Made by a program: the position numbers and the translations under genes
Notes under the pieces: generated by a model
Databases searched by the model: none
Told to the model about the DNA's origin: nothing
Seen by the model: only the letters and a program-made list of their open reading frames with translations
DNA from: Salinibacter altiplanensis
Lineage (GTDB): Bacteria; Bacteroidota; Rhodothermia; Rhodothermales; Salinibacteraceae
Length of the DNA stretch: 64,000 nucleotides
Direction of reading: 5' to 3'
NCBI RefSeq assembly: GCF_002894645.1
Contig: NZ_NCQY01000020.1
Coordinates: 143,138-207,137, forward strand
Part shown: in pieces, positions 1 through 64,000 of the stretch
Layout: the number at the start of each line of letters is the position of its first letter
Numbering within the stretch: the stretch's first letter is position 1

Positions 1-2
1 CT

Positions 3-146
3 GAGCAGATGGGCGGATCGATCGAGGTGGAAACGGAGAAGGGGGAGGGGAGCACGTTTACCGTACGGTTCCCGGCGAGACACGGGGCTGATGAGGGCCC
101 AGCGGGGAATCGAAGGGAATCAGGCCGCCTCGATCGCCACGCGTAG
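3..146 (+). CDS. sensor histidine kinase, C-terminal end only
   Basis: The reading frame is open from the left edge and ends at TAG 144-146, giving the last 47 residues. The stretch GSIEVETEKGEGSTFTVRFP is the end of a HATPase_c (GHKL) domain: the G2-type turn and the final beta strand typical of sensor kinases. A polar tail of about 25 residues follows. The sensor part, HisKA domain and most of the ATP site lie outside the window, so the signal is unknown. The 388 bp to the next gene suggest it is not cotranscribed with the rhodopsin. Confidence 0.8.
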   Translation, partial: EQMGGSIEVETEKGEGSTFTVRFPARHGADEGPAGNRRESGRLDRHA

Positions 147-534
147 ACGGAGGAACGGGCCGCTTCCGAGCCGCCCCCTGCGCCGGCCCCCACAAACCGT
201 CCGCCTGACGTCGGTATTGGGAAAGAGATGCACGAAACGCACCCATGCACGATGCGAGCCCGCAATGTGTTTTGTCGTCCTGTATCGGGCACAACGCACT
301 GAGTCTCGTGTGCTCGACTTAAAAACGGCCCACTAAACCCGATAACTCAGTACTGAAGAGTACTCCGGTTGACTCTGGGGCTAGCAGAAGCGTTGTGGGA
401 GACAAGTGGGCCCGCACGTCCTCCTCCCCTAAAATCTTGTTGCAAGAATGGCCCTGTGCGAGGCGGAGCCGAAAGGCCCCTTCGTCTGGCAAAAGCACGA
501 AACGTTCTCTCCAAACCTTGAGATCAGTACTTTC
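147..534. other. intergenic region upstream of the sensory rhodopsin gene
   Basis: No supported gene in these 388 bp. The palindrome AGTACT occurs at 349-354 and 359-364 (10 bp apart) and again at 526-531, four bases before the rhodopsin start codon. This region should hold the rhodopsin promoter, but I could not pick a convincing -7/-33 pair. Confidence 0.4.
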
Positions 535-1254
535 ATGGACCCGATTACGGTCATTTACATCGTCGGCACCCTCGGAATGCTCATCGGGATTCCCCCGGCC
601 CTGTCGCTCATGGGCGACGAGGTGGGGCTGGACTTCGATTATCTTTGGGCCATCCCGGGAATTGCGGCCCTGATGTACCTGCTGATGGCGTTTGACATCG
701 GCTCGGTGCAGTTCCAGGGCTACCATGTCCCGATTCCCCGGTACATCGACTGGGCCCTTACGACGCCCCTGCTGGTGGGATATACCGCCTACGTCGCGGG
801 GGCTGGCCGGAACACGATTATAGGTATTGCCCTTGCGGACTTCCTGATGATCGTGCTTGGCGTAGGGGCCGCGGCCTTTTCCTCTCCGACCCAGTGGATG
901 TTCTTCGGGCTCTCCTCGGTGTGCCACGTGGCCATCCTCGTCTCCCTATACGGGCCAGTGCGCAGTTCTGCGCTGGAGGAGCCGCCCTCCCACCGACGGC
1001 TCGGGCGGCTTCTTCTGAACTACATTGGGCTTCTCTGGCTGGCGTACCCGCTGGTGTGGCTCTTCGGGCCGGGGCTGCAGTGGGTCGACGCGACGGGGAT
1101 CGCGGTCATCATCAGCTACCTGGACGTGACGGCGAAGGTCCCCTTCGTCTACTTCATCTACCGGGCCCGGCAAAACTTCGTCCAGGTGCAGGACAAGGTG
1201 CCCGAGGCCGCCTCCCCACAGGACAGCACGGCGGCGGTCCCGTCTGCTGCCTAA
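535..1254 (+). CDS. sopI: sensory rhodopsin I (retinal photoreceptor)
   Basis: A 239-residue seven-helix microbial rhodopsin that works as a phototaxis receptor in the inner membrane. Helix C carries Arg69-Tyr-Ile-Asp72-Trp and TTPLL; Asp72 is the Schiff-base counterion (Asp85 of bacteriorhodopsin). The bacteriorhodopsin Asp96 proton donor is replaced by Tyr83, as expected of a sensor rather than a pump. Helix G has LDVTAK with Asp197 and the retinal-binding Lys201. The ATG at 535 is chosen because the frame upstream (from 448) adds 29 non-membrane residues that do not fit the family. The transducer gene follows 76 bp downstream. Receptor first, transducer second is the reverse of the usual haloarchaeal htr-sop order. 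Confidence 0.93.
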   Translation: MDPITVIYIVGTLGMLIGIPPALSLMGDEVGLDFDYLWAIPGIAALMYLLMAFDIGSVQFQGYHVPIPRYIDWALTTPLLVGYTAYVAGAGRNTIIGIALADFLMIVLGVGAAAFSSPTQWMFFGLSSVCHVAILVSLYGPVRSSALEEPPSHRRLGRLLLNYIGLLWLAYPLVWLFGPGLQWVDATGIAVIISYLDVTAKVPFVYFIYRARQNFVQVQDKVPEAASPQDSTAAVPSAA

Positions 1255-1330
1255 ACTCGATCCCCTGCAGCATTTTCCCCTGTGGCACTTCCCGCTTCAC
1301 TGTTCCGGTTCTACAACGCCCTGATCCCCT

Positions 1331-2890
1331 ATGCAACGGTTCCTGACGAAATACATTTTCTGGTATGTGCTCACTGGCATCATGATCGTGGCAACGGTCC
1401 TGGTCACGCAAAGTCCCCTCGCCAGCGGGCTGGCGACGTTCGTCGGCTTCCTCACGATCGGGTCGATTACGGGGACGATCACGATCACCACGCTCACGGA
1501 CCTGCGCCACGTGACCTCGAGGCTTGCGGAGGGCAACCTCGACAAGTCCATCCGGACCGGGCGCAGCGACGAGTTCGGCGACGTGTACCGGGCGGTTGAC
1601 GACCTCCGGCAGTCGCTTCTCAATCGCATTGAGGAGGCCGAAGAGCGGAAGGCCGAGGCACAAGAGACGAAAAGCAGGGCGGAGTCCCTCGCTGAGCAGC
1701 GGGCGGAGGAAAAAGAGGCCTTGTCGGAAGAGGTGGACCGAATGGTCGAGGCGATGGACCGCTTCGCCGCGGGGGACTTGACGGTTCAGGTGGGCACTGA
1801 GATGGACGGAGAGCTGGCGTCGAAGATGGAGGCCTCCCAGGCCGAGGAGATCGCCCGCCTGCAACGCAGGTTCAACCAGTCGGTGCAGAACATCCGGCAG
1901 GTGTTTGGCCGTCTTACCGAAGCGATCGACCAGACCGACGCGGTCGCCAACCGGCTCGCCGGCTCCGCTGACCAGCTCAATGCTGGGGTCCAGACGCAGG
2001 CCCAAAAGGCCGACGAGGCCGCCGCGGCGATGGAGCAGATGGCCCGGACGATCGACGACAACGCCGAAAACGCGACGCAAACGGCCGAGGCCGCTCAGCG
2101 AAACGGGGAACTGGCCGAGGAGAACGGAGAGGTGGTCCTAGAGGCGGTCGGCAAGATGGAGGAGATTGGGGATGTCGTGAAGCGCTCCGCCGAGACCGTA
2201 AGTGGCCTGAAGGAGTCAAGCGAAGAGATCGGCAAGATTGTCGCGACGATCGACGAGATTGCCGATCAGACGAACCTGCTCGCCCTGAACGCGGCGATCG
2301 AGGCGGCTCGCGCGGGGGGCGAGGGCTCCGGCAAGTCGGGGCAGGGGTTTGCCGTGGTGGCCGAGGAGGTGCGCGAGCTGGCCGAGCGAACGTCGAAGGC
2401 GACCGACGAAATCGAGCAGATGGTCGGGTCGGTGCAGAAGGACACCAGTGAGGCGGTGGGGGCCATCGAGCAGGGACAGAGCGAGGTGGAGGCTGGCATC
2501 GAGCTGGCCGGCCAGGCGGCCGACGCCTTTGAGGAGATTGTTGACAGCACCGGGGGCATTACCGACCGGGTCGATAGCATCGCCACCGCGACGGAGGAGC
2601 AGGCCGCGACGGGCGACCAGATCTCCGAGAGCGTGCAGTCGATCTCGGATGTGTCCGACGAGTCGGCCCAGGACATTGAAGGGGTCCTTCAAGCCGCCGA
2701 GGAGCTGGAGGAGCTGACCGGCAGTCTCCGTGGCGTCGTCGAAGAGTTTCACGTTGGCAGTCATGGGGGAGACAACGGCCCCGCGGACCGTCCTCAGGCG
2801 TCTTCGACCGGCACCGGTGGGGGCTTGGAGAACGCGACGAGTGGAGACGGTGCGGCCCCGAGAAGAGAGGCACCGGGGCTTGGGGCGTAG
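1331..2890 (+). CDS. htrI: sensory rhodopsin I transducer (methyl-accepting protein)
   Basis: A 519-residue chemoreceptor-type transducer. Two transmembrane helices (about residues 9-27 and 32-52) are joined by only a few residues, so there is no periplasmic ligand domain. This fits a protein that receives its signal from a membrane-embedded rhodopsin. A HAMP region follows (about 52-105), then a long coiled-coil methylation/signalling domain. The hairpin tip contains [18 protein letters not shown] and [16 protein letters not shown], which bind CheA/CheW. The tip has a short Gly/Ser-rich insertion (GGEGSGKSG) compared with common MCPs. The Gly-rich C-terminal tail of about 45 residues looks disordered. 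Adjacent to sopI and probably cotranscribed. Confidence 0.93.
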
Positions 2891-3023
2891 AGTGGGCCCC
2901 GAGGGCGTCCGCTCGACGGGCCGTTCTTCCTGGGGATTGCGTGACCGGAGGGCCCGGGGCGGAAAGATGCCGTCCCGGGGTCAGTTCGGAGACGAACGAC
3001 GCCTCCCCATCGCTCCTGGGCAA

Positions 3024-3037
3024 GCCTTTCGAAAGGC
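3024..3037. repeat. 14-bp perfect palindrome
   Basis: GCCTTTCGAAAGGC is a perfect palindrome immediately left of the composite repeat that starts at 3041. It may be part of that element or a protein-binding site. Confidence 0.5.
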
Positions 3038-3040
3038 CTG

Positions 3041-3377
3041 AGAAGCTGTCTGGGGGATTGATGTTCAGCCGACACGAGCGTAGCGACTGACGAGTCTCGG
3101 CCGAGCAAACACAGTAGGCAAAGCTGCAAAATGGTGCCCAAGTGGGTCTCTGTCGCGGGGGCCGAGCAAGAGCGAGGTCATGCCCCTGGTGAGCGACCGG
3201 GCAAATGCAGAAGCCATTTTGCGAGAGACCCACGAAGTCGCAGCGCTGGGAGCAGAGCGACCGAGTGCTTTCAGAGTGCGCTGAGAGCAGGGCGACCGAG
3301 TGCTTTCAGAGTGCGCTGGGAGCAGAGTGACCGAGTGCTCATCGGAGTGGCCACAAGGCGTCCGCCAAGCAGTTTCT
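3041..3377. repeat. composite palindromic repeat element (long copy)
   Basis: The ends are imperfect inverted repeats: AGAAGCTGTCTGG (3041-3053) and CCAAGCAGTTTCT (3365-3377), with 10 of 13 pairs. Inside are two interleaved inverted pairs: GCAAAATGG 3126-3134 with CCATTTTGC 3214-3222, and GTGGGTCTCT 3142-3151 with AGAGACCCAC 3224-3233. The order is A-B-A'-B'. A 35-bp tandem repeat lies at 3243-3347. Segment 3074-3094 matches 51212-51232 at 18 of 21 positions, tying this copy to the element in the arsenic island. No protein is encoded. Together with short flanks it fills the 603-bp space between htrI and the next gene. Confidence 0.6.
3243..3348. repeat. three tandem copies of a 35-bp unit
   Basis: Units begin with GCGCT at 3243, 3278 and 3313, an exact 35-bp period. 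Each contains GAGCAG, CGACCGAGTGCT (TGACCGAGTGCT in the third) and ends near CAGAGT. The third copy diverges at its end. The array lies in noncoding DNA inside the composite repeat. Confidence 0.8.
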
Positions 3378-3493
3378 GAAGGTCGCGCCTGTCAGGCTCC
3401 ATGTCTCGTTCGGAAAACGTCTCCCGGATGCAGCGCGCGCCTGCGCCGGAACGGACGAATCGCCGTCTCTTGTCTGTAGGGGACCGGCCGGTG

Positions 3494-6361
3494 CTAGGTC
3501 GTGGATGAGGATCCGTCGGCCGAATTCTCTTCCGTCGAGGCCGGAAGCCGGACGGTAAACCGAGTGCCCGTGTCTTTTTCGGTGTCTACCTCGATCGCCC
3601 CCTTCATCTTGGAAACCGCCTCGTTCGTGACGGCCAGGCCGACGCCGGTCCCCTCATATTTGCGGTTCAGTCCTTCCGACGCCTGCCGGAATGGCTCAAA
3701 CAGGCCCTCGGCAACCGCCGGGTCCATTCCAATTCCGGTGTCCTCCACCACCAGTACCGCGCCGTCCTCCGCCCGAAAAGATCGAACCCAGATCTGTCCT
3801 GCCTCTTCGGTGTACTTGATGGCATTGGAGACGAGATTCCGGATTACGATCTGAACACCGCCCTCATCGGCCTCGGCCATGGCACGATCGGTCTCGAGCT
3901 GAAGGTCGATGTCTTTCTTCTCGGCCCTGGGACGGAGTTCCTGGACGGTCCAGCGAATCTGTTGGACCAGGTCCACCGGCTTTGTCTCCATCTCCATCTG
4001 CCCGGCCTGTAGCTTGGACAGATTAAGGACCCCTTCCAGGGTTTCCAGCAGCCGCTTGCCGCTCCGCTCTATCATGGTGGCGTACCCGGGAAGCGGACTG
4101 TTTGGGAGGTCTAGTCCCCCAGCCTCCGAGCCAATCAGTTCGGCGAAGCCGATGATAGACGTGAGGGGCGTGCGGATCTCGTGGCTGATGTTGGCGAGGA
4201 ACGCGCTCTTGAGGCGGTTGGCTTCTTCGGCGTCGGCCTTCGCTGTGCGAAGGGCCTCCTCCCGCTCCTTCTGGTCGGTGATGTCTTGAATCGCGCCCCG
4301 CACGCGGACGGTCCGATTGTTCACCTCCTGCGGCTCCCCGCGGGTGCGGATCCACCTCTTCTCGCCGGCCTCGGTAATCAGGCGGGCCTCTACGTCGTAG
4401 GGCCCCTCGCCGTCGACGGCGCGGCGGAAGGCCTCTTCGGCCGCTTCTCGATCGTCGGGGTGGTACAGCGCATGGCTCCGTTCGGGGGTCATCCTGCTGC
4501 CGGGGGAGAGGCCGTGGATGCGGTAGGCCTGGTCGGTGAGGGTGAGGGTGCCCGTGTCCAGGTCAAATTCCCACCCGCCAACATTGGCGATCTCCTGGGC
4601 CTGCTGGAAGAGATCGTTTTTCCGTTCAAGCTCCTCCTTGCGTCGGCGCCGTTCGGTGATGTCCTGGGCAACGGCCATCCCGGCAATCACGGCGCCGGTT
4701 TCGTCCCGAACCGGAAGGGCGCGGTTGAGGTAGCGACGCCCGCCCATCTCCTGCTCAAACACGTTCTTCTCTCCATCGAGCGCACATCGGAAATGCTCTT
4801 CCAGCTCCCGGGCCAATCCGTCCGGGAAGATGTCACGGGGACCTTTCCCTTCGACGTCCGAGGGGGCAAGTCCCACATCTCTGAGGTCCCGTCCGCCGGC
4901 CAGGGTGTACTGGAGGTCTTCGTCGAAGAGAAACACGCCGCCCGGGAAGTTCTCGATGAGCGTCTGGTAGCGCCCCTCCGCCGCCCGAAGCGCCTCCTCC
5001 CGTCGTTTCCGTTCGGTAATCTCCCGGGCCGAAACGACCATCGAGACGGTGGCCCCGTCGTCACCGACGACCGGTCGGATTGAGCCCGCGACGGTGTAGG
5101 GATCCCCGCAGGACGTCTCAAGGTCCGCCTCGTACTCGACGTACTCTCCCCCCGCGGCCCGCTCGACTTTTTCCCGGATGCTCGGCCGCGTCTCTTCGTC
5201 CCACCACGGCGTTTCCCAAAACGGCTGGCCCACCACGTCCTCACGTCGGGCATCCACATACCCCATCGCCGTCTCGTTTTGCTCGATGAGCGTGCCGTCC
5301 GGCGCGAGCACCCCGGCCAGAAGGTTCGGGTCGTTGAACGTCGCCCGGAAGCGCCGCTCACTCCGTTTCAACTCCCGCGCCCGCCGTTTCCGGTCGGCGA
5401 TGTTGCGGCCGACGCATACGATCTGTCGTTTCCCATCCGGGTCCTCGACGAGGTTGCCCACGAACTCGTAGGGCACTGTCGCCCCGTCGTCGATGCGGAG
5501 GGGCACCTCAGCCTGGCCGCTGCCGGTCTTAAACACCCGCCGGATCGCTTGTTTGGCCTGTCGCTTCCTCCTGGCCGAGACGAACGGGCCCGGCGCGTCC
5601 ACGTCTCTAATTTCGTCGTCGGAAAGACCGGTCGCCTCCAACACCCGGTCGTTCCACCACTGGAATCGGCCCTCCTCGTCCAGGGCAAAGAACAGGTCGT
5701 CGGTTGCGTTGAGTAGACGATTGGTGTACCTCCGGTGTCCTTCGAGCTGATTGCGCTGCTCCCGAAGTTCCTGTTCCTGACGTGCAAGACGCCGCCGCAC
5801 GAGCAGCACCCACCGTGCGACGATGCCCACGAGGAGGGCCACCATCACCATGCCCCCTCCCAATACCAGTGGGCTCACCTGAGCGGATGGGGCCCACAGC
5901 AGGGCGGCCCCCACAAAGAGCAGGCCCGCCAGCAAGAACGACAGCACGGACCGAAGCAATTCGCTGCTAAACAGTACGAGTGTGGCCGAGACGGCGTAGA
6001 CGACGACCATGCCCACCACGTACTCCCCGGAAAACTGATTCGCCGCTGCCAGGGCCGTGGCCCAGGCCATCAAGACGTAGAGCATCCCCCACGCAACGCC
6101 GACACAGTGAGTGCGGAGCTTCTTGAAGACGTACGTGGCCCCAACGAACGCTCCCAGAAGGCCCGCAATGCCGAGCCGAACCCACATCGGATCGGTCGCG
6201 GTGGGCTGCACGACCCTGTACAAGAGGCCGTAGAGCGGAACTACAATGCTTCCCAGAAGGCAAAGCAGACGCACGACCTGCACCCGTGACTTGGCAGTGA
6301 CGGAGAGCGTGTCGTCGTTCGGCCAGAACAGTGTGGCAACGTCAAGATCGGGAGCAGACAT
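3494..6361 (-). CDS. multi-PAS membrane sensor histidine kinase
   Basis: A 955-residue hybrid-free kinase. The N-terminal 200 residues form about five to six transmembrane helices with short loops. A coiled coil (RRRLARQEQELREQRNQLEG) leads into four consecutive PAS/PAC modules (about 210-330, 335-455, 460-575, 585-705); their PAC ends show motifs such as GRNIADRKRR and AQDITERRRR. HisKA follows with the phospho-acceptor His near residue 728 in FLANISHEIRTPLTSIIGF. HATPase_c has N, G1 (VEDTGIGM) and G2 (GTGVGLAV) boxes. The signal is unknown; the PAS array suggests redox, light or small-molecule input. No response regulator is adjacent, so it is an orphan kinase. Confidence 0.92.
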   Translation of the reverse strand: MSAPDLDVATLFWPNDDTLSVTAKSRVQVVRLLCLLGSIVVPLYGLLYRVVQPTATDPMWVRLGIAGLLGAFVGATYVFKKLRTHCVGVAWGMLYVLMAWATALAAANQFSGEYVVGMVVVYAVSATLVLFSSELLRSVLSFLLAGLLFVGAALLWAPSAQVSPLVLGGGMVMVALLVGIVARWVLLVRRRLARQEQELREQRNQLEGHRRYTNRLLNATDDLFFALDEEGRFQWWNDRVLEATGLSDDEIRDVDAPGPFVSARRKRQAKQAIRRVFKTGSGQAEVPLRIDDGATVPYEFVGNLVEDPDGKRQIVCVGRNIADRKRRARELKRSERRFRATFNDPNLLAGVLAPDGTLIEQNETAMGYVDARREDVVGQPFWETPWWDEETRPSIREKVERAAGGEYVEYEADLETSCGDPYTVAGSIRPVVGDDGATVSMVVSAREITERKRREEALRAAEGRYQTLIENFPGGVFLFDEDLQYTLAGGRDLRDVGLAPSDVEGKGPRDIFPDGLARELEEHFRCALDGEKNVFEQEMGGRRYLNRALPVRDETGAVIAGMAVAQDITERRRRKEELERKNDLFQQAQEIANVGGWEFDLDTGTLTLTDQAYRIHGLSPGSRMTPERSHALYHPDDREAAEEAFRRAVDGEGPYDVEARLITEAGEKRWIRTRGEPQEVNNRTVRVRGAIQDITDQKEREEALRTAKADAEEANRLKSAFLANISHEIRTPLTSIIGFAELIGSEAGGLDLPNSPLPGYATMIERSGKRLLETLEGVLNLSKLQAGQMEMETKPVDLVQQIRWTVQELRPRAEKKDIDLQLETDRAMAEADEGGVQIVIRNLVSNAIKYTEEAGQIWVRSFRAEDGAVLVVEDTGIGMDPAVAEGLFEPFRQASEGLNRKYEGTGVGLAVTNEAVSKMKGAIEVDTEKDTGTRFTVRLPASTEENSADGSSSTT

Positions 6362-7079
6362 GGCACGTCCCGGAAGCGAGAACCCCCGGCAGCCTCGTAT
6401 TTGGAAAAGATGTGAGAACCGCCTGCAAGCTGCGGCACACCACCTTGCATTATGGGCTGTGGAGGAGGGTTCCGGGCTGAGAACCTCCAGGGGAAAATCT
6501 GCTGGCCTTCACGTTGTGACCTCCTGCGCCCAAGCCGGTGGAAGGGGCGAATGGACCGGTGGGGGACAGCTGCATGTGGAGTACATCGTAAGGCCCTTTG
6601 GCTGCCCTAGGCGGCTCACCCATCCCTGCCGCCTCTACGTCTGAGGCAGCGGCGCTGTCCATGGAGGTGGGTCCCGTTCTCCCCACGGCGCCTTCTGCGT
6701 GTGCGCGAGATGCTGTGTTGGCTGGCCGCGGGACACCCGGTCGTGTGTCTCAAGCGTTGGTGGAGGATCTCTCCGAATGGGGCGGGGGCGTGTGGGGGAC
6801 AACACCGCCCTTGATGCAGGCTGCCGAGGGCCCCTGCTTTTCGTCAAAGTCGAGAAGAGTCGTTCTACACGCACATCGCCGCCGACAACCAGGCGGGCTC
6901 GGTCGCAGGCCCTCCGGGGTGACCGATGCTGGAGCGATCAGCGCAGATCTTCTGCCGGCAAAACTTTTCGTGTGTCAGGGGGGAAGCTCAGGGCGCACCC
7001 GGGCCCGAACGGCCGTATGCATCGAAAGAGCCAATCACCGATTCGCCGAATCCTGTCCCCCGAAAGGAATCGCCTGTTT
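6362..7079. other. 718-bp gap without a supported gene
   Basis: It lies between the divergently placed start of the PAS kinase and the 3' end of the CBS gene. Open frames here have no recognisable domains and unnatural composition (Pro/Arg/Gly-rich). I see no RNA motif or repeat that I can name. Confidence 0.4.
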
Positions 7080-7562
7080 CTACCGGGTGGAATACTGGCC
7101 CGTCACGTAGTTCACCAGCTGTGTCGCGCCCGACTCGGCCGACGCAGCGATCTGCTGCGCACAGTCCCGCATCGAGATGATATCGGCGAGGCTTCCTTCG
7201 TCGTCGACCACCGGGAGGTGACGGCACTGCAGGGTGTTCATGCGATCGAGGCAGTCCCGAAGTTGATCGCCCGCCTCGGCAGTGACGACCTCCTGCGTCA
7301 TCACCTCCCGAACCTCGGTCTCCGGAGACGAACGCCCCTTCAGGGCGATATCGCGCATGTAGTCCCGCTCGGTAAAAATTCCGACCATCTCGTCGTTCTC
7401 CATCACGATGATGGACCCGATGCCCCGGTCTACCATGGCGTCGATGCAGTCGTAAACGGTGTCGGTGGGCCCGGCCGTGAGGACATCCCCGTTCTGCTGT
7501 AGGGTGCCCTTCGTCCGTAGCACGTCCCGAACTCGCGTCTCAACAAGTTTGCGCTCGTCCAT
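7080..7562 (-). CDS. CBS-domain pair protein
   Basis: A 160-residue cytoplasmic protein made of two CBS motifs (about 15-75 and 85-140), a module that binds adenosyl nucleotides and usually regulates another protein. Typical signatures are visible: TVYDCIDAMVDRGIGSIIVMENDEMVGIFTERDYMR and CLDRMNTLQCRHLPVVDDEG (paraphrased limits). The ATG at 7562 (MDERKL) is preferred; a longer frame to 7670 would add 36 residues rich in Pro/Arg with no domain. It stands alone between two long gaps, so the target is not indicated by context. Confidence 0.88.
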   Translation of the reverse strand: MDERKLVETRVRDVLRTKGTLQQNGDVLTAGPTDTVYDCIDAMVDRGIGSIIVMENDEMVGIFTERDYMRDIALKGRSSPETEVREVMTQEVVTAEAGDQLRDCLDRMNTLQCRHLPVVDDEGSLADIISMRDCAQQIAASAESGATQLVNYVTGQYSTR

Positions 7563-8348
7563 AGCAAGAGGAGATATGTGAAGTGGGAGCGGAGTGGCTC
7601 GCACGCCCCGAACGTCGGGAGAAGGTCGGGGGCGAGCCGAGTAAGAAGGAAAGTACAACTGCTGGTTCACCTATCCTTGCTTGGTCGTTCCCGCTTTTTA
7701 CACATTGTAACGGGTTCACGATACCCCATCGCAAGGGGCATGCCCCGTGGTCCTCACTTCGCTCGTGTAGAGCCCTCCATTTGTTCGGGGCAGTTCGTTC
7801 GCGTGGTGGGATGGCCCCTGAGTGGAGCGAAGACCGGCCGCGTGGTGTGATCAGCGCAGAGGCCTGGGGGCTCTGCTCGCAATCATCCCGTGGGACCTGA
7901 GAATTTCGTGCCTTCTATTTCGTAAATCAAAAGAGACGCTGGACCGGTCTGCCCGGAACGGAATAAACAGCAAATGCGGGATCTTAAAGCCACGGTTCCA
8001 CCCAGAGAAAGCCCCCCAAAGCCCGTTGATCGATGCGGCGTGGCCCATGATGCTCGGGCGAAAAGAGGGTAGGGACGTAGGGGCTCGCTCGATTCTCGAC
8101 CGGGGGCGAGCCGCCCTCGCCGCCGTGTTGGTTTTTGAACCGTCCGGCCCTCGCCTCCTGAGTGCCCGGGTCCGGAGAACTGATCCCTGCGAACAGTCCT
8201 TCCTACTCCGTTACGGGACGGAGAGAGGCATTGCGGAGCGAAGTTTGTGGGGTTGGCGTTGGTGAGAGGCGGTCCAAGGCGATGCCGTGCGCCTGCTCCC
8301 GTACGCTTGTCCCAGCAGGCCTTTTTCTGTGTCTGAACATCCATCCCC
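7563..8348. other. 786-bp gap without a supported gene
   Basis: It separates the CBS gene (minus) from the small membrane gene (plus) and must hold both promoters. The only structure I see is GGGGCATGCCCC, a 12-bp perfect palindrome at 7735-7746. Open frames inside have no family features. Confidence 0.4.
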
Positions 8349-8666
8349 ATGAACCAGAGCGAAGACGAGAACCCATCTAGCTCTCTGATCGGAGGCCTTC
8401 TGATCGAGGACCTGGTCCGGTCTGCCTTCTTTGGATTCGTATTTGGGGCCGTCCTCTTCGTGGTCTCCGACCAGACCGGCATCGTTCAGCGCACGCTCTC
8501 CTGGATGGGATTTCTCAGTGCCAGCAGGTACCTGGGGGTGAAGGAACTTGCCATCTTCGGGATGGGGCTCGGTGTCACCCTTGGCCTCGCCGGGCAGCTC
8601 TTCGGCCGAGGGGTTTCTCGCCTGATGTCTTCCTGGGGAAAGGGCGCCGGCCCGGTTGATTCATAG
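8349..8666 (+). CDS. small membrane protein of unknown function
   Basis: A 105-residue protein not recognised as a named family. It has a charged N-terminus, one hydrophobic stretch at about residues 26-44 (SAFFGFVFGAVLFVVSD) and a second at about 68-86 (AIFGMGLGVTLGLAGQLFG), suggesting two transmembrane helices with both ends in the cytoplasm. The ATG at 8349 is the first in frame and gives a sensible hydrophilic leader. It is a single gene with 219 bp to the next. Confidence 0.65.
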   Translation: MNQSEDENPSSSLIGGLLIEDLVRSAFFGFVFGAVLFVVSDQTGIVQRTLSWMGFLSASRYLGVKELAIFGMGLGVTLGLAGQLFGRGVSRLMSSWGKGAGPVDS

Positions 8667-8885
8667 GGCCGGAGGAGCATGTGGGTCGGGCGTCTGTGGT
8701 TTGATTACGGATTGAGGAGCGAGGGTGGACGGAGCAGAACTGCCTCCCGAACGAGGCCCGACGGTGGGGAACAGGCGTGTCGCAAACAATCCGGGCTGGG
8801 CGGTGTCGTGGGGCTTATCGCTTGCCACTCTCCCCTCCGCACGGCTACACTACGGCGCGGTCTTCCCTCAAATCTCTCCTCCCCC

Positions 8886-9326
8886 ATGAGCGACGCTCCC
8901 CGCTACTGGACGCCCGAGTACGTCGAACGCTTCGTCGAGGCCCTCAACGACGACGATGCATTTCAGGACACCGCGGGCTCCTTTTCCGAGACCATCGAGC
9001 TGTGCTGCCTCGACACGCCCGACGACGAGGACGTATCGGCCACCTACACGTTCGAGGAGGGACAGGTGACCGACGCAGACGTGTGGATCGACGAGGCCCC
9101 CTCCGAGCAGATGCGTGAAGAAGGGGTCGACACCGACGCCGTCATGGCGCGGGCCACGGCGCCCTACGACGTGTGGGTGCAGATGGACCAGGGCGAGATG
9201 GGCGCCACCGAGGCCATCGCGTCGCCGGACTACAAGATCGACGGTTCCATGATGCAGATCATGTCCAACATGGGGGTCTTCCGCGGCATGATGTCGGTGG
9301 CGGCGGACGTGGAGAAAACGTACTAG
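8886..9326 (+). CDS. SCP-2 sterol-transfer family protein
   Basis: A 146-residue acidic protein with the SCP-2 fold pattern: an N-terminal amphipathic helix (YVERFVEALNDDDAFQ), a beta-sheet core, and the hydrophobic C-terminal helix YKIDGSMMQIMSNMGVFRGMMSVA. The family binds lipids or acyl-CoA, or supports an associated enzyme. The ATG at 8886 is chosen; the frame upstream adds 69 low-quality residues. It precedes the phasin and wax-synthase genes, suggesting a role in handling neutral lipid, but this is inferred from position. Confidence 0.75.
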   Translation: MSDAPRYWTPEYVERFVEALNDDDAFQDTAGSFSETIELCCLDTPDDEDVSATYTFEEGQVTDADVWIDEAPSEQMREEGVDTDAVMARATAPYDVWVQMDQGEMGATEAIASPDYKIDGSMMQIMSNMGVFRGMMSVAADVEKTY

Positions 9327-9377
9327 GTGCGTGTTGAACGGACAGAATCCTCCGTGCCACACCGCCCGCACAGACTC

Positions 9378-9860
9378 ATGAGTGAGAACGGCCCCACAAT
9401 TACCGTCACGCGCGGCAAACGAACCGAGCAGGCTGGACCGAAGCCGTCCGCGTCGTCCACGCGATCGCGGTCGTTGGGGTGGGGGCTGCCGGGGCCCGCT
9501 GCGGTGGTGGGCGGCATGCTTCGCGGGGCCCGTGCGGCGTGGTGGGCCGGCCTCGGGGTCATTGGGGCCGTGCAGGACGCCGGCACGCAGGTGTTCGATG
9601 CGCTCGTGGACGAGGGGCGCTCGTGGGAGCAGGCCCGGCGCGAGCGCACGGAGGCGACGGCCCGACGGGTGCGGGCCATGACGAAGGAGGACGACGTGCT
9701 CCGGGCGACGGAGGAGCGCGTCCAGAGCGAGGTGAATGAGATGCTTCGGCGGGTTGGTGTGCCGACCCGCGACGAGGTCCAGGAACTTCGGGAAGGAATT
9801 GGGGCCCTCGCCGATCGGGTCGAGCGCCTCGCACGCTTGGCCGAAGAGAACGACGGCTAG
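9378..9860 (+). CDS. phasin-like storage-granule protein
   Basis: A 160-residue protein similar to poly(hydroxyalkanoate) granule-associated proteins of the PhaI/PhaF type. A moderately hydrophobic central segment (ARAAWWAGLGVIGAVQDAG) is followed by FDALVDEGRSWEQARRERTE and an amphipathic coiled coil ending in LADRVERLARLAEE. Phasins coat storage inclusions in the cytoplasm. ATG 9378 is 51 bp after the SCP-2 stop, so the two are likely cotranscribed. Its stop overlaps the stop of the convergent wax-synthase gene in the sequence CTAG (9857-9860). Confidence 0.7.
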   Translation: MSENGPTITVTRGKRTEQAGPKPSASSTRSRSLGWGLPGPAAVVGGMLRGARAAWWAGLGVIGAVQDAGTQVFDALVDEGRSWEQARRERTEATARRVRAMTKEDDVLRATEERVQSEVNEMLRRVGVPTRDEVQELREGIGALADRVERLARLAEENDG

Positions 9861-11305
9861 TTTGCCGTCGGGGGCGGACGCTTCGGGGCGTCCTCCGCGG
9901 CGGGCAGCAGGGTGTCCGCGAGCCGGTCGAACTCCCGCTCGAATCCCTCGATGATCGTGTCGGGGTCGGGGATCAGGCCGGCGTCGCTAGCGATGCCGAG
10001 GCGCACCGTGCCGTCGTAGCTAAAGATGCTGACGCCCAGGCCCACGTGCCCGGCCCGCGGCACCCACGGCATCACGTGTTGCACGTGCCGGCCCTTCATG
10101 TGGAGCGGCTCCTGCGGGCCCGGCACGTTCGTCATCACCGCGCTGGCCCGGTTGCTGAAGTGGCGCACGGCGCGGTCCTCTACGCTCAGCGGCAGGTACC
10201 CGAGGCCCTCCAACACACTCAGTGCGGCGACCGCTTCCGCCGAGCCCTTCAGGGTATCCATCCGTTGCTTCACCGCCAGCACGCGCTCCAGGGGCTCGTC
10301 GAGGCCGACGGGCAGGTCCAGAAACACGAGCCCGAACCGGTTGCCCAGCTCGAAGGCCTGCTCCGGGGGGCGCAGGTTGACCGGGATGAGGGCGCGCACC
10401 GTCTCCGCGTCGGTCGGCTCCGGGCGGGAGGTCAGGTAGTACCGCAGCGCTCCCGCCACGGCCCCGAGCAGCACGTCGTTCACCTTCGCGTCCACGACGG
10501 CCCCGATGCGCTTGACGCGCGTCAGGTCGAGCGGGGCGGACCAGGTGGCGCGCTGCTTGACCCCCAGCTCGCCCTTGAGCGGCGTGCCGTCGTCGTGGGG
10601 GAGCGAGAGAAACTTTGACAGCGCGGCCCCGAAGCTCAGGCCCTGCTTCACGCGCCGCAGGGCGTGGGACGGACGGACGAGCGACTTCGCGCCTTCACGG
10701 AGCAGGCGTCGCCCGGCCTCGACGGTGCCGCGGACGGTGTGGAGGGCGCCCTGCACCACGCCGGAGAGCAGCCCGCGGTCCTCGGCCGTCGGGAAGCGGC
10801 CCGGGTCGAAGTGCTCGTCGGTGAGTGAGAGCAGCACCTGCAGCAGCGCCATCCCGTCGCCGATGCAGTGGTGCAGCCGCACGATGAGGGCACTGCCGCC
10901 GAGGTAGTCCTCGACCAGGTCCATCTCCCAGAGCGGCTTTTCGCGGTCGAGCGGCTCGCTCATGCGCTCGCCCACCCGTTCCTTCAGTTCTTCCGTTCCG
11001 GCCGCCCCCGGCAGGGCCGTGCGGTGGACGTGCCGGTCGAGGTCGAAGTGCGGGTCGCGCTCCCAGTGCGGGGAGCCCTCCGGGTCGCGCACCCGCTGCC
11101 GAAACCGGTCGAAGCCGAGAAAGCGCTCCTCCAGAAGTGCCTTGAGCGTGTCGACGTCCATCGGGTCGTCGAGCAAGAGCACGCCCGTGATCGTCATCAG
11201 GTTCGTCGGCTCGTCCATGCGCAGCCATGCCGCGTCGACGCCGGAAAGGGGCTCGGGGGTGGTGGTCACAGACACAGCAGGAGAAAGAAGGGTGTATGGA
11301 GGCAA
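9857..11305 (-). CDS. wax ester synthase / diacylglycerol acyltransferase (WS/DGAT)
   Basis: A 482-residue bifunctional acyltransferase that makes wax esters or triacylglycerol from acyl-CoA and an alcohol or diacylglycerol. The catalytic HHxxxDG motif is intact as HHCIGDG near residues 144-150. Other family marks are MDEPTNLMTITG near the N-terminus, VNDVLLGAVAGALRYYL and the late NVPGPQEPLHM. Length matches the family (about 450-480). The start at 11305 gives MPPYTLLSP; an internal GTG (VTTTPEPLSG) is possible. It converges with the phasin gene, together forming a storage-lipid locus. Confidence 0.9.
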   Translation of the reverse strand: MPPYTLLSPAVSVTTTPEPLSGVDAAWLRMDEPTNLMTITGVLLLDDPMDVDTLKALLEERFLGFDRFRQRVRDPEGSPHWERDPHFDLDRHVHRTALPGAAGTEELKERVGERMSEPLDREKPLWEMDLVEDYLGGSALIVRLHHCIGDGMALLQVLLSLTDEHFDPGRFPTAEDRGLLSGVVQGALHTVRGTVEAGRRLLREGAKSLVRPSHALRRVKQGLSFGAALSKFLSLPHDDGTPLKGELGVKQRATWSAPLDLTRVKRIGAVVDAKVNDVLLGAVAGALRYYLTSRPEPTDAETVRALIPVNLRPPEQAFELGNRFGLVFLDLPVGLDEPLERVLAVKQRMDTLKGSAEAVAALSVLEGLGYLPLSVEDRAVRHFSNRASAVMTNVPGPQEPLHMKGRHVQHVMPWVPRAGHVGLGVSIFSYDGTVRLGIASDAGLIPDPDTIIEGFEREFDRLADTLLPAAEDAPKRPPPTAN

Positions 11306-11412
11306 TCTGGAAAGTGAAGGCCCGGGGCGACAGAGTCAAACCGCCAAGACTGTGGGGCCGAGGGGGGCTGTAAGAGAGATTTGATGTTTTACCCCCCCTT
11401 ACTATTGTATGG

Positions 11413-11420
11413 TACGTTTG
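11413..11420 (+). promoter_or_regulatory. possible Bacteroidota-type -7 promoter element
   Basis: TACGTTTG fits the TAnnTTTG -7 consensus of Bacteroidota sigma factors and lies 33 bp before the ATG of the lipoprotein gene at 11454. A T-rich stretch near 11384 could be the -33 element, though the spacing is rather long. Pattern match only. Confidence 0.3.
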
Positions 11421-11453
11421 AATGGAAAAGACGTACTCCTCCGGTCCCGGCCA

Positions 11454-12977
11454 ATGATTCCAATTCGATGCTCTCCTTTCCCCATTACACTTCCGGCCTG
11501 TGCGGCGACCCTCGTTGTAGGCCTTTTTCTACTGTCCTGCGATCTGCTTCCGACCAGTCCATCCGATCGGTCCGGCTCTGATCGTCTTCGGATCTCGCTG
11601 CTTGAGCCGAACCGAGTGGTCACGGGCATGTCGGATCCTGGACCGCTCCGGGCGCAGGCGGTAAGGAGTCCACAAGTAAAAGCAAACGGCAATATCGAAA
11701 GCAAGTCGTTTGACGGCAAGCACGCCTGCACGATTAGTCTTTACCGTTCGGACGGGCTACGGGGACCGGGCTACTATTTCCGATCCGCGACGCTGTCGTA
11801 CCCAGACTCGACATTGCAAAAGGCCGACGGGGCAACCATGCCCCTCAAGGCTCACATTCAGACTCCGGATGTGCCTCATCCAAGCAATGTCGGGGTACGT
11901 CTTCGCTGTCGTCTTCCCGACGTGGAGGGAGCACAAAAGCGGGTCCGCTCCTTTTTTCGCTTTTCTCCGAAACAGCTTCGGAACGCAGGATTCGAGAAGG
12001 CTGATAGTTCCGCGAGAAAAGATGCGAGGGAGAAGAATAAAACGTCCTCGGAGTGTGAGGAGACCACCGCCGTAACTTGTGCCGGTAGTACCTGTGGGGT
12101 CGTAGACAGTTGGGAGAGTTGCAATTCGGGAGGCGGGCCCAGTTTCGGAGGAGGGGTATGGGATGGGGGACTAGCTCAGGATGGATACAACCTGCGCAGG
12201 CTTTATCCGAACGGCGTCAACGGTGGGCCCATCGACAGCCCCGATCCGGAGACCGATCCCTGCGAGTCGGCCGATCCGCCTGGCTATGGCGAAATTGGGT
12301 GCAACCTATCGGCCGCGGAACTCGCTGACGGATATTATCTGTTCGATCAGGCTGATGATACAGCCAAAGAGACCTTAATCAACACTCTCCAGAAGTACGG
12401 AGACAAGTATGGAATTGACAGTTCCGAGGACGTGAGGCACTTCATCGCGCAGACTGCTCACGAGTCGCAAGGGGCGATTACGAGGGTTGAAAATCTGAAC
12501 TACCAGGATGCTGAGAACCTAGCTGCAACATTTAGCGAGTTCTCAATCGATGGAAAAGGAGGTAAATACAAGACCTCTGATTACATTGGCAAGCCGAAGG
12601 AGATAGCTAAAATCGCCTACGCCGGTAGGTTAGGGAATGGAGAGAAAGGAAGTGGAGATGCTTACAAATACAGGGGAAGGGGACCGATGCAGATTACGGG
12701 GAAGGATAACTATCGGGCGTTCGAGGACTGGTACCAGAACGAGGGGTTTGGATCTGCCGATTTCACAGAGAAACCCGGAAAACTCAGCAGTAACGCAAGG
12801 ACGGGTACGCTTGCTGCACTTCAATACTGGGACGAGAATGTCCTCGGTAGTGACGAAGTCGACGAGGACAACCTGACCGTGGCGGACATTACAGAAGCAA
12901 TCAATGTAGGAAATACGGAACTTGAGACCCGGAAGGATCACTTTGAAAAGGCGAAAGAAATTGACTGTAAAAATTAG
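11454..12977 (+). CDS. lipoprotein with C-terminal GH19-type (chitinase/lysozyme-like) domain
   Basis: A 507-residue exported protein. Residues 1-30 form a lipoprotein signal with lipobox LFLLSC. The middle region (about 60-280) is Ser/Gly/Cys-rich without a recognised domain. The last 190 residues resemble GH19 chitinases and phage-type endolysins: FIAQTAHESQG, carrying the probable catalytic Glu, and YKYRGRGPMQITGKDNY. Substrate is probably peptidoglycan or chitin. ATG 11454 is preferred over an in-frame codon at 11409 because it places the signal peptide correctly. Base composition from about 11.7 to 13.5 kb is clearly more AT-rich than its surroundings, suggesting transfer. Confidence 0.75.
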   Translation: MIPIRCSPFPITLPACAATLVVGLFLLSCDLLPTSPSDRSGSDRLRISLLEPNRVVTGMSDPGPLRAQAVRSPQVKANGNIESKSFDGKHACTISLYRSDGLRGPGYYFRSATLSYPDSTLQKADGATMPLKAHIQTPDVPHPSNVGVRLRCRLPDVEGAQKRVRSFFRFSPKQLRNAGFEKADSSARKDAREKNKTSSECEETTAVTCAGSTCGVVDSWESCNSGGGPSFGGGVWDGGLAQDGYNLRRLYPNGVNGGPIDSPDPETDPCESADPPGYGEIGCNLSAAELADGYYLFDQADDTAKETLINTLQKYGDKYGIDSSEDVRHFIAQTAHESQGAITRVENLNYQDAENLAATFSEFSIDGKGGKYKTSDYIGKPKEIAKIAYAGRLGNGEKGSGDAYKYRGRGPMQITGKDNYRAFEDWYQNEGFGSADFTEKPGKLSSNARTGTLAALQYWDENVLGSDEVDEDNLTVADITEAINVGNTELETRKDHFEKAKEIDCKN

Positions 12978-12989
12978 AAAACTGAACCA

Positions 12990-13487
12990 ATGATTAGTAA
13001 GTCCACACTCAAGATTAGTGTCACTGGTCTGCTTTTTTGCACTGCCCTCGTAGGGCTTGGCCTCTCTGTAAGCGGAAATATAGAGGCAACAATCCCGACC
13101 AACCCCTCTTTGGAGCACACAGTGAATGATTCCCTTGACGTTTTTCAGGATCGTATAGTGGCGGTTGGGACGTGGGTGTTCGATCACAATGGTCTTTTTG
13201 GCGAGGTCGACCGTGGCGATGTCACATGGACGTTCGCCGATGATGAAACGATGACAGTCAGGGACGGCGACGAGACCCACACGAGGACCTACTCTTTGGT
13301 TAAGCGCTGTGGTCGCTACGGAGAAATTGGGAAACGAGATGTGGCCTATCTGGAAGTCAGGTCGAGTGGCGATCTTGAGGACTGCTACGTTATTTCAGGG
13401 ATTGACGAAGTTGGTCCGCCAGAAGGAAAGGTTTTGAATCTTATGACCTCGAATGGAACCGATTTATTTCTCATTCCAGCCGAGTGA
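12990..13487 (+). CDS. small exported protein of unknown function
   Basis: A 165-residue protein with an N-terminal signal-like or anchor segment (TGLLFCTALVGLGLSVSG, residues 11-28) and a mature part rich in beta-type sequence (GTWVFDHNG, DVTWTFADDETMTV). No family recognised; the pattern of GTW and TWTF resembles lipocalin-like small secreted proteins but this is only an impression. It starts 12 bp after the GH19 lipoprotein, so the two are probably cotranscribed. A decayed duplicate follows directly. Confidence 0.65.
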   Translation: MISKSTLKISVTGLLFCTALVGLGLSVSGNIEATIPTNPSLEHTVNDSLDVFQDRIVAVGTWVFDHNGLFGEVDRGDVTWTFADDETMTVRDGDETHTRTYSLVKRCGRYGEIGKRDVAYLEVRSSGDLEDCYVISGIDEVGPPEGKVLNLMTSNGTDLFLIPAE

Positions 13488-13517
13488 GAGAGGGCACCCC
13501 GATCAAGGAGAACTGCG

Positions 13518-13961
13518 ATGGACGATGGCTCGACGCTCAGTATTGGTTTCACCGGACTGCTGATTTGTGTTGTTCTTGCCGGCCTTGGCCTCTCGGCAAC
13601 TGGATCTACGGAGACTGTAACTCCAGGTGGATACTCTTCAGATCAATCGGCGAGCAATTCCCTTGAGCTTCTTCGAGATCAAATCGCTGCGGTCGGAACG
13701 TAGATGTTCGACCACAACGGTCCTCGCGGCGAGTTCGACCGGGGCAACGTCACGTGAACTTTTATCAACGAGGGAACCGTGATTAGCGAAGAAGGAGCGC
13801 TGTTTCTTATCGCTGCGCTCGCCGTTGCGGGAAGCGCCGCTCGCTTCGTGCCGGAGGAGGCCGCCCGCCCCGCTTCATCTGCGGAACGGTCTGAGGTGGC
13901 CTAGGTCGACACGGTCGGCCCCAGCATCGAGGAGGCCCGCTAGATGATCGTCGGAACGTAG
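13518..13961 (+). pseudogene. decayed tandem duplicate of the preceding exported protein gene
   Basis: The first 61 residues align well with the gene at 12990: TGLLICVVLAGLGLSATGS against TGLLFCTALVGLGLSVSGN, then IAAVGT against IVAVGT. Where the intact copy has Trp (GTW, VTW), this copy has TAG (13701-13703) and TGA (13755-13757). Between them the frame still reads MFDHNGPRGEFDRGNVT, matching VFDHNGLFGEVDRGDVT. The same frame continues with further TAG codons at 13902, 13941 and 13959. Similarity past about 13780 is not clear. Even if translated, only the 61-residue anchor would be made. Confidence 0.75.
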
Positions 13962-14129
13962 ATCGAGGACGCGGGTCAAGAACCCGAAAACGATGAGAAG
14001 GAAGTGCCGACGTGGGGGGGCAGAGAAACGAAAGTACGAGGACGGGAAATTGTCTGTGCGACGATGGAGTCAACACCGCACAGTTAAGAGCCCTCGCGCC
14101 CGAAGAGCGAAGAGGTGAATGGCCAAGAG

Positions 14130-15320
14130 TCAGGCGGAGGAGCGATAGAGCACCTCATCTAGGGCGTAGACGGCGAGGCCGAGGACGGTGACCACCGCGA
14201 GCGCGGCCGCCGGGGCCCAGATGATGAAGCCGCCGACGATGCCGAGCGCGGCCCCGAGGTACTTGATGTAGTTGAGCTGCTCGTTGGTCGTGCGGCGTAA
14301 GAGCCTCTCGAGCTGGCGCTCGTCGTAGGCCCGCACGTTCTCGTAGATCATGCGCTCCAGGTCGAGCGTATCCACGAGGCGGAGGAGGACCCGTGTGAGC
14401 AACGCCTCCATCTCGTCGCCGCGCCGCTCCAGCTCGGCGGGGAGGCGGTCGAGCACCGGGTCGAGCTCCTCCACCAGCGGGTCGACCGCGTCGGGCAGGC
14501 GCCGGACGGTCTCGCGCAGGCGGGCCCGGAAGTTGTCCTCGCCAAAGTACCGGTAGGCCCGTAGCATGAGCCCCGAGAGGCCCTCGCCGGCCTGCGCCTC
14601 CACCTGCTTGGCTGTGAGGGCGACGATGCGCTCCTGGACGGACGGGGTGGAGAGCACGTCCCGGAGTGCGCGGCGGAGCAGGGCCTTTACCTCCGTGCGC
14701 ACCGCGTCGTCGGTCGCCACGTCGCTGGCCGCCGCCACGAGCAGGTCGCGGTACTGGGCCACGAGGCCACTCTCCCGGATTTTCTCCTTGATGAGGGCCT
14801 TGTTGATCAGCTCGTCGCTTACGGCCTGGGCAAGGCGGTAGGCCACCCGCTCCCGCTGGGCGGGCACGAGGCCCTGGCCCACGAGGGGGCGTGCCTCGCG
14901 GGGCCGAAAGAGCATCGTGATGGCGAGCCAGTTCGTCCCGAAGCCGACGAGGCCGCTGACGGCGGTGAAGCGCAGCAGGTCCTCGAGCACGACGGTGTAC
15001 CCGGCCACGCTCAGGCGCACCCCCGGAAAGTCCCATACGAACGAGAGGGCGAAGAGGGCACCTAGCACCCAAGGAAGCGCCTTCAGCACCGGCAGCCAGC
15101 GGGCGTAGCGGCCCGTGTGCTTGGGCGGCGGCTCCACGTCCTCCCCTTCTGCGCCGGCAGCGTTGGGCAGGTGACGGCTCGCCGCACGGAAGATGTGCCG
15201 CTGCAGGCGGGGCCACGACGCGGTGCGCTCGGTCGTGCCGTCCCCTGACGGGGCACGCATCGCCGCCTCCGAGGCCATGTCCTCCGGACCGTCCTCGATG
15301 TCGGAATCAGGAGCCGCCAT
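14130..15320 (-). CDS. DUF445 family membrane protein
   Basis: A 396-residue protein of the DUF445 (YheB-like) family. A hydrophobic pair near residues 80-130 includes the hallmark GTNWLAITMLFRP, followed by PLVGQGLVPAQRERVAYRLAQAVSDELI. A long helical region with repeated amphipathic segments comes next, and a C-terminal hairpin of hydrophobic helices (GIVGGFIIWAPAAALAVVTVLGLAVYAL) ends it. Function is not established; members are inner-membrane proteins. It lies 47 bp after the mlaD stop on the same strand, so it is likely the last gene of the lipid-transport operon. Confidence 0.85.
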   Translation of the reverse strand: MAAPDSDIEDGPEDMASEAAMRAPSGDGTTERTASWPRLQRHIFRAASRHLPNAAGAEGEDVEPPPKHTGRYARWLPVLKALPWVLGALFALSFVWDFPGVRLSVAGYTVVLEDLLRFTAVSGLVGFGTNWLAITMLFRPREARPLVGQGLVPAQRERVAYRLAQAVSDELINKALIKEKIRESGLVAQYRDLLVAAASDVATDDAVRTEVKALLRRALRDVLSTPSVQERIVALTAKQVEAQAGEGLSGLMLRAYRYFGEDNFRARLRETVRRLPDAVDPLVEELDPVLDRLPAELERRGDEMEALLTRVLLRLVDTLDLERMIYENVRAYDERQLERLLRRTTNEQLNYIKYLGAALGIVGGFIIWAPAAALAVVTVLGLAVYALDEVLYRSSA

Positions 15321-15367
15321 GCGTAGCGATCGGTTGCGTGGTGAGGTGCCCCTCCGAGGCCTCCGTG

Positions 15368-16300
15368 CTAAAACACCTTCACGAGCGTCATGTCGTTGAG
15401 GTAGTGCCCCGGATCGCGCTGGAAGTCCTTCAAAAGCGTGTTGGTTCGGGCTGCGGCCGAGTCCAGCCGCAGGTAGAGGGTCGGGTCGTTGAGGAGCCGC
15501 CCGGCCGTGCCGTCGCCCTCATTCAGCTTGGTGGCCACCGTGTCGAGCGTGGCCGAGGTCTCCTCAAACGACGCCAGCCCGCGGTTGAGCCGGTCGAGCG
15601 ACTGGTTGAGACGCCGCACGGCCACGTCCAGCGAGTCGCCGTTCTCGCCCATGAACGTGTCCAGGTCGCCCGACACCGACCGCAGGTTCTGGAGGAGCGC
15701 CCGGAGGGTTTCCTTTTCCGCCTCGGTGACCGATTCGAGGTCGCCCGCGATGTTGTTCGCGGAGGCGAGGGCCTGCCGCAGGTCACTCTCGGGGTTTTGG
15801 AGCTGTTCACTCAGGGCCGCCATGGTCGCGTTCGTGCTCGTGAGCACACTGTCGGCCTTGTTCGCCAGTTCGGGGGCCTGGTCGGTAAGGCGGTCAAAAA
15901 CGCTGCCCTCAGGGGGCGCCGAGAGCGTAGCGTCCGGGGGAAGCGGAGGGTTCTCGCGGGGCCCGGGGAGAATGCTGATGCGGACGCCCCCGATGCCGCT
16001 GAAGCCAGCCACCTTTGCGTGGGAGCCCTCCGGAATGCTGATGCCCTCCTCGATGCGGAGGCGGGCCCGCACGGTCTGGGTTTCTTGGTCCAGGCGGATG
16101 GACCCCACGGAGCCCACGTTGACGCCCTTCATGCGCACCGGGTTGCCCGCCGTAAGGCCACTGGCCTCCTCAAATTCAGCGCGCACGGCGTACGTGTCCC
16201 CGAACAGCGGAAGGTCTTGGAGAAAGCGAACCCCAAAGACGGCCGCGACCACCGCGATGACAATGGCGATTCCAACCTTGATTTCGTTGCTGTACTCCAT
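15368..16300 (-). CDS. mlaD: MCE/MlaD family lipid-transport protein
   Basis: A 310-residue periplasmic lipid-binding subunit anchored by one N-terminal helix (IKVGIAIVIAVVAAVFGVRFL). The MCE domain follows (about 35-115) with YAVRAEFEEASGLTAGNPVRMKGVNVG (in part) and VRISILPGP. After it comes a long alpha-helical tail, typical of MlaD proteins from Gram-negative bacteria outside the Proteobacteria. The ATG at 16300 (MEYSNEIK) is chosen; the frame upstream is the antisense shadow of mlaF's end. It sits 71 bp downstream of mlaF. Confidence 0.88.
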   Translation of the reverse strand: MEYSNEIKVGIAIVIAVVAAVFGVRFLQDLPLFGDTYAVRAEFEEASGLTAGNPVRMKGVNVGSVGSIRLDQETQTVRARLRIEEGISIPEGSHAKVAGFSGIGGVRISILPGPRENPPLPPDATLSAPPEGSVFDRLTDQAPELANKADSVLTSTNATMAALSEQLQNPESDLRQALASANNIAGDLESVTEAEKETLRALLQNLRSVSGDLDTFMGENGDSLDVAVRRLNQSLDRLNRGLASFEETSATLDTVATKLNEGDGTAGRLLNDPTLYLRLDSAAARTNTLLKDFQRDPGHYLNDMTLVKVF

Positions 16301-16371
16301 GGAGCGAGAGGGTGGTAGCGAGAGAGCGGGGCGTGCGAAGACGGCGAAGAATCCGAAGTGGGCCCGAGCGG

Positions 16372-17142
16372 TCAGGCCGACGGCCCGGACAAGGCCGGGG
16401 TGGTGTCTCCCACCTGGTACTCGTTGGCTTTCACAAAGGCGTTGAGGTGCGGGTTCGAGCACTTGTGGATGCCCGCCACAGGCCCCACCCACTCCAGGTC
16501 CCGTTCGTGGAGAAAGGCCACCCGGTCGGCAATGGAAAGGACGGAGTGCATGTCGTGGGTGACGACCACACTCGTCACGTTGAGCGCCTCGGCGAGGTGG
16601 CGAATCAGGTCGTTGATGGTGTTGGAGGTCTCGGGGTCGAGGCCGCTCGTGGGCTCGTCGTAGAGAATATATTCGGGCTCGATGGCGATGGCGCGGGCGA
16701 GGGCGACCCGCTTCCGCATGCCCCCAGACAGCTCGGTCGGGTTCTTTGCCCCCACCCCCGAGAGGCGCACGAGGTCGAGGCACTCCTGCACCCGGTCCTG
16801 GAGGCCCTTCTCGTCCAGGGACGAGAAGTAGCGGAGGGGAAAGGCGACGTTTTCGAACGTCGTCATCGAGTCGAAGAGCGCCCCGCCCTGGAACAGCACC
16901 CCGAACTGGCGCCGAAGGCGGCGAAGCGCCTCGTAGGGAATCGTGTCGATGTCCGTGCCGTCCACGAGCACGCGCCCCTCGTCCGGCGTCAGCAGCCCGA
17001 CGAGGTGCTTCATCAGCACGCTCTTCCCGGACCCGGACCGCCCGATGATAGCAATTGTCTCGCCGTCGTGGATCTGGAGGGAGACGCCCTCCAGCACCTG
17101 GAGGGAGCCGAACCCTTTCGACAAGTTTTGGATCTCAATCAT
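16372..17142 (-). CDS. mlaF: MlaF-type ABC transporter ATPase
   Basis: A 256-residue cytoplasmic ATPase driving lipid movement with MlaE. It shows Walker A GRSGSGKS, signature LSGGMRKRVALARAI (the LSGGM form typical of MlaF), Walker B ILYDEPTSGLDP and a switch His in VVTHDMHS. The ATG at 17142 gives MIEIQNLSKGFG; an upstream frame extension to 17220 lacks domain support. It is located 58 bp after mlaE. Confidence 0.92.
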   Translation of the reverse strand: MIEIQNLSKGFGSLQVLEGVSLQIHDGETIAIIGRSGSGKSVLMKHLVGLLTPDEGRVLVDGTDIDTIPYEALRRLRRQFGVLFQGGALFDSMTTFENVAFPLRYFSSLDEKGLQDRVQECLDLVRLSGVGAKNPTELSGGMRKRVALARAIAIEPEYILYDEPTSGLDPETSNTINDLIRHLAEALNVTSVVVTHDMHSVLSIADRVAFLHERDLEWVGPVAGIHKCSNPHLNAFVKANEYQVGDTTPALSGPSA

Positions 17143-17200
17143 GGCTAGACGGGGACGGCGAGGAGGAACACGATGGAGCGAAGGCGGGCAGACAAGCCGC

Positions 17201-17953
17201 TCACAGCAGCAACAGGGCAATGAGAAGATCAGCGACCAGGATAAACACGCAGCTCAGGACGGCGGCCTGCGTCGTGCTGTCGCCCACGCCCACGGCCCCG
17301 CCGCCCGTGTAGTAGCCCTTGTAGCAGGCGACGGAGGTGATGATGAACCCGAAGGCGAACGACTTGATGAGGCCGATGGTGGGGTCGAGCAGCTTGAAAA
17401 ACTGGCGCGCGCCCTCCAGGAACTCGCTGGCGCTCAGAAAGCCCCCGAAGTGGCCCACCCCGATGCCGGTCCCAATCCCCACGACGCAGGAGACGACGTA
17501 CAGCACCGGAAACATAAGCACACCGGCCAGCACGCGCGGCAGGACCAGAAACCCGACGGAGTTGAGCCCCATCACCTCCAGGGCGTCGATCTGCTCGGAC
17601 ACCCGCATCGTGCCCAGCTCCGCTGCGATGCGCGCTCCCACGCGCCCCGCCAGAATGAAGCCCGCAATCACGGCCCCCAGCTCCAGCATGATGGAGGGCG
17701 CCACGATCGATCCGATGATGGTCTTCGGAATGAAGGGCGTCTCCAGCTGGTAGGCCGTTTGCACGGTAAACACCGCCCCGGTAAACGCCGCGGCGAGGGC
17801 GACGATGGGAATCGAGTCGATCCCCACGCGCACCATCTGGATGAAGAGGTTATTCCAGTAGGTGCCCACCTTGTCGATCGAGGCAAACGCCCGGCCCATG
17901 AGCGTTGCGTACCGGCCGAGGGCCCGGAAAGGAGAGAGCAGCGTGTCGAGCAA
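17201..17953 (-). CDS. mlaE: MlaE-type ABC permease
   Basis: A 250-residue integral membrane permease of the MlaE family, with about five hydrophobic segments and the family motif ELGAVIAGFILAGRVGARIAAELGTMRVSEQIDALEVMG (positions about 92-130, partly quoted). The start used is TTG at 17953; an in-frame ATG 18 codons later (MGRAFASID) is an alternative. It is the first gene of mlaE-mlaF-mlaD-DUF445, which probably moves phospholipid between the membranes. No MlaA or MlaC gene is visible here. It is divergent from radA. Confidence 0.9.
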   Translation of the reverse strand: MLDTLLSPFRALGRYATLMGRAFASIDKVGTYWNNLFIQMVRVGIDSIPIVALAAAFTGAVFTVQTAYQLETPFIPKTIIGSIVAPSIMLELGAVIAGFILAGRVGARIAAELGTMRVSEQIDALEVMGLNSVGFLVLPRVLAGVLMFPVLYVVSCVVGIGTGIGVGHFGGFLSASEFLEGARQFFKLLDPTIGLIKSFAFGFIITSVACYKGYYTGGGAVGVGDSTTQAAVLSCVFILVADLLIALLLL

Positions 17954-18186
17954 CGAGACGGAAGGGAACAGAATGCGAAGAGTACGAACGGGGGCCTCCA
18001 GGAGCGGGGAGGCTTTGCGTCACAGCCTGCATATGCACATCCAATCCGGCGAGGAGGTTCCTCTGCGCCGAGGGCGTAGGGGATCTCTGGAGGGCGGATG
18101 ACAGTGCATTGCACGTGCACGGATCGTGCAGAACGATGGCCCGTGCCTGTCCGCAATCGTCAGTACACGAGCTCCCCACTGTTTGC

Positions 18187-19566
18187 ATGGCCAGCTCCGA
18201 ACCGCAGTACGTGTGTCAGGAATGTGGGTACGAGGCCCACAAGTGGATGGGCAAGTGCACCGGGTGTGGGGCCTGGAATACGCTCGTCAAGGAAGCCGAG
18301 AGCGCCGACGTGGAGGCCCGGGTCCCAGACCTCAGCACGGACGGACAGAACGGACGGGCAAGGGCGCAGAACCAGCCGACCCAGCTGACGCAGGTCGAGA
18401 TGGAGGGGGAGTCCCGCCTCCGCACCGGCGTCGACGAGCTTGATCGCGTCATGGGCGGCGGCATCATGCAGGGCTCGTTCAGCCTCATCGCCGGGGATCC
18501 CGGCATCGGCAAGAGCACGCTCATGACCGAGCTGGGCGGCTACCTGCCGGACCACACGATTCTGTACGTCACGGGGGAGGAGTCGAAGCGGCAGGTGAAG
18601 CTACGGGCTCAGCGGCTCGGGGTCGACAGCGACGCGCTCTACCTGCTGGCCGAGACGAACGTGCAGGAAATTGCCAACGCCGTCGACGACGTGGCGCCCG
18701 ACCTGCTCGTGGCCGACTCGATCCAGACCATCTACCGGCCCGACCTGTCGAGCGCGCCCGGCTCCGTGAGTCAGGTGCGCGAGAGCACCGCCTCGCTCCT
18801 CAAGCTGACGAAAGAGCGCGAGTTCTCGACGTTTCTCGTGGGGCATGTCACCAAGAAGGGGACCATCGCGGGGCCGCGGGTGCTGGAGCATATGGTGGAC
18901 ACGGTGTTGTACTTTGAGGGCGATCAGAACCACGCGTACCGCATCCTCCGAAGCGTGAAGAACCGCTTCGGGGCGGCCCACGAAATCGGGGTGTTTGAGA
19001 TGCGGGAAGACGGGCTGCGGGAGGTGCCCAACCCAAGCGAGATCTTCCTGTCTGAGCGCGGCTACGGCGTGAGCGGCTCCACGGTCGTCTGTTCGCTGGA
19101 GGGCACTCGGCCCATCCTGGTCGAGATTCAGGCACTCGTGACGCCCACCTCCTACAGCACCCCGCAGCGCACCGTCACCGGCTTCGCGTCGCAGCGGCTG
19201 CAGATGATCCTGGCGGTTCTGGAAAAGCGGGCCGGACTGGCCTTCAGCGACCACGACGTGTTCATCAACGTCGCCGGTGGGGTGCGGCTGGAGGAGCCGG
19301 CCGTGGACCTGGGCGTGGCCATTGCGGCCGCCTCGTCGTTCCGCGACATCCCTGCCGACACCGGCTCGGTCCTGATCGGGGAGGTGGGGCTCGGCGGCGA
19401 GATCCGCACCGTGAGCCGGGTGGAGCCGCGCCTCAAGGAGGCCGCCAAGCTGGGCTTCGATCGGGCGGTGGTGCCGGAGAACAACCTCGACCGTGTCGCT
19501 GGGGACTACGACATCGACGTGACGGGAGCCCAGCAACTGAAAGGGGTGGTGGACGTGGTGCTGTAG
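18187..19566 (+). CDS. radA: DNA repair protein RadA
   Basis: A 459-residue branch-migration ATPase acting in recombinational repair. The zinc finger is C10-x2-C13 with C24-x2-C27. The RecA-like core has Walker A GDPGIGKST, and the RadA-specific KNRFG motif is present. The C-terminal Lon-protease-like domain (DHDVFINVAGGVRLEEPAVDLGVAIA, partly quoted) is complete. Length matches the family. The ATG at 18187 starts exactly at the usual RadA N-terminus. It is divergent from the mla operon with a 233-bp shared upstream region. Confidence 0.95.
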   Translation: MASSEPQYVCQECGYEAHKWMGKCTGCGAWNTLVKEAESADVEARVPDLSTDGQNGRARAQNQPTQLTQVEMEGESRLRTGVDELDRVMGGGIMQGSFSLIAGDPGIGKSTLMTELGGYLPDHTILYVTGEESKRQVKLRAQRLGVDSDALYLLAETNVQEIANAVDDVAPDLLVADSIQTIYRPDLSSAPGSVSQVRESTASLLKLTKEREFSTFLVGHVTKKGTIAGPRVLEHMVDTVLYFEGDQNHAYRILRSVKNRFGAAHEIGVFEMREDGLREVPNPSEIFLSERGYGVSGSTVVCSLEGTRPILVEIQALVTPTSYSTPQRTVTGFASQRLQMILAVLEKRAGLAFSDHDVFINVAGGVRLEEPAVDLGVAIAAASSFRDIPADTGSVLIGEVGLGGEIRTVSRVEPRLKEAAKLGFDRAVVPENNLDRVAGDYDIDVTGAQQLKGVVDVVL

Positions 19567-19705
19567 CGCGGAGAGGCCACTCCGGAACGGTCCTTGTAAA
19601 TACATCCCCTGAGCGAACGGGGCACACAATAATTGCGCTGGGACGCTCGTTTGAACCGACGCCATGCCCCCACGTCCCGGCACCTGCTAACGATAGGGTC
19701 TCTGC

Positions 19706-20308
19706 ATGCAGCCTACGGATGAGGAACTGGTCACGGCGTACCTGAACGAAGACGACGGGGCCTTCCGGCGGCTCGTCGAACGGCACCAGGACCGTATCTT
19801 TGGCTACCTGATGGGCATGGTGAAGGACCGGGCGGTCGCCAATGATCTCTTCCAGAAGACCTTCGAGCGTGTGATCAAGGCGATGCAGGGCCAGCGTGGG
19901 TCCTACGACCGGCAGGGCCAGTGGCTGAGCTGGGTGATGAGCATCGCGCGCAACGCCGCGATCGACCACACACGGAAGCAGAAAAAATGGGCAGACGTGT
20001 CGCAGGACGAAGACGACGGGCGGTCCTTCTGGGACACCCTGGAGGACAACTCCCCCTACGCCGACGAGCAGCTCCACCGCGCGGAGCAGCGCGAGTGGCT
20101 CGACGAGCACATCGAGCAGCTCGCGCCTGAGCAGAAAGAGGTGCTCCTCCTGCGGCAGGAGACGGACCTGACCTTCCGTGAGATTTCCGAGCTCCAGGAC
20201 GTGTCCATCAACACGGCCCTCGGCCGCATGCGGTATGCCCTCAAGAACCTTCGAAAGATGATGGAAGCCTCCGACGAGACCGCGCTGGTCGGCGCGATCG
20301 ACCCGTAG
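19706..20308 (+). CDS. ECF-type RNA polymerase sigma factor
   Basis: A 200-residue sigma-70 family factor. Region 2 is seen in FRRLVERHQDRIFGYLMGMV and DLFQKTFERVIK, with WLSWVMSIARNAAIDHTRKQKK. Region 4 is LAPEQKEVLLLRQETDLTFREISELQDVSINTALGRMRYALKNLR (positions about 135-180). The next gene, 47 bp downstream, encodes a one-TM protein that looks like its anti-sigma factor. The envelope proteins that follow may be part of its regulon, by position only. Confidence 0.92.
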   Translation: MQPTDEELVTAYLNEDDGAFRRLVERHQDRIFGYLMGMVKDRAVANDLFQKTFERVIKAMQGQRGSYDRQGQWLSWVMSIARNAAIDHTRKQKKWADVSQDEDDGRSFWDTLEDNSPYADEQLHRAEQREWLDEHIEQLAPEQKEVLLLRQETDLTFREISELQDVSINTALGRMRYALKNLRKMMEASDETALVGAIDP

Positions 20309-20355
20309 AGAGTCCGACGCGCTCCGACCTGCTTCACAGAGCAACTCCGTTTCCC

Positions 20356-20931
20356 ATGGACGATCGGCTACACCTCATTCGATATCTGTACGGAGAAGAA
20401 GAGGATGAGTCGGCGCTTGCGCGTCGATTGTCCGGTGACGAAGACCTCTATCGCGAGTATGAGGAGCTGGCCGCGACGAAGCGGGCGTTGGACGACCGGC
20501 CCGCACGCCGGCCGGACGCGGCGGTCGTGGACCAGGTGGTGGACGAAGCCCGCGAGGCGGCCCACTCGTCCGGGCCGCGGTCTACGTCGCCGGCTGAGGA
20601 TCGCCCGGCGCGCTCCCCGTCCCGCCCCTGGACCCGTCGCCTGCAGACGGCCGGGGCCGCACTTGCCCTGCTAATGGTGATCGGCCTGGGGTGGTGGCAG
20701 GGCGGTGGGAGGTCCGACGGCCCGGTCGCGGACTCCGCGACGCCCGGTGCGCTCGACGAACCGGCCCGGCAGGCCCCCACGGCCGCCGAGACCCGGACGA
20801 GCAGCACGGACGATGTTCCGGCCTGGGACGACGGGGAGGAGCTGGTTCGCATCCAGCGGCGCATCGACCGGCTACAGGCCCGAAGCGCCCCGGATCGGTG
20901 GGGGGCCCTCCAGCGGGTCGGTCGGCCCTGA
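20356..20931 (+). CDS. probable anti-sigma factor, one transmembrane helix
   Basis: A 191-residue protein with a cytoplasmic N-terminal part of about 95 residues beginning MDDRLHLIRYLYGEE, one membrane helix (AGAALALLMVIGLGWWQGG, about 99-117) and a short periplasmic tail of low complexity. This layout and its place 47 bp after the ECF sigma gene are typical of membrane anti-sigma factors. It lacks a clear HxxxCxxC zinc motif. Assignment rests mainly on context. Confidence 0.7.
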   Translation: MDDRLHLIRYLYGEEEDESALARRLSGDEDLYREYEELAATKRALDDRPARRPDAAVVDQVVDEAREAAHSSGPRSTSPAEDRPARSPSRPWTRRLQTAGAALALLMVIGLGWWQGGGRSDGPVADSATPGALDEPARQAPTAAETRTSSTDDVPAWDDGEELVRIQRRIDRLQARSAPDRWGALQRVGRP

Positions 20932-20982
20932 CGAATGTTCACGATCTGCCTCGCTCATTTCATCTTCACGTCTCGCGTTTCC

Positions 20983-21726
20983 ATGATCGCTTTGCGCTGT
21001 TTGGGACCTACGTGTCGTCGGCTCGTCGCCGGGCTCGTCCTCGGACTCCTTCTGTGGGGGGGGCTCCTGCCCGTGGCGTCGGCTCAGCAGACCCGTACGT
21101 TGAACATCCGGGGCGGCACGGTCTACGTCGACGGGCAGCCCCTGTCGGAGGACCGGCTGCCGGACAGCCTGAACCTACAGAGCGTCCAGGCCGACTACCG
21201 GTTCGTGGGCATCCAGCGCCCCGTCGTTGAGCTCAAGGGGCGCCTCTTCGTTGTGCAAGACGGGTTGAGACCCATCAGCGAAGAGGAGGTGCGCGAGCAA
21301 CGAGCCTCCGTTGTGCTGGGAAGCGACGCAGTGCAGGCACGGGCCGCTGCGTCTCGGGGCGGGATGGGGCCCGCAAACAGCCCGGAGGCGTCCCACCGGC
21401 AGTACCTCAATGCGGTGCAGCGCTCCAGCCGAGAGCTCTACGAACGGCTCCAGCGCGAGCGCCAGATGGAGCAGGACGCACAGCGCCTCGCGCGCACCGT
21501 TCGGCTGCTGCCGGAGGGGAGAGAGCGCCAGGCTCAGATCGATACCCTTCGCGCAATGCTCAAGGACATTTTTGCGGTCAAACAAGAAAACCGGCGCCGC
21601 GAGATCGAGCGCCTCCAGCGGCAGATTCGGGGTCTGCAGGAGAACCTCCAGCGACGAGCCCAGATGCGAGAGCGCATGATTGATCGCCACCTCCGACAGC
21701 TCATCGATTCCACCCGTGGCCGCTAG
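20983..21726 (+). CDS. periplasmic coiled-coil protein of unknown function
   Basis: A 247-residue protein with a signal peptide (LVAGLVLGLLLWGGLLPVASA, cleavage after ASA-QQ). A small beta-type domain follows (LNIRGGTVYVDGQPL), then a long charged coiled coil from about residue 125 to the end (SSRELYERLQRERQMEQDAQ and RRREIERLQRQIRGLQENLQRR). ATG 20983 is chosen because it places the signal peptide well; a start at 20935 would add 16 residues. It comes 51 bp after the anti-sigma gene, likely the same operon. No family recognised. Confidence 0.7.
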   Translation: MIALRCLGPTCRRLVAGLVLGLLLWGGLLPVASAQQTRTLNIRGGTVYVDGQPLSEDRLPDSLNLQSVQADYRFVGIQRPVVELKGRLFVVQDGLRPISEEEVREQRASVVLGSDAVQARAAASRGGMGPANSPEASHRQYLNAVQRSSRELYERLQRERQMEQDAQRLARTVRLLPEGRERQAQIDTLRAMLKDIFAVKQENRRREIERLQRQIRGLQENLQRRAQMRERMIDRHLRQLIDSTRGR

Positions 21727-21898
21727 CGGCTCTGTGCAAAGCCCGATGCCTGCCGTGCTCTCTTTCCCTCCTGTCACCTCATCCTTTACTTTAGGAGGGC
21801 TGTGTCGCATCTTACAGGTCGGTAGTTGTGCATAGGTTAGTGGTCGTGCACGACGGCCCTCCGCATGTCGCCCTGCGTCAGAAGTGTCGTTCCGGTCT

Positions 21899-23173
21899 AT
21901 GGATTGGTTTCGGGCTCCCAACGGTTGTCGTCGTGAAGTCCGGGACAGGTCTCCCTGGGGCCTTCGGTGGGGCGTGGTTGGGCTTCTGCTGTTGGCGGTG
22001 GGACCGGTGTTGTTGGCGGCAGGGGCGGCGCAGGCCGAGGTGCTCGTGACCGACGTGATCTTTTCTCCCCGATCCGACGGGCAGGGCCACGTTGTGCGGG
22101 TCCAAACGACGGCGTCTCCCGAGGCCTATATGTTACAGTCAGAGAAGGCGCACGAGCTGAAGTGGGTGCTCTACAACACAGACGTGCACGCGGACTACGA
22201 GAAGCGGACGCCGAAAGGGCCGATCGAAACCTACACGCTGACGCAGCAAAACGGCCACCTGATTCTTCGGGTTGCCCTGACCGCGGACCGCTCAATCTCG
22301 CCCATGGTGTACCGCGATGGGGCCTCCGACGACCTGCTCCTGAACCTCGCGTACGACGACGCGACGCCCGTAGCCGCGGAGCGTTCTTCGCCTCCCGCCG
22401 AAGCCCCGACGGCCTCGCGGGAAGAGCGGCGTCAGCGAGACCCGATGGCGACCCTCTCCCGTGAGCGCTCACGGCTCGACACGGTGGTGATTGATCCGGG
22501 GCACGGGGGCAAGGACCCCGGGGCGGTGGCCCACGGACTGCACGAAAAAGACATCGTGCTGGACGTGGCCCACAAGCTGGGCGACTACATCGAGAATCGC
22601 CTCGACCTTGAGGTGATCTACACCCGAACGACCGACCGATTCATCGCCTTGGAGGAGCGTGGGCATCTTGCCAATCGGACGGGCGGTGACCTCTTCATCT
22701 CCCTCCACGCGAACGCGTTTCAGTCGTCGTCTGTCCAGGGCACGGAGACGTACTTCCTGGGGCGTTCCAAGACAGACGCGGCACGGCGCGTAATGAAGCA
22801 AGAAAACAGGGTCGTCCAGGAGTACGAAGAGAATCCAGATCGCTACGAGGAATACGACGCGGAGGCCTTTGTGAAGGGCGAGCTGTTTCTCAGCGCCAGC
22901 ATGCAGTTCAGCGAGGAGTTCGCGTCGATCGTCCAGAACCAGTTCAAAGAACGCGTCCAGCGGCGCAGCCGCGGGGTGCACCAGGCCGGGTTCTACGTTC
23001 TGTGGAGCGCCTCGATGCCGTCGGTCCTCGTGGAGCTTGGGTACCTGACCAATCGCCAGGAGGCGCGCTTCCTCAACAGCGACCGCGGGCAGACCTACCT
23101 GGCGAGTGCCATTTTCCGCGCCGTGCGAAAGTACAAGAACCAGTACAACAAGGGCATCGTCTCCAGCGAGTAA
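21899..23173 (+). CDS. N-acetylmuramoyl-L-alanine amidase (Amidase_3 with AMIN domain)
   Basis: A 424-residue periplasmic cell-wall hydrolase that cleaves the amide bond between MurNAc and the stem peptide. It has a signal sequence (about 22-45), an AMIN-like beta domain (about 45-145, VTDVIFSPRSDGQGHVVRVQ), a short linker, then Amidase_3. Zinc ligands and catalytic Glu are in IDPGHGGKDPG, LHEKDIVLDVA, SLHANA and VLVELGYLTN. ATG 21899 is taken; a GTG at 21884 is possible. It is 172 bp downstream of the coiled-coil gene. Confidence 0.92.
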   Translation: MDWFRAPNGCRREVRDRSPWGLRWGVVGLLLLAVGPVLLAAGAAQAEVLVTDVIFSPRSDGQGHVVRVQTTASPEAYMLQSEKAHELKWVLYNTDVHADYEKRTPKGPIETYTLTQQNGHLILRVALTADRSISPMVYRDGASDDLLLNLAYDDATPVAAERSSPPAEAPTASREERRQRDPMATLSRERSRLDTVVIDPGHGGKDPGAVAHGLHEKDIVLDVAHKLGDYIENRLDLEVIYTRTTDRFIALEERGHLANRTGGDLFISLHANAFQSSSVQGTETYFLGRSKTDAARRVMKQENRVVQEYEENPDRYEEYDAEAFVKGELFLSASMQFSEEFASIVQNQFKERVQRRSRGVHQAGFYVLWSASMPSVLVELGYLTNRQEARFLNSDRGQTYLASAIFRAVRKYKNQYNKGIVSSE

Positions 23174-23264
23174 AGACATTCGAGGGCGGTGCCGGCCGGT
23201 GTTCGGCTGCCCTTGTCAATGCCCTGCGTTTTCTGCCAGGCCCTTACAGCCGACCTTCTGCGTC

Positions 23265-23807
23265 ATGACCAGCGCCGCGCACACTCTACTTCGGGGATCC
23301 CTGCTCATCGTTCTGATGGCCGGAGGGATGGTTTGGACCAGCTGTGACCTTGCGTCGGGGGACAGCACGGCCATCCTAAATGCGAACTCAACCTTTCCCC
23401 CGACCGTCCGGCACCGGTTTGAGTACGCAGAGGAAGATGTCGTTGAGGGAGACGTGGCGGTCGAGTCGGAGGTTCAGTCGGACGACCTCGACGCCATTCT
23501 GTCCCGCAACGGATTCAGCCGGCGCGACGTGATCAATGCCCGGGTCGACAGCGTGCGGATCGAACGGGTGTCCGCCCCGTCGCTGAGGAACGTGGAGCTG
23601 TTTTTGGGAAGGGACGGTCCCCGCGTCGCCAGCGTTCAATTTCCGTCGGAGGGCCGGTCCACGATCGTCGACGACACGCGCAGGACGGTTGTCCGGGCGG
23701 TGCAAGATGGTGCAGAAGGGCTCGACGGCCGGTTTGAGCTCGAGACCCCCGGGGCCGGAGTGGTCCGGGCCCGGGTTTACTACCGGCTCGAGGTAGAGGG
23801 CGTGTAG
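23265..23807 (+). CDS. lipoprotein of unknown function
   Basis: A 180-residue protein with a lipoprotein signal (LLIVLMAGGMVWTSC; Cys27 as the lipidated residue). The mature part is acidic and predicted mostly beta (VEGDVAVESEVQSDDL, VRARVYYRLEVEG). No family recognised. It begins 92 bp after the amidase and its 3' end faces ridA, with a hairpin element between them. Confidence 0.7.
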   Translation: MTSAAHTLLRGSLLIVLMAGGMVWTSCDLASGDSTAILNANSTFPPTVRHRFEYAEEDVVEGDVAVESEVQSDDLDAILSRNGFSRRDVINARVDSVRIERVSAPSLRNVELFLGRDGPRVASVQFPSEGRSTIVDDTRRTVVRAVQDGAEGLDGRFELETPGAGVVRARVYYRLEVEGV

Positions 23808-23819
23808 GGGGGCCGCAGG

Positions 23820-23875
23820 AGCTGTTTGGGGATGGATGAGTCGCCGGGGGGCTACAGAACGTCCGCCAAACAGCT
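23820..23875. repeat. short palindromic repeat / possible bidirectional terminator
   Basis: AGCTGTTTGG (23820-23829) pairs perfectly with CCAAACAGCT (23866-23875) around a 36-base loop. Both arms and flanks (GTCCGCC before, TTCTCAAGG after the right arm) match the ends of the long element at 3041-3377 (TCCGCC, TTCTGAAGG), so this looks like an internally shortened relative. It lies between the 3' ends of two convergent genes, where it could stop transcription from both sides. Confidence 0.55.
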
Positions 23876-23885
23876 TCTCAAGGCG

Positions 23886-24284
23886 CTACCGGATGGCAAT
23901 GCAGGAGATCTCGACCCGTGCGTTGCGGGGCAGTTCTGCGACCTGTATGGCCTGCCGGGCCGGGGGCTGTTCGTTGAAGTACCGCGCGTACACCTCGTTG
24001 ATCTGCGCGTAGTCGTTCATGTCGGTGACGAAAACCTCGCACCGCACCACGTTCTCAAACGACATGCTCGCGGCTTTGAGGACGGCCCCAACATTTTCGA
24101 GCACGCGCTCGGTTTCTGCCTCAATCGCCCCGTCGATCATGCTGTCGGTGTCCGGGTCAATTGCAATCTGGCCCGAGACGTACAGCCGGTCGTCAACGAG
24201 GACGCCCTGGCTGTACGGGCCGATGGCCGCGGGGGCGAGTGGAGTCGTGACGGTACTACGAGACGCAGAGGTCGACGTGGACAT
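23886..24284 (-). CDS. ridA: RidA family enamine/imine deaminase
   Basis: A 132-residue protein of the RidA (YjgF/YER057c) family, which hydrolyses reactive enamine or imine intermediates. Family marks are IGPYSQGVLVDDRLYVSGQIAIDP near the N-terminus (partly quoted), the conserved Arg in VVRCEVFVTDM and ARVEISCIA at the end. Length matches. The ATG at 24284 is chosen; longer frames upstream run through AT-rich noncoding DNA. A single gene, convergent with the lipoprotein gene. Confidence 0.92.
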   Translation of the reverse strand: MSTSTSASRSTVTTPLAPAAIGPYSQGVLVDDRLYVSGQIAIDPDTDSMIDGAIEAETERVLENVGAVLKAASMSFENVVRCEVFVTDMNDYAQINEVYARYFNEQPPARQAIQVAELPRNARVEISCIAIR

Positions 24285-24531
24285 AGGATACGGGTCGGGG
24301 GCAGTTGGGAAAAGCAACGTCCCTAAACCTCCGTTTCCCCAAGATGCGGTACAAGCAAATATTTTCTGAAGACCCATTTCCGTCCGGGACGGTCGAAAAA
24401 TGAGGGCCGTCGGGGCGGAAGTGGGGCCCAATGTAAACCTACAGACAGATCAGGAACGCCTGTCCGGGCAGAGCGGTTCATACGTTGTACTGCAAGCTAT
24501 ATTACCAGCTCCCCAACTCACTTTCCAGGTC

Positions 24532-25683
24532 ATGAGCGAGAAGGGACGTGTGCTCGTCGCCATGAGTGGCGGCGTCGACTCCTCGGTGACGGCTGTTCTG
24601 CTCAAGGAGCGTGGCTACGACGTGGTGGGCCTCACCATGAAGACGTGGGACTATTCGACCAGCGGGGGGACGGAGGGCAAAGAGGTGGGCTGTTGCTCCA
24701 TCGAGTCGATGAACGACGCCCGTGTGGTGGCGACGAAGCACGGCTTTCCGCACTTCGTCGTTGACCTCCGGGAGGAATTTGGGGACTGGGTGATTGAGCG
24801 ATTCACTGACGAGTATCTCTCGGGCCGTACGCCCAACCCCTGCGTGCTCTGCAACACCCACATCAAGTGGGATGCCCTGCTGCAGCGGGCCGACGACCTG
24901 GACTGCGAGCACATTGCCACGGGCCACTACGCCAACGTGCGCTACGACGATGAACGGGGGCGCTACCTCCTGAGCCGCGGGCTCGACCGCAACAAGGACC
25001 AGAGCTATGCGCTCTGGGGACTGCCGCAGGAGCACCTCGCCCGGTCCATCTTTCCGCTCGGGGCGTACGAGAAGCCAGAGATCCGCGAGATGGCCGCGGA
25101 GTTTGGCCTCGACAATGTGGCCGACAAGCCCGACTCCTACGAGATTTGCTTCATTCCGGACAACGACTACCCCCGCTTTTTGAAAGACCGTGTGGATGGG
25201 CTCACGGAAGAGGTGAGCGGCGGCACGTTCGTGCTCAGTGACGGCACCGTCGTGGGAGAGCACGACGGCTATCCGTTCTACACCGTCGGCCAGCGTCGAG
25301 GGCTTGACCTTGCGCTCGGCGAGCGGGTCTACGTCACCGACATCGATCCCGAGACGAATACGATCACGGTAGGGCCGAAGGAGGAGCTCATGGAGCAGAC
25401 CCTGACGGCCCACGAGATTAACCTCGTGAAGTACCCCGAGATTGAAGAGGAGCGCTCGGCCTGGGGCACCATCCGCTACAACGACGATGGGGCGGGGTGC
25501 CTTGCGTGGCAGCCGGACGCGGACACCCTGAAGGTCGCCTTTGCCGAGCCGAAACGCGCCATCACGCCGGGGCAAAGTCTCGTGCTGTACGAGGACGACG
25601 ACGTGCTCGGTGGGGGATGGATCCACGAGGTGGGCAGTGCCGAGGCCGACACGGCGGAGCGGGGGGCCGAAGCGCCGGTGTAG
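24532..25683 (+). CDS. mnmA: tRNA-specific 2-thiouridylase MnmA
   Basis: A 383-residue enzyme that thiolates U34 of tRNA(Lys, Glu, Gln). It shows the PP-loop SGGVDSSV, the catalytic Cys pair in NPCVLCN and YEICF, and the family motifs KDQSYALW, YTVGQRRGL and TVGPKEEL. The start at ATG 24532 fits the usual N-terminus MSEKGRVLVAMSGG. Single gene; the 217 bp after it contain nothing I recognise. Confidence 0.95.
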   Translation: MSEKGRVLVAMSGGVDSSVTAVLLKERGYDVVGLTMKTWDYSTSGGTEGKEVGCCSIESMNDARVVATKHGFPHFVVDLREEFGDWVIERFTDEYLSGRTPNPCVLCNTHIKWDALLQRADDLDCEHIATGHYANVRYDDERGRYLLSRGLDRNKDQSYALWGLPQEHLARSIFPLGAYEKPEIREMAAEFGLDNVADKPDSYEICFIPDNDYPRFLKDRVDGLTEEVSGGTFVLSDGTVVGEHDGYPFYTVGQRRGLDLALGERVYVTDIDPETNTITVGPKEELMEQTLTAHEINLVKYPEIEEERSAWGTIRYNDDGAGCLAWQPDADTLKVAFAEPKRAITPGQSLVLYEDDDVLGGGWIHEVGSAEADTAERGAEAPV

Positions 25684-25900
25684 GCCCGTCCCTGCCGAGG
25701 CACCGTCTGTGTGGGCGGACGGGGCGGAGCCTCCCCCCTGCGTGTTCCGAAGAAAGAGGCACAGCAGCCTACAGAATTGGGGACGGGTGGAACACTGAAT
25801 TTCGCCCCCTGGTTCAATTTTCGCTCATTCATGTTTCAAAAACAACAAGACGCGGCGTTCCGGACGGCAGCCCGTCTCGGAGCGCGCGAGCCCCCAGTCT

Positions 25901-27334
25901 ATGGAACGCACGGACCTGACGCGGATCGACGAGTTCACATGGGAAATCCCCCAGTCGTTCCAGGAAGCGATGCGGGTGCCCGTGCGCATCCTTGCCAGTG
26001 AGAACCTCATCGACGAGATTCTTGAGCGAAAGGCCATCGAGCAGGCCATCCGCACCTCTATGCTCTCTGGGCTGGTGGGGCACCTGGTGGTGATGCCCGA
26101 TGTTTACAGTGGGCAGGGCGCCCCGGTCGGCATCGTGGCCGTGTCGAAATGGCCGGTGGGCACCATCGCACCCGGCGCCATTGGGCACGACATCAACGCG
26201 GGCGTTCGGCTGCTGGGGTCGGACATCAAGGTGGAGGAGGCGGAGGGCAACTTCGATGCCCTCGCCGATGCCCTGACGAATCACATCCCAAGTGGGACGG
26301 ACGCGGAGGGCTCCATCTCACTCAACAAGAGCGAGGTCGACCACGTCGCCCAGTCTGGGGCCCAGTGGGCCCTGCGCAAGGACATGGCGCAGCAGGACGA
26401 CCTCGTCCGGGCGGAGGAGGGAGGACGTCTTAACGAGGCGGATCCGAAGAAGGTGAGTGAGGCGGCCCGGTCGCTTGGGGCGCAGCAGCTCGGCACGCTC
26501 GGGGGCGGGGAGCACTTCATTGAGATTCACTCCGTGGAGGAGGTCTTCAACCGCGCAGCGGCCGTCACGATGGGGCTGAAGGAGGGCACCCTCGTTGCTC
26601 AGGTTCACTGCGGCTCCCGCGGGTACGGCCGTCAGGTCTGTGCCGACTACATCGAGCGGTTTCAGGAAGTGGCGCCGTCGTACGACATCGATCCGCCGGA
26701 TCCCAGCCTGGCGTCGGTGCCGCTCGATTCGAGCGAGGCCGAAGACTACATGGGGGCCATGCGGGCGGCCGCGAACTACGCCTACGCCAACCGACAGGTG
26801 TTGGCCCACCGCGTCCGCGAGGTCTTCGATGGGCTTCTCGAAGAGGGGGCCGGCCAACGGCTCAAGACGGTGTACGACGTGGCCCACAACCTGGGGCAGG
26901 TGGAGATGCATCAGGTCGACGGCAAGCACATGCGCTGCTACGTGCACCGCAAGGGAGCGGCGCGCGCCTTCGGGCCCGGTACGCCCGGCATCTCGCTTCC
27001 GTACCGCGCCCTTGGGCAGCCGGTCCTGGTGCCCGGAAGCATGGGCGAGACTTCATGGGTCATGCTGGCCACCCGGGATGCCATGCAGAAGAGCTTCGGC
27101 TCGGCCTGTCACGGGGCCGGGCGGACAATGAGCCGCCACGAAGCGAACCACCAGGCCGAACCGGTGCCGCTCGACGGAGAGGGGGATGGCGTTGCCGTCC
27201 GGTCCGCCGACGGCTCGGCTCCCGCTGGGGTGCAGCTGAAAGAGAACATCGGCGGTGTCGTGGAGACGGTGGCCGGGTCCCGGCTCGCCGGCAAGGTGGC
27301 GCGGCTGGAGCCCCTCGCGGTCATGCACGGCTGA
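25901..27334 (+). CDS. RtcB-family protein with altered active site
   Basis: A 477-residue homologue of the RNA-splicing ligase RtcB, which joins 2',3'-cyclic phosphate to 5'-OH RNA ends using GTP and two Mn ions. Kept: Asp97 (GHDINAG), His205, His236 (VHCGSRG), AHN near 330, and the guanylylated His404 in CHGAGR. Changed against the well-studied archaeal enzyme: the metal-bridging Cys is Ala100 (DINCG to DINAG), Asn is Glu204 (GGGEHF), MPDVH is MPDVY (Tyr69) and the terminal VVKG Lys is His476 (VMHG). Membership in the family is certain; ligase activity is not. No RNA-repair partner genes are adjacent. Confidence 0.85.
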   Translation: MERTDLTRIDEFTWEIPQSFQEAMRVPVRILASENLIDEILERKAIEQAIRTSMLSGLVGHLVVMPDVYSGQGAPVGIVAVSKWPVGTIAPGAIGHDINAGVRLLGSDIKVEEAEGNFDALADALTNHIPSGTDAEGSISLNKSEVDHVAQSGAQWALRKDMAQQDDLVRAEEGGRLNEADPKKVSEAARSLGAQQLGTLGGGEHFIEIHSVEEVFNRAAAVTMGLKEGTLVAQVHCGSRGYGRQVCADYIERFQEVAPSYDIDPPDPSLASVPLDSSEAEDYMGAMRAAANYAYANRQVLAHRVREVFDGLLEEGAGQRLKTVYDVAHNLGQVEMHQVDGKHMRCYVHRKGAARAFGPGTPGISLPYRALGQPVLVPGSMGETSWVMLATRDAMQKSFGSACHGAGRTMSRHEANHQAEPVPLDGEGDGVAVRSADGSAPAGVQLKENIGGVVETVAGSRLAGKVARLEPLAVMHG

Positions 27335-27589
27335 CGTCCTGCACGTTCCCGTGCGGACCAACGGGCGTTTCCCGCGCGTGCCCCTTGGCTGTTCCCATAG
27401 GCCTCGTTCGGGCCTGCGACGGCCGATGAGACTTCGGAGACAATCGAGGGGATGTGAATCTGTTGAACCAGTCCCTCTTGTTGCGAAAGGGTAATAGGAC
27501 GCGGCGCCTGATCCGAAGCGCATCGCGCTCCGCGTTGTATGAACCGGCGACATCCGTTCCGATCTTCCCCCACGTAGCTTTCCGTTCCC

Positions 27590-28330
27590 ATGTCCGACTC
27601 CGATCCCGAAGGCCCGTCTCTCCTCGTCGTTGAGGATGACAGCGAGCTTAGCACGAGTCTGCTGCTTTATCTGGAATCTGAGGGCTACGAGGTGACGCTT
27701 GCCGAGACCGGGGAGACGGCCCTCCAGGAGGCCACGCGGCTGCCGGGGTACGACCTCATCGTCCTCGACGCGAAGCTGCCGGACCTCAGCGGCTTCGAGG
27801 TGCTCCGACAGTCCCGTGACGACGGCGTCCGCACGCCGGTGCTCATGCTCACGGGCCTCGGCGACCACGAGCACAAGATGCGGGGCTTTCAGGTCGGGGC
27901 CGACGACTACCTCACGAAGCCGTTCGAGACGGAGGAGTTTGTGGCCCGGATCGACGTGCTGCTTCGGCGGGAGGCGGAGGCGACCGATGAAACCGGGACG
28001 TTTCGGGTCGGGGGCCTCCACATAAACCTCGAGGAAGATGAGGTCGCGCGGGACGGAGAGCCCGTCGACCTGACCGATCTGGAGTACAAACTGCTTGCGT
28101 ACCTGCTGCGCCGCCGTGGCCGCACGGCCACCCGTGAGCAGATTCTCCGCGACGTTTGGGACCTGCCCACCGAGGTTGAGACGCGCACCATCGACCGGCA
28201 CGTCAATGCTCTTCGGGATGTGATGGATGGGGAGGGAGAAGATGCGTGGCCCATCCAGAGCGTCTACGGCATTGGGTACAAGCTGGAGGGGGCCGAGCGG
28301 ACGACGGAGTCCGAGCAGGAGGCGGCGTAA
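27590..28330 (+). CDS. OmpR/PhoB-type response regulator
   Basis: A 246-residue two-component regulator. The receiver domain (about 9-125) has acidic pocket VVEDD, phospho-acceptor Asp in LIVLDAKLP, Thr in MLTGLG and Lys in YLTKPF. The C-terminal winged helix (about 140-235) has GEPVDLTDLEYKLLAYLLRR and RTIDRHVNALR, ending in VYGIGYKLE. No kinase gene is adjacent, so its partner is unknown. It converges with a second regulator of the same type. Confidence 0.92.
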   Translation: MSDSDPEGPSLLVVEDDSELSTSLLLYLESEGYEVTLAETGETALQEATRLPGYDLIVLDAKLPDLSGFEVLRQSRDDGVRTPVLMLTGLGDHEHKMRGFQVGADDYLTKPFETEEFVARIDVLLRREAEATDETGTFRVGGLHINLEEDEVARDGEPVDLTDLEYKLLAYLLRRRGRTATREQILRDVWDLPTEVETRTIDRHVNALRDVMDGEGEDAWPIQSVYGIGYKLEGAERTTESEQEAA

Positions 28331-28404
28331 TACCAGAGGTCGGCAGGCCTTCCGAGACGTCTCAGAGCCATCCGGTGCATGGTGATCCCTCGCAACTGGT
28401 ATAA

Positions 28405-28439
28405 GTAGCCGTGCCGGAGCACTCGTCCGGACGGGCTAC
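28405..28439. terminator. hairpin between convergent regulator genes
   Basis: GTAGCCGTGCCGGA pairs with TCCGGACGGGCTAC (11 of 14 positions) around GCACTCG. It overlaps the stop codon of the minus-strand regulator and has no clear T-run, so its role as a terminator for either gene is only probable. Confidence 0.4.
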
Positions 28440-29146
28440 TCGTCGTCGAACCGGTAGCCAATGCCGTAGACCGTCTCGATGTAGGTGGGATCGGACGGGT
28501 CCGGCTCGATCTTCTTGCGAACAGAAGCCATGTGGCGGTCGATCGTTCGTGTGATGATGTTTTCGTCGATGCCCCAGACGTCCCGAAGCAGCTGCTTGCG
28601 CGTGACGGTCCGGCCCTTGTGCTGGATGAGGTAACGGAGGATGTCGAATTCCAGGGCTGTGAAGTTCAACTCGTCGCCGCCCCGGCGCGCCTCGTGGGTC
28701 GAAAAATTAACCTCTACCTCCCCGACCTCGTACACGTCCATCGGGGCCTCGGCGGGCGGCATCGTGCGCTGGAGAATGGCCTTCACCCGGGCCGCCAGCT
28801 CTTCCACGTTGAACGGCTTGGTGACGTAGTCGTCCGCCCCAAGGCCGAATCCTTTCAGCTTCGACTCCTGCTCGCCCCGGGCCGTGATCATGAGAATGGG
28901 GGCACTGAAGCCCATCTCCTGGGAGGCCTCGAGCACCTCGAAGCCGTCTTTCTCGGGGAGCATCACATCAAGGAGGACAACATCGCACTGGTCCATGTCC
29001 TTCATCTTCTGAAGGGCCCCCTCCCCGTCCTCGGCCGTGTCTACCTCGTAGTCTTCAAGCTCGAAGTATTCTTCGAGCCCCATGAGGATGTCGGTGTCGT
29101 CCTCCACAATCAGCATGTGGTAGGTGCGGTCCGTTGTTGTCGGCAT
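28436..29146 (-). CDS. OmpR/PhoB-type response regulator
   Basis: A 236-residue regulator with receiver domain (IVEDD, phospho-Asp in VVLLDVMLP, MITARG, YVTKPF) and a winged helix (LNFTALEFDILRYLIQ, TRTIDRHMASVRKKIE, VYGIGYRFDDE). ATG 29146 gives MPTTTDRTYHMLIVEDD; the frame further upstream to 29329 has no receiver features. It is orphan, without an adjacent kinase. Confidence 0.92.
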   Translation of the reverse strand: MPTTTDRTYHMLIVEDDTDILMGLEEYFELEDYEVDTAEDGEGALQKMKDMDQCDVVLLDVMLPEKDGFEVLEASQEMGFSAPILMITARGEQESKLKGFGLGADDYVTKPFNVEELAARVKAILQRTMPPAEAPMDVYEVGEVEVNFSTHEARRGGDELNFTALEFDILRYLIQHKGRTVTRKQLLRDVWGIDENIITRTIDRHMASVRKKIEPDPSDPTYIETVYGIGYRFDDE

Positions 29147-29662
29147 GGTTGGCGGGATGGATGAACGGGAGAAGGAGAAATTGCGACGGCGATATGCAAG
29201 AAACGGGTATAACATAGCTCCTTCTTTTCGTTTTGGTCCCGGGGCAGAGGCCGAGGCTGTGACGCTCGAGTTGGAAACCGCCGGGCCTTCCGGGATTTGA
29301 CGTGCCTGCCGCACCGCACCACGCGACAAACATCTCGTGACGGGGCGTCCCGAGCGTCAGTGAAGGATCTTTTCGGACGAAGCGGCGGCGTTTTGGAGGT
29401 GCGCCCTGGATGTAGGCCGCCGCGCCCCCCTGCTTTTTGCTGGCGTCGGACGGGGCCGCTCTGAAAGCACGTCGCGACGCGCAGGACGCACCGGTCGCAG
29501 GCGTCTTCGGAGTGGTCGATCCCGAGACGATTGATCAGACCATCCCCCGGTAAAAAATCTGTCGTGTGGAGAGGGGCTGGACACTGCACGGGGACGTTCC
29601 GTATAGAAACACAACGCCTGACCCGACGCCCACAATTTTGTTGATCTACTTCCCCCCTCCGC
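29147..29662. other. 516-bp divergent intergenic region
   Basis: It separates the minus-strand response regulator from the plus-strand M42 peptidase and must contain both promoters. I see no gene, repeat or RNA motif in it. Confidence 0.4.
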
Positions 29663-30733
29663 ATGACTGACGACGCGCAATCCTTCTTCTTCGACCTTCT
29701 CGACACCCCGAGCCCGACCGGCTTCGAAGCCCCCGGCCAGCGCGTGTGGACCGAGCACGTGCGCGACCACGCCGATGCGGTGGAGACCGACGCGTACGGA
29801 ACGGCCTGGGCCCGCCTGGAGGGCACGGCCGATGAGGCCCCCAGCGTCATGCTCGACGCGCACGCCGATGAGATTGGGTTCATGGTGCGCCACATCACCG
29901 ACGACGGCTTTATTTACATCAACCGCATCGGGGGCTCGGACCGCGCCATCGCACGCGGGCTGCGCGTGCGCATCTTGGGAGAGGACGGGCCGGTGACCGG
30001 CGTGGTGGGCAACACGGCCATCCACATCCGCGACACCAAGAACGAGACGGTGCCCAAGGTGCACGAGCTGTTCGTGGACATTGGGGCCGAGGACGAGGAG
30101 GAGGTGCACGACCGGGGCGTTCGGGTGGGGCGCCCGATGGTGTTTGACGTGGGCCCGACCGAGCTGACCGACACCCGTCTCACCGCTCGGGCCATCGACA
30201 ACCGCCTCGGGGGCTTCATCCTTGCACAGGCCGTGGCACGGCTCGCCGAAGACCGTCCGGCGTGGCAGGTGCAGGCGGCCAACTCGGTCCAGGAAGAAAT
30301 TGGGGGACACGGAGCGAAGATGATCACGCACCGCCTCAATCCCGATGCCGCCATTGCGTTCGACGTGACGCACGCCACCGACTCGCCGGGCATCAACAGC
30401 AACAAGCACGGAGACGTTGCGCTTGGGGACGGGCCGACCGTGACCCACGGCACGTCCAACCACCCGCAGCTCGTCGAGCGCGTCGTCGAGGTGGCCGACG
30501 CGGAGGACCTTCCACTCCAGCACGAGCCGAGCAGCCGCCGCACCGGCACCGATACCGACTCGATCTTCAAAACACGCAGCGGCGTACCGAGCGTGCTCCT
30601 GTCCGTGCCGATTCGCTACATGCACTCGACCGTGGAGGTGGTCGACACCGAGGACATCGAGCACTGCGTGCAGCTCTACGCGGCGCTCGTGCGCTCCCTC
30701 GGGGCGGACGAGGAGTTTGGTGTCTCGCTGTAG
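29663..30733 (+). CDS. M42 family metallo-aminopeptidase
   Basis: A 356-residue di-zinc aminopeptidase of the M42 (glutamyl aminopeptidase/endoglucanase M) family, forming large cytoplasmic complexes that trim peptides. Metal ligands and catalytic residues are visible: His in DAHADEIGF, bridging Asp in RAIDNRLGG, Glu-Glu in VQEEIGGHG, Asp in FDVTHATD and His in IRYMHSTVE. Length is normal. A single gene, convergent with DAHP synthase 51 bp away. Confidence 0.93.
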   Translation: MTDDAQSFFFDLLDTPSPTGFEAPGQRVWTEHVRDHADAVETDAYGTAWARLEGTADEAPSVMLDAHADEIGFMVRHITDDGFIYINRIGGSDRAIARGLRVRILGEDGPVTGVVGNTAIHIRDTKNETVPKVHELFVDIGAEDEEEVHDRGVRVGRPMVFDVGPTELTDTRLTARAIDNRLGGFILAQAVARLAEDRPAWQVQAANSVQEEIGGHGAKMITHRLNPDAAIAFDVTHATDSPGINSNKHGDVALGDGPTVTHGTSNHPQLVERVVEVADAEDLPLQHEPSSRRTGTDTDSIFKTRSGVPSVLLSVPIRYMHSTVEVVDTEDIEHCVQLYAALVRSLGADEEFGVSL

Positions 30734-30784
30734 TGGATACTGCTGCAGTGGGTACTGCAGTGGTCCGTGGGGGCGGGCGCTCCG

Positions 30785-32143
30785 CTACTCGTGCAGCCGC
30801 CGGTACTTGCGGACGATGCTGAAGGCCATCTCCAGGGACTGCTCGTAGTTGAGTCGTGGGTCGACGTGCGACTCGTAGGCGCGCCCGAGGTCGGCCTCGC
30901 TCAGGCCGCGCGCGCCGCCGATGCACTCGGTCACGTTCTTGCCGGTGAGCTCGAAGTGCACCCCGCCCAGACGCGAGCCCTCCGCCGCGTGGACGTCGAG
31001 GGCCTGCTCCAGCTCGCCGAGGATGTTGTCGAAGTGGCGCGTCTTGGTGCCGTCGTCGGTCGTTTCGGTGTTGCCGTGCATCGGGTCGGCGATCCAGAGG
31101 ACCGACTGGCCGGTGGCCTGCACCGCCTCGACGAGGCGGGGGAGCCGGTCGCCAATCGTGTCGGCCCCGAGGCGGGAGATGAGCGTAAGCTTGCCCGGCT
31201 CGTCGTCGGGATCCAGGGTGCGGACCAGCGTCTTGAGCTTGGTGGGCGTCATGTCCGGCCCCACCTTCAGGCCCACGGGGTTTTCGATGCCGCGCGCGTA
31301 CTCCACGTGGGCACTCTCGATCTGATTGGTGCGCTTGCCCACCCAGGGCAGGTGCGTGCCGAGGTTGTAGATGCCGTCTTTGTGCGGGACGGAGCGGGAG
31401 AGCGCCTCTTCGTAGGGCAGCAGCAGTGCCTCGTGGCTCGTGTAGAACGTGACGCTCTCAAGGGAGTCGAGCTCCTGCTCGGTCACGGCCTCGACGAAGT
31501 CGATCGTGTCCCCGATCGCGTCGACGAGGGCGTGGTACTCCTCCGCGAGCGGCGAGTGGTCCATGAAGTCGAGGTCCCAGTACTCCGGGTGTCGGAGGTC
31601 GGCAAAGCCGCCCTCGGAAAGGGCCCGGACCAGGTTGAGGGTGAGGGAGGAGCTGGAGTAGGCCTCCACCATCCGCTTCGGGGCTGGGCGGCGCGCCTCC
31701 GCCGAAAATTCAGGCCCGTTGATGATGTCGCCCCGGTAGCTGGGGAGCGTGGTCCCGTCGCGTGTCTCGGTGTCTGAGGAGCGCGGCTTGGCGTACTGCC
31801 CCGCGAAGCGCCCCACCCGTACGATGCTGGTGTGGAGCCCATAGGTGAGCACGAGGCTCATCTGCATCAAAATCTTGAGGCGGCCCGTAATGACGTCCGC
31901 CCGGCAGTTGCCGAACGACTCGGCGCACTCGCCACCCTGCAGGAGGAACCGGTCTCCCTGTGCGGCCCGGGCAATTTCTTGCTTCAGGTTCTCCACCTCC
32001 CAGGAGGTGACGAGGGGAGGAAGGGCCGAGACATGGGCGAGCTTCTCCTCCAGCGCCGCTTCGTCGGGATACGTGGGCTGCTGAAGGGCGTCGTGTTCGC
32101 GCCAAGAGCGAAGGGTCCAGTCCTGCGTAGCGGTCTGAGACAT
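30785..32143 (-). CDS. aroG: class II DAHP synthase
   Basis: A 452-residue 3-deoxy-7-phosphoheptulonate synthase of the plant/actinobacterial type. It condenses phosphoenolpyruvate and erythrose 4-phosphate in the first step of the shikimate pathway. Motifs: LLQGGECAESF, VGRFAGQYAKPRS, SYRGDIINGPEF, HLPWVGKRTNQIESAHVEYARGIENPVGLKVGP (partly quoted), DPMHGNT and GGVHFELTGKNVTECIGG. The Cys in GGECAE and the metal-binding His/Glu residues are present. ATG 32143 is used; the upstream frame overlaps the neighbouring regulator's leader. Confidence 0.93.
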   Translation of the reverse strand: MSQTATQDWTLRSWREHDALQQPTYPDEAALEEKLAHVSALPPLVTSWEVENLKQEIARAAQGDRFLLQGGECAESFGNCRADVITGRLKILMQMSLVLTYGLHTSIVRVGRFAGQYAKPRSSDTETRDGTTLPSYRGDIINGPEFSAEARRPAPKRMVEAYSSSSLTLNLVRALSEGGFADLRHPEYWDLDFMDHSPLAEEYHALVDAIGDTIDFVEAVTEQELDSLESVTFYTSHEALLLPYEEALSRSVPHKDGIYNLGTHLPWVGKRTNQIESAHVEYARGIENPVGLKVGPDMTPTKLKTLVRTLDPDDEPGKLTLISRLGADTIGDRLPRLVEAVQATGQSVLWIADPMHGNTETTDDGTKTRHFDNILGELEQALDVHAAEGSRLGGVHFELTGKNVTECIGGARGLSEADLGRAYESHVDPRLNYEQSLEMAFSIVRKYRRLHE

Positions 32144-32335
32144 GGAGGGGGAATTTGTGCAAGAGACAATCGTACGCCCTACGAGCCGTCCATCGTACAC
32201 GTTTCCGGGGCCCGGGCAGTGACGCAGGTCGCGCGCGAGGGGGACAATCATTGGCGCCGGGGCTCCGTAACAGTGCATCCGGCCTGCACGACAGACGTAA
32301 ACGAGGCGTCATTCTGCGAACTACTGATTGCCCCC

Positions 32336-33064
32336 GTGACCACCGCCACCGACAAGCACATTCTGCTCGTTGAGGACGACGACGACATTGCGGATTTGCT
32401 AACGCTGCACCTCACCGACGACGGGCACGCGGTCGAAAAGGTGAGCGACGGGGACGAAGGGCTGGAGCGCGCCCTCCAGGACGAGTACGACCTTATCATT
32501 CTGGACATCATGCTGCCCGGTACCGACGGGTTCGACATTTGCCGCCGGCTGCGCCAAGAGAGGTGCCCGACGCCCATTCTGATGGTAACCGCCAAGACCG
32601 AAGAGGTCGACAAGGTATTGGGCCTGGAGCTGGGGGCCGACGACTACATCACCAAGCCCTTTAGCATCCGCGAGGTGCTGGCCCGGGTCAAGGCCCTTTT
32701 CCGGCGGGTAGAGGTCGATCAGGAGGCCCAGGGGCAGGGCGCCGAGTCCCCGATTGAGCTCGGAGGGGTCGTGATTGAGCCGGAGAAGCGCAAGGTAGTC
32801 GTCGACCAGGAGGCCATCGACCTCACGAGCAAAGAGTTCGAGCTGCTTCTCCTGTTCGCCCGCAATCCCGGGCGTGCCTTCAGCCGCGACGAGCTGCTCG
32901 AGGAGGTGTGGGGCTACCAGTACAGCGGCTACAGCCACACGGTCAATACCCACATCAACCGCCTCCGCAACAAGATTGAACCGACCCCCTCCGAGCCGCA
33001 GTACGTGAAGACCGTGTGGGGGGTGGGCTACCGCTTCGCCGAGCCGGAGGAGCTCGGGGCGTAG
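32336..33064 (+). CDS. OmpR/PhoB-type response regulator of a two-component pair
   Basis: A 242-residue regulator. The receiver has LLVEDDDD, phospho-Asp in LIILDIMLPG, MVTAKT and YITKPF; the winged helix has IDLTSKEFELLLLFARNPG and HTVNTHINRLRNKIE, ending VWGVGYRF. The start is GTG at 32336 (VTTATDKHILLVEDD); the open frame continues upstream to 31832 but that part is antisense to aroG and has no domain. The cognate kinase follows after 226 bp. Confidence 0.92.
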   Translation: MTTATDKHILLVEDDDDIADLLTLHLTDDGHAVEKVSDGDEGLERALQDEYDLIILDIMLPGTDGFDICRRLRQERCPTPILMVTAKTEEVDKVLGLELGADDYITKPFSIREVLARVKALFRRVEVDQEAQGQGAESPIELGGVVIEPEKRKVVVDQEAIDLTSKEFELLLLFARNPGRAFSRDELLEEVWGYQYSGYSHTVNTHINRLRNKIEPTPSEPQYVKTVWGVGYRFAEPEELGA

Positions 33065-33290
33065 TTCGGTGGACGGTTCGCACTGAGCGTTTGTGCGATA
33101 CCCGAAATCGTGACCTCATGCGTCGGCGCTCCGTTCGCTCCGACGCGGGAACGCGGGGAACAGGCGACGCAACGAGAAAACTTCTCCGCGTCTCCCCTTT
33201 CTCGTGTCCTTCACAGGACAGTCACAGGACAGAATGTGCGTTGGGAATCCGGAACACGAATGCCCTCACGCATCACACCCCCTCCGTCCC

Positions 33291-34766
33291 ATGCTCAACA
33301 GCTTCTACGCCAAGCTGAGTGTACTCTTCCTCGTGCTGATCGTCGGGGTTGGGGTCATTCTCGCTACCCTCGGGGTGCGGGCCGCCCGGCAGTATGCCAG
33401 CGAGGTGGAGCAGAAGCTCAACCGCACCCTGGCGGAAGAGATGGTGCCTCGCTTCGAGCCGCACCTGAAGGACCGCATCGACACGGAGGCGATCGAGGCC
33501 ACGATCCAGGACATGACGGGGATCAACCGCCGCATCGAGATTTATCTGCTGGAGCGTGACGGGGCCCTGAAGGCCTCCTTCGCCGTGCCCGACACGCAGA
33601 TTGAGCAGCGCCGCGTCGATCTGGCCCCTGTGCAACGGTTCATGGAGGGCGGCGACCTGCCCATCCGGGGCGACGATCCGATGAGGGCCGGGACGAAGAC
33701 GCCGTTCTCGGCCGCCCACATCGAAATCATGGGCCGGAAGGGGTGCTACCTCTACGTGCTTCTGGGGAGCGAGCAGTACGCCTCGGTGGCCGGCATGGTG
33801 GGGGAGAGCTACATCCTGCAGACGGCACTCTGGGGCCTGGGCCTCATCGTGCTGGTGACGGCCGGTGTGGGCCTGTTGCTCTTCCGGCGCCTCACGCAGC
33901 GCCTGCGCGGGATGCAGGACGTGGTGGCCGACTTCGAGAAGGGCGCGTTTGACCGCCGAATGACGGTCACCTCGAACGACGAGATCGGTCGGCTTGGCAA
34001 CTGCTTTAACCGCATGGCCGATAACCTGGAGGCGACGATGGAGGAGTTACGCCAGGCCGACCGCATGCGGCGCGAGCTGGTGGCCAACGTGTCGCATGAC
34101 CTGCGCAGCCCCATCGCGTCGATTCAGGGCTACCTGGAAACCGTTCACATGAAGGACGGCGACCTTGCCCCCGAGGAGCGTCAGCGCTACGTCACGACGG
34201 CACTCCAAAACACGAAGCGCCTCAACACGCTCGTGAGTGAGCTCTTTGAGCTGTCGAAGCTGGAGACGAAGCAGATTGATCCGACCCTTGAGTCGTTTCC
34301 CATCGCCGAGCTCGTGCAGGACGTGGTGATGCAGTACGACCCTCAGGCCGAGGAGCAGGGCGTGGGCCTGGAGGCGGAGCTGCCGGAGCGCCACGTCCGG
34401 GTGGAGGCCGACATTGGCCTCGTCGAGCGGGCCCTGTCCAACCTCATCGACAACGCCATCCACTACACGCCGGCGGACGGGATGGTGCGCGTGCGCCTCG
34501 AAAATGAACAGGGCGAGGTCCGTGTGGACGTGGAAGACACGGGGCCCGGCATTCCGGAAGACGATCTGCCGCACATCTTTGAGCGGTTCTACCGGGTCGA
34601 CAAGAGCCGGGATCGAGACCGGGGCGGGGCGGGCCTCGGCCTCGCCATCGCCAAGACGATCCTGGAGCTTCACGGTTCTACCCTGGAGGTGGAAAGCACG
34701 GTGGGGACGGGAACGACCTTCCGCTTCTGGCTGCCCGTAAAGGCAAGGGCGGAATCGCGAGCGTAG
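33291..34766 (+). CDS. sensor histidine kinase (cognate of the upstream regulator)
   Basis: A 491-residue inner-membrane kinase. TM1 is at about 10-30 and TM2 at about 170-192, enclosing a periplasmic sensor of about 135 residues without a named fold. HAMP follows, then HisKA with the phospho-His in ELVANVSHDLRSPIASIQGYLE (partly quoted) and HATPase_c with NLIDNAIHYTP, VEDTGPGI and GGAGLGLAIAKTI. ATG 33291 (MLNSFYAK) directly precedes TM1 and is preferred over in-frame codons from 33204. Confidence 0.93.
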   Translation: MLNSFYAKLSVLFLVLIVGVGVILATLGVRAARQYASEVEQKLNRTLAEEMVPRFEPHLKDRIDTEAIEATIQDMTGINRRIEIYLLERDGALKASFAVPDTQIEQRRVDLAPVQRFMEGGDLPIRGDDPMRAGTKTPFSAAHIEIMGRKGCYLYVLLGSEQYASVAGMVGESYILQTALWGLGLIVLVTAGVGLLLFRRLTQRLRGMQDVVADFEKGAFDRRMTVTSNDEIGRLGNCFNRMADNLEATMEELRQADRMRRELVANVSHDLRSPIASIQGYLETVHMKDGDLAPEERQRYVTTALQNTKRLNTLVSELFELSKLETKQIDPTLESFPIAELVQDVVMQYDPQAEEQGVGLEAELPERHVRVEADIGLVERALSNLIDNAIHYTPADGMVRVRLENEQGEVRVDVEDTGPGIPEDDLPHIFERFYRVDKSRDRDRGGAGLGLAIAKTILELHGSTLEVESTVGTGTTFRFWLPVKARAESRA

Positions 34767-34855
34767 CGCTGTCCCTGCGCGCAGCTGGGCCGAGCTGTCG
34801 ACCCCCGGTCTTCGGAGAGGACTCGTGGCCTATGGCAGATGGCCCCGGGCCGCCC

Positions 34856-36361
34856 CTACGTCAGGTCGTAGATGTCCCCGAACTTGTCGCGGGCGTACCG
34901 GAGCCACGGGGCGGCGGAGAGGGAGGCGCCCGTGGCCCGGTCGAGGAGGTCGGGCGCCGTCAGGATGCGGCCGTGCTGGTGGACGTGCGTGCGAAGCCAG
35001 TCGAGCAGCGGGGCAAAGTCACCGTCGGCAATGTGTGCCCGCAGGTCCGGCCGGTCGTCCACGATGGCGTCCATGAGCTGGGCGGCCGTGAGGGTGCCGA
35101 GCGTGTAGGTGGGAAAGTAGCCGAACGCGCCCTGCGACCAGTGCACGTCCTGCAGCACGCCGTTCGCGTCCGATGACGGCGTCACGCCGAGGGAGTCGTC
35201 CATTGCGGCGTTCCAGCGCTCCGGCAGGTCGTTGATGGACACCGAGCCCTCGATGAGCCCACGTTCCAGTTCGAAGCGGAGCATCACGTGCAGGTGGTAG
35301 GTCACCTCGTCGGCCTCTACGCGGATGAGGGACGGTGCCACCCGGTTGATCGCGCGGTAGAACGGTTCCAGGGCCGCGTCGCCAAGGGCGTCGGGGAAGT
35401 GGTCCTGGAGTTGTGGCAGGTAGTGACGCCAGAACGAGCGGCTGCGGCCCACGTGGTTTTCCCAAAGGCGGGCCTGCGACTCGTGGGTACTGAGCGCGGT
35501 GCCGTCGCCGAGCGGCGTGCGGGCGAGCGACGGGGCGATGCCCTGTTCGTACAGGCCGTGCCCGGCCTCGTGGATCGTGGAGAAGAGGGCGGAGGCGACG
35601 TTCGCCTCGTCGTAGCGCGTGGTGAGGCGCACGTCGTCCGGCGAGAAGGCGGTGGTGAAGGGATGGGCCGAGACGTCCTGCCGCCCGTGGTTGAAGTCGT
35701 ACCCGAGGTCCTCAATCACCGAGCGCCCGAATTCCTGCTGTGCGGACTGCGGATAGGTCCCCCGCAGAAGTTCGTCGTCAACCTGTGGCGCGTCGTCGAT
35801 GGTGTCGACCAAGGGGATGAGGTCGTCCCGGAGCGTGTCGAAGAGCGCCTCGACCTCGGCGGTGGTGCGCCCCGGCTCGTACGCCGTGAGCAGCGCGTCG
35901 TAGGGCTCGTCTGCGTATCCGATGGCTTCTGCCTTCTCGACCGAGAGCTCCACGAGGTTCTCCAGGTGCGGGGCGAACCGGGCAAAGTCGTCGTTCTGCC
36001 GAGCCTGGGTCCACGCCTGCTGGGCCTGCGATTTGGCCTTCGACAGCTCCGCGACGAGCGCCGACGGGACGCGTACCGCTCGCTCATAGTCGCGCCGCGT
36101 CACACGGACGAGGGCCGCGTTCGGATCGATCGGGTCGGCGTCGCTCACGGCGTCGGCCGCCCGGTCGAGCAGCTCCCCGGTCTCGTCGGCCCCAAAGCGC
36201 TCGTGGGCGGTGGACTGGAGGGTCGAGAGCTGTTGTGCTCGGGCCTCTGCGCCGCCGTCCGGCATGTTTGTCTCCTGGTCCCATCGGAGCACCGCGGCGG
36301 CGGCCTTCAGGTCTTCGATGGGGGCAAGGTGGTCGCGAAGGGCCTCGAGAGGGTCGGACAT
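34856..36361 (-). CDS. M32 family carboxypeptidase (Taq-type)
   Basis: A 501-residue zinc carboxypeptidase. The HEXXH motif is HEAGH in STIHEAGHGLYEQG (near residue 263). Other family marks are the N-terminal VLRWDQETNMP, DDVRLTTRY, HESQARLWENHVGRS and the late LQDVHWSQGAFGYFPTYTLG (partly quoted). It removes residues from peptide C-termini in the cytoplasm. Length matches the family (about 500). A single gene, convergent with the histidine kinase. Confidence 0.93.
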   Translation of the reverse strand: MSDPLEALRDHLAPIEDLKAAAAVLRWDQETNMPDGGAEARAQQLSTLQSTAHERFGADETGELLDRAADAVSDADPIDPNAALVRVTRRDYERAVRVPSALVAELSKAKSQAQQAWTQARQNDDFARFAPHLENLVELSVEKAEAIGYADEPYDALLTAYEPGRTTAEVEALFDTLRDDLIPLVDTIDDAPQVDDELLRGTYPQSAQQEFGRSVIEDLGYDFNHGRQDVSAHPFTTAFSPDDVRLTTRYDEANVASALFSTIHEAGHGLYEQGIAPSLARTPLGDGTALSTHESQARLWENHVGRSRSFWRHYLPQLQDHFPDALGDAALEPFYRAINRVAPSLIRVEADEVTYHLHVMLRFELERGLIEGSVSINDLPERWNAAMDDSLGVTPSSDANGVLQDVHWSQGAFGYFPTYTLGTLTAAQLMDAIVDDRPDLRAHIADGDFAPLLDWLRTHVHQHGRILTAPDLLDRATGASLSAAPWLRYARDKFGDIYDLT

Positions 36362-36573
36362 GAAGGAGCGGAATTGTTGGCAGGAACAGCCCTAGAGAAA
36401 TGGCTGAGCGGTATCGAGGTGTCAGGGGCGTGGGGAAAATGGGGCGAATTGGATTGTGAGAACGTAGACACGAGGAAAAATGGCCCGCTTCATCCGAAAC
36501 ATTGGAGCATTGTGAAATATAGACCTCGTGGTTGACCCTGCTGCCTCCACAAAGCAAGCCGCCTCAGCCCCCG

Positions 36574-36876
36574 ATGCCGAACACGGTCCCCGAACGGCAC
36601 GACATTGATTTCTGGAGCTCTCATCCCATCAACTGGCCCGCGATCTGGGCAGTCAACGCGTTGGTGGTGGTCGTCATCGGCCTCAGCCTCTGGGTCGGTG
36701 ATTACTCCGGGGCCGCAAGCCTCGCCGGAATCGGGATCGGGGGAGGGGGCTTCGTGTGGTCCAGAGTGCTGGAGCAGTGGGACGCAGAGGGAGAGGCATG
36801 GTGGCGCCGTGCGGGCTTCGTCGTGTTCGGAGTGGTGATCCTCTACCAGGTCTTCTCGCTCGTCCAGCTCTGGTGA
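36574..36876 (+). CDS. small membrane protein of unknown function
   Basis: A 100-residue protein with three hydrophobic stretches: about 22-40 (IWAVNALVVVVIGLSLWVG), 43-58 (GAASLAGIGIGGGGFVW) and 79-97 (GFVVFGVVILYQVFSLV). No family recognised. ATG 36574 is preferred over a codon at 36532, which would add a proline-rich leader. It lies 75 bp before the ABC exporter cluster and may be cotranscribed. Confidence 0.6.
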   Translation: MPNTVPERHDIDFWSSHPINWPAIWAVNALVVVVIGLSLWVGDYSGAASLAGIGIGGGGFVWSRVLEQWDAEGEAWWRRAGFVVFGVVILYQVFSLVQLW

Positions 36877-36951
36877 GAAGAGGACGGCGACGGCCCGCGG
36901 AAAGCAACGTTGGAGCGGGCTGACGGCCTTGTTCGTTCGGGTCCGGGGTCG

Positions 36952-38466
36952 ATGGTCATGATGCCCTTCTGGAAGATTCTTCGCCACCGCCTGCGTGCCT
37001 ATCGGCGAGTCCCCTTCTTCGGGCGCCGTGCCCTCTCGCTTCTCCTGCGCGGCTTTCTGGCGCTGTACCTGGGCGGGGGGCTTGTGCTCTTTGGTCTCTT
37101 CTTCGACGACCTGGTGCGGGCGGTCGCGCCGGGGGCCGATCCGCTGCTCGTGGCGAGTCAGGGGCTCCTGCCGTTTGCCCTCGTCTACGCCGCGGTGCGC
37201 GTGTTCGTGGAGTCGGGCGTTGGCGTGGACCTACGGCCCTACTTGCCGCTGCCCCTCCGCCGGTCCGTCCTTGCTGGTGTGGCGGCCGTCCTGGCTCTGC
37301 TTAGCCTGTGGAACGCGGTGCCGCTGGCGTTCGTGGCGACGGTCTGCGTGGAGGCGGCGCTAGGCGGGGCCCTGGGGCCTGCGCTGCGATTTGGGCTCGT
37401 GAGCATGGGGGTGCTGGCGGCGGTGACCTACGCCGTGCCGATGCTGCGCCAGACTGTTCAAGGCCGACCGGTGCTTGCCGCCGTGGCCCTGCTGCTCGCC
37501 GTAGGAGCCGCCGCGCTCGAATGGGTCGATGCGGCGGGTGGACTCGCGTCGCTGCTCGATGTGTCGGGGTGGCTACTGGGTGGGGCGGTGGCCGGTCGAA
37601 CAGTACCTATCGCCGCGACGACTCTCTTGATTGGAGGTGTTGGGACTTGGTATGTCCGATGGGTGCAGGGGGAAATGGTGTTGGACTGCGGCACGCAGCC
37701 GACGATTCTTCCGGGGGCGTCGAGCACTCGTCTCGATCAACTGGCGCGGCGTGGGCCGGCCTGGCAGGAAGCCGTGTTGCAGGTGCGGCGCTACCTCCGC
37801 AACAAACAGCTTCGGGTGTCGATCTTCGTGCTGCCGGTGATGGTCGGGTCACTCGCCGTCGTTGGGTACGCAACGGACTCGGTCGCGGAGCTACACTCTG
37901 GGCTCATCCACCTTCTGGTTGTTGGACTCTTCGGGACGGGACATCATATCATTCAGGGCGGCCCCAATCTGTTCAGTTACGAGGGGGAGCAGTTAGACGC
38001 CCTCCAGTCCCGCCCTGTCTCCATCCAGGACCGGATGCAAGGCCGATGGGTGTTTCTGGCCCTCGGCGCCCTCGTCCCATTCGCGTTGCCCTTGCCGGTC
38101 ATGCTTTGGACGTGGAGTCCGTTCGTCATCTTCCACACGGCGTTCTTCCTGTACAACATCGGGGTCGTGGCGCCGGTCATGCTGGCGGCCTCGGCGTTCA
38201 CCCGAACACCTGTCGACCCGAATCAGCATTCGATGGCGATCAGTCCGGGGATGGCAGTGGTACGTGCTGCACTTATGCTTCCTGCCCTCGGCCTTCCGGT
38301 CCTGCTGCTGTTTCTTCTGGACGACCTAGTCTTGTCGCTTGGACTTATCGGTGGACTCGGTCTCCTCTCGGCAGCAGCCGCGCCTCTCTGGCGCCGCGTC
38401 CTGGTCGCGCTCTACCGCCGCAACCGGCACGCCATGATGCGCGGCTTCCGCACCTCTCGTTCATAA
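36952..38466 (+). CDS. DUF5687-type ABC permease, first of three
   Basis: A 504-residue polytopic membrane protein with about 12 hydrophobic segments. It resembles the DUF5687 permeases of Bacteroidota, which pair with ABC-2-like ATPases. A soluble segment (about 255-290, AVLQVRRYLRNKQLRVSIFV) sits mid-protein. The C-terminus YRRNRHAMMRGFR shares the pattern RHxMxxGFR with the two other permeases of this cluster. Start candidates are the ATGs at 36952, 36958 and 36961. Substrate unknown. Confidence 0.75.
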   Translation: MVMMPFWKILRHRLRAYRRVPFFGRRALSLLLRGFLALYLGGGLVLFGLFFDDLVRAVAPGADPLLVASQGLLPFALVYAAVRVFVESGVGVDLRPYLPLPLRRSVLAGVAAVLALLSLWNAVPLAFVATVCVEAALGGALGPALRFGLVSMGVLAAVTYAVPMLRQTVQGRPVLAAVALLLAVGAAALEWVDAAGGLASLLDVSGWLLGGAVAGRTVPIAATTLLIGGVGTWYVRWVQGEMVLDCGTQPTILPGASSTRLDQLARRGPAWQEAVLQVRRYLRNKQLRVSIFVLPVMVGSLAVVGYATDSVAELHSGLIHLLVVGLFGTGHHIIQGGPNLFSYEGEQLDALQSRPVSIQDRMQGRWVFLALGALVPFALPLPVMLWTWSPFVIFHTAFFLYNIGVVAPVMLAASAFTRTPVDPNQHSMAISPGMAVVRAALMLPALGLPVLLLFLLDDLVLSLGLIGGLGLLSAAAAPLWRRVLVALYRRNRHAMMRGFRTSRS

Positions 38467-38532
38467 GCGATTGCTTCATGGGCGACTGCTTCGTAAGCGA
38501 CTGCTCTTTCTCTCATCACCTTGCCTACACCG

Positions 38533-39267
38533 ATGCGCCTCACCACCGACGCCCTCACGAAGCGCTACGACGAGTTCGAGCTCTCCATCCCTGACTTTGA
38601 GATCGAGCCGGGAACGGCGGTCGGCCTTGTCGGCAACAACGGCGCGGGCAAGACGACCTTTCTCCGACTCGCCCTTGACCTGATTCGGGCCGATGATGGA
38701 GAGGTGATGCTGGATGGCGACGTCGTGGCCGACGTGTTCGACTGGAAAACACGCACAGGCTCCTACCTCGGTCCCTCGTTCCTGATCGACTTCCTGACGC
38801 CGGACGAGTACTGGCACTTCGTGTGGCAGACCTACGACCTCGATGAGGCGACGGTCAATGAGCGGCTGGCGCGTTTTGAGGACTTCTACGTCGACGAGCC
38901 GATCGGAGACACCACGAAATACATCTGCGACCTCTCGACCGGTAACAAGAACAAGGCGGGCCTCGTGGCGGCCCTGCTGCCGGAGCCGGACCTGCTCGTG
39001 TTCGACGAGCCGTTCGCGAGCCTCGACCCGCGTTCGCAGATTCAGCTCAAGGAGATCCTGCAGGCGCGGCGGGGCGACGCGACGATGCTCGTCTCCAGTC
39101 ACGACCTCGGCCACGTGACCGACGTGAGCGACCGGATTGCAATTCTGGAGGGCGGGGAGATCGTGCGCGACGAGCCGACGGACCCAGACACGCTGGAGGA
39201 CCTGAGGACTTACTTCGCCGAGGCGATCCGGCCGAAGGAGACCGGGCCCGCCGACGCGGAGGCGTAG
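38533..39267 (+). CDS. ABC transporter ATP-binding protein of the exporter cluster
   Basis: A 244-residue ATPase. Walker A is GNNGAGKTT, Walker B is LLVFDEPFASLDP, and the switch His is in VSSHDLGHV. The ABC signature is unusual: CDLSTGNKNKAGL in place of LSGGQ. It is flanked by one permease upstream (66 bp) and two downstream (50 bp, then a further 75 bp), and is the only ATPase available to all three. The ATG at 38533 (MRLTTDALTKRYD) is chosen over a TTG at 38521. Confidence 0.88.
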   Translation: MRLTTDALTKRYDEFELSIPDFEIEPGTAVGLVGNNGAGKTTFLRLALDLIRADDGEVMLDGDVVADVFDWKTRTGSYLGPSFLIDFLTPDEYWHFVWQTYDLDEATVNERLARFEDFYVDEPIGDTTKYICDLSTGNKNKAGLVAALLPEPDLLVFDEPFASLDPRSQIQLKEILQARRGDATMLVSSHDLGHVTDVSDRIAILEGGEIVRDEPTDPDTLEDLRTYFAEAIRPKETGPADAEA

Positions 39268-39317
39268 GGTAGTGATGTCGATGCTCCTCGACTTTTTTGA
39301 ACGGTGTCCTTCCCGAC

Positions 39318-40817
39318 ATGCGCGCTCTTCGGATCCTGTTGCGGCACCGCGTAACGCGCTGGCTGCGCGACCCGTCGTGGGGGACCGGCACGGTGGCGGG
39401 ACAAATCGTCCTGCTCGGTCTGCTGCTGCTTCTGCTGGCGCCGCTCGGGCTGGGCAGCTACGTGCTGGGCGACGTGCTGCGGGAGCTGTACCCGGAGGCC
39501 GACGCGCTGCGGCTGATCAACGGCGGGATGCTGTACCTAGTGCCGGTGTTTACGGCGAGCCGATTCTTTCTTCAGGCACTCCCCTCGGAGCGGGGGGCTG
39601 CCTACACGACCCTACCGGTGTCGCAGACGGGCCTGCTCAACGGGCAGATTGCCTTGTCTCTGCTGTCGGTCCACACCGTCTTTGCGGTCGTCTTGGTCGG
39701 GCCGGTGTGGGCGGCCGAGGTTGCGACGGCCTGGCCTTCGCTCGGGGCCGCTGCCTGGCTCGCCATCGCCCTCCTGGCGACGGTAGTCCTTCCAAGCTAC
39801 GGGGCGAACCTGTTGCACCTGCTGCTGGGGCGGTGGCCGTGGGGGTTTGTGGGCGCGCTGGCCGGGGTCGCGTTGGTTGTTGTGGTCGATGCCATGCTGG
39901 GCCCAGATCTCTTTCGCGGGCTCTCTCGGGGTGTGTTTGGCCGGCCGAGCGTCGGTGTGGTTGCGGCGGTTGGGGGCGTGGGGGGTATGCACGCCGCACT
40001 GCTGTGGGTGATGCGGCCACGGCTGGAGGTGGATCGGCGGGCGCGACAGCGAATCGGTGGGTCCTCGCGCCGCGGAGCGGCCTTCTACCGGTGGGTCGAG
40101 CGGACGCTGCCGATGGGCCGGCTCGTGGCGCTGGAGCTGCGGCAGATTGTCCGCACACGTCGGCTGCGGGGAATGATGCTGTACACGTCACTCGCCCTGG
40201 GGGCGATACACGGGTGGGGACTGATAATCGTCGTGTCGGGTGGGTCGATTGAGCCGTTCTACATTGTCTTGGCCTGCACGACCGGAATCGGCGGGGCTGC
40301 GCTGGGACTGGGGCCCGTCGTGTTTGGGGCTTCTTCGAGCTACGCCGATGTGTTGTTTGCGCATCCCCACCGCCTCGTAGCTGCCGTGCGAGCAAAGCTG
40401 ATCGTCCTCTGGGCCGGCACGGTTCCGGGCACAGTGCTCCTCCTCGGCGTATGTGCAGGGCTGCCCGCTTCCAGAAGTGCGTTCTTCATTGCGAGCGTTT
40501 TCTGGTGGTGGGGCATCGTCGTTCCGGGGTTCGTGTGGATGGGAATGTATGCCCGAAAACCCGTCGATCTTTCGGCCTCTCACTTTTCGTTTCGAACCAG
40601 TAGTCTTCACGAGATCGGGGGGCTCCTTCTCGCGCTCGCGCCGATGTTTACCTTCGTCGACGCCACTGGGTACTGGTGGTCCACATCGGTGCTGCTGGGA
40701 GCACCCGGCCTGGTTGGTCTTCTTGCGTGCTACTGGATGCCACAGCTGCTGACCCGGCGCTTTCGTGCCCGTCGGCACGAGATGCTGGCGGGCTTCCGGG
40801 AGAACGAGCCGATCTGA
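39318..40817 (+). CDS. DUF5687-type ABC permease, second of three
   Basis: A 499-residue polytopic membrane protein built like its neighbours: N-terminal basic stretch (MRALRILLRHRVTRWLRDP), about 12 hydrophobic segments, a central loop with the basic motif LELRQIVRTRRLRGMM, and the C-terminal RARRHEMLAGFRENEP. Start ATG 39318 is preferred over a TTG at 39297. It lies 50 bp after the ATPase. Confidence 0.75.
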   Translation: MRALRILLRHRVTRWLRDPSWGTGTVAGQIVLLGLLLLLLAPLGLGSYVLGDVLRELYPEADALRLINGGMLYLVPVFTASRFFLQALPSERGAAYTTLPVSQTGLLNGQIALSLLSVHTVFAVVLVGPVWAAEVATAWPSLGAAAWLAIALLATVVLPSYGANLLHLLLGRWPWGFVGALAGVALVVVVDAMLGPDLFRGLSRGVFGRPSVGVVAAVGGVGGMHAALLWVMRPRLEVDRRARQRIGGSSRRGAAFYRWVERTLPMGRLVALELRQIVRTRRLRGMMLYTSLALGAIHGWGLIIVVSGGSIEPFYIVLACTTGIGGAALGLGPVVFGASSSYADVLFAHPHRLVAAVRAKLIVLWAGTVPGTVLLLGVCAGLPASRSAFFIASVFWWWGIVVPGFVWMGMYARKPVDLSASHFSFRTSSLHEIGGLLLALAPMFTFVDATGYWWSTSVLLGAPGLVGLLACYWMPQLLTRRFRARRHEMLAGFRENEPI

Positions 40818-40892
40818 GACGAGAACACACACGAGGTACGACCTCTCGACGCTTGAAGCTACAGACGCTTGATGCTACAGAGCTGATTCGTC

Positions 40893-42368
40893 ATGACCCT
40901 TTTCGACGCGCTGCGCCACCAGTGGCGCCGCCGGACGCGATCACCAACCTGGGGCCGCAGCCTGATTGGCGCCCTGGTCCTCCTGCTGGCAGCCGGATAT
41001 TTCGGCGTTCTCTTCGTCGCGCTCGGCTGGTTCTTTCCGGACATCGTGGCGGAAGTGGCCCTGGAGCGGAAACCGCTGCAACTGCTCAACGGTTTCTTGC
41101 TGCATGGAGCCGTGGGCCTCGTGCCGGCTCGATTTTTCCTGCAGCGGTCCGCGGGGAGCGACGTGCGGCCGTACCTGCACCTGCCCCTCCGCCGCCCGCA
41201 GATCGTTCGCCTCATGCAGGTGCTCTCGTCGCTCAGCCTGCTGAACCTGCTGCCCCTCCTCGTCCTTGCGGCGCTGTGGGGACGCACGGTGCTCCCGGCC
41301 ACCTCGGCCGTGGGGGCAACGTACTGGGCCGTCGGGGCGCTCCTGCTGGTGGCCGCGACCCAGTTCCTGAACAGCCTCCTGCGGGCGGTGCGGGACCGGA
41401 ATGCTGGGCTTGTGCTCGGCGCAGCGGGCCTCCTTGCGGTTCTGATCATAGGGAGCAACTGGACGGGAGCCGGCGTGCTGCGGTTGGCCTCGACGTGGCT
41501 TTTTGAGGGGCTGGCGGCAGGGCGGATCCTTCCGCTGACCCTGCTTTTCGCCGGGACGGGTGTCCTGGCTGGAGCGGCCCACCGGATGCTTCGGGGGCGG
41601 CTTTACAGCGTGTTGGGGGATGTGGACTCCCCCCGCACGCAGTCCACGGGGGTCCTCCGCGGGGTAGGACGCGGACAGGGCCGCATCGCGTCGCTGGCGT
41701 TGCTGGACCTGAAGCTCATCCTTCGCAACAAGCGCCCGCGCCAGATGCTTGGCGCTGGCCTCCTGGTCATCGGGCCGTTTCTCGGCATACTGCTGCTTGG
41801 GGAAGAGGTCCCTCCGATGAACGTCGTGCTTTTCGGCTTCGTGCTGAGCGGCTATCTGGGGCTGACCTACATGCAGTTCGGCTACGCCTGGCACGGGGCT
41901 CATTTTGATGGACTCCTCGCCCGGGCGGTGGCGCCGCGCTTGCTGGTGCAGGCGCAGGTTGTCACGTTCGTGGGACTGTGTATGGCCCCGCTGATGCTTA
42001 TCGTGCCGGTCATTGCGGCCGTTCGTCCACAGCTGCTCGCGTCGCTCGGGAGTTTCTTTCTCTACAACGCCGGGGTCACTGCCCCTCTGTTCCTTGTCCT
42101 CGGAACGTGGGGCCGCACGGCCTTGAAGCTTGACCAGAGCACGTTCTTCAACTACCAGGGCACGTCCACCCATCACTTCCTCATGGTGTTGCCAGTCATG
42201 GGCCTGCCAATTGGGCTCGTGGTGGGGGTAGGACTGTCGCTAACGCTGCTCGTTGCCGCGGGGCTGGGCCTTCTTGGGCTCGTGACAGTGCCGCTCTGGA
42301 CCCGCGGTGTGAGCAGGCTGCTCCGGCAGCAGCGCCACGCCATGGCGTCCGGCTTTCGCGACGAATAG
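40893..42368 (+). CDS. DUF5687-type ABC permease, third of three
   Basis: A 491-residue polytopic membrane protein starting MTLFDALRHQWRRRTRSP, with about 12 hydrophobic segments, a central basic loop LLDLKLILRNKRPRQMLGAG and the C-terminal RQQRHAMASGFRDE. The shared ends and loop with the two upstream permeases indicate duplication within the cluster, though the sequences have diverged widely. It is followed 15 bp later by the CHY zinc-finger gene. Confidence 0.75.
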   Translation: MTLFDALRHQWRRRTRSPTWGRSLIGALVLLLAAGYFGVLFVALGWFFPDIVAEVALERKPLQLLNGFLLHGAVGLVPARFFLQRSAGSDVRPYLHLPLRRPQIVRLMQVLSSLSLLNLLPLLVLAALWGRTVLPATSAVGATYWAVGALLLVAATQFLNSLLRAVRDRNAGLVLGAAGLLAVLIIGSNWTGAGVLRLASTWLFEGLAAGRILPLTLLFAGTGVLAGAAHRMLRGRLYSVLGDVDSPRTQSTGVLRGVGRGQGRIASLALLDLKLILRNKRPRQMLGAGLLVIGPFLGILLLGEEVPPMNVVLFGFVLSGYLGLTYMQFGYAWHGAHFDGLLARAVAPRLLVQAQVVTFVGLCMAPLMLIVPVIAAVRPQLLASLGSFFLYNAGVTAPLFLVLGTWGRTALKLDQSTFFNYQGTSTHHFLMVLPVMGLPIGLVVGVGLSLTLLVAAGLGLLGLVTVPLWTRGVSRLLRQQRHAMASGFRDE

Positions 42369-42383
42369 TTCTTCTGCGCTCCG

Positions 42384-42782
42384 ATGATGAACGACGACGC
42401 CCAGCCCAACCGATGGGGACCGCGGCGCACCACCCGCGCGCCCGGTCTCGATGATCGCTTCGACGTGCCCGTGCGCGGCGTGGAGGTGGGCCCCGAGACC
42501 CGGTGCGCGCATTACCACGGCCCCAGCGACATCATCGCGATTCGCTTTCCGTGCTGCGACGCATTCTACCCCTGCTTCGCGTGCCACGAGGACGCGACGG
42601 GCCACGAGGCGCGGCGATGGTCCTCAGATCAGTTCGACGAGGCCGCGGTCCTCTGCGGAGCCTGCCGGTCGGTCCTCCCCATCCGGCAGTACCTGGAGGC
42701 GGGGCCCACGTGCCCGACGTGCGGCGCAGCGTTCAACCCCGGCTGTGCCCGGCACCACGACCGCTACTTTGAGGTGCGTTGA
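42384..42782 (+). CDS. CHY zinc-finger protein
   Basis: A 132-residue zinc-binding protein of the CHY type. Ligands appear as RCAHYHGPSDIIAIRFPCCDAFYPCFACHEDATGHE (about 33-69, partly quoted), then LCGACRS and PTCPTCGAAFNPGCARHH, enough Cys/His for three zinc ions. The family includes yeast Hot13, which influences zinc and redox state of partner proteins, and bacterial members of unknown role. Spaced 15 bp after the third permease. Confidence 0.88.
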   Translation: MMNDDAQPNRWGPRRTTRAPGLDDRFDVPVRGVEVGPETRCAHYHGPSDIIAIRFPCCDAFYPCFACHEDATGHEARRWSSDQFDEAAVLCGACRSVLPIRQYLEAGPTCPTCGAAFNPGCARHHDRYFEVR

Positions 42783-42905
42783 GCCCCTGGGCGGACGTGC
42801 CCACGTTCGACGTTGCACCGTTGGCGCGTTAAGCAATCTCCTGTTCTCGCCGATGGTGACGCCCGGCGTGCAATTAGACGGTGCCGCGTGCAGTCCGCAA
42901 ACGCA

Positions 42906-44417
42906 TCACGACTGCATCGACCGCGGCAGCAGGCCGCGCTCCAGCCCCTCCAGCAGCGCCAGCGCGAGGATCGTGAGCACTGCCGCCGGCACCGTGCCCT
43001 CCAGAATGAGCCCCAGGTTGGCCCGCCGGATGCCGGTGAGGATGGGCTGGCCGTAGCCGCCCGCCCCGATGAGGGCCCCGAGCGTGGCCGCGCCGATGTT
43101 GATGATGACGGCGATCTTGATGCCGGCCAGGATGGACCGGCCCGCCAGGGGCAGCTCCACCCGCCACAGCTTCGCCGCGGCCGACAGCCCCAGCGCGTCG
43201 GCCGACTCCCGCAGCGGCCCCGAAATGCCCTTCAGGCCCGTGTACGTGGTCCACACGATCGGGAGGAGGCTGTAGAGGGCAAGGGCCGTCACTGCGGGCA
43301 CGCGGCCCAGGCCGAGCGGCGGCACCATCATCGCCAGCAGCGCGAGTGCCGGGATCGTGTAGATGACGCCCACGACGACCAGGACGCCCGGGCCCAGGAT
43401 CCGCCGCTTCGCGGCCACGATGCCCAGCGGGACACCAAACAGGATCGCGAGGCCGAGCGAGAGGCCGACGAGCACGAGGTGGTCGGCCGTGTACCGGCGC
43501 AGGCGCTCCGCCCGCGTGTCGGTCTCGGCCGTGGCGTTGAGGCCGAGCGACTGATTCAGGAAGTCGGCCGCCACGGTGGCCTCGTCCGTCTGGTCGATGT
43601 TGGACCGGGCGTTGAGCCGCTGCATCGTATCGGCCGGAATTTGGCCGGCGAGGCGCTTGAGGGCTGTGATGGCGGCGGGCGCCCGCGTCGCCAGGTCGCG
43701 CCGGTAGAGGAACACGGCCTCGTAGGCGGGGAAGTGGTCTTTCGTGTCCCGCAGGACGCGGAGGTCGTACTGTTCGATCTCGGCGTCGGTCGAGTAGAGG
43801 TCGATCACGTCGATCTCGCCGCTCTCGAGTCCCCGATAGGCAATGTCGTGGTCCAGCCCCCGGGCCGACTGCGGCAGGTCGTAGGCCCGCCGCAGGGAGG
43901 GCCAGCCGTCGGAGCGATCCATGAACTCGTTCGTGAAGCCGAGCCGGAGGTCGGGGTGGTCCCGCAGGTCGGCGATCGTCTCGACGCCGAGCGCCGCGGC
44001 CCGGTCGGCCCGCATGCCGAGGGCGTAGGTGTTGTTGAAGCCGAGGGGGGCGGTCATGGCGATGCCGTAGCGGGCCAGCGTGTCGGCCAGGGCGCCGGGG
44101 GCAACGTCCACGTCGGCGAGCAGCTCCTGACGGAGCGTCCCGGTGTACTCGGGATACGCGTCGATGTCGCCCCGCCGGAGGGCCTCCCACAGAAAGCGCG
44201 AGCCGCCCAGTTCCTCGCGGTGCGTGGCGGGCAGCCCCTCGGCCCGAATGAGGTGTGTGCCCATCCAGCCCAGGATGACGTTCTCGGTGAACTTCTTGGA
44301 GCCAAGGGTGAGGGTGGAATCCGTGCCCTGGCCGTATGCGGGGGCGACTGAGAGTGTCAGGAAAACGAGAAATGAGAGGAGGATGGATCGAGGGCTGAGA
44401 CTCGCATTTTGAACCAT
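42906..44417 (-). CDS. betaine/choline-type ABC importer: fused binding protein and permease
   Basis: A 503-residue protein with a signal peptide (LLSFLVFLTLSVAPAYGQG), then an OpuAC-like substrate-binding domain (about 33-300; LTLGSKKFTENVILGWMG, GDIDAYPEYTGTLRQ), then a permease domain of five or six helices (about 330-495; GVPLGIVAAKR, ADALGLSAAAKLWRVELPLA, GAATLGALIGAGGYG). The binding domain comes first, the opposite of OpuABC-type fusions where the permease leads. The likely substrate is glycine betaine, choline or a related osmolyte. The ATPase gene lies 21 bp upstream, so both belong to one operon. Confidence 0.88.
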   Translation of the reverse strand: MVQNASLSPRSILLSFLVFLTLSVAPAYGQGTDSTLTLGSKKFTENVILGWMGTHLIRAEGLPATHREELGGSRFLWEALRRGDIDAYPEYTGTLRQELLADVDVAPGALADTLARYGIAMTAPLGFNNTYALGMRADRAAALGVETIADLRDHPDLRLGFTNEFMDRSDGWPSLRRAYDLPQSARGLDHDIAYRGLESGEIDVIDLYSTDAEIEQYDLRVLRDTKDHFPAYEAVFLYRRDLATRAPAAITALKRLAGQIPADTMQRLNARSNIDQTDEATVAADFLNQSLGLNATAETDTRAERLRRYTADHLVLVGLSLGLAILFGVPLGIVAAKRRILGPGVLVVVGVIYTIPALALLAMMVPPLGLGRVPAVTALALYSLLPIVWTTYTGLKGISGPLRESADALGLSAAAKLWRVELPLAGRSILAGIKIAVIINIGAATLGALIGAGGYGQPILTGIRRANLGLILEGTVPAAVLTILALALLEGLERGLLPRSMQS

Positions 44418-44438
44418 CGGTGGGGCAGGGGGCTATGG

Positions 44439-45188
44439 TTACTCCTCAGCGTGCAGGTGCTCCAGCGGGGCACGCTGGGCCTGGATGAAGTCCGTAACGA
44501 ACGGGGAGGCCGGGTCGCTGAGCAGGGTCTGCATCGTGCCGGACTGCTCGATGCGACCTTGGCGGAGGAGAACGATTCGGTCGCCGAAGAAGGCCGCCTC
44601 GCCAAGGTCGTGGGTAACGAAGACGACCGTCTTGCCGAGGCGTCGGAAGATGTCGCGCAGGTCGTCCTGCAGGTCGGCGCGGATCATGGGGTCGAGGGCG
44701 CCGAGGGGCTCGTCGAGGAGCAGCACGTCAGGGTCGAGCATGAGGGCGCGCATGAGGCTCACGCGCTGGCGCTGACCGCCGGAAAGCTCCGTGGGGTACT
44801 GCGCGAGGCGGTCCGGGTCGAGCTGGACGAGGCGGGTCAGCTCGTCGATCCGGGCGTTGATGCGGTCCGAAGACCAGCCGAGATGACGGGCCATCAGGGC
44901 CGCGTTGGCCCGGCCTGTGAGGTGGGGAAAGAGGCCGCCTTCCTGGATGACGTAGCCCATGCGACGGCGAAGGGCCCGGGCGTTGGACGGCGCGAGCCGG
45001 TCGTCCGCCACGGTGACCGTGCCTGTGTCCGGTCGAGTCAGGCCGATCATGAGCCGGAGCAGGGTCGACTTGCCACTGCCGGAGGGGCCGATGAGGAGGG
45101 TTGTCGCCTCGGACGCAGCGGTAAGAGTTACGTCCTGCACCGCGTAGGCGTCGCCGTAGCGCTTGGTAACGCCGTGGAGCTGAATCAT
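44439..45188 (-). CDS. betaine/choline-type ABC transporter ATPase
   Basis: A 249-residue ATPase: Walker A GPSGSGKST, Q-loop VIQEGG, signature LSGGQRQRVSLMRAL, Walker B VLLLDEPLGALDP, switch VTHDLGEA. It belongs to the OpuA/ProV group but lacks the C-terminal CBS pair that osmosensing ProV/OpuAA proteins carry. It starts at ATG 45188 and is the first gene of the two-gene importer operon, divergent from tRNA-Thr. Confidence 0.9.
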   Translation of the reverse strand: MIQLHGVTKRYGDAYAVQDVTLTAASEATTLLIGPSGSGKSTLLRLMIGLTRPDTGTVTVADDRLAPSNARALRRRMGYVIQEGGLFPHLTGRANAALMARHLGWSSDRINARIDELTRLVQLDPDRLAQYPTELSGGQRQRVSLMRALMLDPDVLLLDEPLGALDPMIRADLQDDLRDIFRRLGKTVVFVTHDLGEAAFFGDRIVLLRQGRIEQSGTMQTLLSDPASPFVTDFIQAQRAPLEHLHAEE

Positions 45189-45319
45189 CGCGCGTGGGAC
45201 CCGGTGCCGAACACACGTCGTCCCCCAAACCGTTAATCAAACGTGAAAGTGCGGGCCGGCTGGGATCTTCGGTTACGGGCCGTTCGTGACTATGCGTCGA
45301 GAAAACAATGCCAGCGCAA

Positions 45320-45392
45320 GCCAACGTAGCTCAGCTGGCAGAGCAGTCCCCTCGTAAGGGACAGGTCACCGGTTCGAGTCCGGTCGTTGGCT
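45320..45392 (+). tRNA. tRNA-Thr (anticodon CGU)
   Basis: A 73-nt cloverleaf. Acceptor GCCAACG pairs with CGTTGGC, D-arm GCTC/GAGC, anticodon stem GTCCC/GGGAC with loop CTCGTAA (anticodon CGT), T-arm ACCGG-TTCGAGT-CCGGT, discriminator T. CCA is not encoded. It reads ACG codons. A strong terminator follows at 45421. Confidence 0.96.
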
Positions 45393-45420
45393 CCTGACGT
45401 TCCATTCAGGCCTCCGCCGA

Positions 45421-45448
45421 AGCCCCGTTCTGTGCAACGGGGCTTTTT
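45421..45448 (+). terminator. rho-independent terminator after tRNA-Thr
   Basis: AGCCCCGTT pairs with AACGGGGCT around the 6-base loop CTGTGC and runs into TTTTT. A 9-bp GC-rich stem with T-run, 28 bp after the tRNA. Confidence 0.88.
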
Positions 45449-45477
45449 CTGTGGCCGTGGGCTCTCGCGGCGGCGAT

Positions 45478-45699
45478 CTATGAGTGGGCGCGCACCCACT
45501 GGTCACCTGTGGTTGTGCAGCGCACGTGCCGTCCCGACACGTGTACGAGGTCGTGTTGGGCGAGACGCCGCACGGCGTCCTGCACCGCCCGGGGGCCCAC
45601 GCCCACCGCTCGGGCGAGGTCGTAGAGGTCGGCGGTGTCCTCGGGCTGCATCGCCCGGAGCACGGCGGCCTCTGTGTCGGAGAGGTCGAGAGACGACAT
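45478..45699 (-). CDS. small winged-helix DNA-binding protein
   Basis: A 73-residue protein, essentially one winged helix-turn-helix: TEAAVLRAMQPEDTADLYDLARAVGVGPRAVQDAVRRLAQHDLV (about 9-52, partly quoted), then a short wing HVSGRHVRCTTTGDQWV. It may be a minimal transcriptional regulator. Its start is 30 bp from the stop of the upstream SpoIIAA-like gene on the same strand, so they may form an operon. Confidence 0.75.
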   Translation of the reverse strand: MSSLDLSDTEAAVLRAMQPEDTADLYDLARAVGVGPRAVQDAVRRLAQHDLVHVSGRHVRCTTTGDQWVRAHS

Positions 45700-45728
45700 C
45701 GGGACAGGTCAGGGCAGTTTAGAAGATG

Positions 45729-46157
45729 CTATTCGTCCTCGTCCGAGAAGGAGGCTTCCGGGTCGGACGCGCTGCCAGGACCGACGCCGGGCACGTCCAT
45801 GCCGCCGCGAATCCAGTTGAGCGCCTCTTCCTGGTCCGCCGCGTCGTAGGTCTGAATCGTCGACATTGGGAAGAGGGCCTCCGTCTTCTCCAGCCAGCGG
45901 TCCCACAGGTCGTCGCCCACGACGGCCACCTTGTCCACGTCGCTCAGGTAGCGAACGTCGAACGCCAAGTCTTCCCAGCGTTCCTCCGGGGCCCAGTCGT
46001 CCACGTCCTCCACTACAAGCAGTATGCGGGTCGTGATGTGGGCTGCAAATTGGTCTTCGAGGACTGAAGTGAACGCCTCGTAGTCCTCCTCTGTCAGCGT
46101 GTCGCTCAACGTGATGCCGACGAGGTTGGAATCGGGAAGGTCGAAAGTCTCGTGCAT
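45729..46157 (-). CDS. STAS/SpoIIAA-like protein
   Basis: A 142-residue protein resembling the SpoIIAA-like STAS family (sometimes called STAS/SEC14): LTEEDYEAFTSVLEDQF, ILLVVEDVDDWAPEERWEDLAFD (partly quoted), VDKVAVVGDDLWDRWLE and the ending DQEEALNWI. The acidic tail of about 22 residues is typical of this proteome. Function of the family is unknown, probably binding a lipid or regulating a partner. ATG 46157 is used; the frame upstream to 46382 gives no added domain. Confidence 0.8.
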   Translation of the reverse strand: MHETFDLPDSNLVGITLSDTLTEEDYEAFTSVLEDQFAAHITTRILLVVEDVDDWAPEERWEDLAFDVRYLSDVDKVAVVGDDLWDRWLEKTEALFPMSTIQTYDAADQEEALNWIRGGMDVPGVGPGSASDPEASFSDEDE

Positions 46158-46409
46158 GAGCAACGATGGACCGTAATGAATGCGCAGCGAGAAGCCGGAA
46201 TGTACGATGCACCGGCGTAACACGTCGACGTACGATGCGGGGCGCACACTGTTCAAGGACACTTGCAGAATCTCAAGAGTTTGGGATGCCGAGTCGGGAG
46301 TGTTCGCGGGAAGAACGAAACGGGTCTTCGTTGCCGGCATGCCGGAAGGCGCGCATCCATCTGTACAGCCGCCCTCCGCCATATGTCAAATTCCCCCGTT
46401 CGTCCGCCG

Positions 46410-46855
46410 ATGGTTCAACACTGATTCGCTACACCTGCCGCAACGCCCAGGTGCTCGATGGTGTACGGGCCGCCGGTGCGGTTCCGAGTCGGGCCGTTGG
46501 GCTGTTTAGCCATTTCCCCGCGCCCAAGACGTGTGGCAGGAACGAGTAGCGAAGACAGTTCAAGCCGCCCCGGACCTTTGGGGGGACGAGGGCCTGCCGG
46601 CACGTGCCGAGCGGGCTGAGGGCCCGCGTAGAGCGCTGGCAATCGCTCCTTAACGACCGGTTCGCAGCGGGTCGTGGTCGGCCCATCGCGTACACCGATT
46701 CCACGGGCCCCCGCTTCGAAACATCCCCTCGGGACATTCTCTGCCACGTCGTCAACCACCGCACCCACCACCGGGCCCAAGTTGCACTCGTGCTCCGGGA
46801 GGCCGATGTTGCCCCGCCCATGACGGGTTCCATCTACCTCGTCGGGGACGCGTAG
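46410..46855 (+). pseudogene. frameshifted DinB-family gene
   Basis: Pieces of a DinB-like four-helix protein run in changing frames. It starts at ATG 46410 (MVQ), then shifts to LIRYTCRNAQVLDGVRAAG and LFSHFPAPK (frame of 46421). It shifts again to VWQERVAKTVQAAPDLWGDEGL (from 46531), and back near 46605 to LRARVERWQSLL and DILCHVVNHRTHHRAQVALVLRE, ending at 46855. The conserved His residues of the last motif remain. Three frame changes in 450 bp mean no complete product; sequencing error cannot be excluded. Confidence 0.65.
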
Positions 46856-46910
46856 CCGAACGGCTGTGCGCCGGAACACTGCACCGTCCTTTTCACCACT
46901 CCTGTCGCCG

Positions 46911-48134
46911 ATGCGCTGTTCGCTCGTCCCGTGGGGCCTCCTGATCACCGGGCTCGTGCTCGGGTGGGGGTGCCAGCATGACGCCGACACGTCCGTTCCC
47001 GAAACGGCCACCTGCCTGGACGCTCCGCTCCCCGCCGAGAGTGGGCAGCCCCATCTCCATGCTGGCGAGGACGGCACCGTGTGGCTCAGCTGGGTCCAGC
47101 CGATGGGGGAGGACCGGCACGCCCTCCGCTACGCCACGCTCAGTGACACGAACTGGACGGAGCCGCGCACCGTGGCGCGTGGGAGCGACTGGTTCGTAAA
47201 CTGGGCCGACGTGCCCTCCCTGCGGCCCCTGCCCGACGGGCGTCTGGGCGCGCACTATCTCCGGAGCAACGGACCGGATCCGCTCGCCTACGGGGTGCGA
47301 ATCGTGCAGGCCGACGGGGCGGGCGCGTGGCGGTCGGCCATCACGCCGCACGGCGATGGGACGGAGACCGAACACGGATTCGTGTCGATGCTCCCGTGGC
47401 CAAAGAACCGCCTGCTGGCCGTGTGGCTCGACGGGCGCAAGACGGCGGAGCAGGAGGGGCGCGAGCGTGAGATGACCCTTCGTGGGGCCGTGCTCGATTC
47501 CACCGGGGCGGTCGAGCAGCGGGCGTTGTTGGATGCCCGTACCTGTGAGTGCTGTCCCACCACGGCGGTGCGGACGGGCGACGAGGTGCTCGTGGCGTAC
47601 CGGGACCGGTCCGAAAACGAGATTCGCAACATCCAACTCGTGCGGTTCGATGGCCAGTCCTGGTCCGAGCCTTCGCTCCTACACGACGACGGGTGGCAAA
47701 TCGAAGGGTGTCCGGTCAACGGCCCGGCGCTGGCGGCCCGTGGCGACCGGGTGGCTGCAGCGTGGTTTACGGCCCCGAAGGGCACGCCCCGCGTGAAGGT
47801 GGCCCTGTCGGGCGACGGCGGACGGCACTTTTCGGAGCCGGTCGTGGTGGCCGAAGACACGCCGACGGGGCGCGTCGATGTTGCACTGCTTGAGGACGGG
47901 CGCGCCGCCGTAAGCTGGCTGGGGACGGTTGACGACTCCGCGGCCCTTCGGGTCCGGGCCGTGGAGGCCGACGGGTCGCCCGGAGCTTCGGGCTCGATGG
48001 CGAAGCTTCCGTCGGCCTCGCGCGGGGTGAGCATGCCGCGCCTCGTGCAGAATGAATCCCATCTCTACGCGGCCTGGACACACCCGGAGGACGGAGTTCA
48101 GGTCGGGCGCCTTCCCGCAGAGGCCCTTCGCTAG
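46911..48134 (+). CDS. sialidase-like beta-propeller lipoprotein
   Basis: A 407-residue exported protein with lipobox VLGWGC (Cys21). The mature part has regular repeats typical of a six-bladed propeller, including an Asp-box SGDGGRHFSEP and similar blade motifs (EDGTVWLSWVQP, KNRLLAVWLDGR, GDEVLVAYRDRS, GDRVAAAWFTAP, EDGRAAVSWLG). A CxCC cluster (RTCECCPT) sits on one blade. Full sialidase catalytic residues are not evident, so enzymatic activity is uncertain. Start ATG 46911 gives the correct signal peptide. Confidence 0.78.
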   Translation: MRCSLVPWGLLITGLVLGWGCQHDADTSVPETATCLDAPLPAESGQPHLHAGEDGTVWLSWVQPMGEDRHALRYATLSDTNWTEPRTVARGSDWFVNWADVPSLRPLPDGRLGAHYLRSNGPDPLAYGVRIVQADGAGAWRSAITPHGDGTETEHGFVSMLPWPKNRLLAVWLDGRKTAEQEGREREMTLRGAVLDSTGAVEQRALLDARTCECCPTTAVRTGDEVLVAYRDRSENEIRNIQLVRFDGQSWSEPSLLHDDGWQIEGCPVNGPALAARGDRVAAAWFTAPKGTPRVKVALSGDGGRHFSEPVVVAEDTPTGRVDVALLEDGRAAVSWLGTVDDSAALRVRAVEADGSPGASGSMAKLPSASRGVSMPRLVQNESHLYAAWTHPEDGVQVGRLPAEALR

Positions 48135-48140
48135 CACATT

Positions 48141-48158
48141 TCGGGGGACGAACCCCGA
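48141..48158 (+). terminator. possible terminator hairpin after the propeller gene
   Basis: TCGGGG pairs with CCCCGA around a 6-base loop, seven bases after the stop codon. There is no T-run on the plus strand, so the assignment is weak. Confidence 0.35.
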
Positions 48159-48569
48159 GGGCCTACTCCTCGTCCTCTGAGACGTCGACCCCCCCGATGG
48201 GCAGACGAAAGAACGGGCTCTGCAGCGACGCGTCCGGGCCGCCGCGAGAATTATCGCCGAGGTGCCCGTCGGAGCTGAGGGCGGAGACCGTATGCCCGGC
48301 CCCCAGGCTCAAGAACAGAAGACTCGTGGAGAAAAAGCCGGAGAAGGAGAGAAGACCGTGGGGTTCGCATGGTCGTATGCCCTGGTTCGTACTGCGCGTT
48401 CACGTCGAGCGAAATGGCAACGGTGCGCCCTCCTCGTCCGGATGAGCGTCCTTGGAGGCGTACGTGCACGACGCGAGCCGACCCGGGGCATTCGATAAGC
48501 CGCACTTCTGATCGACGAGTTGCCAACCGATAGGCCATGGTCCCACAACCCCAGGTGGGGCGGACGGCA
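48159..48569. other. 411-bp gap without a supported gene
   Basis: It lies between the convergent propeller and YqaE genes. On the minus strand one frame ending at 48164 reads LSLGAGHTVSALSSDGHLGD and LQSPFFRLPIGGVDVSEDEE. It looks like a real acidic C-terminus but has no start codon in frame, so it may be a gene remnant. Confidence 0.35.
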
Positions 48570-48749
48570 CTACCGGCGGGCGATGATCCAGATGGCGTGG
48601 ACGAGGCCGGGAAGGTATCCCATCAGGGTGAGGAGGAGGTTGATCCAGAACTGGGTGCCGATGCCCTCCTGGAGAAACACGCCGAGTGGCGGCAGGAGCA
48701 CGGACACCAGGACGCGGAGCAGGTCGGCCGAACTGGCGGAGGAGCTCAT
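48570..48749 (-). CDS. YqaE/Pmp3 family small membrane protein
   Basis: A 59-residue proteolipid of the UPF0057 (Pmp3/YqaE) family with two transmembrane helices: LLRVLVSVLLPPLGVFLQEG and FWINLLLTLMGYLPGLVHAIWII. Family marks are LLPPLGV and LTLxGYLPGxxHAxW. Members are linked to membrane potential and salt or cold stress. The ATG at 48749 is chosen; the longer frame to 49022 overlaps the next gene. Confidence 0.9.
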   Translation of the reverse strand: MSSSASSADLLRVLVSVLLPPLGVFLQEGIGTQFWINLLLTLMGYLPGLVHAIWIIARR

Positions 48750-48829
48750 GGGGACTGGGGAGTTGGTGAACACATCGTGGAGTCCTGCTACGCGCATTGT
48801 CCCGTTCTCGTTACAAGCCGGGATGGTCT

Positions 48830-49405
48830 CTACAAGATCCAAGCAACGACGAGTGCGAAGAGGGCGCCCGGCACGAGCAGGCCGGTGGCACCGATGGCGC
48901 CCACGACGAGAAGCAGAAAGCCCGGATTCACGAACCGGAGAAGCACGCCGTAGCGGACGAGTAGGGCTCGGTTCTCCAAGAGCACGCCGCGGAGGGCCCA
49001 GATGTGCGTCACAACGTCCCACAGGCGCCCGAGGAGGCCCGACGGCGTCTCCGTCGTCACCGACCGGAACGCATCGGTGGACTGCTCAACGGTGCGGGTC
49101 GTCCGGTCGGACAGTCGGGTGGGGAGGGCCAAGAGGTCGCGGAGGCCTTGGTAGAAGAGGGCCAAAACGGCGGTGGGCCCCAGGAGAAGTGCGAACGTGA
49201 CCGCGGCGCCCAGAAGGGACAGCACGTGACTGCTCAGGGGCCACCAGAGAACGCCCCATAGGAGGAGGGCGGCGCCGGCCGAGAGGCCCGCCAGCACCGC
49301 GACGCCCGTGGTCAGCTGCTCGGCCAGCGCCGCGGCGGCACGGGCCGTCTGTACGAGCCGGCCTTCTTCGTTTGAATCGGGCGAAGGGGACGAGGAAGCG
49401 GGCAA
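48830..49405 (-). CDS. membrane protein of unknown function
   Basis: About 191 residues with two hydrophobic hairpins: GVAVLAGLSAGAALLLWGVL plus LSLLGAAVTFALLLGPTAVLALF near the N-terminus, and PGFLLLVVGAIGATGLLVPGALFALVVAWIL at the C-terminus. Between them is a helical stretch (LPTRLSDRTTRTVEQSTDAF). No family recognised. The start is uncertain: no ATG is in frame; TTG at 49405 or TTG at 49537 are the candidates. I use the shorter one because the longer one adds a non-membrane leader and approaches the arsR promoter. Confidence 0.6.
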   Translation of the reverse strand: MPASSSPSPDSNEEGRLVQTARAAAALAEQLTTGVAVLAGLSAGAALLLWGVLWWPLSSHVLSLLGAAVTFALLLGPTAVLALFYQGLRDLLALPTRLSDRTTRTVEQSTDAFRSVTTETPSGLLGRLWDVVTHIWALRGVLLENRALLVRYGVLLRFVNPGFLLLVVGAIGATGLLVPGALFALVVAWIL

Positions 49406-49553
49406 GAGTCGGCTCGGGAAATGAGCAGCGGGCTCGATGCAGGACCGCTCGGCGGAAACGCACGGCCCATTCCGGCTCTCCCTGAACCAACCCTGCGCGG
49501 CGTCCTGCGAGATTGGCGTTGAAGCGACGCGGAACAAGCCCGTTCCTTTCTCT

Positions 49554-49578
49554 TATCGTATATCGACGATAAACGATA
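49554..49578. promoter_or_regulatory. probable ArsR operator
   Basis: TATCGT (49554-49559) and ACGATA (49573-49578) form an inverted repeat, with ATCGACGAT as an inner palindrome (49562-49570). The site lies 19 bp before the arsR start codon, where an ArsR repressor would block its own operon. Confidence 0.6.
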
Positions 49579-49596
49579 GAAGAAACAAATTTCCTG

Positions 49597-49935
49597 ATGC
49601 CCTCCGCCACGCATCCCAATTTCACGGAGACCGACCGTCGTCTCGCCCAGACCCTGAAGGCCCTGGCCCACCCGGCCCGGCTCGCCATCGTTCGACTCCT
49701 GGCCGACCGCGACGAATGCGTTTGTGGGGAAATCGTGGACGACCTGCCGCTGGCCCAGTCGACGGTCTCCCAGCACCTGAAGGCGCTGAAGGAGGTAGGC
49801 CTCGTGCAGGGGACCGTGGAAGGGCGAAGCACCTGTTACTGCATCGCCCCGGAAGCGCTGGCGGCCCTGAAGACGGACGTCGATGGACTGTTCGACGGTC
49901 TCTCGCTCTCGACAACGGATCAAAACTGCTGCTAG
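49597..49935 (+). CDS. arsR: ArsR-family arsenite-responsive repressor
   Basis: A 112-residue winged-helix repressor released from DNA by As(III)/Sb(III). The metal site is ECVCGE in helix 3 (the ELCVCD type). The recognition helix is AQSTVSQHLKALKEVGLV. Extra cysteines appear in TCYCIAPE and as the last two residues (NCC). First gene of the arsenic operon; arsMD starts 5 bp after its stop. Confidence 0.93.
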   Translation: MPSATHPNFTETDRRLAQTLKALAHPARLAIVRLLADRDECVCGEIVDDLPLAQSTVSQHLKALKEVGLVQGTVEGRSTCYCIAPEALAALKTDVDGLFDGLSLSTTDQNCC

Positions 49936-49940
49936 GCCTC

Positions 49941-51113
49941 ATGCCCGACTCTGATGCTTCCGATGACGCGCTGAAATCGGCCGTCCACGCCAAGTACGCG
50001 GCGCTGGCCACAGGGAGAGAGGCGTGCTGTGGGCCGTCCGGGTGCGGAGACACCGACCTCGCCGTCGACATGAGTGAGGACTACGCCGACGCAGTCGCCG
50101 CGGACGCCGATCTGGACCTTGGCTGCGGCCGCCCCACCGATCACGCCCACCTCCAGCCGGGCGAGCGGGTGCTCGACCTCGGGTCCGGCGCCGGAATGGA
50201 TGCCTTCGTGGCCCGCCGCGACGTGGGGCTCGACGGGCACGTCCACGGCGTTGACTTCACCGAAGAGATGGTCGAAAAAGCCCGGGCCAACGCGAACGAG
50301 TTGGGCTACGAGAATGTCACCTTCGAAATCGGCGACATCGAAGACCTGCCGGTCGAGGACGACACGTTCGACGTTATTCTTAGCAACTGCGTGCTCAACC
50401 TGGTGCCGGACAAGGAGCGGGCGTTTGCGGAAATGGCGCGCGTGCTCCGGCCCGGGGGGCGGTTTTCCGTGTCCGACATCGTTCACGTGGGCACGCTGCC
50501 CGATGGGCTCCGCGAGGCCGCCGAGATGTACGTCGGCTGTGTGGCCGGGGCGATGGAACGGAGCGCGTACCTGGACGGGATTCGGGGCGCGGGGTTCACG
50601 GACGTGGAGGGGGCCACGGACAAGACCATTTCGCTCCCGGACGACCTGCTTGCCGAGTACCTGGACACGGCCGAGATTGGACGCTTCCGGACGGGCGACG
50701 CCGAACTGCAAAGCATCACCGTCGTGGGCCGGCGACCCGAAACGCGTGACGATCGGAAACACGAGGCGGCTCATGCCGAGCCTCCTGCCGACTCGGTCGA
50801 TGGGCCGGAGATTGAAGTCTTCGACCCGCCGATGTGCTGCTCCACGGGCGTCTGCGGCCCGGAGGCGGACGACGAGCTCGTGACCGTGAGCGAGGTCCTG
50901 CGCAAGCTGGAGCGGCGGGGCGCCACCGTCGAGCGCTACAACCCGGCCTCTCATCCGGAGATGTTCACCGACACGCCCGTCGTCTACGACGCCCTTCAGC
51001 GCGAGGGGCAGGACGTACTGCCGATCGTGCTCGTCGACGGCCGGGTCCAGTCCCGCTGGTCGTATCCGTCGCGCGAAGAGTTTGCCCACATGGCCGGGCT
51101 CGAACCAGCGTAG
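49941..51113 (+). CDS. arsenite methyltransferase fused to ArsD metallochaperone
   Basis: A 390-residue two-domain protein. Residues about 1-270 are ArsM, an S-adenosylmethionine-dependent As(III) methyltransferase. It has SAM motif VLDLGSGAGMDAFVAAR-like (VLDLGSGAGMDAF), VHGVDFTEEMVEKARANA, and conserved cysteines in LGCGRPT, LSNCVLNLVPDK and MYVGCVAGAME. Residues about 290-390 are ArsD, which passes As(III) to ArsA: IEVFDPPMCCSTGVCGPE with the three essential cysteines, RYNPASHPEMF and VLPIVLVDGRV. The linker is acidic. ATG 49941 follows arsR by 5 bp; longer frames upstream run through arsR and are rejected. Confidence 0.93.
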   Translation: MPDSDASDDALKSAVHAKYAALATGREACCGPSGCGDTDLAVDMSEDYADAVAADADLDLGCGRPTDHAHLQPGERVLDLGSGAGMDAFVARRDVGLDGHVHGVDFTEEMVEKARANANELGYENVTFEIGDIEDLPVEDDTFDVILSNCVLNLVPDKERAFAEMARVLRPGGRFSVSDIVHVGTLPDGLREAAEMYVGCVAGAMERSAYLDGIRGAGFTDVEGATDKTISLPDDLLAEYLDTAEIGRFRTGDAELQSITVVGRRPETRDDRKHEAAHAEPPADSVDGPEIEVFDPPMCCSTGVCGPEADDELVTVSEVLRKLERRGATVERYNPASHPEMFTDTPVVYDALQREGQDVLPIVLVDGRVQSRWSYPSREEFAHMAGLEPA

Positions 51114-51181
51114 ACACACTGGCTGCTTCGCCATCGCGGTGATATAATCGTCGGTGTTGAAAAATTCCTGCACCGTTAGCT

Positions 51182-51208
51182 GTCCATTTTGATGGCCCCA
51201 AAATGGAC
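51182..51208. repeat. hairpin of the composite palindromic element, left part
   Basis: GTCCATTTT pairs perfectly with AAAATGGAC around a 9-base loop. The 8-mers CCATTTTG and CAAAATGG also occur in the element at 3041-3377. It could act as a terminator after arsMD. Confidence 0.65.
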
Positions 51209-51250
51209 GAGACGAGCGAAGCGACTCACGAAGTAAAAGGGCTTGGCTGG

Positions 51251-51376
51251 CAGAAAATAGCCTGAGACCTGTGCTCGCTACACTGAAATTTATCAAACTT
51301 GTCCGACTCCGTCGGACTCACACAAGATAAATTTCGGCCGTTTCGCGAGCGTAGGTCTCCGAGTGGCTATTTTCTG
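51251..51376. repeat. long palindromic element between arsMD and arsA
   Basis: A 126-bp nested imperfect palindrome. Arms from outside in: CAGAAAATAGCC 51251-51262 with GGCTATTTTCTG 51365-51376; GAGACCT 51264-51270 with AGGTCTC 51353-51359; GCTCGC near 51273 with GCGAGC near 51345; GAAATTTAT 51285-51293 with ATAAATTTC 51327-51335; CTTGT with ACAAG; and GTCCGAC 51301-51307 with GTCGGAC 51311-51317. It would fold into one long hairpin as DNA or RNA. A related copy is at 54601-54760. No coding content. Confidence 0.75.
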
Positions 51377-51477
51377 AAGGCCACAGGAGTCAGATATCGA
51401 GAGGGATTCAATTTTCATCTGGGAAGAGCTCCTTCCAAAACAACCTGACACTCTTGGCTCAGACCTCCACACAATTC

Positions 51478-53265
51478 ATGCTGTCCTTTCTCGACTCTCC
51501 ATCGCGCTACCTCTTCTTCACCGGCAAGGGCGGGGTGGGCAAGACGTCCCTCGCCTGCGCCTCGGCGGTTCGGCTCGCCGATGAGGGGAACGATGTCCTT
51601 CTCGTGAGCACCGACCCGGCCTCGAACCTCCAGCAGGTGCTCGAAGCGCCGGTGGGATCCGACGTGGCGCCGGTCGAGAGCGTGCCCAACCTGTCGGCCG
51701 TCAACATCGACCCGGAGGCCGCGGCGGACGACTACCGCGAGCGGGTGATCGAGCCGATGATGGGCGTGCTTCCCGACGAGACCGTTGAGCAGGTCGAGGA
51801 GCAGCTCTCCGGGGCCTGCACGACCGAGATCGCGTCGTTCGACAAGTTTACCCAGTTCTTGGCCGGCGAGGGCGCCGCCGCGGACGTGGACCACGTCGTG
51901 TTCGACACCGCCCCGACGGGCCACACGCTGCGCCTGCTGGAGCTGCCGGCCGCCTGGAGCGACTACATCGAGGAGAACCCAGAGGGCGCGTCCTGCCTCG
52001 GGCCCGTCTCCGGCCTGGAGGTGCAGCAGGAGCGCTACACCGCCGCCGTCGAGGCGCTGCAGGACGAGGCCCGGACGACGCTCGTGCTGGTGAGCCGCCC
52101 GGAGGCCTCGGCACTGAAGGAGGCGGCACGGTCGAGCGGTGAGCTCCGGGATCTGGACATCACAAACCAGCAGCTCGCCGTCAACGGCGTCTTCCGCGCC
52201 CGGGACCCGGGCGACCCGCTGGCGGAGGCGATGGAGCGCCGCGCCGACGAGGCCCTCGGCGAGATGCCGGAGGCACTGGCCGACCTCCCGCGCGATACGG
52301 TTCCGCTGAAGGGCTACAACCTTGTCGGCCTCGACGCCCTCCGGAGCCTGGTCTCTGATGAAGAACCCTCGCCCACGACGAACGGCGCGGAGCAGCCCCC
52401 CGAGATTGACCTCCCGAGCGTGCACGGGCTGGTGGACGGGTTTGCCGAGGACGGGCACGGGCTCATCATGGTGATGGGGAAGGGGGGCGTCGGGAAGACA
52501 ACGATCGCCGCGTCGGTGGCCGTCGACCTGGCCCGGCGGGGCGAGGAGGTCCTCCTTACGACTACCGACCCGGCCGCCCACATTGCCGACGCGGTGGGCG
52601 GCGAGACGCTTCCAAACCTGGAGGTCAGTGCCATCGACCCGGACGAGGCCACCCGCCAGTACCGGGAGCGGGTCCTCGAGACGAAGGGCACGGACATGGA
52701 CCCCGAGGAGCGGGAGCTGCTGGAGGAGGATCTGCGCTCGCCCTGCACGAAGGAAGTGGCCGTCTTCCGCGCCTTTGCCCGCGAGATCGGCACGGCCCAG
52801 CGCCAGTTTGTGGTGATGGACACCGCGCCCACCGGCCACACGCTCCTGCTACTCGACACGACCGGCTCCTACCACCGCGAGGTGATGCGCACGAGCGAGG
52901 TGGAGGCGGGCCGCATTACGACGCCGCTCATGCGCCTGCAGGACCCGGAGTACACCAAGATGCTGCTCGTGACGCTGCCGGAGACGACGCCGGTCCTGGA
53001 GGCGACCCAACTGCAGGACGACCTGGAACGGGCGGGCATCACCCCCTACGCCTGGGTCGTGAACCAGAGCCTCGCGGCGGCGGGGCCCTCCGACCCGCTG
53101 CTGGTGGAGCGCGCCCACGCCGAGGCGCCGCAGATCGAGGCCGTGCAGAGCGAGCACGCCGAGCGCACCGCCCTGGCCCCCTGGATGCCCGACGAGCCGG
53201 TCGGACCCGGACGCCTGCAGGCCCTTGCCCGTGGCACGACGCAGGCCGCGCCGGTCCAGGCCTAA
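51478..53265 (+). CDS. arsA: arsenite-transporting ATPase ArsA (two tandem ATPase halves)
   Basis: A 595-residue peripheral ATPase that energises arsenite efflux. Two homologous halves each have a deviant Walker A: FTGKGGVGKTS (about residue 15) and GKGGVGKTT (about 340), and DTAPTGHT signature motifs in both. As(III)-binding cysteines appear in ACTTEIASF, ASCLGP and SPCTKEVAVF, matching the three cysteines of the classical enzyme. ATG 51478 is chosen over TTG 51454. ArsA receives As(III) from the ArsD domain encoded upstream. Confidence 0.95.
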   Translation: MLSFLDSPSRYLFFTGKGGVGKTSLACASAVRLADEGNDVLLVSTDPASNLQQVLEAPVGSDVAPVESVPNLSAVNIDPEAAADDYRERVIEPMMGVLPDETVEQVEEQLSGACTTEIASFDKFTQFLAGEGAAADVDHVVFDTAPTGHTLRLLELPAAWSDYIEENPEGASCLGPVSGLEVQQERYTAAVEALQDEARTTLVLVSRPEASALKEAARSSGELRDLDITNQQLAVNGVFRARDPGDPLAEAMERRADEALGEMPEALADLPRDTVPLKGYNLVGLDALRSLVSDEEPSPTTNGAEQPPEIDLPSVHGLVDGFAEDGHGLIMVMGKGGVGKTTIAASVAVDLARRGEEVLLTTTDPAAHIADAVGGETLPNLEVSAIDPDEATRQYRERVLETKGTDMDPEERELLEEDLRSPCTKEVAVFRAFAREIGTAQRQFVVMDTAPTGHTLLLLDTTGSYHREVMRTSEVEAGRITTPLMRLQDPEYTKMLLVTLPETTPVLEATQLQDDLERAGITPYAWVVNQSLAAAGPSDPLLVERAHAEAPQIEAVQSEHAERTALAPWMPDEPVGPGRLQALARGTTQAAPVQA

Positions 53266-53323
53266 CTGACTCCTCCGCCGACTGCTCTCCTGAATGTGAA
53301 CGAACCCCAAACGCGTCTTCCCT

Positions 53324-54487
53324 ATGCCCGATCAGACTCCGACGACGAACACGACTTCAGACGCCCCTGCCTCCCCGCCCGAGAACGGACATCCGCAGAA
53401 TGGATCTCCTCACGACATCGACTCGACCGCCGAGAAGAGCCAGGACGACCTCGGGGTCTTTGAACGCTACCTGAGCCTGTGGGTCGCGCTCTGCATTGCC
53501 GTCGGCGTGGCGATCGGGCAACTGATTCCGGCCGTGCCCAACGTGCTGGGCGAGATGGAGGTCGCAAAGGTCAACCTGCCGATTGCCGTCCTCATCTGGG
53601 CGATGATCTACCCGATGATGGTACAGGTCGACTTCAAAAGCATCCTCGGCGTGCGGCGCCACCCGAAGGGCATCACGGTGACCGTGGTGGTGAACTGGCT
53701 CATCAAGCCGTTCACCATGTTCGGCTTTGCGTGGCTCTTTCTAAAGGGCATCTTCGCCCCCCTCATCGAGCCGGGACTGGCGAGCGAGTACGTGGCCGGG
53801 GCCATCCTGCTCGGCGCGGCGCCCTGCACGGCGATGGTGTTCGTGTGGAGCTACCTCACCGACGGGGACGCGGCCTACACGCTCGTGCAGGTGGCGATCA
53901 ACGACCTCATCATGCTGGTGGCATTTGCGCCGATCGTGGCGTTTTTGCTCGGCCTCTCCGACGTGATCGTGCCCTGGGACACGCTGCTGCTGTCCGTGGG
54001 CCTCTACATCGTGATTCCGCTGGCGGCGGGCTACCTCTCGCGCACCTGGCTCATTCAGGCGAAGGGGGAGGAGTGGTTCGACAACGTCTTCCTGGAACGG
54101 CTCGGGCCGGTGACGATGGTCGGCCTGCTGCTGACGCTGGTGCTGCTCTTTTCCTTCCAGGGCGAGGTGATTCTGCAGAACCCGCTCCACATCGTGCTCA
54201 TCGCGGTGCCGCTCATCGTGCAGACGTTCTTCGTGTTCGCAATTGCGTACGGCTGGGCCTACGCCTGGCGCGTGCCGCACGACATCGCCGCCCCCGCCGG
54301 CATGATCGGCGCGAGCAACTTCTTCGAGCTGGCCGTGGCCTCGGCCATCGCCATGTTCGGCGTCACCTCCGGGGCGGCGCTGGCGACGGTGGTGGGTGTG
54401 CTCGTGGAGGTGCCGCTGATGCTGACACTGGTGCGCATCGCGAACGCGACGCGGCCGCAGTTTGAGCGGCGGACGGCTGCGGCCTGA
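53324..54487 (+). CDS. acr3: Acr3-type arsenite efflux permease
   Basis: A 387-residue membrane transporter with about ten helices and a 45-residue disordered acidic N-terminal tail. The key Cys is in GAAPCTAMVFVWS (helix 4), and other Acr3 motifs are AVLIWAMIYPMMVQVDF and GASNFFELAVASAIAMFG. It exports As(III), here probably powered or assisted by ArsA; Acr3 with ArsA is less common than ArsB with ArsA. It starts 58 bp after arsA. Confidence 0.95.
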   Translation: MPDQTPTTNTTSDAPASPPENGHPQNGSPHDIDSTAEKSQDDLGVFERYLSLWVALCIAVGVAIGQLIPAVPNVLGEMEVAKVNLPIAVLIWAMIYPMMVQVDFKSILGVRRHPKGITVTVVVNWLIKPFTMFGFAWLFLKGIFAPLIEPGLASEYVAGAILLGAAPCTAMVFVWSYLTDGDAAYTLVQVAINDLIMLVAFAPIVAFLLGLSDVIVPWDTLLLSVGLYIVIPLAAGYLSRTWLIQAKGEEWFDNVFLERLGPVTMVGLLLTLVLLFSFQGEVILQNPLHIVLIAVPLIVQTFFVFAIAYGWAYAWRVPHDIAAPAGMIGASNFFELAVASAIAMFGVTSGAALATVVGVLVEVPLMLTLVRIANATRPQFERRTAAA

Positions 54488-54554
54488 GTTTTGGGAGCTG
54501 GCTTTGCACGTCCCACCTTTCCGCTAGTTGCTCGTGCGTATTCCCTTTTTGAGT

Positions 54555-54582
54555 GTCCCTTTTGTCTTGATACAAAAGGGAC
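54555..54582. terminator. strong hairpin after acr3
   Basis: GTCCCTTTTGT pairs perfectly with ACAAAAGGGAC around CTTGAT, 67 bp past the acr3 stop. It corresponds in place to the hairpin at 51182-51208 next to the other long palindrome, so it is both a plausible terminator and part of the repeat family. Confidence 0.6.
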
Positions 54583-54600
54583 TAAAAGATCAAGGCTATG

Positions 54601-54760
54601 AAGAAAATGCCTGACATCTGCCGCGGCTTCGCAGTCCGGAGACTACTTCCTCGCTCTGCTCAGGGCGCTGAAATTCTTCAAACTCGCTCACTCCATTCGC
54701 TCAGACACTGAAGAATTTGCGGGCGCTTCGCCTCTGCAGATCTCCGAGCGGCATTTTCTT
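54601..54760. repeat. long palindromic element between acr3 and the CC-motif gene
   Basis: A 160-bp imperfect palindrome related to 51251-51376. AAGAAAATGCC 54601-54611 pairs with GGCATTTTCTT 54750-54760, ATCTGC 54616-54621 with GCAGAT 54736-54741, and AAATTCTTCA 54671-54680 with TGAAGAATTT 54709-54718. The core CTGAAATT..TTCAAACT and the right end CTCCGAGYGGC..TTTTCT..AAGGCC are shared with the other copy. Noncoding. Confidence 0.72.
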
Positions 54761-54812
54761 CAAGGCCGGTGGGCTCTCACACAGCCATCTACAGCACAGT
54801 TCAGATTAAGAG

Positions 54813-55124
54813 ATGCCTGAAATCAAATCCCAGTTGGAGCTATCGATCGACGAGGAGGCGGTGGACTACGCCCGCGAGGAGGGCGGCGTGCTGACGATTC
54901 GCCCGAGCCCGCGGCACGGGTGCTGCGGGGGGCGCGTGGAGTTGGCGGTCGCCAGTACCGAGTCGCCGGCCGACCTCGAGGCCTACGTCGAGACGGAGCG
55001 GCAGGGCCTCACGGTATACGTGCATCGGGGCTTCGTGTCGCTGAATAACGCCCCGCTGCACGTGGGGCTCGACCGGCTGTGGCTGTGGTCCGCGCTCTAC
55101 GTCGAGGCAGCGTCGCAGATGTAG
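54813..55124 (+). CDS. CC-motif small protein of the arsenic island
   Basis: A 103-residue protein with a HesB-like beta pattern and a vicinal cysteine pair in PRHGCCGGRVEL (residues about 33-44). It resembles small CC (or Cys-Sec) motif proteins of unknown function; this assignment is tentative. LTVYVHRGFVSLNN and the ending DRLWLWSALYVE fit that group. Its place among ars genes and its CC pair suggest metalloid binding, by inference. Confidence 0.7.
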   Translation: MPEIKSQLELSIDEEAVDYAREEGGVLTIRPSPRHGCCGGRVELAVASTESPADLEAYVETERQGLTVYVHRGFVSLNNAPLHVGLDRLWLWSALYVEAASQM

Positions 55125-55165
55125 CACTTCCTTCTCGCTTCACTTGCCAACGTACTCACTCGCCC

Positions 55166-56062
55166 ATGTTTGACGTTAATCACGTTGTCGCCGCCGTCGA
55201 CTTCTCCCCGGCGACCGAGCCGCTTCTGGAGTGCCTGTCCGAGCTTCGGTCGGTCGGGATGGAGACCGTCACGCTGATGCACGTGCTGGAGATGCACTAC
55301 GGACGCCGCCCGCCCGTGGAGCACCGGGAGATGTACGAAGACATGCTGTCCTCACGCGCCGAGCAGCTGCGGGGGAAGGGCGTTGCGGTCCACACGCACC
55401 TGGAGACCGGCCCGTCGGCCCCTCGGATCGTGGACTACGCCGAGGATGAGGAGGCCGATCTGATTCTGATGGCCTCCCGCGGGCACAACCTGCTCCAGCG
55501 CCTGCTTCTCGGCTCCACGGCCACCGAGGTGATGCGCACGACGACCGTGCCGGTGCTGCTCGACCGCATCGAACCGGCCGAGGGCGATGGGAATGCCCGG
55601 TGTTCAGGCGTCTGCGACAAGAAATTCCGGCGCCCGCTCCTGGCGACCGACCTGTCCGACTCGGCGGAGGGGGCTGAAGAGGCGGCCCTAGGGCTCACCG
55701 AGCAGGCCGAATCGGCCGTCTTTATGACGGTGCGCGACGCGCAGGACAGCGACGTCTCCGCCGGGGCGGTCCGCACCGAGCTGGAGGCCCTGGCCGAGCG
55801 GGCCGCCTGTCCGACTGCCGTCCGGGTGGAGCAGGGGCGTGCCGCTTCGGCGGCCATTGCGGAGGGGGCCGACGCGGAAGACAGTACCGTCCTGATCGTC
55901 GGGAAGCACGGCCGCGGCTACCTCGAAGAACAGGTCGTCGGAAGCACGGCCGATGCCCTCATCAAGCGCGCCCAACGGCCCGTCCTCATGGTCCCGACGG
56001 CCGCCGCTCGCTCCCGCCGCGACGCGGCCACCAAGGCCGCCGCGGCAACTCCTTCTGCATAA
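55166..56062 (+). CDS. tandem universal stress protein (UspA)
   Basis: A 298-residue protein with two Usp domains (about 1-150 and 163-285). Both start with VVAAVDFSP / LLATDLSD and end in the nucleotide-binding motif: MASRGHNLLQRLLLGSTATEV and VGKHGRGYLEEQVVGSTADALI (partly quoted). The second keeps GxxG-9x-G(S). The linker has CSGVC. A Lys/Arg/Ala-rich tail ends it. It starts 41 bp after the CC protein gene. Confidence 0.92.
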   Translation: MFDVNHVVAAVDFSPATEPLLECLSELRSVGMETVTLMHVLEMHYGRRPPVEHREMYEDMLSSRAEQLRGKGVAVHTHLETGPSAPRIVDYAEDEEADLILMASRGHNLLQRLLLGSTATEVMRTTTVPVLLDRIEPAEGDGNARCSGVCDKKFRRPLLATDLSDSAEGAEEAALGLTEQAESAVFMTVRDAQDSDVSAGAVRTELEALAERAACPTAVRVEQGRAASAAIAEGADAEDSTVLIVGKHGRGYLEEQVVGSTADALIKRAQRPVLMVPTAAARSRRDAATKAAAATPSA

Positions 56063-56086
56063 CTGATTTACCAATTGCTCTTCGCC

Positions 56087-56302
56087 ATGCCGACCTACGA
56101 ATACCGCTGTTCCGACTGCGACACCGACTTTGAGCTAGAGGCAACCGTCGCCGAGTACGAAGACGGGCTTGACGCCACCTGCCCTGAGTGCGACTCGCAA
56201 CAGACCCCCCGCCGTCTCGGCTCGGTGATGATCTCGATGGGGGACGTCTCTCCCGATGCGCCGCAGGGCGGGGGCTGCACGCCTGGGGGCGGCTGTTGCT
56301 GA
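56087..56302 (+). CDS. FmdB-type zinc-ribbon protein
   Basis: A 71-residue protein with the FmdB/CxxC regulatory zinc ribbon: MPTYEYRCSDCDTDFE and ATCPECDS. It ends in a Gly/Cys-rich tail, GGGCTPGGGCC, giving four more cysteines. FmdB-like proteins are of uncertain role. ATG 56087 is the conserved start; a TTG at 56075 would add four residues. Confidence 0.85.
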   Translation: MPTYEYRCSDCDTDFELEATVAEYEDGLDATCPECDSQQTPRRLGSVMISMGDVSPDAPQGGGCTPGGGCC

Positions 56303-56376
56303 CCGACAGAATGCCCGGGCGCGTCCGGCCTCAACAATACGCGGGGTTCCTACCTTTTCTCTCTTCTTTTGTCCCC

Positions 56377-56796
56377 ATGGATACTGTTCTCTTCGTCTGC
56401 ACCCACAACGCCTCCCGCTCCCAGATGGCCGAGGGGCTGCTGCGCGATCGCTACGGGGACCGCTACGAAGTCTACAGCGCGGGGACGAATCCCAGAGGAG
56501 TCAACCCGTTTGCCGTCGAGGTGATGGAGGAAATCGGGATCGATATTTCTGGGCATACCTCCGATCATGTTGATGCATGTGCCGACACGCCGCTCGACAT
56601 CGTCGTCACTGTCTGCGACGATGCCGCGGAGAACTGCCCGTACATTCCGGCTCGCGAGCAAAACCTGCATCGGGGGTTCGACGACCCCTCGGCCGTCGAC
56701 GGGACCGATGCGGAGACGCGCGCGGCCTTCCAGCGCGTTCGCGACGAGCTGGCCGACTGGATTGACGTCACGTTCGCGTCGGCGGACAGAGGGTGA
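56377..56796 (+). CDS. arsC: arsenate reductase, thioredoxin-coupled type
   Basis: A 139-residue enzyme of the low-molecular-weight phosphatase fold that reduces As(V) to As(III). The nucleophile Cys8 is in VCTHNASRS (CX5R), and the resolving cysteines are Cys80 and Cys87 in VTVCDDAAENCP, as in the plasmid pI258 enzyme. Length is typical (about 130-140). It supplies As(III) to ArsM, ArsA and Acr3. Confidence 0.94.
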   Translation: MDTVLFVCTHNASRSQMAEGLLRDRYGDRYEVYSAGTNPRGVNPFAVEVMEEIGIDISGHTSDHVDACADTPLDIVVTVCDDAAENCPYIPAREQNLHRGFDDPSAVDGTDAETRAAFQRVRDELADWIDVTFASADRG

Positions 56797-56922
56797 TGTT
56801 TGTTCGAAGCGGAGTGCAGCCGACGGAGCTGGACTCCCGAATCAGTCCGAACGCTGGCTTCTGTAGTGTGGATCGAGTTGACGACGGGTCCGGCCGGAAC
56901 AGGGAAAAAAGCACGGCATAAC

Positions 56923-56958
56923 ATGCATAGACCATCAAGGCAAAAACCCATGCAGACC
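56923..56958. promoter_or_regulatory. probable PadR operator upstream of padR
   Basis: ATGCATAGACC (56923-56933) and ATGCAGACC (56950-56958) are near-direct repeats ending one base before the padR start codon at 56960. The same 11-mer occurs, inverted, before the ArsP-like gene. Confidence 0.55.
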
Positions 56959-56959
56959 A

Positions 56960-57316
56960 ATGGCTGGCGACATCACGACCGAGGACTACTGGCGCTCTGT
57001 GATGAATCAGAGTCTCTGTAAGTTCTTCATCCTGCGCGCGCTCTACGAGAAGCCCCTGCACGGATACGGCGTCACCAAGGCCGTCGATGAACAGACCGAT
57101 GGGTTTTGTGTCCCGACGGAGGGGACGGTGTACCCAATCCTCCGCGAATTTAAGGAGTGCGGCTGCGCCGAGGCCACGGAGAAAACGCACAATGGGCGGC
57201 AACGCAAAGTGTACCGGCTTACGGAAAAAGGGCGGAGAGCCTTCGAGCGGGGCGTGGAGGTCTGGCAGGACGCCCTCGAACACGTCGAACGGGCGTCGGA
57301 AACCGTCGCGACGTGA
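56960..57316 (+). CDS. PadR-family regulator with clustered cysteines
   Basis: A 118-residue winged-helix repressor: LCKFFILRALYEKPLHGYGV, TEGTVYPILREFKECG, GRQRKVYRLTEKGRRA and a C-terminal helix for dimerisation. Cysteines at 20, 50, 67 and 69 are unusual in PadR proteins; C67-x-C69 directly follows the recognition helix. Sitting between arsC and an ArsP-like permease, it may sense As or Sb compounds. This is inferred from cysteines and context. Confidence 0.88.
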   Translation: MAGDITTEDYWRSVMNQSLCKFFILRALYEKPLHGYGVTKAVDEQTDGFCVPTEGTVYPILREFKECGCAEATEKTHNGRQRKVYRLTEKGRRAFERGVEVWQDALEHVERASETVAT

Positions 57317-57352
57317 TACCACGAGTCTCTTTTTTTGCCATTAAACATCGAG

Positions 57353-57365
57353 GGTCTATGCATAG
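57353..57365. promoter_or_regulatory. probable PadR operator upstream of the ArsP-like gene
   Basis: GGTCTATGCAT (57353-57363) is the exact reverse complement of the 11-mer before padR, and lies within the perfect palindrome CTATGCATAG (57356-57365). It is 46 bp before the permease start codon. Confidence 0.55.
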
Positions 57366-57410
57366 GCCCTCATACCTGTGCGAATCCGTAGAACCTGCGA
57401 TCGTCAAACT

Positions 57411-58307
57411 ATGAACTCACTCGTTGATAGCCTGGAGTTCTTTGCCGTCATCATGGCGGAGCTGGTTGTGCTTTTCCTGGCGATCAGCCTCCTGGTGGCG
57501 CTGCTGCAAGAATACGTTTCCGACGACAGGATGCGGGGCTGGCTCACGCGCGGGGGGCCGGTGGGCCAGAATGCCTCGGGCGCGGCCCTGGGCGGACTGA
57601 CGCCGTTCTGCTCGTGCTCCACGATTCCCATGACCCTTGGGCTCCTGAACGCGAACGCCCCGTTCGGGGCCGTCATGTCGTTTTTGATCGCCTCTCCGCT
57701 TATCAACCCCGTAATTATTGGCCTCTTTTGGGTAATGCTCGGCTGGCAGGCGACCCTGGCGTACGCAGCCGTCGGGTTTGCCCTGGCGGTCATCGGTGGC
57801 GTTGCCTGGGAAAAACTGGGCCTGGAGAAGGACGTCAAGCGTGTGCGCGTTTCGGGCGGCCCCCAAGAAGATGCTGCTCGCGGCACGGGCACGTGGCAGG
57901 ACAAGCTGCGGCGCGCGTGGGGGGCCGCTTGGGGCGACTTTCGGGGCGTCTTCTGGTACCTGGTGATCGGTGTCGCGATCGGCGCCGCGGTCAAAGGCTT
58001 CGTACCGGAAACCTTCATCGCGGGCATTGCCGGGCCGGACAACCCGCTGGCCATCCCCATCGCCTCCGTCATCGGGGTTCCGCTCTATGTCCGCGCCGAG
58101 ACCATGGTGCCGATTGGGCTGGCGTTCATCGAAAAGGGCATGGGCACCGGGGCGGTGATTGCACTGATCATCGGCGGGGCCGGGGCGTCCATCCCTGAGG
58201 TATCGATGCTATCGGCGATCTTCAAGCCTCGTCTCCTGGGCGCATTCGTGGCCACGATTCTCACGGTTGCTGTCACGGCAGGATTGTCCTACACGATCTT
58301 CTTTTGA
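57411..58307 (+). CDS. arsP: ArsP-like permease (DUF318 / permease family)
   Basis: A 298-residue membrane protein with about eight helices. It has the family motif TPFCSCSTIPMTLGL with a Cys pair and ASPLINPVIIGLFW, plus a second similar half ending GAGASIPEVSMLSAIF. ArsP exports trivalent organoarsenicals such as methylarsenite. The family also has members with other roles, but place within the island and an upstream arsM make ArsP function likely. Start ATG 57411. Confidence 0.88.
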   Translation: MNSLVDSLEFFAVIMAELVVLFLAISLLVALLQEYVSDDRMRGWLTRGGPVGQNASGAALGGLTPFCSCSTIPMTLGLLNANAPFGAVMSFLIASPLINPVIIGLFWVMLGWQATLAYAAVGFALAVIGGVAWEKLGLEKDVKRVRVSGGPQEDAARGTGTWQDKLRRAWGAAWGDFRGVFWYLVIGVAIGAAVKGFVPETFIAGIAGPDNPLAIPIASVIGVPLYVRAETMVPIGLAFIEKGMGTGAVIALIIGGAGASIPEVSMLSAIFKPRLLGAFVATILTVAVTAGLSYTIFF

Positions 58308-58389
58308 GCGCTCATTCGCTCGCACGCGACCCTCAGCGGGGAATTTTGCGCTGAGGACTTTCTCTCTCATCAACCGAACCATCAGACCC

Positions 58390-58626
58390 ATGGCTACCGA
58401 CAACGGCTTCTTCAGCACACTTTTCGGATGGGGCACAGAAGAGAATTCCTCCGACGAGGAGTGCTGCTCCCTTGACATCGAAGAGATTGAGGACGAGGAA
58501 AAAAGCGATCCGGGGGCGGCTGCGTCCGACCGGCACACTGGGCGCGATGCCGACAGCGCCCCCTGCTGCGGAAACGGCGCGCCGGTCTCGTCGTCCGAAC
58601 CGGCGGAGTCCGCCACGCAGCAATAG
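58390..58626 (+). CDS. small acidic protein with two Cys-Cys pairs
   Basis: A 78-residue protein with an N-terminal FFSTLFGWG segment, then DEECCSLDIEEIEDEE and APCCGNGAP. No family recognised. The rest is acidic and low complexity. It starts 82 bp after the ArsP-like gene and is likely cotranscribed. The two CC pairs suggest soft-metal or metalloid binding, by inference. Confidence 0.65.
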   Translation: MATDNGFFSTLFGWGTEENSSDEECCSLDIEEIEDEEKSDPGAAASDRHTGRDADSAPCCGNGAPVSSSEPAESATQQ

Positions 58627-58661
58627 TGGCGACTGAGAGCAGCGACGTTTTGTCTTCTGTC

Positions 58662-58694
58662 CGAGGGACTGTAGCCGATGGCTGGGGTCCCTCG
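58662..58694. terminator. bidirectional terminator between convergent genes
   Basis: CGAGGGAC (58662-58669) pairs with GTCCCTCG (58687-58694), and inside it TAGCC pairs with GGCT, leaving a short loop. TACTCTTTT follows on the plus strand. It lies between the small CC protein (plus) and the DUF486 gene (minus). Confidence 0.6.
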
Positions 58695-58768
58695 TACTCT
58701 TTTGGGATTACTGGGATTACCGTGCGCGCGAACCGTGAATCCCTTCGTCCCCAACATGACGCGCATCC

Positions 58769-59122
58769 TCACCGAAAGATGAAGTAGGCCGCCCCGACCA
58801 TGCAGAGCCCGGCCCAGAGATAGTCCAAGTCCGGAGTCTCGTTCATGTAGAACACGGCAAAGGGCACAAACACCGACAGTGTGATAATCTCCTGCAGAAT
58901 TTTGAGCTGGCCCAGGGTGAGGGCCGTGTGGCCGATGCGGTTGGCGGGGACCTGAACGGCGTATTCGAAGAACGCAATGCCCCACGCGATGAGGGCAGCC
59001 ACGTACCACGGGTCGTCCGATAGATTTTTGAGGTGCCCGTACCAGGCAAACGTCATGAACACGTTTGACAGAACGAGCAGAAGCGTGGTCTGCAGCCAGA
59101 TGGGCATCAGCCAGGTGGGCAT
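58769..59122 (-). CDS. DUF486 family (DMT-type) membrane protein
   Basis: A 117-residue inner-membrane protein with four helices: TTLLLVLSNVFMTFAWYGHL, WYVAALIAWGIAFFEYAVQ, TLGQLKILQEIITLSVFVPFAVFYM (partly quoted) and YLWAGLCMVGAAYFIF. The motifs AWYGHLK and FFEYxxQVPANRIG are characteristic of DUF486. Related to small multidrug transporters; substrate unknown. Single gene. Confidence 0.9.
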   Translation of the reverse strand: MPTWLMPIWLQTTLLLVLSNVFMTFAWYGHLKNLSDDPWYVAALIAWGIAFFEYAVQVPANRIGHTALTLGQLKILQEIITLSVFVPFAVFYMNETPDLDYLWAGLCMVGAAYFIFR

Positions 59123-59319
59123 AGGAGGAGGGATCGTCTAGGTTGAGTCGATAGATGAGTATCGAACGTACGAACGTCGTCCCCCATAGATGGGCAGGCA
59201 GAGAGCGGAGAAAAACTCTTCTCACGTTGTTTGCACGGAGGGAATATGCCCTGGTGAGCCGACCACGGACGCCAGTTGTTGGGGCGGGGGATCGTTCTGC
59301 TGGCTTTTCTACCCCTCCT
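59123..59319. other. spacer before the arsN2 remnant
   Basis: It contains the promoter side of the DUF486 gene. I see no gene here. Confidence 0.35.
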
Positions 59320-59622
59320 CACGACCAACGAGCGACGATAGACGCCGCTGTGCCTGATGACCTCGATGCCGGTTGGGACCTGCTCTGAGCGGTCGACCTG
59401 CCGCATGAGGACCTCACGCTCTATCTGCTCGCCACGACGGCAATGGACTATTTCCGAGGCTGTGGCTACGAACGCATCGAGCGAGAGACCCTGCCCGAGA
59501 CGATTCGGCAGGCCAAGGAGGTCGCTCGGCTCTGTCCGGCCAGTGCCACCTGCACGCGGAAGCACCTTTCGACGGCGGACACGCACTCCGCCGAAGAATG
59601 GGAGGCTTATTGTGGCACGTAG
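59320..59622 (+). pseudogene. decayed arsN2-like acetyltransferase gene
   Basis: One frame reads AAVPDDLDAGWDLL, then TGA (59386-59388), then AVDLPHEDLTLYLLATTAMDYFRGCGYERIERETLPETIRQAKEVARLCPASATC (partly quoted as family text), ending TAG 59620-59622. The first part matches the N-terminus and the last part the C-terminus (LYLLTTTA, ASLCPASA) of ArsN2 GNAT acetyltransferases. About 60-65 central residues, holding most of the acetyl-CoA site, are missing. So there is a stop and an internal deletion. Confidence 0.65.
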
Positions 59623-59875
59623 ATCTCGGGCGTGTTTCTCAGAAGGAGTCATATCGGAGGGACGTGCGAGGCAGTTCCTGGGTTCTTCTGTCGGTTTTGC
59701 GTCGAAAAAGAGACGGCTGGGGAGAGAGGAAACAGCGGCCTCGGTGCACGGTGGAAGCGATCAACGTGCGGCCGTCTGAGAAGAACTGCGAGGGTCACAT
59801 TGCCAGGGCCCGGGTCGGGCAATTGCCCTCGCTCACCCGTCCGGTCGCTTCTGCTCAGCAGACAACCACGCGCCC
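59623..59875. other. spacer after the arsN2 remnant
   Basis: The 253 bp between the arsN2-like remnant and the hydroxylase gene. No gene, repeat or RNA motif is recognised; it should hold the promoter of the hydroxylase gene. Confidence 0.35.
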
Positions 59876-60781
59876 ATGGCTGCCCTTCTCGACGCAATGA
59901 CGCAGGCCCAAACGACTGGCATGCTCGTGGGGCTGGCGGCATTGATGCTCTGGGAGCACGCCCATCCGTTCTTCGACTACTTCCGGCGGGCGCCCAAGGA
60001 GCGAGGCGTGCATGCGCTGCGCAACCTTCTGCTGGGCGGCCTCAATGCCGCGGTCATCTCCCTTCTCTTCGTCGGACTCTGGGGGGCGGCCGCGATCTGG
60101 GCCGAGCAGCAGGGCCTCGGGCTCCTCCATTGGTTCGGCGCCGCGGGGGGACTGCCGCTCTGGGCCCACGCCCTCGGCGCTGTGCTCCTGCTCGACGCCT
60201 GGATGTACGTGTGGCACCGCATCAACCACGTCATCCCGTTTCTCTGGCGGTTCCACCGGGTGCACCACCACGACCCGAAGATGGACGTGACCACGGCCAG
60301 CCGGTTCCACACCGGTGAGATCATCATCTCGTCCCTGCTGCGGATCGGCGTGATCCTGGGGGGCGGAATCTACCTCTGGGAGCTGGTCCTCTACGAGACG
60401 GTGATGTTTGCCGTGGTGCAGTTCCACCACGCGAACGTTGCGCTCCCCGCGTGGCTGGACCGCGCGCTGCGCGCAGTGATTGTGACCCCGGACATGCACA
60501 AGGTGCACCACTCGCGCTTCCAGCCGGAGACGGACTCGAACTACAGTTCGCTCTTCTCGGTCTGGGACCGGCTCGGACGCACCTTTCGCCTAAGCGACGA
60601 CCCATCGACCCTGGAGTTTGGGCTCGACGGGTGGGACGCCCCGGCGGATCAACGCTTCGTGGGCCTGCTGTGGGCGCCGCTCAAGCGCATCGATCCGAAG
60701 GACGCGGGGGAGGACCTGCGCCCCGAAGTGGTGTCTCTGGAGGGCCCGTCCGGCGACGAGGAGACGGGCGAGCCCGGGTGA
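59876..60781 (+). CDS. sterol desaturase / fatty acid hydroxylase family protein
   Basis: A 301-residue membrane di-iron oxygenase. Histidine boxes are HRINH (HX3H), HRVHHH (HX2HH) and HKVHHS, with a fourth His pair in FHHANV. About four helices precede and surround them. Possible substrates are carotenoids, sterol-like lipids or fatty acids; context does not decide. The C-terminal tail is acidic. ATG 59876 fits the usual N-terminus. Confidence 0.88.
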   Translation: MAALLDAMTQAQTTGMLVGLAALMLWEHAHPFFDYFRRAPKERGVHALRNLLLGGLNAAVISLLFVGLWGAAAIWAEQQGLGLLHWFGAAGGLPLWAHALGAVLLLDAWMYVWHRINHVIPFLWRFHRVHHHDPKMDVTTASRFHTGEIIISSLLRIGVILGGGIYLWELVLYETVMFAVVQFHHANVALPAWLDRALRAVIVTPDMHKVHHSRFQPETDSNYSSLFSVWDRLGRTFRLSDDPSTLEFGLDGWDAPADQRFVGLLWAPLKRIDPKDAGEDLRPEVVSLEGPSGDEETGEPG

Positions 60782-60877
60782 GGCCCGATCCGCGTACGTC
60801 CTGCCCGTGGGGGGTGCGCTGCGGGAGCACTCGTCGTCGTGTCGACGGAACGTGCATCTGATCACGAGTCTTCGCTC

Positions 60878-61678
60878 ATGGCTTCTTCCGACTCGTCTCC
60901 CCTCCGTCCACACAAGGCCTACGAGGAGCCGTCGGTCTTCCAGCCGGAAAACCTCCTCCGCGAGGCGCGACGCCAGAACGAGGTCGAGGATGGCACCGTG
61001 CCGGATGTGTGCCTGCTCGACCCGGACGGGGACATCGTGGATCATCTGCGAGAAACCGGCCAGGCCCAGCCGCATCCCCACTGGCCCGGCTACCACACGA
61101 CCCTCTACGAAACGGTTCTGGAGGGGCGAACGATCGGGGTGCTGGACCGGGCCGTAGGGAGTTCTTTTGCCGTCCTGGTGGCCGAGCAGCTTTTTGCGGC
61201 AGGGTGTAAACTGTTGCTGAGCATCACGTCCGCCGGGCAGATCGTGCCGCAGGGCGAGCCCCCGTACTTCGTCTTCATCGAGGAGGCCCTCCGTGACGAG
61301 GGAACCAGTCCCCACTATCGTCCGCCCTCGTCCTACGCGTCGCTGGATCCAGCACTGCGTGCCCGGTTTGAAGACGCGTTTGCACCGGTGCCTGTGCCGG
61401 TGCACGCGGGCCGGTCCTGGACGACCGACGCGCCTTATCGCGAGACGGAGACCGCGATCGCCGCGGCGCGCGACGAGGGCATTCTCGCCGTCGAGATGGA
61501 GGCGGCGGCGCTCTATGCGTTTGCGGAGGCGCGGGAGCAGTCGGTGGTCTGCTTCGCCCACGTGACGAACCAGATGGCTGTCGAGGAAGGCGACTTCGAG
61601 AAGGGAGAAGCCGACGGGGTGCGCGATGCCCTCGCGCTCCTGACCGCCGCCGTTGAGGCCTGTGAGGCCGTGGTGTGA
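60878..61678 (+). CDS. nucleoside phosphorylase family protein
   Basis: A 266-residue enzyme of the PNP/UDP phosphorylase fold. It has GxxDRAVGSSFAVLVAEQLFAAG, a short glycine loop SITSAGQI, and the substrate-binding VEMEAAALYAFAEA. The exact nucleoside is unclear because the phosphate-loop motif GTxGS is not typical. Start ATG 60878; a GTG at 60839 is possible. Single gene. Confidence 0.82.
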   Translation: MASSDSSPLRPHKAYEEPSVFQPENLLREARRQNEVEDGTVPDVCLLDPDGDIVDHLRETGQAQPHPHWPGYHTTLYETVLEGRTIGVLDRAVGSSFAVLVAEQLFAAGCKLLLSITSAGQIVPQGEPPYFVFIEEALRDEGTSPHYRPPSSYASLDPALRARFEDAFAPVPVPVHAGRSWTTDAPYRETETAIAAARDEGILAVEMEAAALYAFAEAREQSVVCFAHVTNQMAVEEGDFEKGEADGVRDALALLTAAVEACEAVV

Positions 61679-61746
61679 GGCGAGGCATGCGTGCTCTGGA
61701 GGGGAACTTGCCCCGCAGGCACTGTTTTCCCAACATGCCCACCGAT

Positions 61747-61813
61747 GGCGATGGGGGTCGCCGATAGCTGCCTCTACGCAGCAGTTCCTGCGGGGGGCTG
61801 ATGACTCCTACTG
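61747..61813 (+). ncRNA. fluoride riboswitch (crcB RNA motif)
   Basis: GGCGATGGGGGTCGCC opens the motif, then an A-rich joint (GATA) and stem GCTGCC...GGGGGCTGATGACTCCTACTG. This matches the known fluoride aptamer: GGCGAUG...CGCC, a GC stem, and the terminal GAUGACUCCUACUG that forms the pseudoknot. It lies 38 bp before crcB. Binding of fluoride would turn on crcB expression; no terminator-type expression platform is obvious, so control may be at translation. Confidence 0.92.
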
Positions 61814-61850
61814 ATTCCCGCTATAACGTAGGAGCACCGTCGACTCTCGT

Positions 61851-62252
61851 ATGGTAAAGCTGTTCTGGATCGCGCTTGGCGGCAGCCTCGGCGCACTTCT
61901 TCGGCACGGCCTGTCGTCACTCGCCCATCGACTCCTCCCCCCATCGTTTCCGTGGGGCACGCTCGCGGCGAACCTCTCGGGCTGTTTCCTCATCGGGGTG
62001 CTATGGGTCGTCGCCGCCGAGTATTCGTTTTCGCAGAACGTGCGGGTGTTTGTTTTTACGGGGGGAATCGGGTCGTTGACGACGTTTTCGACCTACAGCC
62101 TCGAAAGCCTCATGCTGCTGCGGGAGGGACGGGTCCTGAGGGGGCTCGGCAACGTGCTGATCAGCAATGTGATCGGCCTCGCCCTGGTTGCGCTGGGCAT
62201 CGGATGTGCCCTCCTTCTGCTGGGGGAACCCGTTTCTGGCGTTGACGCATAG
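61851..62252 (+). CDS. crcB: fluoride channel CrcB/Fluc
   Basis: A 133-residue four-helix membrane protein that exports fluoride as a dimer. Motifs: GGSLGALLRHGL at the N-terminus, WGTLAANLSGCFLIG with the pore Asn, and GGIGSLTTFSTYSLE with the Na-binding and Phe-box residues. Preceded by a fluoride riboswitch, which confirms the role. Confidence 0.96.
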   Translation: MVKLFWIALGGSLGALLRHGLSSLAHRLLPPSFPWGTLAANLSGCFLIGVLWVVAAEYSFSQNVRVFVFTGGIGSLTTFSTYSLESLMLLREGRVLRGLGNVLISNVIGLALVALGIGCALLLLGEPVSGVDA

Positions 62253-62327
62253 CCTTCCGGAGGTTGATGGGCACGGAGACTGAGGAATGGTACCTCCATT
62301 GCACGCTCTTCCGCTCGGATCCATCCC

Positions 62328-62792
62328 ATGGCAGACTCCCATTCCCGCGCCTCGTCCCCCAAGATGGCGTGGTGGACGTTGCCGCTCGTCCGCCTCATGG
62401 TGGGGGCTGTCTTCCTCTCCGAAGGCATTCAGAAATTTCTGTCTCCGGCGATGCGCGGCCCCGGGCGCTTCGCGGACATGGGGTGGCCGGTTCCCAAGGT
62501 CCTGGCAAACTTCGTCGGCGCGGCGGAGGTCGTCTGTGGCGCGCTCATTCTGCTGGGCCTCTACACGCGGCTGGCCGCGGCGGGCACGGCCACAATCATG
62601 ACCGTCGCGATCATCACGACGAAGATTCCGATCTGGATGGGGACGGGCTTCGGGCCGTTCGAGGTGCGCGAGCTGAGCCAGTATGGCTTCTGGAGCATGG
62701 CCCACGCAATGCGGACCGACTGGGCGATGCTGCTCGGCTCACTCGTGCTGGTGATCGCCGGCGCCGGGCCGTGGGCAGCCGATTCGGAGTAG
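62328..62792 (+). CDS. DoxX family membrane protein
   Basis: A 154-residue protein with four helices: RLMVGAVFLSEGIQKFL, KVLANFVGAAEVVCGALILLGLYTR (partly quoted), AAGTATIMTVAIITTKI and WAMLLGSLVLVIAGAG. The pattern FLSEGIQKF and GxxEVxxGxxLLxGLxTR is that of DoxX. It starts 76 bp after crcB and may be cotranscribed. Function is not established. Confidence 0.88.
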   Translation: MADSHSRASSPKMAWWTLPLVRLMVGAVFLSEGIQKFLSPAMRGPGRFADMGWPVPKVLANFVGAAEVVCGALILLGLYTRLAAAGTATIMTVAIITTKIPIWMGTGFGPFEVRELSQYGFWSMAHAMRTDWAMLLGSLVLVIAGAGPWAADSE

Positions 62793-62844
62793 CACCTGCT
62801 CGCCGCGACCCCTTAGCGTCTGCCCCGCGAACGTTGGTCCCCCG

Positions 62845-63537
62845 ATGCCCGATCCCCGGCTCCTCACCACCGAAAACCTCACGCGCACCGTCGACGGTGA
62901 GACGCTGGTGGCGGACGTGTCGATCGAGGTGCGGGCCGAGGAAGTCTTCGTCGTGTTTGGCCCGTCCGGCTCGGGCAAGACCTCGCTTCTGCGCCTCCTG
63001 AATCGCCTCGACGAGCCGACGTCGGGGGCCGTCCGTCTCGGGGGCACCGACTACCGCACCATCGCTCCGCGCACGCTGCGGCAACGCGTGGGCTGGGTGC
63101 CACAGGCGCCGACGCTCGTGGGCGGAACCGTCGCGGAGAACGTGGCGTGGGGCCCCACACTGCGGGACGAGCCGGTCGACACGGAGCAGCTGCACGAACT
63201 GCTCGACCGGCTGGGGCTGTCGGGGTTTGCGGACCGGGACGCCGATCGGCTCTCCGGCGGGGAGGCGCAGCGCGTGGCCATCGCCCGCACCCTCTTCAAC
63301 GACCCCGATGTCGTGCTGCTCGACGAGCCAGCCTCGAGCCTCGACGCTCAGGCGGCGGAGCGCGTCGAGTCGCTCCTGGCCGACGTGATGGATGCCTACG
63401 CGCTCACGGCCGTGCTCGTCACCCACGACGCCGACCGGGCGCGGCGGCTGGGACGGCGGGGCGTGCGGATGGAGGGGGGGCGGGTGGTCCGAAGAGGCAA
63501 GAGCACGGATGTGGTCGACGCGTCCGCGAGCTCATAG
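62845..63537 (+). CDS. ABC transporter ATPase without adjacent permease
   Basis: A 230-residue ATPase: Walker A GPSGSGKTS, Q-loop VPQAPTLVGGTVAENVAWGP (similar to FetA/YbbL and PstB-like ATPases), signature RLSGGEAQRVAIARTLF, Walker B VVLLDEPASSLD and switch VTHDADRA. A FetB-like permease would be expected next to it, but the following gene is an exported peptidase, so it is isolated here. Confidence 0.88.
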   Translation: MPDPRLLTTENLTRTVDGETLVADVSIEVRAEEVFVVFGPSGSGKTSLLRLLNRLDEPTSGAVRLGGTDYRTIAPRTLRQRVGWVPQAPTLVGGTVAENVAWGPTLRDEPVDTEQLHELLDRLGLSGFADRDADRLSGGEAQRVAIARTLFNDPDVVLLDEPASSLDAQAAERVESLLADVMDAYALTAVLVTHDADRARRLGRRGVRMEGGRVVRRGKSTDVVDASASS

Positions 63538-63720
63538 CCCGCGTCCAGCTGCCCTCGCCGGAGAGCGGTCGCTCTGTCCCCTGGGGGGAAGGAGGGGCCC
63601 GTTCACAGAGCGTCGTCGGGGCACAAATGTGCCGCCTGAGGAGCCCTGAATGGAGATTCGGGGCGCGTGTGGTTACCCTATGGGCCCGCCACCGCTTTCC
63701 CAAAAATTGTTTGTGTCTCG

Positions 63721-64000
63721 ATGCTTCGTCTTAGCAGTGTGCTCCTCGTACTGTCCCTTGTGCTTGGGAGCCCGGCCATGGCCCAGGAGGGCCCGCCCTC
63801 CGAGGTGGACCCGGCCGTCCAGCAGATGGTCCACGACGTGCAGGCCGATCGGTTGGAGGCCGATGTCCGGACCCTCGTTGATTTCCACACGCGCCACACT
63901 CTTTCGGATACGACCTCGGACGAGCGGGGCGTCGGGGCCGCCCGCCGCTGGCTGAAGGCCGAGTTTGAGCGCATCTCTGCCGACTGTGGCGGGTGCCTCG
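63721..64000 (+). CDS. exported peptidase, probably M28 family (N-terminal part)
   Basis: Runs off the right edge after 93 residues. It has a signal peptide (LSSVLLVLSLVLGSPAMAQ) and the region VRTLVDFHTRHTLSD..GVGAARRWLKAEFERIS, which is the helical start typical of M28 aminopeptidases. The metal-binding residues lie beyond the window. The 183 bp before it hold no gene I recognise. Confidence 0.7.
   Translation, partial: MLRLSSVLLVLSLVLGSPAMAQEGPPSEVDPAVQQMVHDVQADRLEADVRTLVDFHTRHTLSDTTSDERGVGAARRWLKAEFERISADCGGCL

Follow-up and report, generated by a model that had tools for sequence, protein, structure and literature searches.

The window, the whole 64,000-nucleotide stretch of Salinibacter altiplanensis DNA that was analysed, contains an open reading frame (25901-27334, + strand), here designated rtcBv, that runs uninterrupted from ATG to stop and encodes a protein of 477 amino acids. 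The protein matched PF01139 over model positions 1-426 of 426 with 447.6 bits (cut-off 27 bits) and aligned end to end with PH1602 of Pyrococcus horikoshii at 43% identity. These results establish that rtcBv is an RtcB homologue belonging to the RtcB superfamily, and confirm the first-pass annotation of the gene as intact and full-length. An AlphaFold model computed from 80 sequences, canonical RtcBs included, had a pLDDT of 91 and was matched by Foldseek to 1uc2 (PH1602) and 4dwq with a TM score of 0.94, indicating an RtcB fold; pLDDT fell below 50 at residues 409-428 and 440-446, two C-terminal segments close to the residues of the GTP pocket. An earlier model built from 16 close homologues (pLDDT 35.5) was discarded. 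The locus is arranged as follows.

24400-25683, + strand: mnmA, conserved upstream neighbour, context only; 217 bp gap to rtcBv; true start probably downstream of 24400
25789-25817, + strand: GGAACA-N16-GGTTCAA, conserved upstream element, 83 bp before the ATG; ECF-sigma-type promoter by resemblance only
25901-27334, + strand: rtcBv, variant RtcB paralog, 477 aa (open reading frame, PF01139, PH1602 alignment, AlphaFold model)
27590-28330, + strand: OmpR/PhoB-type response regulator, conserved downstream neighbour, context only (neighbourhood comparison)

The metal ligands of human RTCB are D119, C122, H227, H259 and H353, replacement of any of which with Ala abolished ligation, and guanylylation by the C122A and H353A proteins was below detection (PMC10944509). 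Asn226 of the human enzyme contacts phosphate, Glu230, Ser409 and Lys504 contact guanine (PMC8668186), and Tyr475 was tied to GTP binding by modelling (PMC10630183). Their counterparts in P. horikoshii (Ph) numbering, offset by 24 or 25, are D95, C98, H203, H234, H329, N202, E206, S385, K480 and Y451, respectively. Alignment of rtcBv with PH1602 placed Ala100 at C98, Glu204 at N202, Tyr69 at H67 and His476 at K480. The first-pass annotation had proposed these four replacements, of the metal-bridging Cys, the Asn preceding a ligand His, the His of MPDVH and a near-terminal Lys, and had named a shifted alignment as what would overturn them; the motifs on either side are free of gaps, which rules out a shift as their source. 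In a reference set of 67 canonical RtcBs from several phyla, C98, N202 and H67 were each present in 67/67 and K480 in 65/65 where the alignment reaches that column. The first-pass annotation had not noted the changes of Y451 to Lys447 and K452 to Glu448, or the absence of E445/E446, a pair close to the guanine site for which the exact partner column is uncertain. Of 91 near-invariant columns, 19 are altered in rtcBv; six canonical sequences, each left out in turn, had between 0 and 6 altered. Four of the five metal ligands are retained (Asp97, His205, His236 and His329), as are the nucleophile His404, R240 and Lys351; the GTP pocket retains Glu208 and Ser385 (E206 and S385 in PH1602), with N202, Y451 and K480 replaced.

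26105-26107, + strand: Tyr69 codon, canonical H67 of MPDxH (alignment)
26189-26191, + strand: Asp97 codon, kept metal B ligand, Ph D95, human D119 (alignment; role PMC10944509)
26198-26200, + strand: Ala100 codon in place of metal-bridging Cys98 (Cys in 67/67 canonical; A/T/V/S in 20 variants)
26510-26515, + strand: Glu204-His205 codons, alpha-phosphate Asn202 replaced and metal B ligand His203 kept (alignment; roles PMC8668186, PMC10944509)
26606-26608, + strand: His236 codon, kept metal A ligand, Ph H234 (active-site tabulation)
26885-26887, + strand: His329 codon, kept metal A ligand (active-site tabulation)
27110-27112, + strand: His404 codon, nucleophile position kept (active-site tabulation)
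27239-27241, + strand: Lys447 codon in place of Y451, human Tyr475, linked to GTP binding (tabulation; PMC10630183)
27326-27328, + strand: His476 codon in place of guanine-contacting Lys480 (alignment; human Lys504 role PMC8668186)

Cys98 was lost in all 20 variants found in the Salinibacteraceae, replaced by A, T, V or S. The bridging Cys of RtcB is generally described as both universal and indispensable. Asn202 (E, Q or A, with Glu in 17/20) and Y451 were likewise lost in 20/20, and Lys480 was lost across the 20, being His in 17 and lying outside the aligned end in 3. The His of MPDVH was lost in 18/20 (Tyr in 16, S in L061/062) and kept in L060 and L063; of the four changes, whose joint occurrence in a clade the first-pass annotation had proposed to check, those of Cys, Asn and Lys go together, and the change to MPDVY, true of rtcBv itself, is not clade-wide. 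L061/062 also carry Ala at 202 and Arg at 94. Residues D95, H203, E206, H234, H329, K351, S385 and H404 were kept in 20/20 variants, in agreement with the earlier observation that the nucleophile and most His ligands survive, and in 2/2 sister sequences. The sisters, L064 and L065 (both 1501-2907), occupy the same chromosomal place, retain Cys98, have lost Asn202 and Lys480, and show changes of their own (D65N, R238A, CHGAG to THSGA). In a tree that took in 13 of the 20 variants, these and the two sisters formed one branch (100/100) and the canonical RtcBs of the family another (100/100); a quick tree agreed on a single clade. A long-branch warning was raised at the sister pair, the placement of which is independently supported by synteny. 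By its matches within the family, the window genome falls into the Salinibacter/Salinivenus group. Recent duplication within the family is a less favoured but possible origin of the clade: the free tree parts the two paralogs, but the AU test rejects their grouping only weakly (p 0.041).

Outside the Salinibacteraceae, no variant was detected by profile/protein search of 245 genomes of the class, ~250 of the phylum, 299 of the L044 phylum and 98 of the L043 phylum, and none by pattern scan of viral contigs. Plasmid matches were all below 60% identity (three were inspected), and the highest scorer outside the family, in G749, proved to be a canonical RtcB. Two metagenome-assembled (MAG) copies from one genus are atypical: L082 (~2514-4029) is split by a frameshift, and an insert is recorded for L083 (2319-4163) and L063, with assembly error or decay as possible causes. 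Many genomes of the family also encode a canonical RtcB ~42% identical to the variant, and where both paralogs exist archease accompanies the canonical copy, often adjoining it. Archease (PF01951) was present in 13/27 family genomes; no PF01951 match was found in the genome carrying rtcBv, which is 99.75% complete. The variant is the only RtcB, and archease is absent, in the window genome, G147, G195, G294 and G304, four of which are close Salinibacter genomes. Since the variant persists where archease is absent, rtcBv appears to be independent of it. Three canonical RtcBs of the family (L079, L080 and L081, in three genomes) contain an intein of ~500 aa at the metal-bridging Cys (DINC ... SNCGVR), and G307 encodes two canonical RtcB-archease pairs (L069, L071) in addition to a variant sister.

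Widely across the family, the genes follow the order ridA, mnmA, rtcBv, response regulator, response regulator, M42 peptidase, DAHP synthase. Both mnmA and the first regulator occupy their usual positions around L087/L088, G304 retains the regulator alone and G288 has neither neighbour. Gaps of ~120-760 bp downstream and 180-2280 bp upstream disfavour a tight operon with mnmA or the response regulator. In two genera a divergent gene lies beside the variant (L090, 8856-9881; L091, 8456-9577), which by eye has the look of an AFG1/ZapE-type ATPase. Among closer relatives, 82-96 bp separate the end of the element GGAACA-N16-GGTTCAA from the start codon; 12 loci match it exactly and a thirteenth has one mismatch. 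A degenerate element with 1-3 mismatches at 63-111 bp precedes the gene in five deeper members, among them G304 and G288 with their differing upstream genes; L087/L088 lack the element, and no good match was found upstream of canonical copies. The copy at 25789-25817 is the sole exact match in the genome. GGAAC and GTT resemble the -35 and -10 sequences of promoters read by ECF sigma factors (PMC6338062), and by this resemblance only the element is a candidate ECF-sigma-type promoter; expression of rtcBv probably relies on this conserved promoter-like element of its own. An ECF-type sigma factor gene lies ~6 kb upstream of rtcBv (19706-20308) and is conserved near the loci of many relatives.

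Comparison of rtcBv with L003 gave a dN/dS of 0.034 (dS 0.48); mnmA and the response regulator gave 0.049 and 0.035, respectively, for the same genome pair. Values ranged from 0.034 to 0.07 among close variant pairs, the sisters gave 0.039, also indicative of purifying selection, and frames were intact in nearly all genomes with the variant. The frameshift-split copy and the copy with an insert would suit a ligase that is no longer required and is decaying; however, this explanation is largely refuted by the selection data, is further opposed by conservation of the upstream element, and is judged extremely improbable. The proposal of a distinct RtcB subgroup is borne out by a single, family-wide, syntenic clade under strong purifying selection.

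Replacement of the Cys by Ala yields ligase-dead RtcB from P. aerophilum, E. coli and human (PMC10630183), and normal GTP-dependent ligation by rtcBv is therefore unlikely. The first-pass suggestion that metal use is altered or that the reaction differs is likely, judging from the residues involved. The His/Asp cluster and His404 are fixed while many otherwise invariant positions have changed, which suggests that the variants retain metal binding and probably chemistry. Our preferred reading, adopted tentatively and with slightly less than even confidence, is that rtcBv is a functional paralog that has dispensed with GTP-dependent ligation, keeps the metal-binding His/Asp cluster and acts on or binds RNA ends. 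It would represent an old, vertically inherited Salinibacteraceae paralog in which ligation of 3'-phosphate and 5'-OH ends was lost and the protein went on working; a divalent metal would still be bound through the His/Asp cluster, and 2',3'-cyclic- or 3'-phosphate RNA ends would be processed or protected without the normal RtcB-GMP intermediate. A further reading, considered doubtful, is that an RtcB fold with non-ligase chemistry carries out a metal-dependent, GTP-independent reaction at RNA 3' ends, for example opening of the cyclic phosphate or formation of a different His404 intermediate. Against loss of ligation, the guanine contacts Glu208 and Ser385 are kept and nucleotide binding could remain, the His at 480 (17/20 variants) could still donate a hydrogen bond, and what mutants of canonical enzymes show may not hold for a protein that has compensating changes (His96, Glu204).

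The main rival is a re-engineered, Cys-free ligase that would still guanylylate and ligate, with the missing ligands supplied by Glu204 and perhaps His96 and the role of Lys480 taken over by His476. RtcB is known to be vulnerable to oxidation of its Cys (PMC13247085, PMC10630183), and loss of the oxidation-prone residue would suit an aerobic, high-light habitat; the His/Asp ligands, nucleophile, R240, K351, Glu208 and Ser385 are all kept, Glu204 and His480 are themselves conserved (17/20 each), and the variant is the sole RtcB in four close Salinibacter genomes. However, the Cys site is occupied by A, T, V or S and no substitute ligand is consistently present; in L061/062 position 202 is Ala and position 94 is Arg. 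Y451 and the E445/E446 pair have disappeared too, and the Cys has not been regained in genomes that lack a canonical copy. On balance such a ligase is rather unlikely, and ranks behind the RNA-end function without a GMP intermediate. Next in order is a pseudoenzyme, devoid of catalysis, that would serve in RNA-end binding or as a regulatory scaffold. Combined loss of Cys, Asn and Lys would fit, and L064/065 have lost a different set of residues, as expected if catalysis were irrelevant, and are nonetheless under purifying selection; yet 22/22 sequences keep D95, H203, H234, H329, K351 and His404 amid many changed invariant positions, and since a purely non-catalytic protein would not need the ligands and His404 this role is considered improbable.

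A natural, selected lineage carries the Cys-to-Ala change that kills laboratory enzymes, as the only RtcB in several genomes. rtcBv offers a direct test of which residues ligation needs, of RtcB chemistry without the oxidation-prone Cys and of a second function of the fold, with the canonical copy often present in related genomes as a ready-made control.

With canonical RtcB (PF01139; PH1602, human RTCB) rtcBv shares the predicted full-length fold, four of five metal ligands, His404, Lys351, Glu206 and Ser385; it differs in lacking the metal-bridging Cys98, the alpha-phosphate Asn202, Tyr451 and the guanine-contacting Lys480, and in a host genome without archease. The archease-linked canonical RtcBs of the family (L070-L081, some with inteins) belong to the same superfamily and occur in many of the same genomes, but form their separate clade, in which the canonical active site is complete. 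The RtcB2 protein of the RtcB2-PrfH module is also of this superfamily, but rtcBv scored 116 bits with TIGR03073 (curated cut-off 272) and 149 bits with NF007153 (curated cut-off 407) and falls outside that group; a release-factor gene, as in that module, was not found among the neighbours examined. As described in a paper that cites the original work (Maughan and Shuman 2015, cited in PMC10630183), the RtcB paralogs of Myxococcus xanthus differ in their activities, which include end capping, and on that description they provide a precedent for rtcBv.
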